Part shown: positions 1-49,813 of the stretch, piece after piece | How positions within the stretch are numbered: position 1 is the first letter of the stretch | How the letters are laid out: every line of letters begins with the position of its first letter | Source of the DNA: Chitinophaga pinensis | GTDB taxonomy: Bacteria; Bacteroidota; Bacteroidia; 2-12-FULL-35-15 | Assembly (NCBI GenBank): GCA_945865315.1 | Contig: CAMBDK010000009.1 | Coordinates: forward strand, 1-49,813 | DNA: 49,813 nucleotides | Direction: 5' to 3' | The notes under the pieces: model-generated | Told to the model about the DNA's origin: nothing | Databases searched by the model: none | Seen by the model: the letters and a program-made list of their open reading frames with translations, nothing else | Translations under genes and position numbers: made by a program

Positions 1-48
1 ATAATACACGGAATTAATAAAAAAACAAAACGAAAATTAAATTTGTTT

Positions 49-717
49 TTATTTATTTTGCTTATAGTTATATTCAGCCAGCAGTAAATTAATATCACTA
101 ATTAATTGATTAACTTCATTGGTGTCGGTGCCATCATAATATCCTCGGATATGTTTTTCTTTATCGATCAAAGCAAAGTTTTGCGTATGAATAAAATCAT
201 CGGGACCACCATCTCCTTTTTCCGCATTTAATAAGTAACTATTGCGTGCAATTTCGTATAAAGATTTTTTACTGCCTGTAACAAACATCCATTTTTGTGT
301 ATTAGCATTATGTTCTATGGCGTATCTTTTTAATTGTTCAACAGTGTCTATTTCTGGATCAACAGTATGTGATAAAAATTTAACATCCTTATTGTTTTTA
401 AATTTTACAACAATACGTTCCATCTGTTTGCTCATTTTAGGACATATGGATTGGCAAGTAGTGAAAAAAAAATCTGTTACATACACACATTCGGTAAAGT
501 TTTTTTGTGATACGGTTTCTCCATCCTGATTTATAAAACTAAAATTTTCAATGGTATGAAATGCTGTGTCAGCTTTATTGTTTTTTAAGGAATAGTTTTT
601 TTCTCCATAAATTGGCAAGTAGCGCAGTGGTTTGGCTCTGTCATAAATAAAAAAAGCATAAATAAAAAAAAATGCTGAAGCTATAAGTATAAAGAAATTG
701 ACTGATTTTATTTTCAT
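49..717 (-). CDS. SCO1/SenC family copper chaperone
   Basis: A 222-residue thioredoxin-fold protein of the SCO1/SenC family, which delivers copper to the CuA site of cytochrome c oxidase or acts as a thiol oxidoreductase at the outer face of the inner membrane. An N-terminal membrane anchor spans about residues 7-25. The family's metal-binding CxxxC is present as C88-QSI-C92, with the partner histidine at H177 (DDFIHTQNF). The SHTVDPEIDT stretch near residue 116 is also family-typical. The length matches the family. It is a lone minus-strand gene here with no oxidase subunits beside it, so the copper role comes from family knowledge. Confidence 0.92.
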   Translation of the reverse strand: MKIKSVNFFILIASAFFFIYAFFIYDRAKPLRYLPIYGEKNYSLKNNKADTAFHTIENFSFINQDGETVSQKNFTECVYVTDFFFTTCQSICPKMSKQMERIVVKFKNNKDVKFLSHTVDPEIDTVEQLKRYAIEHNANTQKWMFVTGSKKSLYEIARNSYLLNAEKGDGGPDDFIHTQNFALIDKEKHIRGYYDGTDTNEVNQLISDINLLLAEYNYKQNK

Positions 718-954
718 GCTTAATTGAATATTTTATTTTGCGAAGTTAAGGAATGTAAAGGATATTTTAATTGTTAATGAAACAAAATTCTTGAAAAATT
801 TTCGCTAATAAATTGTCTGCTAAAGTTATATATTCAAGGCTGTTTATTAAATTATATAATTGGTAGATTTGAAATAATGGGTGCTTCAGGAAATTTATTT
901 TGTATATTGATTTATATCGTGTGCTGAAAACAATATTTAGTTTTGGTGATTTTG

Positions 955-2046
955 TTAAATTCTGCTTGGCATAATTGTATTTCTTATTTTTAAAAAATAC
1001 GCTTCTATTTTATATGTCATGATCATTCCAATAAGGATACTCAAAATCGCTGTTATTAAAAATTTACTAAAATTGTTGATACTTAGATTATAATTTAAAG
1101 ATACATTATCTATGTAAAAAATAACAATAGAATGAATTATATAAATAGAGTAGGAGCAATATCCAACTTTACCGAGGAAGTTAATTATAGAGGAACCAAA
1201 TAAATAGTTCAACTGCTTATTAATATTAGGTGTTAGTATAAAATATAGTAATAAAATTCCGAAGGAAATATAGAGCAAAGTAAAGCCTATTGTTTTTACA
1301 AAAAAGGAAGATGCTGCGTCAAAGAATGGTGTCCAGACTAAACATAAAAAAGCAATTGAAAGTAATATTTTTTTGTATTTATTGAATATTTGAGTTGTTA
1401 CATTTAACCTAAAGTAATACAAGTATGCAATATAAACCCCAGCCAAAAGCGAGTCTATTCTTAAATGTGTCATTGTGAAATTTCTTGCAACGTCTTCTGG
1501 AAATTCAATATTACTAATCAAACGCAGATAAAAGCAAAATATAAGCATTCCGATTATTAGCATTTGAAAATAATTCCTTTTTTCAAAGGACTCATTTAAT
1601 ATTATTTTATTATACTTTATTCCCAGCCAAAGTAAAATTGTGAAAGCAAAGTAAAAGTGTTCTTCAACTGCTAAAGACCAACTAGCGAAATACAAATATC
1701 CCCAGCCGTTTGCATAATTCTGTGTAAATGTGAGGTCCGATAAAAGAGGAATAATTTTTAAATTCCCATCTATTAAAATAGGAATTAGATATAAAATATT
1801 AAATATATAATAAATAGGATATATTTTAAATCCTCTTCGTATTAAAAATCTTTTTGGTTGTATATTACCATATACCTTGAATTCTTTGAATAAGAGGCCA
1901 GAAACTAAAAAACCGCTTAATACAAAAAATAAATCTACCCCAATCCAGCCAATATTTTCTGTGAATTGGCAAATATACCGGTGTCTTAGTAAGACTAATA
2001 CTATCGCAATTCCACGTAAAAAATCAAGTTCTCTTAGTCTATTCAA
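955..2046 (-). CDS. Acyltransferase family 3 membrane protein (OafA/YrhL-like)
   Basis: A 363-residue polytopic membrane protein of the acyltransferase-3 family, whose members O-acylate surface polysaccharides or other extracellular glycans. The N-terminus carries the family signature: RELDFLRGIAI, then R21-H22 in the first helix region, then DLFFVLSGFLVSG. About ten hydrophobic segments follow. It appears to start at TTG; no ATG lies nearby in frame. It stands alone, and the substrate cannot be read from the sequence. It may modify the surface glycan that the sugar transferase at 35.2 kb would initiate, but that is only a guess. Confidence 0.88.
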   Translation of the reverse strand: MNRLRELDFLRGIAIVLVLLRHRYICQFTENIGWIGVDLFFVLSGFLVSGLLFKEFKVYGNIQPKRFLIRRGFKIYPIYYIFNILYLIPILIDGNLKIIPLLSDLTFTQNYANGWGYLYFASWSLAVEEHFYFAFTILLWLGIKYNKIILNESFEKRNYFQMLIIGMLIFCFYLRLISNIEFPEDVARNFTMTHLRIDSLLAGVYIAYLYYFRLNVTTQIFNKYKKILLSIAFLCLVWTPFFDAASSFFVKTIGFTLLYISFGILLLYFILTPNINKQLNYLFGSSIINFLGKVGYCSYSIYIIHSIVIFYIDNVSLNYNLSINNFSKFLITAILSILIGMIMTYKIEAYFLKIRNTIMPSRI

Positions 2047-2348
2047 TCTTATCGTTTAAATATTTTGTGATTCTTAGGATAATATCTATCAATCCAAACG
2101 ATATATTGTTTGCATAGTGGCATTCATAAATTTTATTTTTAGTGTTTCAAATATTTTCATTTTAAAATTGCAAAATAGAATTGTATCTTAATACTCCAAA
2201 CTTATATATTTATCTATACTTGTAAGCTAATTTACAGCCATTAATTTTTGATAATGGAATATTATAAACAGTTTTTTATTTAGCAAAGGCATTGTTAAGA
2301 AATAATTGGTACAGAAAAAGGGCAAACGAACAAGCCAAAATGTATAAG
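2047..2348. other. Intergenic spacer, no gene seen
   Basis: An AT-rich 302-bp gap between the acyltransferase start and the katG stop. On the minus strand a perfect TAnnTTTG match (TAAGTTTG) occurs at 2204-2197 and could be a -7 box for the acyltransferase, but no -33 element is visible at the right spacing. I see no coding sequence or strong hairpin. Confidence 0.5.
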
Positions 2349-4936
<2,588 letters not shown>

Positions 4937-5713
4937 ATGAAAAAAATTTACATTTTAACATTCCTAGTCCTTTCTTCCATTTATTCTTATTCTCAATGTA
5001 CTGTTTTTACAACCGGAAACAACGCTTCTTGTTTTGGTGTTTGTGATGGCATTGCTGTAGCTGCTGCATCTGGAGGGTTGCCACCCTATAATTTTTTATG
5101 GAATTCGGTTCCTGCACAAACGACGTCGACTGCTACCGGACTTTGCGCTGGCTCATACACTGTAACTGTATTTGATTCAATGGGAAGTGTTTGTACGGGC
5201 ATATGGGTTATAACTTCTCCAACTCAAGTTGTTGTTGGTGGCTCTTCAACCAATGCTTCTTGTGACACATGTCCAAACGGAACGGCATCTGCTAGCGCAA
5301 GTGGTGGAAATTTTGGTGGATATACGTATTCTTGGAATACAACGCCGGTCCAAACAACACCAACGGCTACTGGATTGTTACCAGGAACCTATTTTGTTAC
5401 TGTTACCGATGCGAGTGGATGTGTGGGAGATACATCAGTAACTGTTACGTTTACAACTGGAATAGATGAAGTTAGTTCAACTGATTTTGTATCGATATAT
5501 CCAAACCCAAGTAATGGTCTTTTTACCATTTCAACTGCAAGCAAAAAAAATCATATATCCATTTTTGATGTTTTAGGAAAAAATCTAATGGTTATAGATT
5601 CTAATATTTCAAAAACAGAAATTAATTTACAGCATTTAAACAATGGAGTTTATTTTGTGAAAGTGAAGCATGAAGGTGTTACGTCGACAAGAAGATTGGT
5701 CATTAATAAATAA
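4937..5713 (+). CDS. Small secreted protein with SprB-like repeats and T9SS type A sorting domain
   Basis: A 258-residue secreted protein. Residues 1-20 are a Sec signal peptide ending SYSQ. Two SprB-like repeats follow (about 23-90 and 103-170), each with the pattern cysteine-rich start, G-A-S-ASGG, Y-WN, QTT-TATGL-G-Y-VTV-D. Residues 185-258 form a C-terminal type A sorting domain beginning IYPNPSNGLFTI and ending GVYFVKVKHEG...RRLVINK, the signal that type IX secretion recognises. SprB-type repeats occur in very large gliding adhesins; here only two are present, so this is a mini version. It is monocistronic, with a hairpin upstream and a strong terminator downstream. Its ligand is unknown. 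Confidence 0.9.
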   Translation: MKKIYILTFLVLSSIYSYSQCTVFTTGNNASCFGVCDGIAVAAASGGLPPYNFLWNSVPAQTTSTATGLCAGSYTVTVFDSMGSVCTGIWVITSPTQVVVGGSSTNASCDTCPNGTASASASGGNFGGYTYSWNTTPVQTTPTATGLLPGTYFVTVTDASGCVGDTSVTVTFTTGIDEVSSTDFVSIYPNPSNGLFTISTASKKNHISIFDVLGKNLMVIDSNISKTEINLQHLNNGVYFVKVKHEGVTSTRRLVINK

Positions 5714-5730
5714 TTGTTTTGTGAAAAAGG

Positions 5731-5760
5731 AAAGCCGTCTTGAAAAGGACGGCTTTTTTT
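5731..5760 (+). terminator. Rho-independent terminator of the T9SS gene
   Basis: Nine-base-pair stem AAAGCCGTC/GACGGCTTT with loop TTGAAAAG, followed by a T run, 18 bases after the stop codon of the secreted protein. Confidence 0.9.
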
Positions 5761-5908
5761 GTTTTATAATTTTTGAATTAAATAAAAATAAGCCTGGTAC
5801 ATCTGTATCATTAATGACATTATACTGACGATTTACAATTTCATCTATACCTGCCTCGTTTACCCAATATACTGTCAATTTACAGAAAGGTGATGTGGTT
5901 TACCCCCG

Positions 5909-5960
5909 TAGGCGCTAAGCTGTGCTTAGTGACGCTCCTAATAGGTAAACTGTGCTTACC
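5909..5960. repeat. Two REP-like hairpins beside a transposase remnant
   Basis: Two consecutive hairpins share a TGT loop: CTAAGC-TGT-GCTTAG at 5915-5929, extendable with bulges to about 5909-5940, and GGTAAAC-TGT-GCTTACC at 5944-5960 with one mismatch. They lie about 30-80 bases beyond the stop codon of the Y1 transposase fragment at 5988-6161. REP hairpins next to such genes are the hallmark of REP-associated tyrosine transposases, so these are probably the element's own recognition sites. Confidence 0.55.
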
Positions 5961-5987
5961 ATACACAGTAATTCAAACACAGTAACA

Positions 5988-6161
5988 CTAAATCCGTTCA
6001 TTTAATTTTATAGTGCTTTGTTCATTTGCGCTAATCAATCGCCACTCCTGTGGCTGATTTACAAAACCTACCTCAACAGGGTTGTTGTGAATATAATCCA
6101 CTTTCTGTTGAATCACTTTGTTGCTATATAAAAAAAATGGATGATTATCATGTTTCCAAAA
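5988..6161 (-). pseudogene. 3' remnant of a Y1 (REP-associated, IS200-like) transposase
   Basis: The minus strand encodes 57 residues in frame up to a stop at 5988-5990. It reads FWKHDNHPFFLYS, then KVDYIHNNPVEVGFV, then PQEWRLISA. This matches the conserved C-terminal part of REP-associated tyrosine transposases (WxxDNHP...YIHxNPVxAGxV). The frame is closed by a stop at 6162-6164, and no HUH catalytic motif or N-terminal part lies upstream, so only the tail survives. REP-like hairpins follow it directly. Confidence is high for the family and for its being a relic. Confidence 0.75.
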
Positions 6162-6164
6162 TTA

Positions 6165-6470
6165 CATTTTTTGTTTTAATTGATATTATAAATATAAAAA
6201 AGTGTTCAATAATAAAAAGAGAATTTTGATTCTTACAAAAATTGACGAAACTCAAAGATGGTATAGTAATTTGACGTTTGATTTCTTGCTTGCAGTGCTT
6301 TAAATAACATAGCAATAATTTTATTTTATTAAGACCATTCTTTTTTTATGTTGCGCAATTTAAAATTAATTATTTTTTTAAAAATTGTATGAGATTAGGT
6401 CTATTACAGCCTATTTTATGCCAGGTTCAAATGTCGGTTTAAAGCTATAAGATAAGGAGGGATAAAACTA
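6165..6470. other. Spacer with no recognisable content
   Basis: An AT-rich stretch between the transposase remnant and the MITE-like element. I see no open frame with family resemblance on either strand and no strong hairpin. It may be the eroded remainder of the transposase gene or its insertion target, but nothing supports that directly. Confidence 0.4.
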
Positions 6471-6627
6471 CAGACTCTAATTAGTGTCTGTCCATATAAT
6501 CGAGAGTCTGATTCATAATTTTCAAGTTCGAGGCTTGCGAAGTTTTGAAAATCAAGGAGTTTGCTTTTGCAAACGACTGTTTTCAAAACAAGCATAACGA
6601 AGAAATTGGATATTATGGACAGACTCT
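6471..6627. mobile_element. MITE-like element with ~18-bp terminal inverted repeats
   Basis: The left end, AGTGTCTGTCCATATAAT (6483-6500), is matched in inverted form by ATATTATGGACAGACTCT (6610-6627) with a few mismatches. Between them are nested palindromes: ATTTTCAA...TTGAAAAT, GTTTGC-TTTT-GCAAAC (about 6559-6574) and GTTTTGAAAA...TTTTCAAAAC. A further CAGACTCT at 6471-6478 and an AGAGTCTG at 6503-6510 repeat the terminal motif. No coding capacity is present. The size (~145 bp), terminal repeats and internal foldback fit a miniature inverted-repeat element, or an excised transposon scar. Confidence 0.5.
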
Positions 6628-6693
6628 ATTTAAACGCTGACCCCTAAATACTAGCATAAATATTTAATGGATACTATTTAATAAGCTGAAATT

Positions 6694-7356
6694 TTATTCA
6701 AATGCATTTAGAATTTCAAGGATTTTAATATTTAAATTATTAATAGCCAATTTCATTTCCCAGGCTAATTTATTTCTGCGTTCCATATAATTTGAAACGC
6801 CTCTTATCTGAGCATAAGCAACGCCTTCGTTTTCACAAACGAACATAAAGGCAGCCCCTTCCATACTCTCTGTATTCGGATTAAATTTCTGTATCACCTT
6901 TTTAATGCTTAGCTCGTTACCATGAGCTGTATTTACTGTAATACCAGATACTTTAGGTATTAAATTTAATACATTATTTTTTATGTGTGTATTATTAATC
7001 ATTTCAATGTCGCCCTCCAATCCCATCTCTTTTATTGATAAATATTGGTTTCCATCTTCGGCGCCCAAGTCCGAAAAATGATCTTGAACAATATTAACAA
7101 CAGCACCCAATTCTAATTTATCATTAAAACTTCCACAAATACCAATATTTAAAGCCAAATTATAATTATTATTATTTAGTTTTTTTCCAGCATGATATGT
7201 GGTAGCTACCATACCAATTCCTGCAATCAAAAAATCAATTTCTAAATGTTTAATTCTGCATTTAATAAAGTTTGCTTCTATGTTTTCATGAAACTCCATT
7301 TTATCTAATAATGGTTTTATTTCTTGACGAGTAGCTGCTACAATTAATATTTTCAT
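6694..7356 (-). CDS. mqnB: Futalosine hydrolase
   Basis: A 220-residue nucleoside-phosphorylase-fold enzyme that cleaves futalosine to dehypoxanthinyl futalosine and hypoxanthine in the futalosine route to menaquinone. It starts MKILIVAATRQEI, carries AGIGMVATTY and NIGICGS for ribose/base binding, and NTESMEGAAF, where the phosphorylase family places its catalytic loop. The open frame extends 47 codons further upstream to 7497, but that part has no family resemblance and crosses the palindrome region, so I place the start at the internal ATG at 7356-7354. No other mqn gene is in the window; in Bacteroidota this gene is often unlinked. Confidence 0.88.
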   Translation of the reverse strand: MKILIVAATRQEIKPLLDKMEFHENIEANFIKCRIKHLEIDFLIAGIGMVATTYHAGKKLNNNNYNLALNIGICGSFNDKLELGAVVNIVQDHFSDLGAEDGNQYLSIKEMGLEGDIEMINNTHIKNNVLNLIPKVSGITVNTAHGNELSIKKVIQKFNPNTESMEGAAFMFVCENEGVAYAQIRGVSNYMERRNKLAWEMKLAINNLNIKILEILNAFE

Positions 7357-7491
7357 TTTTAAAGAAATTAAAATTACTACCAAATATACAAATGATTTTA
7401 CACCGGATGAAAAACGAAAATAGTTTATATTTTGGGGATTAAAATAATTTTGATTTGCTAAATTAAAAAAATCTTTAGTTTTTAACATTAA

Positions 7492-7545
7492 CTCCACCTT
7501 TTAAGGTGGAGAGAAAAACGATGTCAACAAAATTTGGCTTTAGCC
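7492..7545. repeat. REP-like palindromes upstream of a transposase 5' remnant
   Basis: CTCCACCTT-TT-AAGGTGGAG at 7492-7511 is a nine-base-pair stem. It is followed by GGCT-TT-AGCC at 7536-7545. The two lie 18-70 bases before the remnant start codon at 7563. Hairpins of this kind commonly precede Bacteroidota Y1 transposase genes. They differ in sequence from the hairpins at 5.9 kb, so they belong to another element. Confidence 0.5.
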
Positions 7546-7562
7546 CTTAAAAAAATGCCAAC

Positions 7563-7601
7563 ATGTCTTATGTAAAAGTAATGATTCAGGCAGTTTTCGG
7601 G
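7563..7601 (+). pseudogene. 5' remnant of a Y1 (IS200-like) transposase
   Basis: Thirteen codons reading MSYVKVMIQAVFG match the conserved start of Bacteroidota IS200/REP-associated Y1 transposases (MSYVxIxxHAVxGTKN). The similarity stops abruptly. The frame stays open to 7760 with unrelated sequence that runs into the 3' end of the TPR gene, and no HUH motif appears, so this is a stump and not a gene. It lies on the strand opposite the fragment at 5988-6161, with mqnB between them. Confidence 0.55.
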
Positions 7602-7700
7602 CACCAAAAGCATAAATACTGGGCGCAAAACGCAACACTTAGCAGTGAATTTTTTTTACTGAAAAGGCAGTTAATTAATAGTTTACCGCCAAATATAATT

Positions 7701-9167
7701 TTATTTTTTTTGACTCCTTATCATGTGGATAATAAATCCTGCAATAATAAAAATAAATAATAATAAAAATGATAAGAGTATGAATACCTGTTTTTCTAAT
7801 TTTTTGTTTTCTATAGTTACAGCTTCTTTTTTCTTAAAAGTATTGTTTGCATTAGCTTGTATGTATTTTATTTCATTTGTTTCAGCGTCAATGCTATCTC
7901 TATATAGTTCAAATAATTTGTGGTGCTGATATGCCAATTTCCAATATTCTCCTTGTTTTTGTTGTGAAATAGAGGCGGAAGTTGCCTGTGTGCTATCCAG
8001 CTCTTCCAGCCTTGCATAACTTTCTTTAAGCCAATCTTTATTCTCTATTTTTTTGCTTAGTTGCAATGCTTTGGTTAAATAATTCCTAGCAGAATTTAGT
8101 TTTTTAATATCCATTTGTACAACACCAATATTAATATAAGATTCTATGATACCGGTTTTGTCACCAATTTCTTCGCATATTTTTAATGCTGCCAGATAAT
8201 TTTTTAATGCTATGTTTAGTAAATTATTTTTTTCATTTGACCTGTGTAATTTCAAACTTAGTATTGAAGGTTGAACATCCGAGTAATTTACTTTATTCCA
8301 ATAAATATTACCAATGTTGTTTAATGAAAAAGCGGCACCAGCTCTATTTCCTATTTCTTCATTTATTTTTAAAGATGCTAAATACATTTTTTCTGCTTCC
8401 GAATAATGTCCCCGGCTATTGTATATTCTTCCAATATTATTAAAAGCGACGGCAACGCCATCTTTGTCGTTAATTTCCTTGTATTTTTTTAATGCACTGA
8501 AGTAGTTTTTTAATGCTTCAGAGAAATTAGCGGGCTCATCATAAACCAGTCCTATATTAATGTAAATATTAGCAAGACCTTTAGTATCTCCAATTACCTC
8601 CCGTATATTTAATGCGGCGTAGTAGTTTTTTAGGGCTTCGGGGAAATTGTTTTGATAATAATAAATTATTCCAATGTTGAGGTAAGACCCAGCAATATCT
8701 TTCTGGTTTTTTAATTCTGTATTAATATTTAAAGCTATCAGATGGTATTTTAATGCTTCCGAAAAAAAAGTCTCTTTATTTTCAATAGGACATGTTGCGG
8801 CGGCTCCTTTTTCGTAGTATATGTTTCCTATATTATTATAAGCAGCGGCAATTCCATTTTTTATTGCCGGATGGTATATTTTTAGAAATCTCTCAGGTTT
8901 ATTGCACAATAAAATAACATTTTCGGCATAACTTAATGCGCTGTCGTATTTGCCATTGTTGATGAAATCAATAGATAATTTATTTAATTTATTAATGAAA
9001 ATAGTATCCGGTTTTTCAGTTTTGAAAATATACCAGGGGAATACAATTTCAGAAATTACATTTATATGAATGGGGAATTCTTTGTTTGTACCATTGGCTG
9101 AAGAAATTTCAGATGGGTGGTATAAAAACAAACAACAAACAAAAAATATTTTATTGTAATTTAGCAT
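7701..9167 (-). CDS. TPR-repeat membrane protein, probable receptor lacking an output domain
   Basis: A 488-residue protein with an N-terminal signal peptide (about 1-24), an array of six or seven tetratricopeptide repeats (about 105-400; recurring INIGxIYxxxxxxxEALKNYxxAL), a short coiled coil (about 430-458) and one membrane helix (about 461-481). It ends only seven residues after the helix. In Bacteroidota, TPR-coiled coil-TM proteins usually continue into a histidine kinase, HTH, cyclase or phosphatase domain; none is present. Two repeats carry extra loops (near 125 and 300). It lies 28 bp downstream of the peptidase gene on the same strand. Repeats and topology are clear; the function is not. 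Confidence 0.8.
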   Translation of the reverse strand: MLNYNKIFFVCCLFLYHPSEISSANGTNKEFPIHINVISEIVFPWYIFKTEKPDTIFINKLNKLSIDFINNGKYDSALSYAENVILLCNKPERFLKIYHPAIKNGIAAAYNNIGNIYYEKGAAATCPIENKETFFSEALKYHLIALNINTELKNQKDIAGSYLNIGIIYYYQNNFPEALKNYYAALNIREVIGDTKGLANIYINIGLVYDEPANFSEALKNYFSALKKYKEINDKDGVAVAFNNIGRIYNSRGHYSEAEKMYLASLKINEEIGNRAGAAFSLNNIGNIYWNKVNYSDVQPSILSLKLHRSNEKNNLLNIALKNYLAALKICEEIGDKTGIIESYINIGVVQMDIKKLNSARNYLTKALQLSKKIENKDWLKESYARLEELDSTQATSASISQQKQGEYWKLAYQHHKLFELYRDSIDAETNEIKYIQANANNTFKKKEAVTIENKKLEKQVFILLSFLLLFIFIIAGFIIHMIRSQKK

Positions 9168-9195
9168 TATTTAAAAAAAAAGCGTAGTTTATTTT

Positions 9196-11373
9196 TTACA
9201 AATTACCCAAAATAAAATTAGTCATTTTTGTATAAAGGTGTAATCTTGTATTTCCACCCGATACCCCATGGTTTTTGTCGGGATATATGAATAAGTCAAA
9301 TTGTTTATTGGCTTTTACAAGGGCGCTAATCATTTCCATTGAATTTTGATAATGCACATTATCATCAGCACTTCCGTGTATAAGCAAATATTTACCTTTT
9401 AATTCATTTACAAAATTAATTGGTGAGTTATTATCGTACCCATCTTTATTTTCTTGTGGGGTACTCATAAAACGTTCCGTATAAATATTATCATAGTACC
9501 TCCAATTAGTAACAGGGGCTACGGCAATTGCTAATTTAAAGTAATTCGCGCCTTTAGTAATACATAAGGAGCTTAAATACCCACCATAACTCCAGCCGAA
9601 GGTGCCAATCCTGTTTTTGTCTACATATGATAAATTGCTTAAATATTTTGCCGCTTCTATTTGGTCCGCTACTTCTAAATTTCCTAATTTTTTATAGGTG
9701 CATTTTTTAAATGATTCACCCCTATACATTGTTCCCCTGTTGTCTACACACATAATTATATAGCCTTTTTGAGCAAGAGATTGGTGCCAGAAATAATCTT
9801 TACCATCAAAACTGTTGTTTACCATGTTTCGCCCCGGACCGCCATAGAACACTAGAAAAACAGGGTGTTTTTTAGTAGTATCGAAATTTAATGGTTTTAT
9901 CATCCACGCGTTTAGTTCTACATTATCTTTGGTTTTGAAAAGGAACAATTCTTTTTTACTTAAATCAAATAGTTGCATGTTTTTTATTAAAGCTTTATTA
10001 TTTTCAAGGATGCGTATCTGCTGCCCCTCTGCATTGTAAATAGCAATTAAATTTGGGGTGTTGGCAGTTGAAAAGGTGTTTATATAATATTTCATACCTG
10101 AACTAAATTCTGGTTTGTGAGTGCCCTTTTCAACTGATATTTTTTTCTTGCCTTTCCCATCCAATTGAATTGAATAGATGTCTTTTTCAGTCGCAGTATT
10201 TTCAGATGCAGTGTAGAAAACTGTTTTTTTATTCTCGTCTATTCCATTAAAATTTACTACATCCCAATCACCCTTAGTTATTTGGTTCAGCAATCCCCCT
10301 TTCATATCATATAAGTATAAATGGTTGAAGCCGTCTTTTTCATTCATAATAATAAAGTTTTTATTGTCTTCGGTAAAATAAACGTATTCGCTACCTGTTG
10401 CATTAATATCAATATAGGTATTGCTTGTTTCGGAATATATAATTTTCGTTTCTCCATTAGAGGCATTCGCTAATAACAAATTTAAATTGTTTTGCTTACG
10501 ATTCATGCGGACTAAGGAAAGTGTATTTGCATCAGCCGTCCATTTAACACGAGGTATATATTGATCTGTATTAGTGCCAATATCTATTAACTTATCCGAA
10601 GCAGTTAATACATCATAAAGGTGAATAGTTACAATAGAATTATCTTCACCAGCCTTTGGGTATTTAAATTTATATGCTGTTGGATATAGTTTGTTGTTAA
10701 ATTCATCAAATGAAAATTCCTTTACTTTTCTTTCATCAAATTTATAGTAGGCAATTTTTTTACTGTCGGGGCTCCAATAATAAGCAATTGAAAATCCGAA
10801 CTCCTCTTCATGCACCCAATCGGAAGCGCCATTAATAATATTATTTTGTAAGCCATCTGAAGTAACTTGCGTTTCTGCGGAGCTAGCTATATCTTTAATA
10901 AAAATATTGTTACTTCTCACAAATGCCACTTTATTGCCGTCGGGTGAAAATGTGGCATGCATTTGTTTTTCTCCGCTAGTAACTGGCATAATTGATTTTG
11001 TATTAATGTCATATACATAATAATTTTCGCGGGTAGAACGGCGATAAATATTTTCTGTATTGGATGCAATTAATATTTTTTTTTCATCGGCACTAAATTT
11101 ATAATTGTCAATGCCAATATTTTCGCCATTTACCAATAATTTACTTTTACATATAATTACTTCCGGTATGCTTGATTTTTCATAACTAAAACGAAAAACA
11201 GTATCGTTTTTCATAGTTGAATAATGAATTCCGTCCTTCATAGAAAGTAATCCATTTATGGTGTTGTTTTTAAATTTCCCTGTGCTCCATATATCTTCTA
11301 ATGTAATTTCTTTTGTTTGCGCATTAATATTGCTAACAAGCAGTATGGAAAAATAAATAATTAAGCTCTTCAT
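9196..11373 (-). CDS. Dipeptidyl peptidase IV-like S9 serine peptidase
   Basis: A 725-residue exported peptidase of family S9B, which removes N-terminal dipeptides, often X-Pro. Residues 1-19 are a signal peptide. An N-terminal beta-propeller (about 40-470) carries the DWVHEEEF motif; its glutamates E190 and E191 correspond to the pair that holds the substrate amino group in DPP-IV. The C-terminal alpha/beta-hydrolase domain contains the nucleophile S595 (GWSYGGY), an acid in SADDNVH (D670/D671) and H702 (KNHGVSG). The length is normal and all catalytic residues are present. It is upstream of and probably cotranscribed with the TPR gene; a periplasmic or surface role in peptide use is likely. 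Confidence 0.93.
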   Translation of the reverse strand: MKSLIIYFSILLVSNINAQTKEITLEDIWSTGKFKNNTINGLLSMKDGIHYSTMKNDTVFRFSYEKSSIPEVIICKSKLLVNGENIGIDNYKFSADEKKILIASNTENIYRRSTRENYYVYDINTKSIMPVTSGEKQMHATFSPDGNKVAFVRSNNIFIKDIASSAETQVTSDGLQNNIINGASDWVHEEEFGFSIAYYWSPDSKKIAYYKFDERKVKEFSFDEFNNKLYPTAYKFKYPKAGEDNSIVTIHLYDVLTASDKLIDIGTNTDQYIPRVKWTADANTLSLVRMNRKQNNLNLLLANASNGETKIIYSETSNTYIDINATGSEYVYFTEDNKNFIIMNEKDGFNHLYLYDMKGGLLNQITKGDWDVVNFNGIDENKKTVFYTASENTATEKDIYSIQLDGKGKKKISVEKGTHKPEFSSGMKYYINTFSTANTPNLIAIYNAEGQQIRILENNKALIKNMQLFDLSKKELFLFKTKDNVELNAWMIKPLNFDTTKKHPVFLVFYGGPGRNMVNNSFDGKDYFWHQSLAQKGYIIMCVDNRGTMYRGESFKKCTYKKLGNLEVADQIEAAKYLSNLSYVDKNRIGTFGWSYGGYLSSLCITKGANYFKLAIAVAPVTNWRYYDNIYTERFMSTPQENKDGYDNNSPINFVNELKGKYLLIHGSADDNVHYQNSMEMISALVKANKQFDLFIYPDKNHGVSGGNTRLHLYTKMTNFILGNL

Positions 11374-11388
11374 ATTATTTTAATTGTA

Positions 11389-11396
11389 TAAATTTG
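11389..11396 (+). promoter_or_regulatory. Possible -7 box of the GNAT gene
   Basis: TAAATTTG is a full match to the Bacteroidota -7 consensus TAnnTTTG. It is placed to give a leader of about 50 nt for the acetyltransferase starting at 11453. No good -33 TTTG is visible 19-21 bases upstream, so this is tentative. Confidence 0.3.
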
Positions 11397-11452
11397 ATGA
11401 ATAACGAAAGTAGTGAAATATTTTCTGCCTCATAGATATATATTATAATCAT

Positions 11453-11851
11453 ATGGAAATTCAATTCAGAACAAATGAAAAGGTAAGCGCTGAGGCGGTA
11501 ATAGAAGTTTTTAAAAGTTCAGGGATAAGTCGTCCCTTCGATGATATAGTTCGCATACAAACTATGATTGACAACTCTAATCTTATTGTTACTGCTTGGA
11601 AAGAGAAGGAGTTAATTGGTATTTCCCGTTCTATTACAGATTTTAGTTATTGCTGTTACCTATCTGATTTAGCTGTTAAAAAAGAGTACCAGAAATTCGG
11701 TATTGGAAAAACATTAATAGACCTTACACAACTTGCTGTTGGAGAGCAAACGATGTTGCTCTTATTATCTAACGCTTCCGCAATAGAGTATTACCCTAAA
11801 GCAGGTTTCGAGAAAATAGAAAATGGTTATTTAATAAAACGTAAATTATAG
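11453..11851 (+). CDS. GNAT family N-acetyltransferase
   Basis: A 132-residue single-domain GCN5-related acetyltransferase. The acetyl-CoA pyrophosphate loop is seen in DLAVKKEYQKFGIGKTLID (about 79-97), after a central beta strand (CYLSDLAV). The C-terminal YYPKAGFEK is typical of the fold's last helix and strand. The length is complete for a minimal GNAT. The substrate is unknown. It is divergent from the DPP-IV-like gene with a 79-bp gap and shares a terminator region with the convergent rplT operon. Confidence 0.85.
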   Translation: MEIQFRTNEKVSAEAVIEVFKSSGISRPFDDIVRIQTMIDNSNLIVTAWKEKELIGISRSITDFSYCCYLSDLAVKKEYQKFGIGKTLIDLTQLAVGEQTMLLLLSNASAIEYYPKAGFEKIENGYLIKRKL

Positions 11852-12001
11852 CAAGCTGTTTTTTTTTATTTTTTAAAGTATATTTTTTTGTCCGCTTTTT
11901 CAAGTTCACAAAATAGAAGAGTCTTTAAAAATGAGATGGTTTATAGTTACCATTTTTAAAAATAATTTTTTGAGAACCACCAAAATATTTTCCTGTATTA
12001 C

Positions 12002-12037
12002 AAAAAAAAGGTGGAAAATTATTTTCCACCTTTTTTT
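12002..12037. terminator. Bidirectional terminator between the GNAT gene and rplT
   Basis: A-tract, then GGTGGAAAA (12010-12018), a three-base loop, TTTTCCACC (12022-12030) and a T-tract. It gives a U run on either strand and sits 25 bases past the rplT stop codon, so it mainly ends the thrS-infC-rpmI-rplT transcript. Confidence 0.9.
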
Positions 12038-12062
12038 ATAATAACAAAGTAAACTAGTAATT

Positions 12063-12407
12063 CTATTTTACCTTTTCTACCACAGCTTTGAAAGCATCCG
12101 GATTATTCATAGCTAAATCAGCTAATACTTTACGGTTTAAATCAATCTTGTTGGCATGTACTTTACCCATAAATTGTGAGTAAGATAAACCAAAAGGTCG
12201 AACACCAGCATTGATACGTTGAATCCAAAGAGCACGGAAATTACGTTTCTTTTGTTTCCTATCGCGGTATGCGTAAGTTAATCCTTTTTCAAGAACGTTT
12301 TTAGCAATCGTTATAACATTTTTTCTTGCACCCCAATAACCTTTAGTTTGTTTGAGGATTTTTTTTCTTCTGGCTCTTGAAGCCACCGAGTTAACCGATC
12401 TAGGCAT
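12063..12407 (-). CDS. rplT: 50S ribosomal protein L20
   Basis: A 114-residue complete L20, which binds 23S rRNA early in 50S assembly. The basic N-terminal helix ([18 protein letters not shown]) and the [10 protein letters not shown] and [20 protein letters not shown] blocks are diagnostic. It is the last gene of thrS-infC-rpmI-rplT. The 181-base gap from rpmI is long for this operon and contains a candidate autoregulatory hairpin just before the start codon. Confidence 0.98.
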
Positions 12408-12422
12408 TTTTTTAAGTTTTTT

Positions 12423-12469
12423 TGGTTTCAGCGCTCTTACAGTTTAAAGAGGCTTAATACTGAGTACCA
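12423..12469 (-). promoter_or_regulatory. Candidate L20 autoregulatory leader hairpin
   Basis: On the minus-strand RNA a stepped hairpin can form: TGGT pairs with ACCA, TCAG with CTGA, then an asymmetric internal loop (about 8 versus 2 bases, A-rich on the 5' side), then CTCTT with AAGAG closing an 8-base loop. It ends 15 bases before the rplT ATG. L20 in other phyla represses its own operon by binding leader structures that mimic its 23S site. The pairing was found by eye, and the match to the L20 site is inference. Confidence 0.4.
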
Positions 12470-12588
12470 GGTTAATTAATTATTGAACTGTATTGTAAAA
12501 AATTTAAAACGCTAACAAATAGATTACCATGGCTTTTAATTGGGGGATATAGAATATCCTTTATTATTAAAAAGACTAGGAAGTTTAT

Positions 12589-12789
12589 TTATTTACCAAT
12601 AGTAAGCATTGCTTTTACACGAGGTAAATCTGCACTGTCAACTAATCCTGTTTGCGTTAAAGCTCTTTTAGCTTTAGTTGTTTTTTTTGTTAAAATATGG
12701 CTTTTGAAAGCATGTTTTCTTTTTATTTTTCCTGTTCCGGTCAGAGAGAATCTCTTCTTAGCACCAGAATGCGTTTTCATTTTAGGCAT
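12589..12789 (-). CDS. rpmI: 50S ribosomal protein L35
   Basis: A 66-residue L35 with the typical start [25 protein letters not shown] and the conserved [11 protein letters not shown]-type block. It follows infC by 53 bases and precedes rplT, the usual order. Confidence 0.98.
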
Positions 12790-12842
12790 TTTGCTTATTT
12801 TTTATTATTGAATTTAAAGTTTAATGTATAAAAATTATTTTA

Positions 12843-13493
12843 TTATTTTTTCTTTGGTGCGATCACCATTATCATTTTTTTTCCTTCTAGTAAAGGCATT
12901 TGTTCAGGTTTCCCCCATTCTTCAAGTTCATTAACAAATCGTAATAATAAAATTTCTCCTTGTTCTTTGAATAATATGGATCTTCCTTTAAAAAATACAA
13001 AGGCTTTTACTTTTGAACCTTCTTGTAAAAATTTTATAGCATGATTTTTTTTAAAAGTAAAATCATGGTCATCTGTTTGCGGCCCAAAACGAATTTCCTT
13101 GATAACTGTTTTAGCAGCTTTCGCTTTTAGTTCTTTTTGTTTTTTCTTTTGATCGTATAAAAACTTTTTATAATCAACTACTCTACAAACAGGAGGTTCT
13201 GCATTAGGAGAAATCTCCACCAAGTCCAATCCCATTTCTTTAGCAATTTCTAGTGCTTTTTCAATAGGGTATACTCCTGATTCAATTCCTTCAGCAACAA
13301 CACGCACCTCTTTGGCTCTAATACGTTCGTTAATAGCGTGTAAGTCTTCTTTTCTTCTTGGGCCACCTCTGCCAAATCTACTGTCGGGCCTTGGAACAAC
13401 GGCTACACCTGCTCCACCTGGTTTAATGAACTTACCTCCTGCTGGTGCCGGCTTATTAAATTTCCCGGCATTTGTGTTAAATGGTGCTGCTAT
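12843..13493 (-). CDS. infC: Translation initiation factor IF-3 (ATA start)
   Basis: IF-3 keeps the 30S subunit free and checks the start codon and initiator tRNA. Reading upstream of the GTG at 13307, the frame stays open and encodes the conserved [18 protein letters not shown] stretch, so the true start is further up. The frame closes at a TAG just behind the Shine-Dalgarno, and the only plausible start is ATA (13493-13491), eight bases after AGGAGG (13507-13502). This gives 216 residues: a Gly/Pro-rich extension (1-45), the N-domain and the C-domain ([14 protein letters not shown]...[14 protein letters not shown]). Rare start codons on infC are the basis of its autoregulation in other bacteria. 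Confidence 0.92.
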
Positions 13494-13501
13494 CGCTTGA
13501 T

Positions 13502-13507
13502 CCTCCT
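13502..13507 (-). promoter_or_regulatory. Strong Shine-Dalgarno of infC
   Basis: AGGAGG on the minus strand, eight bases before the ATA codon. Strong Shine-Dalgarno sequences are rare in Bacteroidota, so its presence here supports the non-ATG start and a special initiation mode for infC. Confidence 0.7.
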
Positions 13508-13590
13508 AAATTTTTGTTTATACTAATTTTTTTTTATTTATTAAAATAGACTATAATTTTAAAATGGTTTTAATTTTATTATTAATTATT

Positions 13591-15549
13591 CTATTTTTTC
13601 AATTTATTAATTTCGATATTAATCATATTTGCAAAGTCATCAATTCCAAAACTTCCTAAATCGCCCTCGCCTTGTTTACGAACAGAAACTATATTTTCGG
13701 CCTCTTCTTTTTCTCCAACTATCAACATATACGGTACTTTCTGTAATTCAGTATCACGTATTTTTTTACCTATTTTCTCGTTTCTATCATCAATAAGACC
13801 GCGAATATCGTAATTTTTTAGCAAATCCAGCACTTTTTTTGCGTAATTGTTATATTTTTCACTAATTGGCAGTATTGCAAACTGATCCGGGCTGAGCCAT
13901 AATGGGAATTTTCCGGCACAATGTTCAATCAAAACAGCAATAAATCGCTCTAAAGAACCAAAAGGGGCACGATGAATCATTACAGGTCTGTGTTTTTGGT
14001 TATCACTACCAGTATATTCCAATTCAAACCTTTCGGGTAGGTTATAATCTACCTGTATGGTGCCAAGCTGCCATTTTCTACCTATCGCATCTTTTACCAT
14101 AAAGTCTAGTTTAGGGCCATAAAATGCTGCTTCACCTAGCTCTACAATGGTTGTTAATCCTTTTTCAGCTGCCGATTCTATTATTGCTTGCTCGGCTAGT
14201 TTCCAGTTTTCATCCGATCCTATGTATTTGGTTTTATTATCTGGATCCCGCAATGAAATTTGGGCTGTATAATCATTGAAATCCAATGCTTTAAATACAT
14301 AAAGTACTAAATCTATTACTTTACAAAATTCTTCTTTTACTTGGTCTGGCCTGCAAAATAAATGTGCGTCATCCTGTGTAAATCCTCTAACCCTTGTTAA
14401 TCCATGCAATTCACCAGCTTGTTCATAACGATAAACGGTACCAAATTCGGCATACCGTATTGGTAAATCCTTGTATGATTTTGGTGATGTTTTATATATT
14501 TCACAGTGATGGGGGCAATTCATAGGTTTTAGAAAGAACTCTTCCCCTTCGTGTGGGGTTTTAATAGGTTGAAAAGAATCGGCACCATACTTTTCATAGT
14601 GGCCCGATGTTATGTAAAGGTTTTTATTTCCTATATGTGGGGTTGCTACAGGCAGGTATCCGTCTTTTATTTGAGCTTTTTGTAAAAATTGAATTAACCT
14701 TTCTCTTAGTGCCGCTCCTTTTGGTAACCACAAGGGCAATCCCATGCCTACTTTTTCGGAGAATGCGAATAGTTCAAGTTCTTTGCCTAATTTACGATGG
14801 TCGCGTTTTTTTGCCTCTTCTAATAAAATTAAATAATCTGTTAAATCTTTTTGTTTTGTAAATGTAATAGCATAAATTCTTGTAAGCATTTTGTTTTTTT
14901 CATCCCCCCTCCAATATGCTCCGGCAACATTCATAAGCTTTACAGCCTTAATAAAGCCAGTGTTGGGGATATGAGGTCCACGGCAGAGGTCGGTAAAATT
15001 TCCTTGCTCATAAAACGTAATGGTACCATCCTGTAGGCCATCTAACAATTCCAATTTGTATTCATCCCCTTTTTTCTTGAAATATTCAATAGCATCAGAT
15101 TTCGATACGTCTTTACGTATATAGGCATTGCCAATACGTGCCAATTCTATTATTTTATCTTCTATTTTTTTGAAATCTTCCTGCGAAATTGTTTTCCCCC
15201 CTAAATCAATATCATAATAAAAACCATTTTCAATGGCAGGCCCTATACCAAATTTTGTACCCGGGTATATTGCTTCAATAGCTTCAGCTAAAAGGTGGGC
15301 AGAAGAATGCCAAAGTGTTGATTTACCTTCCGCATCATTTATTGTTAATAAAATCAATTTAGCATCCTCATAAATAGGACGCGTAGCATCCCAAACTTCA
15401 AAACCAGATTCTGGAGTATTTAATCGATTAACTTTTGCTGCCAAAACATTGCGAGCTAGTCCATCAGAAATAGATTGAGCAATTTTAATTGCCGTAGTTC
15501 CTTTTTCATATTGGCGAACTGTTCCGTCGGGGAATGAAATATTTATCAT
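13591..15549 (-). CDS. thrS: Threonyl-tRNA synthetase
   Basis: A 652-residue ThrRS that charges tRNA-Thr. It has an N-terminal TGS domain (about 1-65), the editing domain with HSSAH (81-85), the class II catalytic core with zinc ligands C345 (MNCPHHC), H396 (DDAHLFC) and H526 ([13 protein letters not shown]), and a C-terminal anticodon-binding domain. All domains are present at normal length. It heads the thrS-infC-rpmI-rplT operon. The leader shows no T-box-like structure. Confidence 0.98.
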
Positions 15550-15998
15550 AATTTATTATTAAGCCCAATACCTATACAAAAAGGTGTTAGTGTTTTATTT
15601 TTGAAAGGAACAAAGATAATAATAATCGGTATTTGTATTGATGAACAGAAAATTAATTGGAAAATACTTTGGAATATAAAAATAAAAGCATCAAAAAATG
15701 TTATATTTAAAATCTGTCAGATTAATATTAATCATTTTATTTTATATTTTATTAATAGTAGTTTGTATGTTTAATACTTTAAAAATAAAAAAATAATTTG
15801 ATTTTTAAAGTATTTATATTTTTTCTAAATTGCAAAAAAAAAATTGTTACAGAGAGAATTAGGTAATCTTATTATAGTGCAAAAGGCTCAATTTCAAAAC
15901 AAACCGTCGGTTATGTTTTCTGGTCGACACAAAAATTAAAAGAGCATTCCACATAATATTTTCATTTAGTTAATTTCATTCTGAAATAGCAAAGGACA
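15550..15998. other. Divergent intergenic region, no gene seen
   Basis: An AT-rich 449-bp gap between thrS (-) and the hydrolase gene (+). It contains the possible thrS -7 box and, near the hydrolase start, a small hairpin ATTTCA-TTC-TGAAAT (about 15974-15988). No coding sequence or long repeat was recognised. Confidence 0.5.
15611..15618 (-). promoter_or_regulatory. Possible -7 box of the thrS operon
   Basis: TATCTTTG on the minus strand fully matches TAnnTTTG, 62 bases before the thrS start codon. The -33 position is not a good match, so this is tentative. Confidence 0.3.
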
Positions 15999-17009
15999 AT
16001 GAAAGGGAAACTTAAATTACTAATAGCTTTATTGTTTTGTTCTTTAATACTTCATGGACAAACAATTATAAATCCTTATTTTATCGGATCAACAAATACT
16101 TATATTCATAATCAACCACAAAGTTTTAGTTCAAAAATTATAAAATTAGGAATGGGGCTGCTTGGAATAAAAAAAAGCATCAAAAAAAATATTGAGAATA
16201 GTACTTTCCAAAAAAATCCTGCACCATTTCCTAAATCATTAATAAAGAATTTTGAAATAACCGAGACAAGTTTTGGCAATAGAACCTTTTGGACAATTAA
16301 ACCTAAACAACATCCAAGCAATAAAATTGTTTTTTATATTCATGGCGGTGCATATATTTCAAATGTAATTGCGCATCAGTGGCATTTGGTGGAAGCTCTT
16401 ATTTCAAAAACGAATGCAACTTTTATTATACCTAATTATGAAATTGCACCTTTTTCAACTTACAAGGAAACTTTTGAATTTATCAATTCCCTTTACAACC
16501 AATTACTCACTGCTCATAAATCGAACGATTTTATATTAATGGGCGATTCGGCAGGTGGCGGATTTGCTTTGGGTTTTGTAATGACACTAAGAAATAATAA
16601 TCAAATTCAACCCTCTCAAATTATTTTACTTTCTCCTTGGCTTGACATTACTATGCAAAATCCGGAAATAAAAAAAATTGATAAATATGATAAAATGTTG
16701 GCTATAGAAGGGCTTCAAATGGCAGGGGATTTATTTGCAGGGGATATGAAACAAACTGATTATCGCTTAAGTCCTATTTATGGTAACTTCAAAGGGTTGA
16801 ATAAGATTTCTGTTTTTATTGGGACGCACGATTTGTTTATAGCCGACACTAGAAAAATGAAAAATATTTTAGACAGTAACAGTATTCCATTCAACTATTT
16901 TGAATACCCCAAAATGTTTCATGTATGGGTAGCTGCAACGAAAATGAAAGAAGCTAAAATTTCGATTAACCAAATTTCAAAACTAATAAACAACTCGGAT
17001 ATAAATTAG
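15999..17009 (+). CDS. Secreted alpha/beta hydrolase (HSL/fold-3 type esterase)
   Basis: A 336-residue exported esterase/lipase-like enzyme. Residues 1-21 look like a signal peptide (ends LHGQ). The hormone-sensitive-lipase oxyanion motif HGGAY is at 115-119, the nucleophile S184 sits in GDSAGGG, and the triad is completed by D278 (GTHDLF) and H308 (MFHVW). RLSPIYG near 256 is typical of the family. The substrate cannot be inferred; short-chain acyl esters are usual for the group. It is a lone plus-strand gene convergent with ftsZ. Confidence 0.88.
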   Translation: MKGKLKLLIALLFCSLILHGQTIINPYFIGSTNTYIHNQPQSFSSKIIKLGMGLLGIKKSIKKNIENSTFQKNPAPFPKSLIKNFEITETSFGNRTFWTIKPKQHPSNKIVFYIHGGAYISNVIAHQWHLVEALISKTNATFIIPNYEIAPFSTYKETFEFINSLYNQLLTAHKSNDFILMGDSAGGGFALGFVMTLRNNNQIQPSQIILLSPWLDITMQNPEIKKIDKYDKMLAIEGLQMAGDLFAGDMKQTDYRLSPIYGNFKGLNKISVFIGTHDLFIADTRKMKNILDSNSIPFNYFEYPKMFHVWVAATKMKEAKISINQISKLINNSDIN

Positions 17010-17076
17010 GATAGTGATATATCCCTTAAATATAAAACTATTTTTGTTTAGCTATTTAGCGACTATGTATTTGAAT

Positions 17077-17118
17077 AAAAAAAGCCCATTTAGCATTGCT
17101 GCTGAATGGGCTTTTTTT
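17077..17118. terminator. Bidirectional terminator between the hydrolase gene and ftsZ
   Basis: A-tract plus AGCCCATTTAGC, a six-base loop, then GCTGAATGGGCT plus T-tract. It is a long stem with one T-G pair. It can end both the plus-strand hydrolase transcript and the minus-strand dcw transcript. Confidence 0.92.
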
Positions 17119-17138
17119 AAAATTTTAATTTTAAATTG

Positions 17139-18791
17139 TTAATCTACATTGTCGTGTAGGAATGAATTGTTTGGTTTTATTTCAATTTTTTTATCTTCCC
17201 CTTCTGATAATGTATAACGGGAAACTTGAGATTCGGAAGAATGCGGTGTAGCATCTAAATTAATATTTTTTCTTTTGTATGCAGGTTCGTTTTCCAATTC
17301 GGATAATCCATTTGGCGTTTTTAATAATCTAAAACTTAATTCTTTTAGTTTAGAAACACGATTTTGAGCTTTTATTAATTGTTCCTCATTTTGAATTTTT
17401 GTTACAAAAACATTTTCTTTATTTTCAATTTCTGATTCTAATTCGGATTTTAAAAAACTTTCACTTTTTGAATTATCAATGATATAAGGTTCTTCGATAG
17501 GTTCAGGGGCATTGGTATTTGTAATTTCAAATTCAAATGATGTTTTATCTATCACATTTTCAGTTTCATGTTTATCCTCCCTAGTGAACAAAAATGGTTC
17601 GGTTGTTGTATTTTCTTTTTCATCATTTAATTCAGTTGCATTCCATGGTAATTGGCTCGACCATTCATTAGAAGGTATTTCATCTTCTTGTTTAATATAA
17701 GATGTAATTTCTGCTGTGATGGTATTTTGAAAAGTTGGAGGAACAAATTTGGTTTCTACTTTTTTAGGCTCATCTCCTAAGATATGAATTATTAAGTCGG
17801 GACTTTTTTCAAATTTGTCTGCAGTTTCTCCTTTCCCATCAAAGCCAGTTGCAATTATAGTAATGCTTACTTTATCACCTAAGGTTTTATCTACACCATA
17901 ACCTTTAATTACTTCGGCAGTCATACCTGCTGCGTCTTGAATATAGTCGGTAATTTCACCTAACTCATCCATTGTAATTTCATCTTCCCCACAAGTAATA
18001 TTTACTAGTATGTATCGTGCTCCTTTTATATTGTTATCGTCTAATAAAGGGGATGACATAGCTTGTTCAACAGCCCTTGTAGCACGATTTTCTCCCGATG
18101 CTATTGCAGAGCCCATTATAGCCTTGCCGCTATTTTTCATCACTGTTTTTACATCATTGATATCTGTATTTATTTGTAATGTAGTAGTAATAATATCTGC
18201 TATCCCTTTCGCTGCAGTTGATAAAATATCATCAGCATGGCCAAAGGCTTCAGTAACTTTTAAATTACCATAAATTTCTCGTAATTTATCATTACTTATT
18301 ATTAATAAGGTATCTACGTTTTGTTTTAATTCTTCTAATCCTAGGTTAGCTTGTGTCTTACGTTTTTTGCCTTCAAAACCAAATGGTATAGTAACAATAC
18401 CAACAGTTAAAATCCCCATTTCTTTAGCTACTTTTGCAATAACTGGTGCCGCTCCCGTTCCTGTTCCGCCGCCTAAACCAGCAGTAATAAATACCATTTC
18501 GGTATTGTTTCCTAATATCGCTTTTATTTCATCTATACTTTCAAGTGCTGCACTTTTTCCTACTTCGGGCAATGAACCAGCACCGCGTCCTTTTGTTAAA
18601 CTAGCTCCTAGTGCTATTTTAAAAGGAACAGGACTCATATCTAATGATTGCTGATCAGTATTACATACAACAAAGTCAACACCCTTGATGCCTTGTTTAT
18701 ACATGTGGTTAACAGCGTTGCTGCCGCCACCACCTACTCCGATAACTTTTATTATAGAGGAGTTTTCTTGTGTTAGATCAAATTTCATCAT
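17139..18791 (-). CDS. ftsZ: Cell division GTPase FtsZ
   Basis: A 550-residue tubulin homologue that forms the cytokinetic ring. The GTP-binding motifs are present: GVGGGGSNAV (18-27) and the tubulin signature GGGTGTG (107-113). The GTPase/polymerisation core ends near residue 320. A long variable linker of some 170 residues follows, then a C-terminal block with EPAYKRKN and the terminal NSFLHDNVD. This tail is characteristic of Bacteroidota FtsZ and stands in place of the proteobacterial C-terminal peptide that binds FtsA. There are two ATGs in a row at the start. It is last in the dcw cluster, 177 bases after ftsA. Confidence 0.98.
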   Translation of the reverse strand: MMKFDLTQENSSIIKVIGVGGGGSNAVNHMYKQGIKGVDFVVCNTDQQSLDMSPVPFKIALGASLTKGRGAGSLPEVGKSAALESIDEIKAILGNNTEMVFITAGLGGGTGTGAAPVIAKVAKEMGILTVGIVTIPFGFEGKKRKTQANLGLEELKQNVDTLLIISNDKLREIYGNLKVTEAFGHADDILSTAAKGIADIITTTLQINTDINDVKTVMKNSGKAIMGSAIASGENRATRAVEQAMSSPLLDDNNIKGARYILVNITCGEDEITMDELGEITDYIQDAAGMTAEVIKGYGVDKTLGDKVSITIIATGFDGKGETADKFEKSPDLIIHILGDEPKKVETKFVPPTFQNTITAEITSYIKQEDEIPSNEWSSQLPWNATELNDEKENTTTEPFLFTREDKHETENVIDKTSFEFEITNTNAPEPIEEPYIIDNSKSESFLKSELESEIENKENVFVTKIQNEEQLIKAQNRVSKLKELSFRLLKTPNGLSELENEPAYKRKNINLDATPHSSESQVSRYTLSEGEDKKIEIKPNNSFLHDNVD

Positions 18792-18968
18792 AATTTTTTT
18801 TTATTTATAACGATTAATACTTTGGTGTATTTTTTTTAAAAATAGTTTTTACAACAGGCTATTTCTTTCGAGCATAAAATTGCTACTTTTTTTTATATAG
18901 AATTTTCATTATCCGATTAGTTACTAACTAGGGAATGTTAATTTCGTAAATATTTTTTTAGGTAGAAT

Positions 18969-20234
18969 TTAATTTTCATCAAAAAAACTTTTTAATTTAT
19001 CGATGAAGCTTGAAGTACCAGTTTTAGAATGTTCCTTGATAGTTTCAGGGATAATTACATTATTATTCTTGCGGTTTTTTTTGTCTAGCGTTTCCAATCC
19101 TTTCATAATAAGACCTACGGAAGTAGCAAACATAGGACTTGTAATGTCTTCGTTGCTTGTTGCTAAATGTTCATTAGGGTAACCAATGCGTGAATCCATT
19201 CCAGTAATATATTCTACTAATTGTGTAACATGTTTTAATTGCGCCCCACCGCCTGTAATTACTATTCCTGCAATTAATTTTTTCTCGTAACCGGAATTTT
19301 TTATTTCGTAATAAACGTGTTCTATAATTTCTTCCATGCGCGCCTGAATAATTGCCGATAAATTTTTTACCGATATTTCTTTGTGGGGCCGCCCTCTTAA
19401 ACCAGGTATAGATACAATTTCATTTTCTTGATTTTCGCTAGCTAGTGCCGAACCAAATTTTATTTTTAATAATTCAGCCTGACTTTTAATTATTGTACAA
19501 CCTTCTTTTATATCCTCTGTTATTACATTTCCACCAAATGGAATAACAGCAGTATGACGAATAATTCCATCTTGAAAAATAGCAACATCTGTTGTACCTC
19601 CCCCTATATCAACCAATACAACACCTGCTTCTTTTTCTTCGTCACTTAAAACAGCATCTGCTGATGCAAGCGGTTCTATTGTTAATTCTGTTACTTCTAA
19701 TCCAGCTTTTTCAACGCATTTGTATATATTTCGTGCCGCAGCCATATGCCCTGTTATGATATGAAAATTAGCTTCTAGTCTAATTCCCGACATGCCAATA
19801 GGGTTTTTGATGCCTTGTTCGCTGTCAATTATATATTCTTGAGGTAATACATGTATTATTTGATCGCCAGGTTGCATTACTAACCTAAACATATCGTCAA
19901 TCAATGAATCAATATCTTTTTGGGAAATCTCCTCCTCTACGCTTGATCGTGTTTTAATACCACGATGTTGTACACTTTTAATATGTTGTCCAGCAATTCC
20001 TACATTCACCGAACTTATTTCAACAGCAGATTTAGTGCTGGCTTCAGTAATTGCAGATTTGATGGCATCTACAGTTTTATCAATATTTTGAACTACCCCG
20101 CGAGCAACTCCAAAAGATTCGGATTTACCCATTCCAAGTATTTCAATTTTTCCGAATTCATTTCTACGTCCAACAATTGCAACAATTTTTGTTGTTCCTA
20201 TATCTAATCCTACTACTATTTCTGATGGTTCCAT
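18969..20234 (-). CDS. ftsA: Cell division protein FtsA
   Basis: A 421-residue actin-fold ATPase that tethers FtsZ to the membrane and signals to the septal synthases. The N-terminal VGLDIGTTKI phosphate loop, the SHS2 insertion (1C subdomain, about 85-165), the second phosphate motif VVLVDIGGGTTDVAIF and GIVITGGGAQLKHV are all present. It ends in an amphipathic stretch (SFIDKLKSFFDEN) that would insert in the membrane. It lies 85 bases after ftsQ. Confidence 0.97.
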   Translation of the reverse strand: MEPSEIVVGLDIGTTKIVAIVGRRNEFGKIEILGMGKSESFGVARGVVQNIDKTVDAIKSAITEASTKSAVEISSVNVGIAGQHIKSVQHRGIKTRSSVEEEISQKDIDSLIDDMFRLVMQPGDQIIHVLPQEYIIDSEQGIKNPIGMSGIRLEANFHIITGHMAAARNIYKCVEKAGLEVTELTIEPLASADAVLSDEEKEAGVVLVDIGGGTTDVAIFQDGIIRHTAVIPFGGNVITEDIKEGCTIIKSQAELLKIKFGSALASENQENEIVSIPGLRGRPHKEISVKNLSAIIQARMEEIIEHVYYEIKNSGYEKKLIAGIVITGGGAQLKHVTQLVEYITGMDSRIGYPNEHLATSNEDITSPMFATSVGLIMKGLETLDKKNRKNNNVIIPETIKEHSKTGTSSFIDKLKSFFDEN

Positions 20235-20319
20235 TGTCTTAATTTTATTTGCCCTATCATTTACTATTCAAGGGACGTTGTTTTTTTATATTTTATTTAT
20301 TTTTTCGGGTTTAATTTAA

Positions 20320-21171
20320 TTATTTTCTGGAACATACTATTTGATTTTTAAATTTTAAATTTATAATGGAGTATTTTTCCCACCAGCCAGTAGTGTTTAG
20401 CCCTTGGTGGTAAAACACTAATAGTTTTTTAAATTTTTCATTCATTGCTGTAGTATCTCCAAATATTATTTTTTGATTTCCTACCATCGGGACAATTTCC
20501 ATGTCTCTTTCGTTGTTTACATAAATTTGTTTTATCTGGGCTTTCCAAAATTCATTATTGTTAATGAAAACAGCCATTGCATATAATTCACCCAGTAGAG
20601 GATTTTTTACATTGTTTTTATTTTTAGGTATTGTATTTAAGGAATATTTATAATTAGCGGCAAACGACTCTTCAATATTCCCATTTGCAACTAATACATT
20701 GGCAGTAAATTTATCGGAAAGAGGCATTAGTTTCCCTTCATTATCAATATAATAACTGTCTCCGTAAGCATTAAATATGCGTACAATTGGTTTTCGTTGT
20801 CGCACTTCTACTTTTAGTCTCCCATCAATTGTTAAAAAAACTTCTGCATTTGCAATGTCAGCATGGCTGTTTAGCGCTCGTTTTATTCTAGGATAATTTA
20901 CACTTGATTTAGGCTGCCCTACAATAGAATCCCCTCTGTAAATAATTAATTTGGAAATATCCATTTTGTTTAGAAAATCTAAATCCTCGTCTTCAATTAC
21001 TTTAATGTCAAGACTTTTGCAAAGCAATGAATCTTGTTCTTTGTTTACAAATCCCATGCTTACCAGGAGTCCTATAATTAGTACTAACCAGAAAGTTATA
21101 TATGCTATTTTTTTTGCCTTTTTCAATGAATTATTTGCTTCTAGTTTTTGTTTATTTTTTTTAATTATCAA
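20320..21171 (-). CDS. ftsQ: Cell division protein FtsQ
   Basis: A 283-residue bitopic division protein. A short basic cytoplasmic segment is followed by a membrane helix (about 22-44), a POTRA-like region (about 50-115, including GQPKSSVNYPRIKRAL and VEVRQRKPIVRI) and a beta domain. FtsQ links the early ring to FtsL and FtsI. The identity rests on these features and on its position between murC and ftsA, since FtsQ diverges quickly. The start is TTG (no ATG nearby), 25 bases after murC. Confidence 0.9.
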   Translation of the reverse strand: MIIKKNKQKLEANNSLKKAKKIAYITFWLVLIIGLLVSMGFVNKEQDSLLCKSLDIKVIEDEDLDFLNKMDISKLIIYRGDSIVGQPKSSVNYPRIKRALNSHADIANAEVFLTIDGRLKVEVRQRKPIVRIFNAYGDSYYIDNEGKLMPLSDKFTANVLVANGNIEESFAANYKYSLNTIPKNKNNVKNPLLGELYAMAVFINNNEFWKAQIKQIYVNNERDMEIVPMVGNQKIIFGDTTAMNEKFKKLLVFYHQGLNTTGWWEKYSIINLKFKNQIVCSRK

Positions 21172-21196
21172 GACTATTTAAAATAAATAATTTTTT

Positions 21197-22684
21197 TTAT
21201 AATTTTTCTAATAATTTTTTTTTAATGGGCACAACGAAGGTGTCAATATCTCCAGCACCTAAAGTTAATAAAACATCTAATTTGCGTTCACTTATTTCAT
21301 TTACTAAATTTGTTTTCTGACAAATACTTTTGTTTACTAATTTCATTTTCTTTAATAACATTTTCGAATTCACACCTTTAATAGGTGATTCTCGAGCGGG
21401 ATAAATTTCCATTAAAATACATTCGTCTAATAAATCAAGACTTTTCGCAAAGTCATCAGAGAAATCACGCGTACGGCTGAATAAATGCGGTTGAAAAATC
21501 CCTGTTATTTTTTTACCTGGATACATTTCTTTTGCAGAATTAATACAAGCTTTTAGTTCTTCTGGGTGGTGCGCATAATCATCAATAAAAATTAATTTTT
21601 TTGTTTTTATAACGTAATCAAAGCGTCTTTTTACTCCCCTGAAAGTTTTTAATGATTTACGTATGTTTTGTTCTGATATTTTTAAGATGCAGGCTACAGC
21701 AATAGCTGCAACTGAGTTTTCTACATTGTGTAAACCCGCTAAGCCTAAATTAAGGTTTTTAAATATCCCTTTTGGCGTTACCACATCGTAATGATAAGAG
21801 GCGTTTTTTATTTTTATGTTTTGCGCAAAATAATCAGCGGTTTTCTCATTGATGGAATACGTTATTGCCTTTTTTGCCGATATAATATTCTTTACAATAC
21901 TTTTATTTACAATTAATTTTGAATTTACTTGACTGGCAAAAAGTGAATAGGATTCTTCCATGTATTTTTTATCTCCATAAATATCTAGATGATCAGCATC
22001 TACAGATGTAATAATAGCTATTTCTGGATGAAGGCTTAGAAAGGAACGGTCGTATTCATCTGCTTCAACTACTACTAATGAATTTATTTTTAGTTTTTTG
22101 CTTGTATTAAATTGATTTGTTTTTTTGTTTAGCTTTTTGCTTAACAATAAATTTGTATTATAATTTTGTGTGATACCACCTAAAAATGCAGAAGGGTCAA
22201 GGTTAGCAGTTTTTAATATATGTGCTATTAACGACGATGTTGTAGTTTTCCCATGTGTTCCTGCAACACCTATGGTATAAGATGACTTCGTTATCATTCC
22301 TAAAACTTCGGCACGTTTTTTTATATTAAAACCTTCATTTTTAAAGTATATTAATTCTTTGTTATCTATTGGTATTGCTGGTGTGTAAACAATTAATATT
22401 TTAGATTTCAGTTGTGAAATTGGAGTATTGTATTTTTTAGATATAAAATTTATATTTTCTTCAAAATGTATGTCTATTCCTTCCACAATTAATTCGTTTG
22501 TAAGTGTTGTTGCTGTTTTGTCATAGCCACTCACAAATTTACCCAAGGCGTTGAAATACCTTGCCAAGCCGCTCATCCCAATTCCCCCTACTCCTAAAAA
22601 ATAAAGATATTGAAAATCAATTTCCGTTTTTTTTATAGGAATGGTATGCGTTTTATTGTTTTTATTTAAAATTTTTTTTATCAA
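21197..22684 (-). CDS. murC: UDP-N-acetylmuramate--L-alanine ligase MurC
   Basis: A 495-residue Mur ligase that adds the first amino acid (L-Ala) to UDP-MurNAc in the cytoplasm. It has the UDP-binding start YFLGVGGIGMSGLARYF (28-44), the ATP loop GVAGTHGKTTTS (139-150), the central EADEYDRSFL block and C-terminal DDYAHHPEEL. There is an extra basic loop between the ATP loop and EADEYD (about 186-203). It starts at TTG. Confidence 0.97.
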   Translation of the reverse strand: MIKKILNKNNKTHTIPIKKTEIDFQYLYFLGVGGIGMSGLARYFNALGKFVSGYDKTATTLTNELIVEGIDIHFEENINFISKKYNTPISQLKSKILIVYTPAIPIDNKELIYFKNEGFNIKKRAEVLGMITKSSYTIGVAGTHGKTTTSSLIAHILKTANLDPSAFLGGITQNYNTNLLLSKKLNKKTNQFNTSKKLKINSLVVVEADEYDRSFLSLHPEIAIITSVDADHLDIYGDKKYMEESYSLFASQVNSKLIVNKSIVKNIISAKKAITYSINEKTADYFAQNIKIKNASYHYDVVTPKGIFKNLNLGLAGLHNVENSVAAIAVACILKISEQNIRKSLKTFRGVKRRFDYVIKTKKLIFIDDYAHHPEELKACINSAKEMYPGKKITGIFQPHLFSRTRDFSDDFAKSLDLLDECILMEIYPARESPIKGVNSKMLLKKMKLVNKSICQKTNLVNEISERKLDVLLTLGAGDIDTFVVPIKKKLLEKL

Positions 22685-22741
22685 TTTTTTTCTATACTAT
22701 TTATAAATTCTTGTTTTTTGTATCTCTTGTTTTATCTGATT

Positions 22742-23857
22742 TTATTGTTCTTTTTTATTTTTTATTAAATTTAAAACTTCATTTGCAATAACGTTTGCAG
22801 AATTATGTAATGCTAATTCCCCTATTTTTTTAGATAAGTGGCAGCATTGTTCCGAATCATTTATTAAAGCTATGGCTTGCTTACAAAGTTTTTCTTTTGC
22901 TTCATTGTCTTTAATTAATATTGCTGCATGATGAGTTACCAATGCCATTGCATTTTTTGTTTGATGGTCTTCTGCAACATTGGGCGATGGTATTAGAATA
23001 CAAGCCTTTTTTACCAAACATAATTCTGAAACAGAGCTTGCTCCTGCGCGTGAAATTACTATATCGGCAGCCGCGTATGCATAATCCATTTTATGAATAA
23101 AGTCATAAACTACAACTTCATTATTTTTGTAAATTGAAATAGCTTGTTGCGCATTTTGGTAAAATCCTTTTCCAGTTTGCCATATTACCTGTATGTTGTT
23201 TTTTGTAAATTCTTCCAAACAAGTTAAAATGCTCTCGTTAATTGTTCTAGCTCCTAAACTTCCTCCGATTACTAAAATTGTTTTGGAATCATTTTTTAAT
23301 CCAAACATTTTAATTGCCTCATCACGTTTGTTCTCTATTACTATTATGTCCTGTCGAACTGGATTTCCCGTTAACATAATTTTTTCTTTTGGAAAATATT
23401 TCTCCATACCAGGAAATGCCACACAAATTCTATCAACTTTTTTAGATAAAATTTTATTTGTTATTCCCGGGTATGAATTCTGCTCTTGTATCAATGTAAT
23501 TATGCCCTTGTTCGTAGCGGTTTGTAAAATTGGGCCGCTGGCAAAACCACCTGTTCCAATCACAGCATTGGGTTTAAATTTTTTTAATATTTTTTTAGCT
23601 TTTATTAAACTAACAATTAATTTTATTGGAAATATTAAATTAGATAAAGTTAATTTGCGTTGAATTCCAGTAATCCAAAGACCTTCAATAGGGAAGCCAG
23701 CTGCCGGTACTTTTTCCATTTCCATTTTACCATAGGCGCCTACAAATAAAAATTCTGTATCTGGGCGTAGTGTTTTAATAGCGTTAGCAATTGCGATAGC
23801 TGGAAAAATATGGCCTCCTGTGCCGCCACCACTCACTATAATTTTAAGTGGTTTCAA
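22742..23857 (-). CDS. murG: Undecaprenyldiphospho-muramoylpentapeptide GlcNAc transferase MurG
   Basis: A 371-residue GT28 glycosyltransferase that converts lipid I to lipid II on the inner membrane face. It carries the N-terminal GGGTGGH loop (10-16), a second glycine-rich motif GGSLGART, and the C-domain RAGASSVSEL and AEDHQTKNA, which bind UDP-GlcNAc. It starts at TTG within the last codons of ftsW (14-base overlap), which suggests translational coupling. Confidence 0.97.
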   Translation of the reverse strand: MKPLKIIVSGGGTGGHIFPAIAIANAIKTLRPDTEFLFVGAYGKMEMEKVPAAGFPIEGLWITGIQRKLTLSNLIFPIKLIVSLIKAKKILKKFKPNAVIGTGGFASGPILQTATNKGIITLIQEQNSYPGITNKILSKKVDRICVAFPGMEKYFPKEKIMLTGNPVRQDIIVIENKRDEAIKMFGLKNDSKTILVIGGSLGARTINESILTCLEEFTKNNIQVIWQTGKGFYQNAQQAISIYKNNEVVVYDFIHKMDYAYAAADIVISRAGASSVSELCLVKKACILIPSPNVAEDHQTKNAMALVTHHAAILIKDNEAKEKLCKQAIALINDSEQCCHLSKKIGELALHNSANVIANEVLNLIKNKKEQ

Positions 23858-24995
23858 TTAGTCCCCCTTTCTCATTAATTTCGTTTTCACGGCTAACACT
23901 TAATATCATTCCAATAGCAATACTTGTGAACCATATTGACGTTCCTCCCATACTTATTAACGGCAATGGTTGCCCAGTAACTGGTAGTAAATTTACTGCT
24001 ACTGCCATGTTTATCATTGCTTGAAATACCAAACTAAAGGTTATGCCGATAGCTATTAAGCTGCCAAATGTTCTTTCGCTTTTATTGGCTATTCGTACGC
24101 CACGAAATAATAATACAAGGTATAGAAATACAATAATTATACCCGCTATTAGTCCCCACTCCTCAATTACAATAGCAAAAATAAAATCGGATGAGGCCTG
24201 TGGTAAAAAGTTGCGTTGCATGCTATTGCCTGGCCCTTTTCCTAGAATTCCTCCTGTAGCAATAGCAATTTTTGATTGTTCGGCCTGGAAATTGCTTTGG
24301 CTGTCGCCACTGCTAAAATTCTCTATACGTGCTTTCCAAGTTGCACCTCGAGGAATGGCATTTGGGAAGTTGTATGCTAAAAGTGCAATTATTAAACCTA
24401 TAATAATACCAGATCCCATCAATAGCAATAAATGTTTTGCGTTCATTCTTCCTATGAACATTAATGTAAAGCAGGTCATAAATAATATTGCCGCGGTAGA
24501 AAAGTTGGACGGTAAAATTAATATACAAATTATTCCTATCGGTATAACTATCGGTAGGAAAGCTTTCTTAAAGTCTTTAATTACATTTTGTTTTATTGAT
24601 AACATGCGTGCAACATAAGTTATCAAAGCTAGTTTTGCAAAATCTGAAGTTTGAAAAGTTAATGAGGTTCCGGGAATCATCAACCAACGGGTGGCATCAC
24701 CTGCAGTTTTGCCATTTAACAGTGTATATAATAATAATGGAGCGGCTAAAAAAATGGCAAGTTGTGAAATTCTGGAAAAATAAATATATTTTACCTTATG
24801 GACGAAAAATATTAATAAAAATCCTGTCCCTATTATAAAAGTATGTTTTATTAAATACGAACTTGTGTCGCCTCCTTTATATCTATAGGCTAATGCAATT
24901 ACGGAGCTATATACGGCTAAAATAGAAACGAGTGAAAGTAACACTACCACTGTCCATATTGCTCTATCTCCTTTTATATATTTGAATAAATTCAT
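23844..24995 (-). CDS. ftsW: Septal peptidoglycan glycosyltransferase FtsW
   Basis: A 383-residue SEDS-family protein with about ten membrane helices that polymerises lipid II at the septum with FtsI. Family-typical segments include GDATRWLMIPGTSLTFQTSD, in which the Arg-Trp region precedes TM4, and the C-terminal GQPLPLISMGGTS. The assignment as FtsW and not RodA comes from its place in the dcw cluster between murD and murG. A 165-bp AT-rich gap separates it from murD. Confidence 0.95.
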   Translation of the reverse strand: MNLFKYIKGDRAIWTVVVLLSLVSILAVYSSVIALAYRYKGGDTSSYLIKHTFIIGTGFLLIFFVHKVKYIYFSRISQLAIFLAAPLLLYTLLNGKTAGDATRWLMIPGTSLTFQTSDFAKLALITYVARMLSIKQNVIKDFKKAFLPIVIPIGIICILILPSNFSTAAILFMTCFTLMFIGRMNAKHLLLLMGSGIIIGLIIALLAYNFPNAIPRGATWKARIENFSSGDSQSNFQAEQSKIAIATGGILGKGPGNSMQRNFLPQASSDFIFAIVIEEWGLIAGIIIVFLYLVLLFRGVRIANKSERTFGSLIAIGITFSLVFQAMINMAVAVNLLPVTGQPLPLISMGGTSIWFTSIAIGMILSVSRENEINEKGGLIETT

Positions 24996-25160
24996 GGTAT
25001 TTTAATCTACTTTAAAATTATATTTATTAATTTTTTGTAGTTGATTATTTAAAAAATTATTTGCTTTTTTTTCAATTGACAATTTTCAATTATTTTTTTA
25101 TTTATATTATATTCTTTTTTAGAACATAATTATTGAAATACATTTTTTGGTTTTGCAGAA

Positions 25161-26585
25161 CTATAATGATCTCACCGCTTGCTTAAATTGAGTGCCTCTA
25201 TCTTCATAATCTTCAAATAAATCAAAACTTGCACATGCTGGCGACAATAAAACGGTATCGCCTTTTTTGCCTATTTTGTAGGCTTGGGCAACTGCTTGTT
25301 TTGCTGAATTAGCCTCTAAAATAGTTCCTACCATCCCATTAAAAGCTTTTATAATTTTTTCATTATCGGCACCTAAACAGATGATAGCCTTTACTTTCGC
25401 CTTTACTAATTCATTTAACATGGAATAGTCATTTCCTTTGTCTACTCCTCCAAGAATAAGAATAACAGGATTATGCATGCTTTCTAATGCGTACCAGGTA
25501 GAGTTTACATTGGTTGCTTTTGAATCGTTTATAAATTCAATTCCGTGAACATTGCCAACTATTTCTAAACGATGACCAATATTATGAAAGTCAGAGAGAC
25601 TTTCGCGAATACTTTCCTTTCTTATTTCAACAAGTTTGCTAGTAACTCCTGCTGCCATTGAGTTGTAGGTGTTGTGTTTTCCTTGTAAAGCTAGTTCTTG
25701 AATTGTCATAATTAGAGGATTGGTTTTATTTATATTTATTATTAGTTGATTGTTTTCATTTAAATATGCACCCTGCTCTACTTGCTGTTTAATAGAAAAA
25801 GGATATTGTTTTGCTTTAATATTTTTTTTTGTTAATTCGTTCGCTATTATTTCATCATCCATGCAATAAATAAATGCATCGTTTTCTGTTTGATTGTTGG
25901 TTACTTTAAATTTAGAATCGATGTAATTTTGCATTTCATAATTATATCTGTCTAAATGATCTGGTGTTATGTTTAGTAATATTGCGATATCAGCTTTAAA
26001 TTCAAACATTCCATCCAGTTGAAAACTACTTAACTCTAATACGTAATAATCAAAATCTTTTTTTTCGGTGCTGCATGCATTTTCAGCAACAAGCATCGCA
26101 AAACTTTTACCTACATTACCTCCCATTCCTACATTTATGCCTGCTTTTTTTAGTATATGGTATATTAGTAATGTTGTTGTTGTTTTTCCGTTACTACCAG
26201 TGATACATATTTTTTTTGCATTTGTAAATCGTCCTGCAAATTCTATTTCAGATATAACTGGAATGTTTTTTTTATGCAATTTTTTTATCAACGCCACACT
26301 ATCTGATATTCCAGGACTTTTTATTACTTCATTTGCATTAATTATCAATGCTTCGGTGTGCATTTCCTCTTCCCACTGAATACCATTTTTTAAAAGAACG
26401 TTTTTGTATTTTTCCTTTATTTTCCCCATGTCGGAAAGGAAAACATCGTAACCTTTTATTTTTGCTAGTATTGCGCTTCCTACACCGCTCTCTCCTCCTC
26501 CTAAAATAACTATCCTTACTTGTCTGTTTTTAATATTTCCAGAGAGTGCTGAATTTTCCTTTTTATTAAAATTTTCCACACTCAT
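25161..26585 (-). CDS. murD: UDP-N-acetylmuramoylalanine--D-glutamate ligase MurD
   Basis: A 474-residue Mur ligase that adds D-Glu to UDP-MurNAc-L-Ala. It has a Rossmann-like N-domain (VILGGGESGVGSAILA, 26-41), KSPGI (89-93), the ATP loop GSNGKTTTT (130-138), NITPDHLDRY in the central domain and LILGGVDKG plus LLSPACASFDLF in the C-domain. All are diagnostic for MurD. It lies 55 bases after mraY. Confidence 0.97.
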   Translation of the reverse strand: MSVENFNKKENSALSGNIKNRQVRIVILGGGESGVGSAILAKIKGYDVFLSDMGKIKEKYKNVLLKNGIQWEEEMHTEALIINANEVIKSPGISDSVALIKKLHKKNIPVISEIEFAGRFTNAKKICITGSNGKTTTTLLIYHILKKAGINVGMGGNVGKSFAMLVAENACSTEKKDFDYYVLELSSFQLDGMFEFKADIAILLNITPDHLDRYNYEMQNYIDSKFKVTNNQTENDAFIYCMDDEIIANELTKKNIKAKQYPFSIKQQVEQGAYLNENNQLIININKTNPLIMTIQELALQGKHNTYNSMAAGVTSKLVEIRKESIRESLSDFHNIGHRLEIVGNVHGIEFINDSKATNVNSTWYALESMHNPVILILGGVDKGNDYSMLNELVKAKVKAIICLGADNEKIIKAFNGMVGTILEANSAKQAVAQAYKIGKKGDTVLLSPACASFDLFEDYEDRGTQFKQAVRSL

Positions 26586-26640
26586 TTTTTGTTTTTAATA
26601 TTTTTATCCATCCATTTAATTTAAATGGAGTAGAAAATAG

Positions 26641-27909
26641 TTATCTCAGTTTTAGTGTTACAATTGTTAGCACTGCCAACATAATGCCTACTATCCAGAA
26701 GCGTGAAACTATTTTTGATTCATGCATTCCTAGTTTTTGATAATGGTGATGAAGTGGCGCCATTTTTAAAAATCGATGTTCACGCGCGTATTCAATTCCA
26801 TATTTTTTCTTTCTTTGTTTGAAAATGAATACTTGCATCACTACCGATAAATTCTCTACCAGAAATACACCACATAATATTGGAATTAAAAGTTCTTTCC
26901 TTATTGCAATGGCGAAAACAGCGATGATGCCTCCTAAAGCTAGACTTCCAGTATCCCCCATAAATACTTGGGCTGGAAATGAATTGTACCACAGGAAACC
27001 AATACAGCCGCCAACAAATGCTGCTATAAAAATTACAAGCTCTCCTGAATTAGGTATGTACATTATATTTAAATAGTCGGCAAATATTCTATTACCTGAA
27101 ACATATGCTAATATTCCTAATGTAATCCCTATAATTGCTGATGTTCCCGTAGCCAAGCCATCAATGCCATCAGTTATATTTGCTCCATTAGAAACGGATG
27201 TAACAATTATAATTACTACCGGTATGAATATTAGCCAAGCCCATTTTCGATAATTTTTACCTAAAAAGGATAGCAACTCTGAGTAATCAAATTCATTGTT
27301 TTTTACAAATGGAATTGTTGTTTTCATAGATTTTGTATCTACGGTTGAATATTCTGGCATTTTTGTGGCCTGCGTATTTTGATTTACTGTTTCTATTGTA
27401 TACGCACTTTTCCCACTACTATGTAAGCGGTTTCTTACAACTACGTCGTGATGAAAATATATGGTTATGCCTACAATTAATCCTATACCAACTTGGCCCA
27501 TTATTTTAAATTTTCCGGCCAATCCCTTTTTGTCTTTTTTGAAAACTTTAATATAGTCATCCAAAAACCCTATAGCACCAAGCCAAACCGTTGATAATAA
27601 CATTAATAATATATATATGTTATGTAATTTAGCAAACAGCAAAGTTGGAATTACTATTGCTGATAGTATGATTAGTCCTCCCATTGTAGGGGTCCCTTTT
27701 TTTTGTAGTTGTCCTTCTAATCCTAAATCACGTACAGTTTCTCCTACTTGTTTTCTTTGTAATAAATTAATTATTTGCTTCCCAAAAACCATAGATATTA
27801 GCAAGGAAAGAATAAGTGCCATTGCCGCACGAAACGAAATGTATTGAAACACCCCTGCCCCTGGAAAATCAAATCTTTTATCTAAAAACTCGAATAAGTA
27901 GTAAAACAT
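26641..27909 (-). CDS. mraY: Phospho-N-acetylmuramoyl-pentapeptide transferase MraY
   Basis: A 422-residue polytopic enzyme that makes lipid I from UDP-MurNAc-pentapeptide and undecaprenyl phosphate. Diagnostic motifs: GTPTMGG (72-78), GFLDDYIKV with catalytic aspartates 117/118, [24 protein letters not shown] and the HHHYQKLG histidines. It is about 60 residues longer than the E. coli enzyme; most of the extra length is a hydrophilic loop at about 158-222 between membrane helices. Confidence 0.97.
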
Positions 27910-27984
27910 TTTTTATTTTTTTTTTTTTTATTACTATACCTTTTTAATTTCTAATTGGCTTTATTTAAAAATCTTTTAATCAAG

Positions 27985-29448
27985 CTATTTTTCAAACGTT
28001 TTAAAATTTTCTTTTAATATTAACATATCATCAAATTGATATTTTACGCCATTAATTTCCTGGTATTTTTCATGGCCTTTACCTGCTATAAGTATTATAT
28101 CTCCTGATTTTGCTATCGAACAAGCAGTTTTAATTGCTTCGCTTCTATCCGTTATTGAAACTGTTTTTGTATGGTTTGTAGCGTCTACACCTTTTTGCAT
28201 TTGTTTAATGATTGAATTAGGTTCCTCGCTTCTTGGATTATCAGATGTAAGAATTACTCTGTTGCTTAAATCACATGCTATTTTTGCCATTACTGGACGT
28301 TTTGCTGTATCGCGATCTCCGCCGCAACCAACAACCGTTATTATTTGTTCATCGCCTGTGCGTATATCGTGAATGGTTTTTAATACGTTTGTTAGCGCGT
28401 CAGGGGTATGTGCATAGTCAACAATTCCAATTATTCCATTGCTTGTTCTAACATATTGAAAACGGCCCTCAACAGAACTTAATGTGCTTAATGTGGTGAG
28501 TACTTTAATTTTTTCTTCCTTCAGCAATATTGCTGTAGCATATACTGCTAAAAGGTTGTAGGCATTAAAATTGCCTATTAGTTTAGTCCATACTTCATGG
28601 TTGTCTATATTTAATTGTAATCCGCTGAAATTGTTTTCTATTACTTTACATCTAAAATCTGCTATTGAATGAAGAGCGTATGTTTTTTTTACTGCTTTCG
28701 TGTTCTGTAACATAATATTTCCATTTGCATCGTCGTTATTTGTTAATGCAAATGCATCTGGTTTTAACATATCAAAGAATTTTTTTTTCGCTTTGATATA
28801 CTCACCAAATGTTTTGTGATAGTCCAGGTGGTCATGTGTTATATTTGTGAAAACAGCTCCTGTAAATTGTAAGCCATCAATTCTATTTTGTACTAATGCA
28901 TGTGAACTTACTTCCATAAAACAATGGGTACATCCATCTTCTAGCATTTTGCTAAGCAATGCATTTAGGCTTATTGCATCAGGCGTTGTATGTGTAGCGG
29001 GTATTTGTTCATCATTAATTTGATTAACTACTGTTGATAACATACCTACCCGATATCCCATTTGTTTAAATAAATGAAATAATAAGGTTACAATTGTTGT
29101 TTTCCCATTAGTGCCAGTTACGCCAATTAAAGTTATTTTTTCGGATGGGTTATCATAAAAATTACTTGATATAATCCCAAGTGCAATAGCTGTATTATTT
29201 ACTTTTATATAGGTTATGTTCTCAAGGATGTTTTCAGGCAACACTTCACATAATATGGCAATAGCGCCACTTTTTATTGTAGCTTCAATGTGTATGTGGC
29301 CATCACTAGTTGTGCCTTTTATGGCTATGAATAAACTGTTTTGTGATGTTTTCCTCGAGTCAAAATTAATGGATGATATAGTAAGGTTAGTTGAACCAAT
29401 AATTTCAACTAAGCCTACTTTATATAATATGTCTTTTAATAATTTCAT
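27985..29448 (-). CDS. murE: UDP-MurNAc-L-Ala-D-Glu--diaminopimelate ligase MurE
   Basis: A 487-residue Mur ligase that adds the third amino acid. The N-domain has DSRKTSQNSLFIAIKG, the ATP loop is GTNGKTT (112-118), and the C-domain carries SDNPRSEEP near residue 402. The DNPR motif marks the meso-diaminopimelate type and not the lysine type, so the peptidoglycan is predicted to be DAP-containing. It lies 47 bases after ftsI. Confidence 0.96.
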   Translation of the reverse strand: MKLLKDILYKVGLVEIIGSTNLTISSINFDSRKTSQNSLFIAIKGTTSDGHIHIEATIKSGAIAILCEVLPENILENITYIKVNNTAIALGIISSNFYDNPSEKITLIGVTGTNGKTTIVTLLFHLFKQMGYRVGMLSTVVNQINDEQIPATHTTPDAISLNALLSKMLEDGCTHCFMEVSSHALVQNRIDGLQFTGAVFTNITHDHLDYHKTFGEYIKAKKKFFDMLKPDAFALTNNDDANGNIMLQNTKAVKKTYALHSIADFRCKVIENNFSGLQLNIDNHEVWTKLIGNFNAYNLLAVYATAILLKEEKIKVLTTLSTLSSVEGRFQYVRTSNGIIGIVDYAHTPDALTNVLKTIHDIRTGDEQIITVVGCGGDRDTAKRPVMAKIACDLSNRVILTSDNPRSEEPNSIIKQMQKGVDATNHTKTVSITDRSEAIKTACSIAKSGDIILIAGKGHEKYQEINGVKYQFDDMLILKENFKTFEK

Positions 29449-29495
29449 TTATTCCTATCCAATGTTTTTATGGTAATTTTGTATCTATGCTTATA

Positions 29496-31625
29496 TTACA
29501 AGAGTGATAATTCTATTTTAGTACCCTTACTAAAAGTTGCACCTGCAGCAATAGATTGTTTTACAATTGCGCCACTTCCATATATTTTTACCTTCATGTA
29601 ATTATTGTTTTCTAAGAGATACAATGCATCTTTGGCTGTGAAACCTTCTAAATTTGGGACAATTCCATTTTTTAATTCCGACTCTATTTTTAATGGTGTC
29701 ATTTTAACAAAAGCCGAATCTATTGTTGAATTTATTACCCAATCAACATTTTTATCCATCGATTTATTTTTAACCTTTAGTGTCTTTAGTAAATCTTGAA
29801 TTTCTGATTGATTGCCATTTTTTACTATTGGAGCTTTTACTGCATATTCCGGTTGAATCTTATTAACTTCTTGATGAATTTCTAAACTTGTGGAATATAT
29901 TTTATCTGCCACATCTTTAAAAACAGGACCTGCTACTGCACCTCCATAATATGCGTCTCCTGTTGGAGCGCTAATTACTACAATGCAAGAGTATTTTGGG
30001 TTATCAGCAGGAAAATAGCCTACAAAGGATGCCAGGTAAGTAACGCCTCCTGTTTTATAATCTTTATTTTTTGCAATTTGTGCTGTTCCTGTTTTACCCG
30101 CAACTGAATAATTTGCTGCTTTTAAGCTTTTTGCTGTACCATTCGTTACAACACCCTCTAGCATCTTTTTAGCTTTTTTTATTGTAGACTGCGAGCATAT
30201 AGCGGAATTAATTATTTCGGGTTCGAATATTTTAACTGTTTTACTGCGCTTTCTAATTTCTTTTACAAATAATGGTCTCACCATTCTTGCATTGTTGGCT
30301 ACTGCATTATAAAATGTTAATGTTTGTAATGGCGTAATGGTTAACTCGTAACCGATACTCATCCATGGCAATGTAGTTCCGGACCAGTCTTTGTCAGATG
30401 TGTTTTTTATTTTAGGTTTCCCCTCGCCTGGTAGCTTTATTTTTAACTGAGAATTAAAATTCATTTGGCATAAATGGTCAATAAATTTTTGTGGCGTTCT
30501 AGAATAATATTGCGTTATAATTTTTGATACACCAACATTTGAGCTTTGCTCAAATATTTCCTGTACTGTAACTTTTCTCTTTGCTGGCCGGTGTGAATCT
30601 TTCATGGTACTTGCATAGTATTTATGTGTACCATCCTCAATGTCTATTGTATCCTCCAAGTCAACAAAGTCGTCTTCTATTGCTGTAATGAGTGAGGCTA
30701 ATTTAAAAGTGGAGCCTGGCTCAGTAGCCTCTCCTATTGCGTAATTATAATCATCCACATAAGTTGTAGAATCTTTTCTTGTCAAGTTTGAAATTGCTTT
30801 TATTTCTCCTGATTTTACTTCCATCAAAATCAAACAACCATGGTGGGCATTATTCTTTTTCAAACAATTCATTAGTGAATTGTGTGCAACATCTTGTATG
30901 TTTATATCAATAGTTGAAATTAAGTCGGCTCCGTCTTCTAGCTTTATTTCATTTTCATCACTTATAGGTTTCCAGGCGCCTCCTGCAATCTTTTGTTCCC
31001 AACGTTTTCCACTTTCCCCCGTTAAATAATCATTAAAGGCAACCTCTAATCCATAGGATTTACCAGTGCCCGCATCATTGTATTTTCCAATAGTTCGTGC
31101 TGCTAAATTTTGGAAAGGATGTTCCCGTTTGTTAGTTTGTATATAAGTAAAACCACCCTTGTTGCGGCCCTTACGTATTAGTGGGAATTTTTTTATTGTT
31201 TGTAATTCTGTGTATGAGACACCTCGTTGCAGTGTCACCCATCGGTCTCCGCTGTTGCGTGCTTTTATTAATATTTTTTTATACTCTTTTTGTGATTTAT
31301 CATGATACATTTTTGAAAAGGAGTATGCTAGTGAATCTACATTTTCATAAAATATTTCTTTGGTGATGGCATCTGTATTAACATCCATTCCAACTTCATA
31401 ATATGGTAATGATGTAGCAAGTAAAATCCCATTACAATCATATATATTACCTCGTATAGCTTCTATGTCATTTAATCGAGTAGAAAAGTTTTTTGATTTA
31501 GTAATCCACTTTTCACCTTCAGAGAACTGTATGAATGAAATCTTGTAAATAATTACAAAACTAAACAGGCAAATAAAAAAGTATATTAAGTATATACGCC
31601 ACAGTATGTCTTTTTTATCTTCCAA
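29496..31625 (-). CDS. ftsI: Septal transpeptidase FtsI (PBP3-like) with PASTA domain
   Basis: A 709-residue class B penicillin-binding protein that cross-links septal peptidoglycan with FtsW. It has one N-terminal membrane helix (about 10-28), a dimerisation/pedestal domain with RGNIYDCNG, and the transpeptidase with the SxxK serine in EPGSTFKLAS (near 303), SSN (near 363) and KTGTAQ (near 511). The last 60 or so residues form a PASTA domain (VPNLEGFTAKDAL...). A C-terminal PASTA is common in Bacteroidota but absent from E. coli FtsI. It starts at TTG two bases after the ftsL stop, so translation is probably coupled. Confidence 0.95.
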   Translation of the reverse strand: MEDKKDILWRIYLIYFFICLFSFVIIYKISFIQFSEGEKWITKSKNFSTRLNDIEAIRGNIYDCNGILLATSLPYYEVGMDVNTDAITKEIFYENVDSLAYSFSKMYHDKSQKEYKKILIKARNSGDRWVTLQRGVSYTELQTIKKFPLIRKGRNKGGFTYIQTNKREHPFQNLAARTIGKYNDAGTGKSYGLEVAFNDYLTGESGKRWEQKIAGGAWKPISDENEIKLEDGADLISTIDINIQDVAHNSLMNCLKKNNAHHGCLILMEVKSGEIKAISNLTRKDSTTYVDDYNYAIGEATEPGSTFKLASLITAIEDDFVDLEDTIDIEDGTHKYYASTMKDSHRPAKRKVTVQEIFEQSSNVGVSKIITQYYSRTPQKFIDHLCQMNFNSQLKIKLPGEGKPKIKNTSDKDWSGTTLPWMSIGYELTITPLQTLTFYNAVANNARMVRPLFVKEIRKRSKTVKIFEPEIINSAICSQSTIKKAKKMLEGVVTNGTAKSLKAANYSVAGKTGTAQIAKNKDYKTGGVTYLASFVGYFPADNPKYSCIVVISAPTGDAYYGGAVAGPVFKDVADKIYSTSLEIHQEVNKIQPEYAVKAPIVKNGNQSEIQDLLKTLKVKNKSMDKNVDWVINSTIDSAFVKMTPLKIESELKNGIVPNLEGFTAKDALYLLENNNYMKVKIYGSGAIVKQSIAAGATFSKGTKIELSLL

Positions 31626-31627
31626 TG

Positions 31628-32038
31628 TTATTGTATGTTTTGAGCGTTTGTTGAAATAGAATTTATTAATATTTTTTTTGGTGGAACTACGCTTTCTACT
31701 ATTCCCGTTTGTTTTAATGCTAATACTTTTGCTACCTCTGTTTGTTTACTTTTTATAACTAATGAATCTTTTACAACTATATATTGTGTTCTCAACTCTT
31801 TTATTTCATTCGTTAGGTTAATTACTTTGCGAACCTGATCATCTGCGTAATAGCCATTGGTTATGTAACAAACTGCTATAAAAGCAAGAAAAAACACAAA
31901 GGGGAAATTGCGTGTTGTTGTTTCTTTTGAAAGGAAACTGCCGCTCACAACGCTTGCCATTGAGCTTACTATTTTACTTTCCTTCTTCTGTACTTTAGAA
32001 GGTGTGGTAATATTTTCCCTTTTAAATTTATTTTCCAT
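31628..32038 (-). CDS. ftsL: FtsL-like division protein
   Basis: A 136-residue small bitopic protein: basic cytoplasmic segment, a membrane helix at about 45-64 (FPFVFFLAFIAVCYITNGYY), then a periplasmic coiled coil (about 65-115) with heptad-like spacing. Sequence conservation is low, as for FtsL generally. Identity rests on topology, size and position between rsmH and ftsI, where FtsL always sits. It would bridge FtsQ and FtsI/FtsW. Confidence 0.85.
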   Translation of the reverse strand: MENKFKRENITTPSKVQKKESKIVSSMASVVSGSFLSKETTTRNFPFVFFLAFIAVCYITNGYYADDQVRKVINLTNEIKELRTQYIVVKDSLVIKSKQTEVAKVLALKQTGIVESVVPPKKILINSISTNAQNIQ

Positions 32039-32068
32039 TTTTTTACATGGCTAACAGCTGATTAAATG

Positions 32069-32965
32069 CTATAGTTTTTCTCCTATTCTTAATTTTGCAC
32101 TACGGGCTCTATTGTTTTGTATTATCTCCTCATTGCTTGGTATTATAGGCTTTCCCGTTATTGCTTTAAATGGTGACAACTTATTTCCGAAAAAATCTTT
32201 TTCTACATCTCCTTCAAATTTTCCGCTGCGTATGATATTTTTTACTAACCTGTCTTCCAAGGATTGGTATGAAATAACTACTAATCTTCCTCCTGGTTTT
32301 AATACTTCTAAACTTTGCATTAAAAGTTCTTTCAATACATCTAATTCTTTGTTCACTTCAATCCTTAGTGCCTGAAATACTTGTGCGTAATATTGGTTTT
32401 CACGGCCATGCTTTACACATTTTGTTATTACAGATTTTAATTCATTGACCGTTTCAATTTTTTTTATTTTCCTGTCTTTATTTATTAAAAAGGCTAAACT
32501 TCCAGCGTTTTTTACTTCACCATATATTTTAAACACTCGTTTTAATTCTTCCTCTGGATATGTGTTTAATATTTCAGCGGCTGTAAGCTTAGTGCTACTA
32601 TCCATTCGCATATCTAATTTTGAATCAAATCGGGTTGAGAAACCTCTGTCAGGTTCATCAAATTGATGAGATGAAACACCTAAATCGGCAAGCAACCCAT
32701 CAATGGGTAAAGCATTATACATTTTCAAAAAATTTTTCAGATACCTGAAATTTTGTTTGATAAGTACCAATCGATTATCCTCTATCTTATTCTTAACAGC
32801 GCTTTCATCTTGGTCGAAGGCGTATAGTTTTCCAGTTGTAATGTATTTTAATATTTCTTTGGAGTGACCACCGCCGCCATAAGTTACATCCACATATATA
32901 CCTTCAGGATTAATATTTAAACCATTAATACACTCATTTAAAAGAACGGGGTTGTGATACTGCAT
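32069..32965 (-). CDS. rsmH: 16S rRNA (cytosine1402-N4)-methyltransferase RsmH (MraW)
   Basis: A 298-residue SAM-dependent methyltransferase that N4-methylates C1402 of 16S rRNA in the P site. It has the SAM motif DVTYGGGGHSKEIL (26-39), FDQDESAV, LADLGVSSHQFD, RGFSTRFDSKLDMRMD and C-terminal VISYQSLEDRLVK. Its start codon follows the mraZ stop with no gap. Confidence 0.97.
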   Translation of the reverse strand: MQYHNPVLLNECINGLNINPEGIYVDVTYGGGGHSKEILKYITTGKLYAFDQDESAVKNKIEDNRLVLIKQNFRYLKNFLKMYNALPIDGLLADLGVSSHQFDEPDRGFSTRFDSKLDMRMDSSTKLTAAEILNTYPEEELKRVFKIYGEVKNAGSLAFLINKDRKIKKIETVNELKSVITKCVKHGRENQYYAQVFQALRIEVNKELDVLKELLMQSLEVLKPGGRLVVISYQSLEDRLVKNIIRSGKFEGDVEKDFFGNKLSPFKAITGKPIIPSNEEIIQNNRARSAKLRIGEKL

Positions 32966-33433
32966 CTATTCGCTAGGTAAATTATTTATACCACCCATAA
33001 CATCTTCAGCTAGTTTTTCAAAATTCACTGTACTATCAGTAATAAATTTCTCATAAGATTTTGTATCCCAAATTTCAATTCTATCTCCAGCGGCGGCCAT
33101 CATCACATTTTTGGTTATTCCTGCGAACTTCATCATGTCTTTTGATATTAGTATCCTTCCAGAACTATCAAGATCTACCGGCATTACACCGTAATTGAAC
33201 ATCCTTATAAACTCTACGTTCTTTTTAACAAACTTGTTTAGCTTGTTTACGTCTTTTACCATTTCGTTCCAAGTAGCCATTGGATATAACTCAATCGATT
33301 TGCTGAAAATGCTTCGCTTCATTACAAAACCCGACTTAAGCTCTTTGGTGAGTTGCTTTTTAAATGCAACAGGGAGCATTACGCGCCCTTTTGCATCTGC
33401 ATTGCATTCATATACTCCAAATAGACTATCCAT
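32966..33433 (-). CDS. mraZ: Transcriptional regulator MraZ
   Basis: A 155-residue protein with two SpoVT/AbrB-like beta-barrel half domains (about 7-50 with CNADAKGRVMLPVAFKK, and 80-125 with PVDLDSSGRILISKDM). MraZ forms a ring-shaped oligomer, binds direct repeats upstream of its own gene and represses the dcw operon. It is the first gene of the cluster, and such repeats are visible upstream. Confidence 0.96.
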   Translation of the reverse strand: MDSLFGVYECNADAKGRVMLPVAFKKQLTKELKSGFVMKRSIFSKSIELYPMATWNEMVKDVNKLNKFVKKNVEFIRMFNYGVMPVDLDSSGRILISKDMMKFAGITKNVMMAAAGDRIEIWDTKSYEKFITDSTVNFEKLAEDVMGGINNLPSE

Positions 33434-33758
33434 GTTGCTTTATTCCTTTGTTCGGTAAAAGTAATTATAATTTTCCCACTTTTTACCACAATTTACCACT
33501 TTGTTGAAAACTTTATAGTTTTTCACAATTGTTTTGATAAAAAAAACATTGAAAATTGCATGCATTTATAAGCTTGAAATAATTTAAAACTCTTTCAAAT
33601 AAAGCGTTTTGTTGAATCAAAAAAATGAAGGGATTTTATTCGTTAGGAATTATTCGAATTAATACGATGCTGATAACCTTGTTAGATAGATTGATTTTTT
33701 ATAATCGAATAGCTTTCCTAAATATTGAAATGTTTTTAAACAAAATGAAAAGCTATAT
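33434..33758. other. Divergent spacer between mraZ and pabB
   Basis: A 325-bp AT-rich region holding the MraZ boxes near its left end. TACTTTTA (33464-33457, minus strand) is one base off a -7 box for mraZ. TATATTTG (33754-33761, plus strand) matches the -7 consensus but overlaps the proposed pabB start. No other gene seen. Confidence 0.45.
33476..33502 (-). promoter_or_regulatory. Candidate MraZ-binding boxes upstream of mraZ
   Basis: On the minus strand three GTGG[TG] units follow one another: AAAGTGGT, TTGTGGT and AAAGTGGG, with starts 10 and 9 bases apart, 43-70 bases before the mraZ ATG. Known MraZ operators are direct repeats of TGGG or AAAGTGG-like boxes with about 10-base spacing. 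The last interval is one base short, so one box may be weak. Confidence 0.55.
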
Positions 33759-35108
33759 TTGTGCGTGCTAAAAAATATAAAATACAATGCTACTCCTCAG
33801 GGTTTCGATATAATTATTGAAGCTTTAAACAAACAATTTGAAAGGGTTTGTGTATTTAATTCAAACATTAATACCAATCATAATAAATACTTGCAATCGT
33901 CCATGATTATTGCTGTTGATTTTAGTAGAGAAATAATTATTGCTAATTCAGAAAATGCTCTTGAAAAACTTCAGGGTTTTATAAATCAAGGGAATGATTG
34001 GTTCTTTGGATATTTAAGTTATGATATTAAGAATGAAATTGAAAAATTAGCTTCTGAAAATTTTGATGGTTTGTGTTTTCCTTTGCTTCATTTTTTTGTT
34101 CCTAAAGTTGTCTTGAAATTTGATGGTGATAGTATTGATGTTATTTATGATGATGAATTTATTTCTGAAGAAGAAGCATTGGCTGTTTTTATGATTGCTA
34201 CAGCATCAAATAAATCAAATATTTATTTTAACGAATTAGAACAAACTAATTATTTAAATTCAAGGGATGGAATAGGCGATAAGGTTTTTATTCAATCAAA
34301 AATTTCCAAACAAGAATATATTAATTCTGTAAATATTTTAAAACAGCACATCCTTAAAGGGGATATTTATGAAATTAATTTCTGTCAGGAATTTTTTGCG
34401 GAAAATACTATAATAGCGCCGGTAAAAATTTTTGAGAAATTAAATCTTATTTCGCAGGCACCTTTTTCTGCATATTGTAAATTAGGTAAAAACTATGTTT
34501 TATGCGCCAGTCCCGAAAGATTTTTGCAAAAAAATGGGGATAATTTGATTGCCCAACCAATTAAAGGTACGATTAAGCGATCTTCTATTAAAATAGAAGA
34601 CGATTTACTTAAAATGGAATTGAAAAATTCTGAAAAAGAGCGTTCAGAAAATGTTATGATTGTTGATTTGGTTCGTAATGATTTAGCTCGATTAGCGCAA
34701 CCTGGAACGGTTACTGTTGATGAGCTTTTTGGTGTTTATAGTTTTAATCAATTGCACCATATGATTTCTACCATTAACTGTAAATTAAAAACGGATACTT
34801 CATTTACTGATATTATTAAATGTACTTTTCCGATGGGGTCCATGACGGGTGCTCCCAAAGTAAGTGCTATGAAACTAATTGAATCTATTGAAAGTTCAAA
34901 ACGTGGTTTGTTTTCAGGAACAATTGGTTACATAAGTCCTGAGGGCGACTTTGATTTTAATGTAGTAATTCGTAGCATTTTGTATAATTCCGAAAATAAA
35001 TATTTGTCATTTATGGTTGGTAGTGCAATTACGGATAAGTCAGTGCCAGAAAAGGAGTATGAGGAATGCTTATTAAAAGCAAATGCTATGATTAAAGCTT
35101 TAGCTTAA
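33759..35108 (+). CDS. pabB: Aminodeoxychorismate synthase component I (PabB-like)
   Basis: A 449-residue chorismate-utilising enzyme that, with a PabA glutaminase, makes 4-amino-4-deoxychorismate for folate. The chorismate-binding domain has FCQEFFAE, AQPIKGTIKR (near 268), SEKERSENVMIVDLVRNDLAR, FPMGSMTGAPKVSAMKLIES (near 357) and FSGTIGYISP. The PIKGT motif, with lysine in place of the alanine of anthranilate synthase (PIAGT), favours PabB over TrpE. No trp or pab partner is adjacent. No in-frame ATG lies near the start; TTG at 33759 or GTG at 33765 must be used, so the exact start is uncertain. Confidence 0.88.
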   Translation: MCVLKNIKYNATPQGFDIIIEALNKQFERVCVFNSNINTNHNKYLQSSMIIAVDFSREIIIANSENALEKLQGFINQGNDWFFGYLSYDIKNEIEKLASENFDGLCFPLLHFFVPKVVLKFDGDSIDVIYDDEFISEEEALAVFMIATASNKSNIYFNELEQTNYLNSRDGIGDKVFIQSKISKQEYINSVNILKQHILKGDIYEINFCQEFFAENTIIAPVKIFEKLNLISQAPFSAYCKLGKNYVLCASPERFLQKNGDNLIAQPIKGTIKRSSIKIEDDLLKMELKNSEKERSENVMIVDLVRNDLARLAQPGTVTVDELFGVYSFNQLHHMISTINCKLKTDTSFTDIIKCTFPMGSMTGAPKVSAMKLIESIESSKRGLFSGTIGYISPEGDFDFNVVIRSILYNSENKYLSFMVGSAITDKSVPEKEYEECLLKANAMIKALA

Positions 35109-35208
35109 TACTTTCTCGGTTTTTGTTAAACTAAATGTCTGTCAGCATTTAAAGGGTTTTTGTCAATAATGTTTTGCCCTATTACCAAATATTTTAATAA
35201 TAAAAATA

Positions 35209-36630
35209 TTATTTTCCTCTACCTTGAATTACAATAAGGGCGGTATAAAATAGGATTTTAAGATCTACACCCAGGGCCATATTTTCGATATAAATAACAT
35301 CATATTTAAGCCGGTCAACCATTTGTTCCACATTTTCGGCATAGCCGTATTTTACTTGTCCCCAGGATGTAATTCCAGGACGCACCTTATGTAAATGACT
35401 ATAGTGCGGTGCTATTTTTACTATCTGATCAATAAAAAATTGCCGTTCTGGCCGTGGTCCAACTATTGACATTTCGCCAATCAGTACATTATAAAATTGA
35501 GGTATTTCATCCAAACGAACTTTTCTTAAAAACTTACCTAAGGGGGTAATTCTTGCATCTTCCTTGCTAGATAAAGAAGGGCCGTTTTTTTCCGCATCCG
35601 TATACATGGATCTGAATTTATGAATAAAGAATGGCTTGCCATGCCAACCAATGCGCTCATGGCTATAAAAGGCCGATCCCTTGGAACCTAATTTTATTGC
35701 AATGGCTAATAATAAATACACCCAACTGAAAAAAATAAGAACAAGCAAGGATACTGTGATATCAAAAATACGTTTTACAGACTGTTCCCATGCCGGCATT
35801 ATTTCTCTCGATATCTCAATTAGCGGAGCTCCAAAAATAGAACTCATTTTAACAGAGCCGGATAAAATATCATACATGTCGGGGATTATTTTAATAATGA
35901 TATTTTCATTTTCTAAATCATTTACTATTTTCCAAATATTATCATGTTCAAAAGATTCAATCGCTATGATTACCTCTTCAATTTTATGTACGTCTATAAT
36001 AGTCTTGAGATCGGCTAATTCACCAATATGGGGGAGCTTTTTTATTAATAAATGAGAATACCCGTTTTTATTGTCGACATGCACAAAACCGATAAATTTA
36101 TTGCCTGAAGATACGTGTAGGTTTTCCATGTCATTAAAAAGTTTCAATGCATTTTCGTTGCTACCTATTAACAATGTATTAAACCCAATAATCCTATTGT
36201 GTACGCGCTTATTTGTGATACTTGATAAAATTAAACGAAAGCTTCCTGTAAGAAAAAAATGCAAACTGAACAAAACAAGAATACTTTGGTAATAATTTTT
36301 ATAAGATACTATTGTATCGTCAAGAATAAAAGCGAAGAAAATAAAAAGAACACCAACCACTGAGTATAAAAATGTTTGCCCCATTTCTTTTAACCGTGAT
36401 TTGCGGTATATGTTTTTATAAGTGCCTGTTAAGCTATACATTAGCAGCCAAAAAAGGGGGATGAACAGTACGCTCCAAAAAAATTGTTTTTCGAAAATAA
36501 TTGGTATTTCTTTACCAAATTTTTCAGGTTCGATGTATAGTTTTCTGAAAATGTAAAATAGTGTCCAGGCTATTATTGATGAAGATAAGTCTGCAGTTAT
36601 GTATTTGGATACTTGTAGTTTTTTATTCAT
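35209..36630 (-). CDS. Polyprenyl-phosphate sugar-1-phosphate transferase (WbaP/WcaJ-like)
   Basis: A 473-residue membrane enzyme that starts surface polysaccharide synthesis by moving a hexose-1-phosphate onto undecaprenyl phosphate. It has four N-terminal membrane helices (within about 15-135), a CoA-binding-like cytoplasmic domain (about 155-270; TLLIGSNENALKLF) and the C-terminal catalytic domain: KRIFDITVSLL helix, KFRSMYTDAE, KFLRKVRLDEIPQFYNVLIGEMSIVGPRPE and VRPGITSWGQV. The sugar is probably glucose by family, but this is not shown. A run of ten G residues lies 16 bases before the ATG. No glycosyltransferase cluster is attached, which is unusual for an initiating transferase. Confidence 0.9.
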   Translation of the reverse strand: MNKKLQVSKYITADLSSSIIAWTLFYIFRKLYIEPEKFGKEIPIIFEKQFFWSVLFIPLFWLLMYSLTGTYKNIYRKSRLKEMGQTFLYSVVGVLFIFFAFILDDTIVSYKNYYQSILVLFSLHFFLTGSFRLILSSITNKRVHNRIIGFNTLLIGSNENALKLFNDMENLHVSSGNKFIGFVHVDNKNGYSHLLIKKLPHIGELADLKTIIDVHKIEEVIIAIESFEHDNIWKIVNDLENENIIIKIIPDMYDILSGSVKMSSIFGAPLIEISREIMPAWEQSVKRIFDITVSLLVLIFFSWVYLLLAIAIKLGSKGSAFYSHERIGWHGKPFFIHKFRSMYTDAEKNGPSLSSKEDARITPLGKFLRKVRLDEIPQFYNVLIGEMSIVGPRPERQFFIDQIVKIAPHYSHLHKVRPGITSWGQVKYGYAENVEQMVDRLKYDVIYIENMALGVDLKILFYTALIVIQGRGK

Positions 36631-36646
36631 AATTAAAATTCCTTAT

Positions 36647-36656
36647 CCCCCCCCCC
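36647..36656 (-). repeat. Homopolymeric G10 tract before the sugar transferase
   Basis: Ten consecutive C on the plus strand (G on the coding strand), 16 bases before the ATG. Such a tract is very unlikely by chance in this AT-rich DNA, and its length is in the range where slipped-strand mispairing changes promoter or ribosome-binding spacing. Confidence 0.6.
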
Positions 36657-36780
36657 TTCTTTAAAAAGAGTGTTCGACTTGAAAGATATTGCTAATATAA
36701 AAGTTTTTAATTGTTCATTTAATTATTAATAATTAACAGATGTCGATACATCCCTTTCGGAATGCACTGTAAAAATAGTA

Positions 36781-37761
36781 TTAATAAACAAGTTTAATAT
36801 TATCAAGCACCAAAGCTAAGCTATCTGACGATGTGTTATTGATCATACCAAAAAATATGTTGAAATCGCTAGCATTGTTATTTCCACTCACCACGGATGT
36901 TAAATAAACATATGCTTTATTCCAATTTGCGCTAGGGTTAAATATAAGAGCAGCCTCTTTAGAGCTTGAAGCTGTTCCATGGGCGAATAACCCTACTACA
37001 AACGTGTTATTACATTTGTAATTAAATTCTAAAAAAATATCCGCACCGCTTTTGGGAAGTATAAAGGAGGTGGACGACACACCTTCAAAAAAAGTATGGT
37101 TTTTATCTAGGTAGACAATGCCACTGCCATTACCTTCAAATACATTTGGATTAGGGGCATCAATTTGTTGAATTACTGTATCAACGCCAGGGGCAGGGCT
37201 TTTTGAAATTATGGTGCCAGTGTTTTCAAAATTCTCCATAAAGTTGAATGTAATGTTCGTTCTATATTTTACATGAGGCGTTATATTTTGTATCGTCCCT
37301 ACTTGTAAATTAATAAGAGTATCGTAGCTAGAATAAAAAGGGTAGGGTGCGCGGGTTGCTGCAATGCCATTTACTTTAATGCCCGGCATAATTTTTATCT
37401 GGTGTTTGCCTTCAAATAATACAGGAAACTTAGCAGGCAATTCAAAACAACCAATTAATTGATCATCCAAATAAACCCATGCATCGCTAATTTTATTGGA
37501 GCTGCTCCCTTCTGATGAAATAGTAGTGTTTAAATTTATTTTGTCAATTTGAATATAGGCTGGAATTGGTTCGGAGGGGTTATATAATTCACAAGAATTA
37601 ATTGATAGCATAAAAACAAAAGCTAAAAAAATATATATATAACAACTCCCCTTTTTTTTATAAGCTGTTTTTTCAAGCCAAAATTTTATATAAGTTAGAA
37701 CTTTAAAATAATAATTGATTTTCACCTTATTAGTTAAAACTTCTTTCACTAGTTTGTTCAT
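36781..37761 (-). CDS. Putative surface lipoprotein of unknown function
   Basis: A 326-residue open frame I do not recognise. Residues 36-57 look like a lipoprotein signal (KKK, hydrophobic YIYIFLAFVFMLSI, then INSC with C57 as lipidation site). The 35 residues before it are unusual, so the true start may be internal; TTG at residue 29 is in frame. However, a -7-like box at 37798-37791 fits a start near 37761. The mature part begins with a carboxypeptidase-like beta-sandwich feel (AWVYLDDQLIGCFELP...GKHQIKIMPG, resembling PEGA-type domains), then a beta-rich C-terminal domain ending in SLALVLDNIKLVY, as in carbohydrate-binding jelly rolls. Both domain readings are weak. Confidence 0.7.
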   Translation of the reverse strand: MNKLVKEVLTNKVKINYYFKVLTYIKFWLEKTAYKKKGSCYIYIFLAFVFMLSINSCELYNPSEPIPAYIQIDKINLNTTISSEGSSSNKISDAWVYLDDQLIGCFELPAKFPVLFEGKHQIKIMPGIKVNGIAATRAPYPFYSSYDTLINLQVGTIQNITPHVKYRTNITFNFMENFENTGTIISKSPAPGVDTVIQQIDAPNPNVFEGNGSGIVYLDKNHTFFEGVSSTSFILPKSGADIFLEFNYKCNNTFVVGLFAHGTASSSKEAALIFNPSANWNKAYVYLTSVVSGNNNASDFNIFFGMINNTSSDSLALVLDNIKLVY

Positions 37762-37790
37762 TTCGTAGGGTAATAGAAAAACACATTCAA

Positions 37791-37798
37791 CAAAAATA
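37791..37798 (-). promoter_or_regulatory. Possible -7 box of the lipoprotein gene
   Basis: TATTTTTG on the minus strand matches TAnnTTTG, 30 bases upstream of the first ATG of the lipoprotein frame. No clear -33 element is seen. Confidence 0.3.
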
Positions 37799-37954
37799 CG
37801 ATACCAATTTATTTAATTCTATAAAGGCCTCATCCATAATTTTATACTAATAGAAGGTTTATTTTTTCCATTCAATAAATTTTTTTAATGATTTATTTTG
37901 AATTGAATTTTTTCTCTATTTATAATCAGCATGGAATGTTGATATTTGTAAAAT

Positions 37955-38944
37955 TTAATCTATAAAGTTTGATGTAATTTTCATTTTTTCAATTATTTTA
38001 TAAGCAATATCTAAGGCTTTATAACCGTCATCAATACTAACTAATGGTGTAGTATTGTTGATTATCGATTCAGCAAACGCTTCTAGCTCCATTTTTATTG
38101 CATTGGAAGGTAAAATAGTTGGGTTTTCAAAATAAATTTGTTTTGCTCCTTTGCCATTTCCAAGTTCTAAAGTTACAGCCAAAGGGTCTTCTTCACCCAC
38201 TACTGGGTTTATAATGCGTATTATTTCTACTTTTTTATCGAGAAAATCTACAGCAACATAGGCGTTTTTTTGGAAGAAGCGCGATTTCCTCATGTTTTTC
38301 ATTGATATTCTGCTGGCTGTTAAATTAGCAACGCAGCCATTATCAAATTCAATACGAGCATTCGTGATGTCTGGGCTATCACTTACCACTGCCACACCGC
38401 TTGCGCTAATTCTTTTAATATTTGATTTTACAACGCTTAAAATAATGTCAATATCATGAATCATTAAATCTAATACTACCGAAACATCCGTACCTCGAGG
38501 ATTAAATTGAGCCAAACGGTGGGTTTCAATAAACATAGGATTAGAACAAAAATCTTTAGCTGCTAAAAAGGCTGGGTTAAATCGCTCCACATGCCCAACC
38601 TGTACCTTTACATTGGCTTCTTTTGAAAAACCAATTAGTGCCTTGGCCTCATCTATTGTATTGGTAATAGGCTTTTCAATAAAAACATGTTTTGATTTTT
38701 TTATTGCTTTTGAAGCACAAGCAAAATGAGTAATGGTGGGGGTAACAATGTCAATAGCATCTACTTCATGCAGCAGTGCTTCCATGGAATCGAAACATTT
38801 AATGCCAAATTCCTTTTCTACCAATTTGCTTGCAGCAGAATCGGAATCATAAAAACCTATTAATTCATATTTGTCAATTTCCTTTAAAAGACGCATGTGA
38901 ATTTTTCCTAAATGCCCTGCTCCTAGTAGTCCTATTTTTATCAT
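37955..38944 (-). CDS. Gfo/Idh/MocA family NAD(P)-dependent oxidoreductase
   Basis: A 329-residue sugar-type dehydrogenase. The N-terminal Rossmann fold has GLLGAGHLGKIH (5-16) for NAD(P) and the conserved EKP (90-92), whose lysine acts in catalysis. The substrate domain contains DLMIHDIDI, with a histidine in the usual active-site position. Likely substrates are sugars or sugar nucleotides; relatives work in nucleotide-sugar or inositol metabolism. It lies 193 bp upstream of the lipoprotein gene on the same strand, in a neighbourhood with surface-glycan genes. Confidence 0.87.
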   Translation of the reverse strand: MIKIGLLGAGHLGKIHMRLLKEIDKYELIGFYDSDSAASKLVEKEFGIKCFDSMEALLHEVDAIDIVTPTITHFACASKAIKKSKHVFIEKPITNTIDEAKALIGFSKEANVKVQVGHVERFNPAFLAAKDFCSNPMFIETHRLAQFNPRGTDVSVVLDLMIHDIDIILSVVKSNIKRISASGVAVVSDSPDITNARIEFDNGCVANLTASRISMKNMRKSRFFQKNAYVAVDFLDKKVEIIRIINPVVGEEDPLAVTLELGNGKGAKQIYFENPTILPSNAIKMELEAFAESIINNTTPLVSIDDGYKALDIAYKIIEKMKITSNFID

Positions 38945-39066
38945 AAATGGGTGTTATTTATACAAAAATAGTTCTTTACTCAGTGCATTACTAAAAAAAA
39001 AATATTACTTATGAGTACATAAATGTTAATTTTGTATTTCATTAAATTATTATTTTTTAGTAAAGC
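38945..39066. other. Short spacer left of repeat copy A
   Basis: AT-rich leader of the oxidoreductase gene, with no structure recognised. The rest of the 357-bp gap to the SPFH gene is filled by repeat copy A (39067-39270) and 31 further bases. Confidence 0.4.
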
Positions 39067-39270
39067 TTTCAAAATAATTTCGACAAAACAGATATATTAA
39101 TAAAAACAGATGATTTCATTTTTTTGCAAAAAAATATCCTTATGAAAACACGCGTGAGGAATGAATAAGCGCCCTGCCGGCTTTCAGGTGGGGAGGAATC
39201 CTTTGTTCTTTATTTTTTGTTTCTTCTGTATCAAGACAAAAGAAAAACACACAGTTTTTGAACCATTTAA
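39067..39270. repeat. Direct repeat copy A (left of the SPFH gene)
   Basis: A 204-bp segment matched in the same orientation by copy B at 40343-40545. The first ~105 bases (TTTC..AATTTCGACAAAACAG to GTGAGGAATGAA) differ at only about six positions and one 2-base indel. The centre is more diverged. The right part again matches, including a hairpin around CTGTATCAAGACA with arms TTCTTCTGT/ACAAAAGAA, and AACACACAG..TTTTGAACCATTTAA. It is non-coding on both strands. Confidence 0.8.
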
Positions 39271-39301
39271 TTTGCGGATTTATTTCGAAAACTTCTCCTA
39301 C

Positions 39302-40252
39302 TTATTTACCTGAACCTGCTGAATTTTTTTTGTGTTCCATAAGTGAAGTCATTGCCATCATTTCTTTCATGGTGCGCTGCATGCCATCGCTTGACCCATC
39401 TAAAAAAATAACATTTCCTTTTCCATATTCTGCGAAATTTTTAATAGCCTCCGTCCACATAGAAAATAAAATTACAGAGGTATCTAAATTTGCTTGCTCC
39501 ATTTCTTTTGCCGCTTCGCTCATCCCTTTAGCAACTTCTTGTCGGAAGAGTGCTACCCCTTGCCCACGAAGTTGTGCGGCTTCTTTTTCTGCAGTCGCAG
39601 CAATTCTAGTAGCATTTCCATCGGCCTCAGCCGATTTAGTTTTCGTTATAAGTAAAGCTTGCCCTTCGTTTTCTGCTGCCGCTTTTAAATTATTTGATGC
39701 AACTACTTTTGACATAGAAAGTATAATAGCCTCATCAAAAGTAATGTCGTTTAACTGCAAATCCTGAAGGTGGAACCCCCACTCTTCAAGTATCACGTCA
39801 ATTTGTTCTTTTACATGCTCTGTTATATCTTTTCTTAAACCTAATACTTCGGCTTGCTTTTTTATTGCTACAAAACCGCGGATAGACCCTTCAATAGTTC
39901 TTATAAGGGCTTGCATAAAACTCTTTTCATCAATAAATTTAAAGGCTACATTTTTAATTGTATTTTCCTCCTGATCCAGCACAGAATATAGCAACATTGC
40001 TTTAAAATAAACATTCGCTTGGTCAATTGTAATTGCTTGAAACTCTAATTCTACTGAACGATTTTGAATGGATATGCGTTTATAAACAATTTCAATAAAG
40101 GGAATTTTCATGTTTAACCCAGGCCCCAATATTCTACGGTATTTCCCAAAAACAGTAATAACCCCTATGGTACCTTGCTGCACTGTTACAAAAGAAAGGA
40201 AAATTAATAAGAGCCCTATAGCAGTTAAAATTAATTGAATTTGATTTGGCAT
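39302..40252 (-). CDS. SPFH/band 7 (stomatin-like) membrane protein
   Basis: A 316-residue protein with one N-terminal membrane helix (about 5-22), then a band-7/SPFH domain (about 24-200: VQQGTIGVITVFGKYRRILGPGLNMKIPF at its start), then an alanine/glutamate-rich coiled coil (about 190-260) and a short C-terminal tail. Such proteins oligomerise into cage-like membrane microdomain scaffolds and often partner proteases. No NfeD or protease gene is adjacent. The gene is bracketed by ~200-bp direct repeats, 31 and 90 bases from its ends. Confidence 0.9.
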   Translation of the reverse strand: MPNQIQLILTAIGLLLIFLSFVTVQQGTIGVITVFGKYRRILGPGLNMKIPFIEIVYKRISIQNRSVELEFQAITIDQANVYFKAMLLYSVLDQEENTIKNVAFKFIDEKSFMQALIRTIEGSIRGFVAIKKQAEVLGLRKDITEHVKEQIDVILEEWGFHLQDLQLNDITFDEAIILSMSKVVASNNLKAAAENEGQALLITKTKSAEADGNATRIAATAEKEAAQLRGQGVALFRQEVAKGMSEAAKEMEQANLDTSVILFSMWTEAIKNFAEYGKGNVIFLDGSSDGMQRTMKEMMAMTSLMEHKKNSAGSGK

Positions 40253-40342
40253 GGTTATAAATTTTTGAATGATTTTGTGTAAATTTATAAATTAATTACA
40301 ATGGTATGGAAAAATATTATTATTAATCTGACAAAGTGAAGT

Positions 40343-40545
40343 TTTCGAAACAATTTCGACAAAACAGATATATTAATAAAAACAGCTGATTTCATTTTTT
40401 TTTGCAAAAAAATATCCTTATAAAAACGGGCGTGAGGAATGAACAAACGCGATGCAGTTTTGCAGGTGGGGGGGATCGTTTGTTATTGATTTTTTGTTGC
40501 TTTTGTATCATGACAAAAGAAAACACACAGTTTTGAACCATTTAA
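40343..40545. repeat. Direct repeat copy B (right of the SPFH gene)
   Basis: The 203-bp partner of copy A, same orientation. It holds the perfect hairpin CTTTTGT-ATCATG-ACAAAAG (about 40499-40518), a seven-G run near 40467, and ends TTTTGAACCATTTAA. Compared with A, the hairpin arms have changed but still pair, which hints that the structure itself is conserved. Confidence 0.8.
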
Positions 40546-40833
40546 CGGATCTTCCATTCAAATTTGATTGTGTTTTTGGCCGTATCGTTTTGTGAGCAAT
40601 AAGTTTGGTGATTTTGAGTTTGTGAAAAAAATACCTGCATTCTTATTGTCAATTTTTTCAAGTGTTTCCGGAAAATAAGATTTTAGCAATGGTAAATATT
40701 CTTTTCTATAAATGCAAAAAATAATATTTGTGTATGCGACTAAAAACGATTAAAAAAACCTTTAACTTACTGATAATATTGGCATTTATCGTTTTTCACA
40801 AAAAACATTGGAGGGAAGATCCGTTTTAAATGG
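40538..40833. repeat. Long-range inverted repeat bounding a 296-bp non-coding segment
   Basis: CCATTTAACGGATCTTCC (40538-40555) is matched in inverse by GGAAGATCCGTTTTAAATGG (40814-40833), with only a two-base insertion. The 258 bases between show no convincing gene. The left arm overlaps the end of repeat copy B. The layout resembles the ends of a small mobile or foldback element. Confidence 0.5.
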
Positions 40834-40844
40834 CTGAAGTAAAA

Positions 40845-40882
40845 AAAATAGAGATTATTAAAATTTTAACAATCTCTATTTT
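40845..40882 (-). terminator. Terminator of the glutamate dehydrogenase gene
   Basis: AAAATAGAGATT (40845-40856) pairs with AATCTCTATTTT (40871-40882); the loop itself is almost self-complementary. A run of A on the plus strand (40841-40848) gives the U-tract on the minus-strand RNA. It lies 18 bases past the dehydrogenase stop codon. Confidence 0.8.
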
Positions 40883-40900
40883 AAAAAAGGGCACGACTAT

Positions 40901-43900
40901 CTATAAACGCGCAACAGCTTTGTGCAGTTTTTCTGCCATCACCACTAATGAAGAAATAGGAACAGGTTCTAATGGGTTGGCGTGTAAACGAGATATTTCT
41001 GCTCCCATAGCATTTAGAGCTGGTTCACGCTTCAGTGTTTCATCAACCCCTATTTTCATTGCCATTTCTGTTAGCAATAAATTAGTTCTTCGCAAAGAGG
41101 TAAACAGACTTTTTAATGCTTGCGCTTCCCATTTATCTAGGGACGACTGAACTGATATTTTTGCGAGTATTTCTTGCATACCAGTTGCTTGTCCGCAAAG
41201 CAAATATGTTTTAATGGTATCCTCTATTGGCTTAGCAAGTTTTTCGGCAACAAAAGCTATTGGAAATACTTTGGGCCAGTGAACAGAAAGGGCTATTTCT
41301 TTAGCTAAATCAACTGTAAAGCCCTGCTCTTCAATTCTTTTTATATCCTCATTTAACTTTACTAAATTAGCATTGGATTTATCAACAGTAAAGAATTTAT
41401 ACATACCATCAAATACTTTTCTATATTCGGCTGCTCTCACTTTAAAGTTTTGCCCATTTCCAATTTTCTCATACAATATTTCTCCGGGGAAAAAATGTAG
41501 TATCCAACTAGCCGAAACTTTAATTTTATACTCTAGGGTAACTATATTTTTAAGCCTTGCTTCTAATGGAACTTGATCGCAAGCCATTATGCGTTGTTTT
41601 AATTCAAGGGCATTCATCCACTGTTCGGCAGCGGTATAAGCAAAAGCAACATCCACTGCGCTACGCTCCGAGTCGGTCATTAAATCTGTAAAAAGACTTG
41701 CTCCTGCATCATTAATAATATGGCCAACCCATACTGTAGCAAAAAGTTCTTTTAATAATAGGTGAGAATCCATTTCTTCACGGAAATTTCCATAAATTTG
41801 TTTAGGGAAATAGTTTTTGAGAAACTCCTCTTTTAAAGGAAAACGAGATACATCCAGCGACAACAATTTAGACTTTAAATACATTTTAGTAAAAGCCATC
41901 AGTTTACTCAACTCTGGTCGAGTAAAGCCTTTTTTTAATCCCCTCTTATGAATTTGCGCTAAGGTAGGAAGGTCTTCTCTTTCGGCTACCATTATGCCTT
42001 CTTCGGCTAAAAAGTCTGAACTCCATAAAAAAAGATAAGGATCCTTTTTACTTCTTATTTCATCCAACGAGAGGCAAAGAGCGTGTCTGTAATTATCTTC
42101 CAGGATATTATCTAAAACTTCTGATGTTGCTTTTTTCAGCACCTTATTGCGCTCATCGGTTATCATTTTACCCGAAGTTATGATAGGCCCAAAAAGAATT
42201 TTTAAATTTACTTCGCGATCAGAACAATCAACGCCTCCGGAATTATCAATAGCGTCCGTATCAATTAAGCCGCCTTTTAATGCAAATTCAATGCGCCCTT
42301 TTTGTGTTACACCTAAATTTCCTCCTTCGCATACTACCTTTGCAAGCACATCTATGGCATCCACCCGCACCGAATCGTTCGTTTTGTCATTTACTTCGCG
42401 ATGATCTTCTTCGGATGACTTAATGTATGTTCCAAGCCCCCCATTATATAATAAATCAACGTTATGCTTTAAAATCATTTTAATAAGCTCCTCGGTAGCT
42501 AATTGTGTTTCGTTGGTTCCCAAAAGTATTTGAATTTCCGGTGTTAAAACAACGGCTTTCTCTGCTCTGGAAAAAACACCGCCGCCTTTTGAAATCTTTT
42601 CAGGATTATAATCTGTCCAGCTGGAACGAGGAAGGCTAAACATTCGTTGCCTTTCATTAAATGAAGCTTCACAATCTGGATTTGGATCTAAAAAAATATG
42701 GGCGTGGTTGAAGGCTGCTACTAGTTTTAGGGTTTTCGATCGTAACATCCCGTTACCGAAAACGTCGCCCGACATATCCCCAATACCTACCACAGTAATA
42801 TTATCCTTTTCTGGGTTAATATTAATTTTCCCAAATTGGTGCTTAGCGCATACCCACGCACCTTTTGCAGTTATCCCTTCCACTTTATGGTCGTACCCAA
42901 CAGAGCCTCCCGAAGCAAAAGCGTCACCAAGCCAAAAGCCATATTCAGCTGAAAGCCCATTAGCTGTATCAGAAAGGTGAGCGGTACCCTTGTCGGCAGC
43001 AACTACAAGGTATGGATCAAAAACATCATGGCAAACTACCCCCGGCGGTCTAATTTTTTTACCTGCAAGTTGGTTGTCTGTTAAATCAAGCAAGCCGCGA
43101 ATTAAAATTTTATACATTTCATCCCCATAAGCCTTTCTATCTTGACCCTTTTTAGGAGTTCCACGCACTACAAATCCCCCTTTAGCTCCTGTTGGTATAA
43201 TTAATACATTTTTCGAATTTTGAGCACGCATAAGTCCAAATATCTCTGTTCGATAATCATCCAATCGATCGCTCCAACGAATTCCTCCTCTTGCAACCCT
43301 TCCAGATCTTAGGTGACAACCTTCCATTTCGGCATGATAAACAAAAATTTCAAATAAAGGTCTTGGTTCAGGGCAGTGCTCTAGTTTTGTACAATCAAAT
43401 TTAAATGAAAGGTAATGAAATGGACGATCGCTGCGATATGCGTTTGTTCTAATTGTCGATTCAATTAAATTAAACAATATTTGAAAAACCCTATCTTCCG
43501 TTGCATCTTGAATTTTCTCCATTCCCTTGAGGAAGGCTTTTCTCGTTTCGGACACCTTTAGGTTTCTAACACCTCCTTTTTTATCTTCCAACTCACTACC
43601 ATCAATAGCCGCTTCAATTTGAGGGTCGAATTTATTATGAAAATGAGCCACAAGTGTTTTTGTAAGTTCTGCATGTCGAAAAAGTACCCGATCAACAATG
43701 CTGGAATCAAAGAATGGTCCAATTTGTATAGAATATCGCATATAAGAACGAAGAACATCTACATCTTCCCATGCAAGACCCGGACGAAGCATAAGCCGGT
43801 TCATAGAATCGGAAGGCACTTTGCCGCCAAATATTGCCTCTAAGCCATTTATTAATTCTCTTTTATTGCTTACATAATTTTGTTCCCCTGAGGAAGGATC

Positions 43901-45775
43901 TACTAACAACCGAAATGTATCAATAAAAAGTACAGTTTGGTTTGAAAGCGTTATTTGTGTGGGCAAACCGTTCAACACCTTAAAGCCTATGTTGTGAAGT
44001 ATAGGAAGGATTTCAGAAAGCAACAAGCCCCCAGATTCTGTGCGGTAAATACTTAATTTTGTTTCATTGGCTGCATTTTTTCCTGTACCAGGCAAAATAT
44101 CAAATTGTATGCTAGCATTTTTCTGAAGTTCCTCTAAATGAAGGATATCCTCTATAATTTCATCGAGCGAAACCAGGTCTTTATAGGAAGATGGAAAAGC
44201 CTCCACATATTTTGCATAAAGTTTTGCCGGCAATTCTATTTTGCTACTCATTAATTTTGTTCTGAAACGAACATGCCAAGGGGTACATAAATCTGAAACA
44301 GAATTTTCTAATACGGCAATTTGTGCCTTTTCCAGATTTGAACACCCCGAAAAATAAATGGCAAGCGGAATAATATTTCCTTTAACGGCTTCTATCTCCA
44401 CCTGAATGTTTGAAGTACCCAATTCACTAATTAGTATAGATTTAATACTATCTAAAAGGTCTTCGGAATAGGCTTCATGCGGAATAGCGATAAGGGCGTA
44501 TGCTGTTTTTCTTTCGGAGTTTACATCAATGTGAACCAAAGTTTCGTTCCGGGAGTCTTGCTCCAAGCGGTTATCAATTAAACGCCTTAGTTGATAATCG
44601 TCACATTCGAAAAGGTATTCAATCATTATCTTATTAAATACTTTTACTCGTGCATTATAAGAGGATGACTGCGGCCTTACCTCATCTTGGTCAATGATTT
44701 TTTGAAGACGAGTCTTTAAATATGGTAAATTGGAACGCTGCAGCGTATGCGATTTTATAGTAAACATTCCCAAAAGAACAGTTACGCCTTCCTTTTCCCC
44801 ATTTTTATCAAACTCTTTTAACATAATCTTTCCCATAAACCCTTCGCGTTTCATTGGCGCCTTTATTTGGGATAAGGAGAGCGAGAAAACAGCCTCCTTG
44901 CCTGATTCGTTCTCGTAGAATTTAGAAGCTTGATTTATCAAAGATTCATTTTCATTAGCGTCTTCGAAGCCTAATGATTTAACAACACCCCTATTCAAGA
45001 TGTTTTTTTTGCCTTCTTTTGCAAAACTTAACATAGAAACAAAAATGAAATTATTATCCAGCAGCCAATGAAGTAATTCATTTGCTTCAATAAGCTCCAA
45101 AGGTTTGGGCCCATTTAAAATATTAGCACCTGAAAGGGAATTGTAAGAATTAATATTATTTGTAATAACCTTACGTATTTTGTGGTAATCTCTTACAGTT
45201 GCGGCAGCAATATTTAATCTAAAATGTATTTTGTTTTGACATGCTTCTCTGTGTTGCTCATTTTGAAAACCTGTTAACAAATAACGAGTTAATGACTCCA
45301 TGTGATGGTTATCATCTTCTTTCTTGCTTATGGAAACAATATTTCCTGCCTCATCTCTTCGAATAGGGAACGAAAAATGCACCGAACCTTCTTCTTTTAA
45401 ACCCAGCTCAGCAAAGCAAAGTTTAAGGGTGTCTATGATAAAACGCTGATCGGCCATACAGGTTTCTAAAGCAAATACCCCTTCATCAAGTCCGTCTTGA
45501 ATATTTTTAGCATCGTGTATTTTCACCTTTATTTCTCCCGCCTTACGCGTGGAAGTAAATTTAGAAAATTCGGCAACAGTATCGAGCTCCGTAATTTCAA
45601 CAATCCTTCTTAAATAACGATCGTTTGCCCTGCGAAAAAAAAACTGAACGAACTCTTCTAAGTCCTCTTTTCGGAGCCTACTTGTTTTTGTATGAACCGG
45701 CGTCAATTTCGACAGCCACTTATCTAATTTAGCAGGCTTTGCGTCAATGCTTGTCTTTAATTTTTCTGTTTCCAT
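40901..45775 (-). CDS. Large NAD-dependent glutamate dehydrogenase
   Basis: A 1624-residue NAD-specific glutamate dehydrogenase of the large (~180 kDa) class, which converts glutamate to 2-oxoglutarate and ammonium for catabolism. The first ~700 residues are the regulatory region with ACT-like segments. The catalytic core starts near 825 with RVARGGIRWSDRLDDYRTEI and the lysine-bearing IPTGAKGGFVVRG. The NAD-binding motif VVGIGDMSGDVFGNGML is near 995, and a C-terminal helical domain follows. The length is normal for the class. This class was described in Streptomyces and Proteobacteria and is less usual in Bacteroidota. It is monocistronic, with a 733-bp upstream gap and its own terminator. 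Confidence 0.95.
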   Translation of the reverse strand: METEKLKTSIDAKPAKLDKWLSKLTPVHTKTSRLRKEDLEEFVQFFFRRANDRYLRRIVEITELDTVAEFSKFTSTRKAGEIKVKIHDAKNIQDGLDEGVFALETCMADQRFIIDTLKLCFAELGLKEEGSVHFSFPIRRDEAGNIVSISKKEDDNHHMESLTRYLLTGFQNEQHREACQNKIHFRLNIAAATVRDYHKIRKVITNNINSYNSLSGANILNGPKPLELIEANELLHWLLDNNFIFVSMLSFAKEGKKNILNRGVVKSLGFEDANENESLINQASKFYENESGKEAVFSLSLSQIKAPMKREGFMGKIMLKEFDKNGEKEGVTVLLGMFTIKSHTLQRSNLPYLKTRLQKIIDQDEVRPQSSSYNARVKVFNKIMIEYLFECDDYQLRRLIDNRLEQDSRNETLVHIDVNSERKTAYALIAIPHEAYSEDLLDSIKSILISELGTSNIQVEIEAVKGNIIPLAIYFSGCSNLEKAQIAVLENSVSDLCTPWHVRFRTKLMSSKIELPAKLYAKYVEAFPSSYKDLVSLDEIIEDILHLEELQKNASIQFDILPGTGKNAANETKLSIYRTESGGLLLSEILPILHNIGFKVLNGLPTQITLSNQTVLFIDTFRLLVDPSSGEQNYVSNKRELINGLEAIFGGKVPSDSMNRLMLRPGLAWEDVDVLRSYMRYSIQIGPFFDSSIVDRVLFRHAELTKTLVAHFHNKFDPQIEAAIDGSELEDKKGGVRNLKVSETRKAFLKGMEKIQDATEDRVFQILFNLIESTIRTNAYRSDRPFHYLSFKFDCTKLEHCPEPRPLFEIFVYHAEMEGCHLRSGRVARGGIRWSDRLDDYRTEIFGLMRAQNSKNVLIIPTGAKGGFVVRGTPKKGQDRKAYGDEMYKILIRGLLDLTDNQLAGKKIRPPGVVCHDVFDPYLVVAADKGTAHLSDTANGLSAEYGFWLGDAFASGGSVGYDHKVEGITAKGAWVCAKHQFGKININPEKDNITVVGIGDMSGDVFGNGMLRSKTLKLVAAFNHAHIFLDPNPDCEASFNERQRMFSLPRSSWTDYNPEKISKGGGVFSRAEKAVVLTPEIQILLGTNETQLATEELIKMILKHNVDLLYNGGLGTYIKSSEEDHREVNDKTNDSVRVDAIDVLAKVVCEGGNLGVTQKGRIEFALKGGLIDTDAIDNSGGVDCSDREVNLKILFGPIITSGKMITDERNKVLKKATSEVLDNILEDNYRHALCLSLDEIRSKKDPYLFLWSSDFLAEEGIMVAEREDLPTLAQIHKRGLKKGFTRPELSKLMAFTKMYLKSKLLSLDVSRFPLKEEFLKNYFPKQIYGNFREEMDSHLLLKELFATVWVGHIINDAGASLFTDLMTDSERSAVDVAFAYTAAEQWMNALELKQRIMACDQVPLEARLKNIVTLEYKIKVSASWILHFFPGEILYEKIGNGQNFKVRAAEYRKVFDGMYKFFTVDKSNANLVKLNEDIKRIEEQGFTVDLAKEIALSVHWPKVFPIAFVAEKLAKPIEDTIKTYLLCGQATGMQEILAKISVQSSLDKWEAQALKSLFTSLRRTNLLLTEMAMKIGVDETLKREPALNAMGAEISRLHANPLEPVPISSLVVMAEKLHKAVARL

Positions 45776-46508
45776 TTTTAAAAGTCCTTTAATTTATAGG
45801 TATAAAAATATTTGTTTTTTTCAATTAAAATTTATTATCGTTCGATAAAATTACAAAAATATATTTAATAAAAAACTATTCCATTAATCATTAAATAAGT
45901 ATATGGGATGCTGTTATAAATAATACGTTTATCTAAAAGAGGTATTTATTTTATAATACGAATTTGTTTTACGCCAATATCTTTTAAAAAAGAGAAGAGG
46001 CGCATGGTTTAATTGTATTCTTTTATAAAAAATTAAACGATATTAAAAGGGTACTATTTATCTGGTTTTTTTGAACTTATAAATCTTTAAAATTACTCTT
46101 ATTAAAACAAACGTAAAAATCATTAGTGCCAAAAATATTTAATGGGGAGGGCCAATTATTTTAACAACTCAAGTTTCATTGTTATTTTAATTGTATTAAT
46201 TTCATTAGCTGCACTGAAAGAATTAATTCGCAGGTTTTTATTTTTTATTTTATATTCAGGACTTTCAAAATCTCTTTATTTTAGAAGCTTTAGAACACCA
46301 TAACTTTAGTTAATAAAAAAACAATGTAAATTGTAATTGTAAATATGGTTTTTCAAAGTATATATCCATTTTTTTCTTTTATAAATCCATCGCTTGGTTT
46401 AAAAACTTATCTTTGAAGCAGATTAAATTTGGAGTTTTTTAGGTTAGAATTTGCTTTTTGAATTGATTTTTAAAATTCGTTGATAAAAGACAATAATTTT
46501 TTGGGTAA
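45776..46508. other. Long intergenic region with a possible coding relic
   Basis: A 733-bp AT-rich divergent gap. TATTTTTG at 45861-45854 (minus) could be a -7 box for the dehydrogenase gene. On the minus strand 46275-46156 encodes a 39-residue open stretch with a coding-like composition (EYKIKNKNLRINSFSAANEI... ending KLELLK and stop). It has no start and is closed upstream by a stop, so it may be the tail of a decayed gene. I recognise no family. Confidence 0.35.
46408..46415 (+). promoter_or_regulatory. Possible -7 box of the methyltransferase gene
   Basis: TATCTTTG matches TAnnTTTG and would give a leader of about 85 nt. A TTG lies upstream but at too short a spacing to be the -33 element. 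Confidence 0.3.
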
Positions 46509-47366
46509 ATGAATAAAACTTGTTTAGTTTGCAATACAAATGCTCTCTCCCCCATTTATAATGAGACGCTACTCAAATGCAATATTTGTGGGTTTATTAC
46601 CGCAAATATGGAAATTGATTCTGAAACGCTTCAGCAAACGTATACCGAAAATTATTTTAAAGGAGAAGAGTACGTTGATTATTTGCGTGACAAAGATATT
46701 TTACAAACTAATTTCAGAAATCGTCTTCAATACATTTACAAAAAGGTTGACAGATCAAGTATTTCCAGTTGTTTAGAAATTGGTTGCGCCTACGGCTTTT
46801 TTGCCGAAGTGCTCCAAAAAGAGTTGCGTAAAATTAAATATGTTGGCTTTGACGTTGTACCAGAGGCAATAGCATATGGCATAAATGAATTAAAGCAAAA
46901 TTTAATTTGCGGTGATTATTTAGAAGAAAAAACAGAAGAAAAGATCTCCGACATATTTATGTGGGATGTAATAGAGCACTTACCAAATCCGGAAAAGTTT
47001 ATTGAAAAAGCGGCAAGGGAACTTGGAGGCGGGGGTCGAATTTACATTACAACAGGCGATATAGAAAGGCTTATACCTCGTTTTCAAAAAGAAAAATGGC
47101 GGATGATTCACCCTCCCTCTCATTTACATTATTTTTCAAAACGTTCTCTTTCCAAATTATTAGAAAAAAACGGATTTAAAATAATTGACGTATCCTACCC
47201 TCCTATTCACAGGAGTGTTAGATTAATTTACTACTCTTTGTTTATGCTGCGTAAAAAATATCCTAAAATTATAGAAAAAATATACAATTATATCCCCTCT
47301 AAAATGAACGTTGCTATAAACACCTTTGACATTATGTTTATAATTGGGGAAAGAAATAGGAAATAG
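46509..47366 (+). CDS. Class I SAM methyltransferase with N-terminal zinc ribbon
   Basis: A 285-residue protein with a four-cysteine zinc ribbon (C5, C8, C24, C27) followed by a methyltransferase-11/23-type Rossmann domain. SAM motif I is LEIGCAYGFFAEVL (89-102), and DIFMWDVIEHLPNPEKF is the motif II/III region (WDVIEHL is typical). PSHLHYFSKRSLSKLLEKNGF is common in methyltransferases that act on sugars or polysaccharide ends. Neighbours include an RfaE2-like enzyme, which fits a cell-surface glycan role, but the substrate is unknown. Confidence 0.85.
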   Translation: MNKTCLVCNTNALSPIYNETLLKCNICGFITANMEIDSETLQQTYTENYFKGEEYVDYLRDKDILQTNFRNRLQYIYKKVDRSSISSCLEIGCAYGFFAEVLQKELRKIKYVGFDVVPEAIAYGINELKQNLICGDYLEEKTEEKISDIFMWDVIEHLPNPEKFIEKAARELGGGGRIYITTGDIERLIPRFQKEKWRMIHPPSHLHYFSKRSLSKLLEKNGFKIIDVSYPPIHRSVRLIYYSLFMLRKKYPKIIEKIYNYIPSKMNVAINTFDIMFIIGERNRK

Positions 47367-47379
47367 ATAACAGAAAAAA

Positions 47380-47925
47380 TTAAAAACCCTTTCCTTTGAT
47401 TTTATTTTCAATTTTTGTGGTAGAAAAGCCCTCTAAAAAAGGAATTGTTTTCACCTCCCCTCCCGAAGCTTTTACAGTGTAAGATCCACTAATATAATTT
47501 TTGTGGTTCTGATTTGTTTCATTACTATCGTAATCGGCACCTTTTACCAATACATCGGGTTGCAATAATTTGATAAGTTGTTCTGGCGTATCTTCATTAA
47601 ATAAAATTACAGCATCCACAAATTGTAAGGCAGATAATATTAATAATCTAGACTGTTCATCTTGAATAGGACGGTTCTCCCCTTTATTGAGTTTCTTAAT
47701 AGATGCGTCGCTGTTTAATCCAATTATTAGCCTCCCTCCCAAGTCGGCAGCTTTGGAAAGATAATCAAGGTGGCCAAGGTGAAGTATATCAAAACATCCG
47801 TTGGTAAAAACAATTTTATTATTCTTTAAGCGCCATACAGCAATTGTTTTTAGTAAAGATTCAACAGTATGTATTTTTAATTTTATAATTTCTAATGCGT
47901 TTATTTTATTTGGTGTTAGAATCAT
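47380..47925 (-). CDS. RfaE2/HldE C-terminal-type nucleotidyltransferase
   Basis: A 181-residue cytidylyltransferase-fold enzyme resembling D-glycero-beta-D-manno-heptose-1-phosphate adenylyltransferase. Motifs: FTNGCFDILHLGHLDYL with HxGH at 49-52, IIGLNSDASIKKLNKGENRPI, QDEQSRLLILSALQFVDAVILF and PDVLVKGADY. It is the separate RfaE2 domain without the kinase half, as is usual in this phylum. It would activate heptose for lipopolysaccharide core or a glycan. Its stop lies 13 bases from that of the convergent methyltransferase gene. Confidence 0.88.
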   Translation of the reverse strand: MILTPNKINALEIIKLKIHTVESLLKTIAVWRLKNNKIVFTNGCFDILHLGHLDYLSKAADLGGRLIIGLNSDASIKKLNKGENRPIQDEQSRLLILSALQFVDAVILFNEDTPEQLIKLLQPDVLVKGADYDSNETNQNHKNYISGSYTVKASGGEVKTIPFLEGFSTTKIENKIKGKGF

Positions 47926-48031
47926 GTTTATGAGTTAAAAAGTTCTTAATTTAATCCTTCTTATAACGTTTTTTTTGGGAAGAATTATAAAGTAGCGGAA
48001 TTTAACATTAATATATTTTTAAAAAAAATTT

Positions 48032-49039
48032 TTAATTTGTTTTTTTATTTAAAAGCGGAAGTAATATCAATGAAATAACTCCCAATGAAAGTATAAGCAC
48101 AAACTGTGATGTCCAGATCAACCATGAAAAGGCAAAAGCAAAGCTAAAGGGGGTACGGTATGCGAAAGTTAAGGTCTCGGTAACTAAAGCTTGGTAAGCC
48201 CCTGTGCCCCCAGGGACAAATATAATGCCCAAGCTACCAAACAGCATAATTGCTAATGCAGCACCGAATGTTAATATGGATGTTTCTTCAAAACAAAAGA
48301 AACCAACGTATAATACAGCTGTATATAAAACCCAGATTAATACTGTGTGGAAAATAAAAAGAAATGGTCGTTTAATATTTTTTATAGATTTTAAGCCTTC
48401 TAAAAAACCAAGGGCCAGCTCTTTTATTTTTTTTGAAAATATCCCTTTGCTCTTTTTGCGAAAGAGAAAAAATACGACACCACTAATAAATAAAATTATT
48501 ATAACAAGAGGAATAAATTTATTGTCTTCCATCAGCAAAGTTATTTTTTTTGAAAGAGGCATAAAAATAGTATTATTTGTTAATCCCCATAATTGTTCAA
48601 ATTGAAAAAAAAGTGTTGCAAAGAATATAATAATTAAGCAAAGCAAGTCAATGGCTCTTTCGGCAATAACAGTTCCAAATGTTTCGGAAAATGGAATTTT
48701 TTCATATTTGGCAAGAACACTGCATCGAGAAACCTCTCCTAGCCTTGGCAGCGCAAAATTAGCAAGATAACCAACCATTAGCGCAAAAAAAGTATTTGAC
48801 AATTTTGGATAAAAGCCAAGGGGTTCTATTAGTATTTTCCAGCGCATCGCGCGCACCAGATGACTAAAGAAACTTATTATTAAAGAAAGTGCTATCCAGA
48901 AATAATTTGCCTGATTAAAGGCTTCCGTAACACTTACAATATCGCTCTCTGTTAAGTTTCTAACAGCTAACCAAATTAATAATATCCCGAGGCCTAAAAA
49001 AAAGAAAAATTTTAAAATATTAATAAATTTTTTTTTCAA
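48032..49039 (-). CDS. Flippase-like integral membrane protein (UPF0104/LPG synthase TM family)
   Basis: A 335-residue protein with about seven to eight membrane helices, of the family that includes the membrane half of lysylphosphatidylglycerol synthase and YbhN. Recognisable segments: SHLVRAMRWKILIEPLG (after TM2), GYLANFALPRLGEVSRCSVLAKYE and VPGGTGAYQALVTETL. No soluble aminoacyl-transferase domain is attached, so lipid aminoacylation is not expected; lipid or lipid-linked substrate transport is a possible role. It starts at TTG (49039-49037) with no ATG nearby. It lies 106 bp upstream of the RfaE2-like gene on the same strand. Confidence 0.82.
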   Translation of the reverse strand: MKKKFINILKFFFFLGLGILLIWLAVRNLTESDIVSVTEAFNQANYFWIALSLIISFFSHLVRAMRWKILIEPLGFYPKLSNTFFALMVGYLANFALPRLGEVSRCSVLAKYEKIPFSETFGTVIAERAIDLLCLIIIFFATLFFQFEQLWGLTNNTIFMPLSKKITLLMEDNKFIPLVIIILFISGVVFFLFRKKSKGIFSKKIKELALGFLEGLKSIKNIKRPFLFIFHTVLIWVLYTAVLYVGFFCFEETSILTFGAALAIMLFGSLGIIFVPGGTGAYQALVTETLTFAYRTPFSFAFAFSWLIWTSQFVLILSLGVISLILLPLLNKKTN

Positions 49040-49214
49040 AATTAGATATTTTATGCTGTTTATATCATTAAGGCATTATTGTGAAACAGCAAGACTCTAG
49101 AACTTTGCTTTTAAATCATCTATTTACATAACAATTACGAAATTAAAGAAATATATTTAATTCAAGAGCTGCTTTTATTTATTTTGACAAAGTCATGTAT
49201 CGCCTTAAATTAAA

Positions 49215-49813
49215 CTAAGTGCCTGTAACTATTATATTCCTAATTGATTTATATATTTCGTTATAATAAATTAAAAATTTAAAGGCGTATGTTGGGGAAT
49301 TAAATTTTTGATTTAATTGTTTTTGGCCTGTTATCAAAAACCGAAACCCTATGTCTGCTCCAACTCCTATCCATTTTACAAACTTATATTCAATTGATAT
49401 TGCCGGTTCATAAATAAAAAAGATTGTTTTTTCTATTTCTTTTTTTTCGTTTAATAAATTGTATTGATAATATGTTTTTCCAAGGCCTATCTGCAAGGGG
49501 ATACTTAATTGCCAATGTTGGTTTTTATAATAAAAATATTCTATATGTATTGAAATATAGTACAATTTTAAAATCGCCATCGCGCTATCGTTTTCGTTTT
49601 GAGTATTTAAGTAAAAGATTTGTTTATCGAAATAATTAGCTGGCTGGGAGAGCTGATTATAACCCAAACCAATTTGGAATTGGTTGCCAAAATTAAGCCC
49701 TGTTTTTACACCTATTACTTTTGCTCTTCCATTGTTAATAAACGAATTTCGAGAATCTAATTTTCCAAAAAGTTGTGGGGGAAGTTTAAGGCTACTCTTA
49801 ATTGTATCAATAG
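49215..49813 (-). CDS. Partial gene, probable outer-membrane beta-barrel protein (5' end outside window)
   Basis: The frame is open from the right edge of the window to a stop at 49215-49217, giving about 199 residues of C-terminal sequence. Alternating hydrophobic/aromatic strands recur (KTGLNFGNQFQIGLGYNQL, LSIPLQIGLGKTYYQY, IYEPAISIEYKFVKWIGVGAD). This pattern is typical of outer-membrane beta-barrel domains in Bacteroidota. The N-terminus and any signal peptide are outside the window. No specific family is assigned. Confidence 0.65.
   Translation of the reverse strand, partial: IDTIKSSLKLPPQLFGKLDSRNSFINNGRAKVIGVKTGLNFGNQFQIGLGYNQLSQPANYFDKQIFYLNTQNENDSAMAILKLYYISIHIEYFYYKNQHWQLSIPLQIGLGKTYYQYNLLNEKKEIEKTIFFIYEPAISIEYKFVKWIGVGADIGFRFLITGQKQLNQKFNSPTYAFKFLIYYNEIYKSIRNIIVTGT

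Follow-up and report, generated by a model that had tools for sequence, protein, structure and literature searches.

Among the described systems closest to the repeats considered here, the IS1031 group of the IS5 family makes a 3-bp target duplication of the TNA type. BrickBuilt, a MITE of Porphyromonas gingivalis, is described as having 19 copies in strain ATCC 33277 and a 23-nt minisatellite as its cargo (PMC4596501), and in Bacteroidetes the RAYT genes of subclass 2.6 are described as flanked by atypical structures (PMC6006769). In this study we analysed a window of 49,813 nucleotides (the whole stretch of DNA under study) in which a pair of non-coding repeats, both in one orientation, stands on the two sides of an SPFH gene. 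These repeats are probably separately inserted copies of a non-autonomous transposon (MITE) of 237 bp, which encloses a structured repeat older than itself.

The two copies in the window

A sequence-only reading of the window had described same-orientation, non-coding repeats of ~204 bp around the SPFH gene, nearly identical in their outer parts and diverged in the centre. Alignment of copies A and B (86.9% identity over 213 columns, E 1e-69) agrees with this arrangement, and the centre is indeed the region of highest divergence. The dimensions had to be revised: the unit is 237-238 bp long, the gap between copy A and the SPFH stop codon is 4 bp instead of 31, and copy B, the right end of which is shortened by ~25 bp, is separated from the start codon of the gene by 83 bp instead of 90. 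The copies are 1.28 kb apart (Table 1). Neither has a perfect target duplication, because the triplets flanking copy A are identical in two of three letters and copy B is without its right end.

A hairpin near the right end had also been thought to keep its pairing through covarying changes between the copies. Its arms are TTTCTTCTGT/ACAAAAGAAA in copy A and TTGCTTTTGT/ACAAAAGAAA in copy B, with 9 of 10 pairs formed in either, and all of the changes between them are one-sided. A further hairpin, H0, has the arms GAATAAGCG/CCTTTGTTC in copy A, where some of the pairs are G-T, and GAACAAACG/CGTTTGTTA in copy B.

Two other features lie beyond copy B. Imperfect inverted arms of 29 nt, 79% complementary and perfect in their outer parts (AACGGATCTTCC/GGAAGATCCGTT), bound positions 40544-40825 and begin precisely at the truncation point of copy B; the element that they enclose is present in a single copy in the source genome and has no long match in 35 congeners. 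At 40845-40882 there is a perfect-looking, loopless AT-rich palindrome (19-nt arms, 95% complementary). It lies just downstream of the large gene for NAD-glutamate dehydrogenase, at 40901-45775 on the minus strand, and is probably the terminator of that gene.

Table 1. Positions in the window of the two MITE copies, their parts and the gene between them
Feature	Position	Strand	Basis
MITE copy A, complete, 238 bp	39060..39297	+	95% identity to family consensus, consensus 4-239
Copy A target triplet TTA, left	39057..39059	.	Family rule of 3-bp duplication
Copy A target triplet CTA, right	39298..39300	.	Read from sequence
Copy A inverted end, left	39060..39079	+	Consensus ends
Copy A inverted end, right	39278..39297	+	Consensus ends
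Copy A hairpin H0	39163..39208	+	Arms 39163-39171 and 39200-39208; 8/9 pairs
Copy A phylum-wide core, decayed	39208..39244	+	Helix 1 5/6 pairs, helix 2 9/10
MITE copy B, without right end	40336..40545	+	91% identity to consensus, consensus 3-214
Copy B hairpin H0	40441..40485	+	Arms 40441-40449 and 40477-40485; 8/9 pairs
Copy B phylum-wide core, decayed	40485..40521	+	Helix 1 4/6 pairs, helix 2 9/10
SPFH/Band_7 gene, 316 aa, outside the element	39302..40252	-	Pfam Band_7, E 9.6e-30

A MITE family in the source genome

The source genome is a draft of 3,268,232 bases in 195 contigs. A 31-base pattern from the left part of the repeat matched it 162 times and a 34-base pattern from the right part 150 times (up to three mismatches, reversed controls 0 for both), and these counts support the dispersed repeat family that had been suspected from the window; BLAST placed the repeat in at least 43 places, with the best 40 of 337 candidates scored. 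The window together with 84 further stretches (85 sources, 389 kb in all) yielded 119 copies, of which 94 are full length, and a consensus of 237 bp (GTAAAGCTTTCAAAATAATT...ATTTATTTCGAAAACTTCAC) with imperfect terminal inverted repeats of ~20 bp that begin GTRAAGYTTTC. The 3-bp flanks are identical in 70 of the 96 copies with readable ends, against a mean of 27.4 for shuffled partners. At 4 bp agreement falls to 1 of 96, which sets the length of the target duplication at precisely 3 bp. Its triplets are of the TWA type (TAA 34, TTA 26, CTA 4, others 6; n=70), with C favoured before and G after, so that the preferred site is CTWAG. Thirteen pairs of copies are adjacent at 20 bp or less, and some copies stand in tandem, head to tail, with the TWA in common. 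With gene calls based simply on the longest ORF, none of the 106 insertion events taken from the 85 sources, out of ~160 copies, fell within an ORF. Inverted ends, a duplication of fixed length, small size, lack of coding sequence and high copy number are all as in a MITE. Folding of the full consensus gave a z-score of -2.63, and that for single copies was not significant.

Many contigs of the draft terminate at or inside a MITE copy (for example L029, L034, L038, L045, L047 and L052), and near-identical flanks at some contig ends (such as L044/L049, L038/L046 and L017/L050) mean that the counts of copies and events are perhaps a few too high. As contigs end in MITE copies, and some of these ends have flanks in common, it is probable that the repeat has broken the assembly.

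The element would owe its movement to a cut-and-paste transposase (DDE-type) supplied in trans. A transposase of the IS4/IS5 type sharing the MITE ends was looked for as a candidate and not found: among 15 PF01609 loci in G000, G013, G018 and G022 none was bracketed by these ends, and a guessed pattern for the ends matched 0 times. An empty insertion site was seen for none of the MITE copies. The missing transposase and empty site, together with the imperfect duplications in the window, are points against the MITE model.

The interior and its shell

Searches among relatives gave matches to the repeat in 36 of 59 genomes, the source genome included. In the other members of the genus whose matches were aligned, congener G013 excepted, these cover the interior alone (about positions 60-206) and not the ends. 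On sequence comparison the interior appears to predate the MITE. It consists of hairpin H0 (GAACAAACG...CGTTTGTTC) followed by a core, CTTGAT-TTTTTG-TTTCTTTTGT-ATCAAG-ACAAAAGAAA.

In G013 there is a MITE of ~155-200 bp with the same ends and another interior, TTTCGACAAGCTCAATATGAC...GAGCTTGTCGAAGAC (L097, L099, L385-L399). This second interior is itself a dispersed repeat throughout the genus: 24 of 36 genomes match the G013-type query, most of them at positions ~36-103 only, and matches containing the ends occur in G013, G022, G018 and the source genome. One type of shell thus holds two different structured repeats, since the G013 element combines the same ends with a different interior, and a MITE of this kind in a congener provides a route to studying how shells take up structured repeats.

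The core across Bacteroidota

The core occupies ~37 nt of the MITE interior, has the form CTTGAx-loop-TTCTTTTGy-xTCAAG-rCAAAAGAA and recurs outside the MITE across Bacteroidota. A 37-base core pattern had matches in 30 of 395 genomes of the phylum; with the pairing positions left free and up to two mismatches, matches were present in 60 of the 395 genomes and 30 of 171 genera, and every listed reversed control gave 0. A scan of named genomes returned at least 117 stretches, and among the 80 loci listed nearly all belong to Bacteroidota or neighbouring FCB groups. The hosts among the matches listed include Chryseobacterium, Elizabethkingia, Flavobacterium, Pedobacter and Mucilaginibacter, as well as Parabacteroides, Prevotella, Algoriphagus and Balneola, with single exceptions such as Propionigenium and one Patescibacteria bin. 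In viral contigs just 22 stretches match the core. The phylum that bears it spans gut, soil and clinical genera.

In this core CTTGAx pairs with xTCAAG (helix 1) and TTCTTTTGy with rCAAAAGAA (helix 2). The patterns used in the copy and covariation searches fix part of each helix, and the letters so fixed, in 5 of 6 pairs of helix 1 and 5 of 10 pairs of helix 2, are unable to vary. The free position of helix 1 is paired in 87 of 90 instances (TA 49, AT 23, CG 15), the two free positions of helix 2 in 90 of 90 each, and the positions further out in 90, 87 and 84 of 90; mismatched control pairings of the same instances showed no agreement. The covariation alignment (A1) was built from 70 of these 90 instances, with one distinct sequence for each locus. 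In these 70 sequences 98.9% of cells are paired against 83.5% after shuffling, 154 cells are changed on both sides against 42.3, and covariation scores 0.363 against 0.073, or at most 0.054 when the columns are slid by 1-3. Six pairs have double changes, one in helix 1 and five in helix 2. Helix 1 shows another double change, CTTGGC...GCCAAG, five times in genome G166 when mismatches are allowed (contig C6 540720-552364 and C7 901902), and several covarying types can occur within one genome (L172, L214). Covariation, which the earlier reading had placed between the two window copies, is absent there and present in the core of the repeat across the phylum.

The six bases in the loop of helix 2 are precisely the downstream strand of helix 1. 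This is the topology of an H-type pseudoknot, and its two interlocked helices are kept by compensatory change. In kissing complexes, TAR-TAR* among them, every base of a six-base loop can be paired, and for this reason both helices of the core may coexist; alternation between them is also possible.

Some loci (L079, L080, L081, L082, L083 and L088) contain head-to-tail arrays with units of ~290-390 bp and one core per unit, and in L083 the units also contain a repeat of the TGTCATCCTGAACACGAAGCAGTCGAAGGATC type. Same-strand clusters prompted us to consider gene cassettes with attC-like sites. This idea was rejected: two ORF-listed loci proved to be intergenic regions of an ordinary chromosomal kind, and in others there are recurring tandem units of ~300-390 bp.

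Conservation and decay of pairing

Among 98 copies in the source genome the pairs that had changed were mostly broken, with pairing kept in 7 of 55 changed pairs of helix 1, 9 of 50 of helix 2 and 25 of 100 of H0. The copies of this genome, those in the window among them, decay without compensation. Because changes within the genome mostly break pairs, it is in the lineages that spread, and not in each resident copy, that pairing is preserved. Of the earlier suggestion of a pair of structured RNAs, the structure is borne out by the sequence of the interior, but the copies in the window have decayed.

Since pairing is held between lineages and decays freely among the copies of one genome, we tentatively read the core as a mobility signal and not as an RNA that the host requires at every site, and give this a little less than an even chance. 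The core could be a folded cis recognition signal for propagation that is read as single-stranded DNA or RNA; strong covariation without upkeep of single copies points to an enzyme that recognises the folded strand. We infer that the core is also mobile outside the MITE. In the lineage of the source genome a repeat bearing this signal would have been enclosed by the MITE shell and then amplified by it. More speculatively, the core could represent an undescribed, Bacteroidota-wide family of mobile nucleic-acid signals, in which the six-base loop of a hairpin pairs with the strand just upstream and an enzyme propagates the repeat through its folded form. Under this broader and rather doubtful proposal, structured repeats would be taken up repeatedly as cargo by unrelated transposon shells, the shell here being strongly oriented with local transcription.

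Orientation and transcription

Orientation was scored in stretches L017-L056, L301-L304 and L314-L353 of the source genome and in the window at 39060-40545. After 19 events at stretch edges had been dropped from the 106, 87 could be classified. Between co-directional genes the MITE lies in the sense direction 54 times and antisense 5 times (p 2e-11), both window copies being among the five exceptions; the flanking genes are convergent at another 15 events and divergent at 13. Within a contig the copies mostly lie on one strand (24 pairs the same, 4 different), which suggested an orientation linked to replication, but local gene direction explains the pattern better. Where the local gene pair is opposed to the rest of its stretch the MITE follows the pair 16 to 1, and it ignores the majority strand between convergent (7:8) and divergent (6:7) genes; the bias thus tracks local transcription. 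In the G013 MITE the ratio at co-directional sites is 1:4, with five sites only and an arbitrary strand label, so that a Fisher value computed for it is meaningless.

A bias of 54:5 is not predicted by a MITE carrying a mobility signal and counts against that combination. It is one of the points in favour of a transcribed host element, in which H0 and a U-rich stretch would terminate transcription of the upstream gene and the core would serve to protect the end of the RNA or to regulate it. On the sense strand of the consensus H0 does resemble a terminator (-11.2 kcal/mol) and is followed by TTGATTTTTTG. At the free positions of 90 unbiased cores G-T pairs outnumber A-C mismatches 13 to 4 by our count, a hint that the sense strand is the one that folds; a second tally (137 to 28) was left unused, since the scan behind it accepts G-T as paired and is hence biased. 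However, the core has no orientation bias in other genomes (27:13, 10:20, 6:6), 13 of the 87 events lie between divergent genes, and a site scan of one copy returned no terminator. The uncompensated decay of resident copies and the antisense position of those in the window also speak against such an element, which we regard as unlikely. The sense bias is better treated as a separate puzzle that is open to testing.

Y1 transposases as possible readers

If the core is a mobility signal, RAYT enzymes are the natural candidate readers, because of the atypical structures described beside the subclass 2.6 genes of Bacteroidetes (PMC6006769). The repeat would then be of the REP type, with a Y1/RAYT transposase to mobilise it like those of REPtrons. 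It is structured, intergenic and of high copy number, as this would require, and Y1 genes are present in all 24 of 24 core-bearing genomes. Against this, none of 47 distinct Y1 loci, part of those listed, has a convincing core beside it, and two of three inspected RAYT loci are flanked by an unrelated GCTGGYGCGAGC repeat. A GTAG-type foot at the hairpin is absent from the consensus and from the 90 aligned cores. As far as it was tested, then, Y1/RAYT fails as the mobiliser, and we consider this origin quite improbable. The inverted GCTGGYGCGAGC repeats, which are unrelated to the core, surround Bacteroidota Y1/RAYT genes at L294 1524-2200 and L300 1453-2149.

The SPFH gene between the copies

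The SPFH gene is present in one copy in 31 of 36 genomes of the genus, at 79% identity or more. The MITE was found at none of 29 other SPFH loci examined; one of the SPFH loci, L142, has a 31-nt core-like match ~1.3 kb off. A common adjoining gene is present at 14 of the 29 loci and missing here, and the neighbours of the gene in the window are shared with none of the 29. As it is single-copy in 31 of 36 genomes and its neighbours differ, SPFH is an old gene of the genus with surroundings that change often. By our arithmetic, chance alone would place about ten pairs of neighbours less than 1.3 kb apart when ~160 copies are spread over 3.27 Mb, so that a gene between two copies is unremarkable, and SPFH would be bracketed by them through chance. 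The earlier proposal that the repeat family had captured the gene is not supported, given this expectation, the single-copy status of the gene and the absence of the MITE from the 29 loci, although a neighbourhood unlike all of the others leaves room in which relocation or capture may have occurred. That the pair could act as a recombination substrate, as had also been proposed, is true of direct repeats generally.

In a composite transposon the two MITE copies would carry SPFH as their cargo. Direct copies do flank the gene on both sides, in surroundings that differ from the 29 others. However, copy B lacks the outer right end, so that intact outer ends with a joint duplication are not found, close pairs are expected at this MITE density, SPFH is a widespread single-copy gene of the genus, and its neighbours vary in any case, with the common neighbour at just 14 of 29 loci; a composite transposon is very improbable. 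Local duplication of an ordinary non-coding segment, to which the 1.28-kb spacing and single orientation of the pair might point, is already refuted by ~160 dispersed copies with target-site duplications and can be dismissed. Two separate MITE insertions remain the preferred explanation of the pair.

Comparison with known systems

At gathering score neither the window nor any of 12 core-bearing loci had a match in Rfam 15, and below threshold there were weak, chance-like matches only. A description of the core or of the MITE ends was not found in the open-access literature searched, most subscription papers lying outside it. The core is apparently undescribed, and the MITE shell itself is ordinary. 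Its 3-bp duplication of the TNA type (TAA 34, TTA 26 and CTA 4 of 70) resembles that of the IS1031 group.

REP/REPIN repeats and their RAYTs, as described in PMC6006769 and PMC3733652, are comparable in being multi-copy, intergenic, structured repeats for which the fold matters. The core differs from them in having no GTAG/CGTC foot, in forming a second helix through its loop and in not standing beside Y1 genes. The IS982-derived MITE of Cardinium has, on its description in PMC9769881, likewise spread inside one lineage of Bacteroidota; its parent is known to be of the IS982 family, whereas the parent of the present MITE was not found. BrickBuilt is similar in belonging to Bacteroidota, in its small inverted ends, in being always intergenic and in having a repeat inside (PMC4596501). 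On that same description it is set apart by its copy number and cargo: 19 copies with a minisatellite in BrickBuilt, as opposed to ~160 copies with a two-helix core in the family analysed here.
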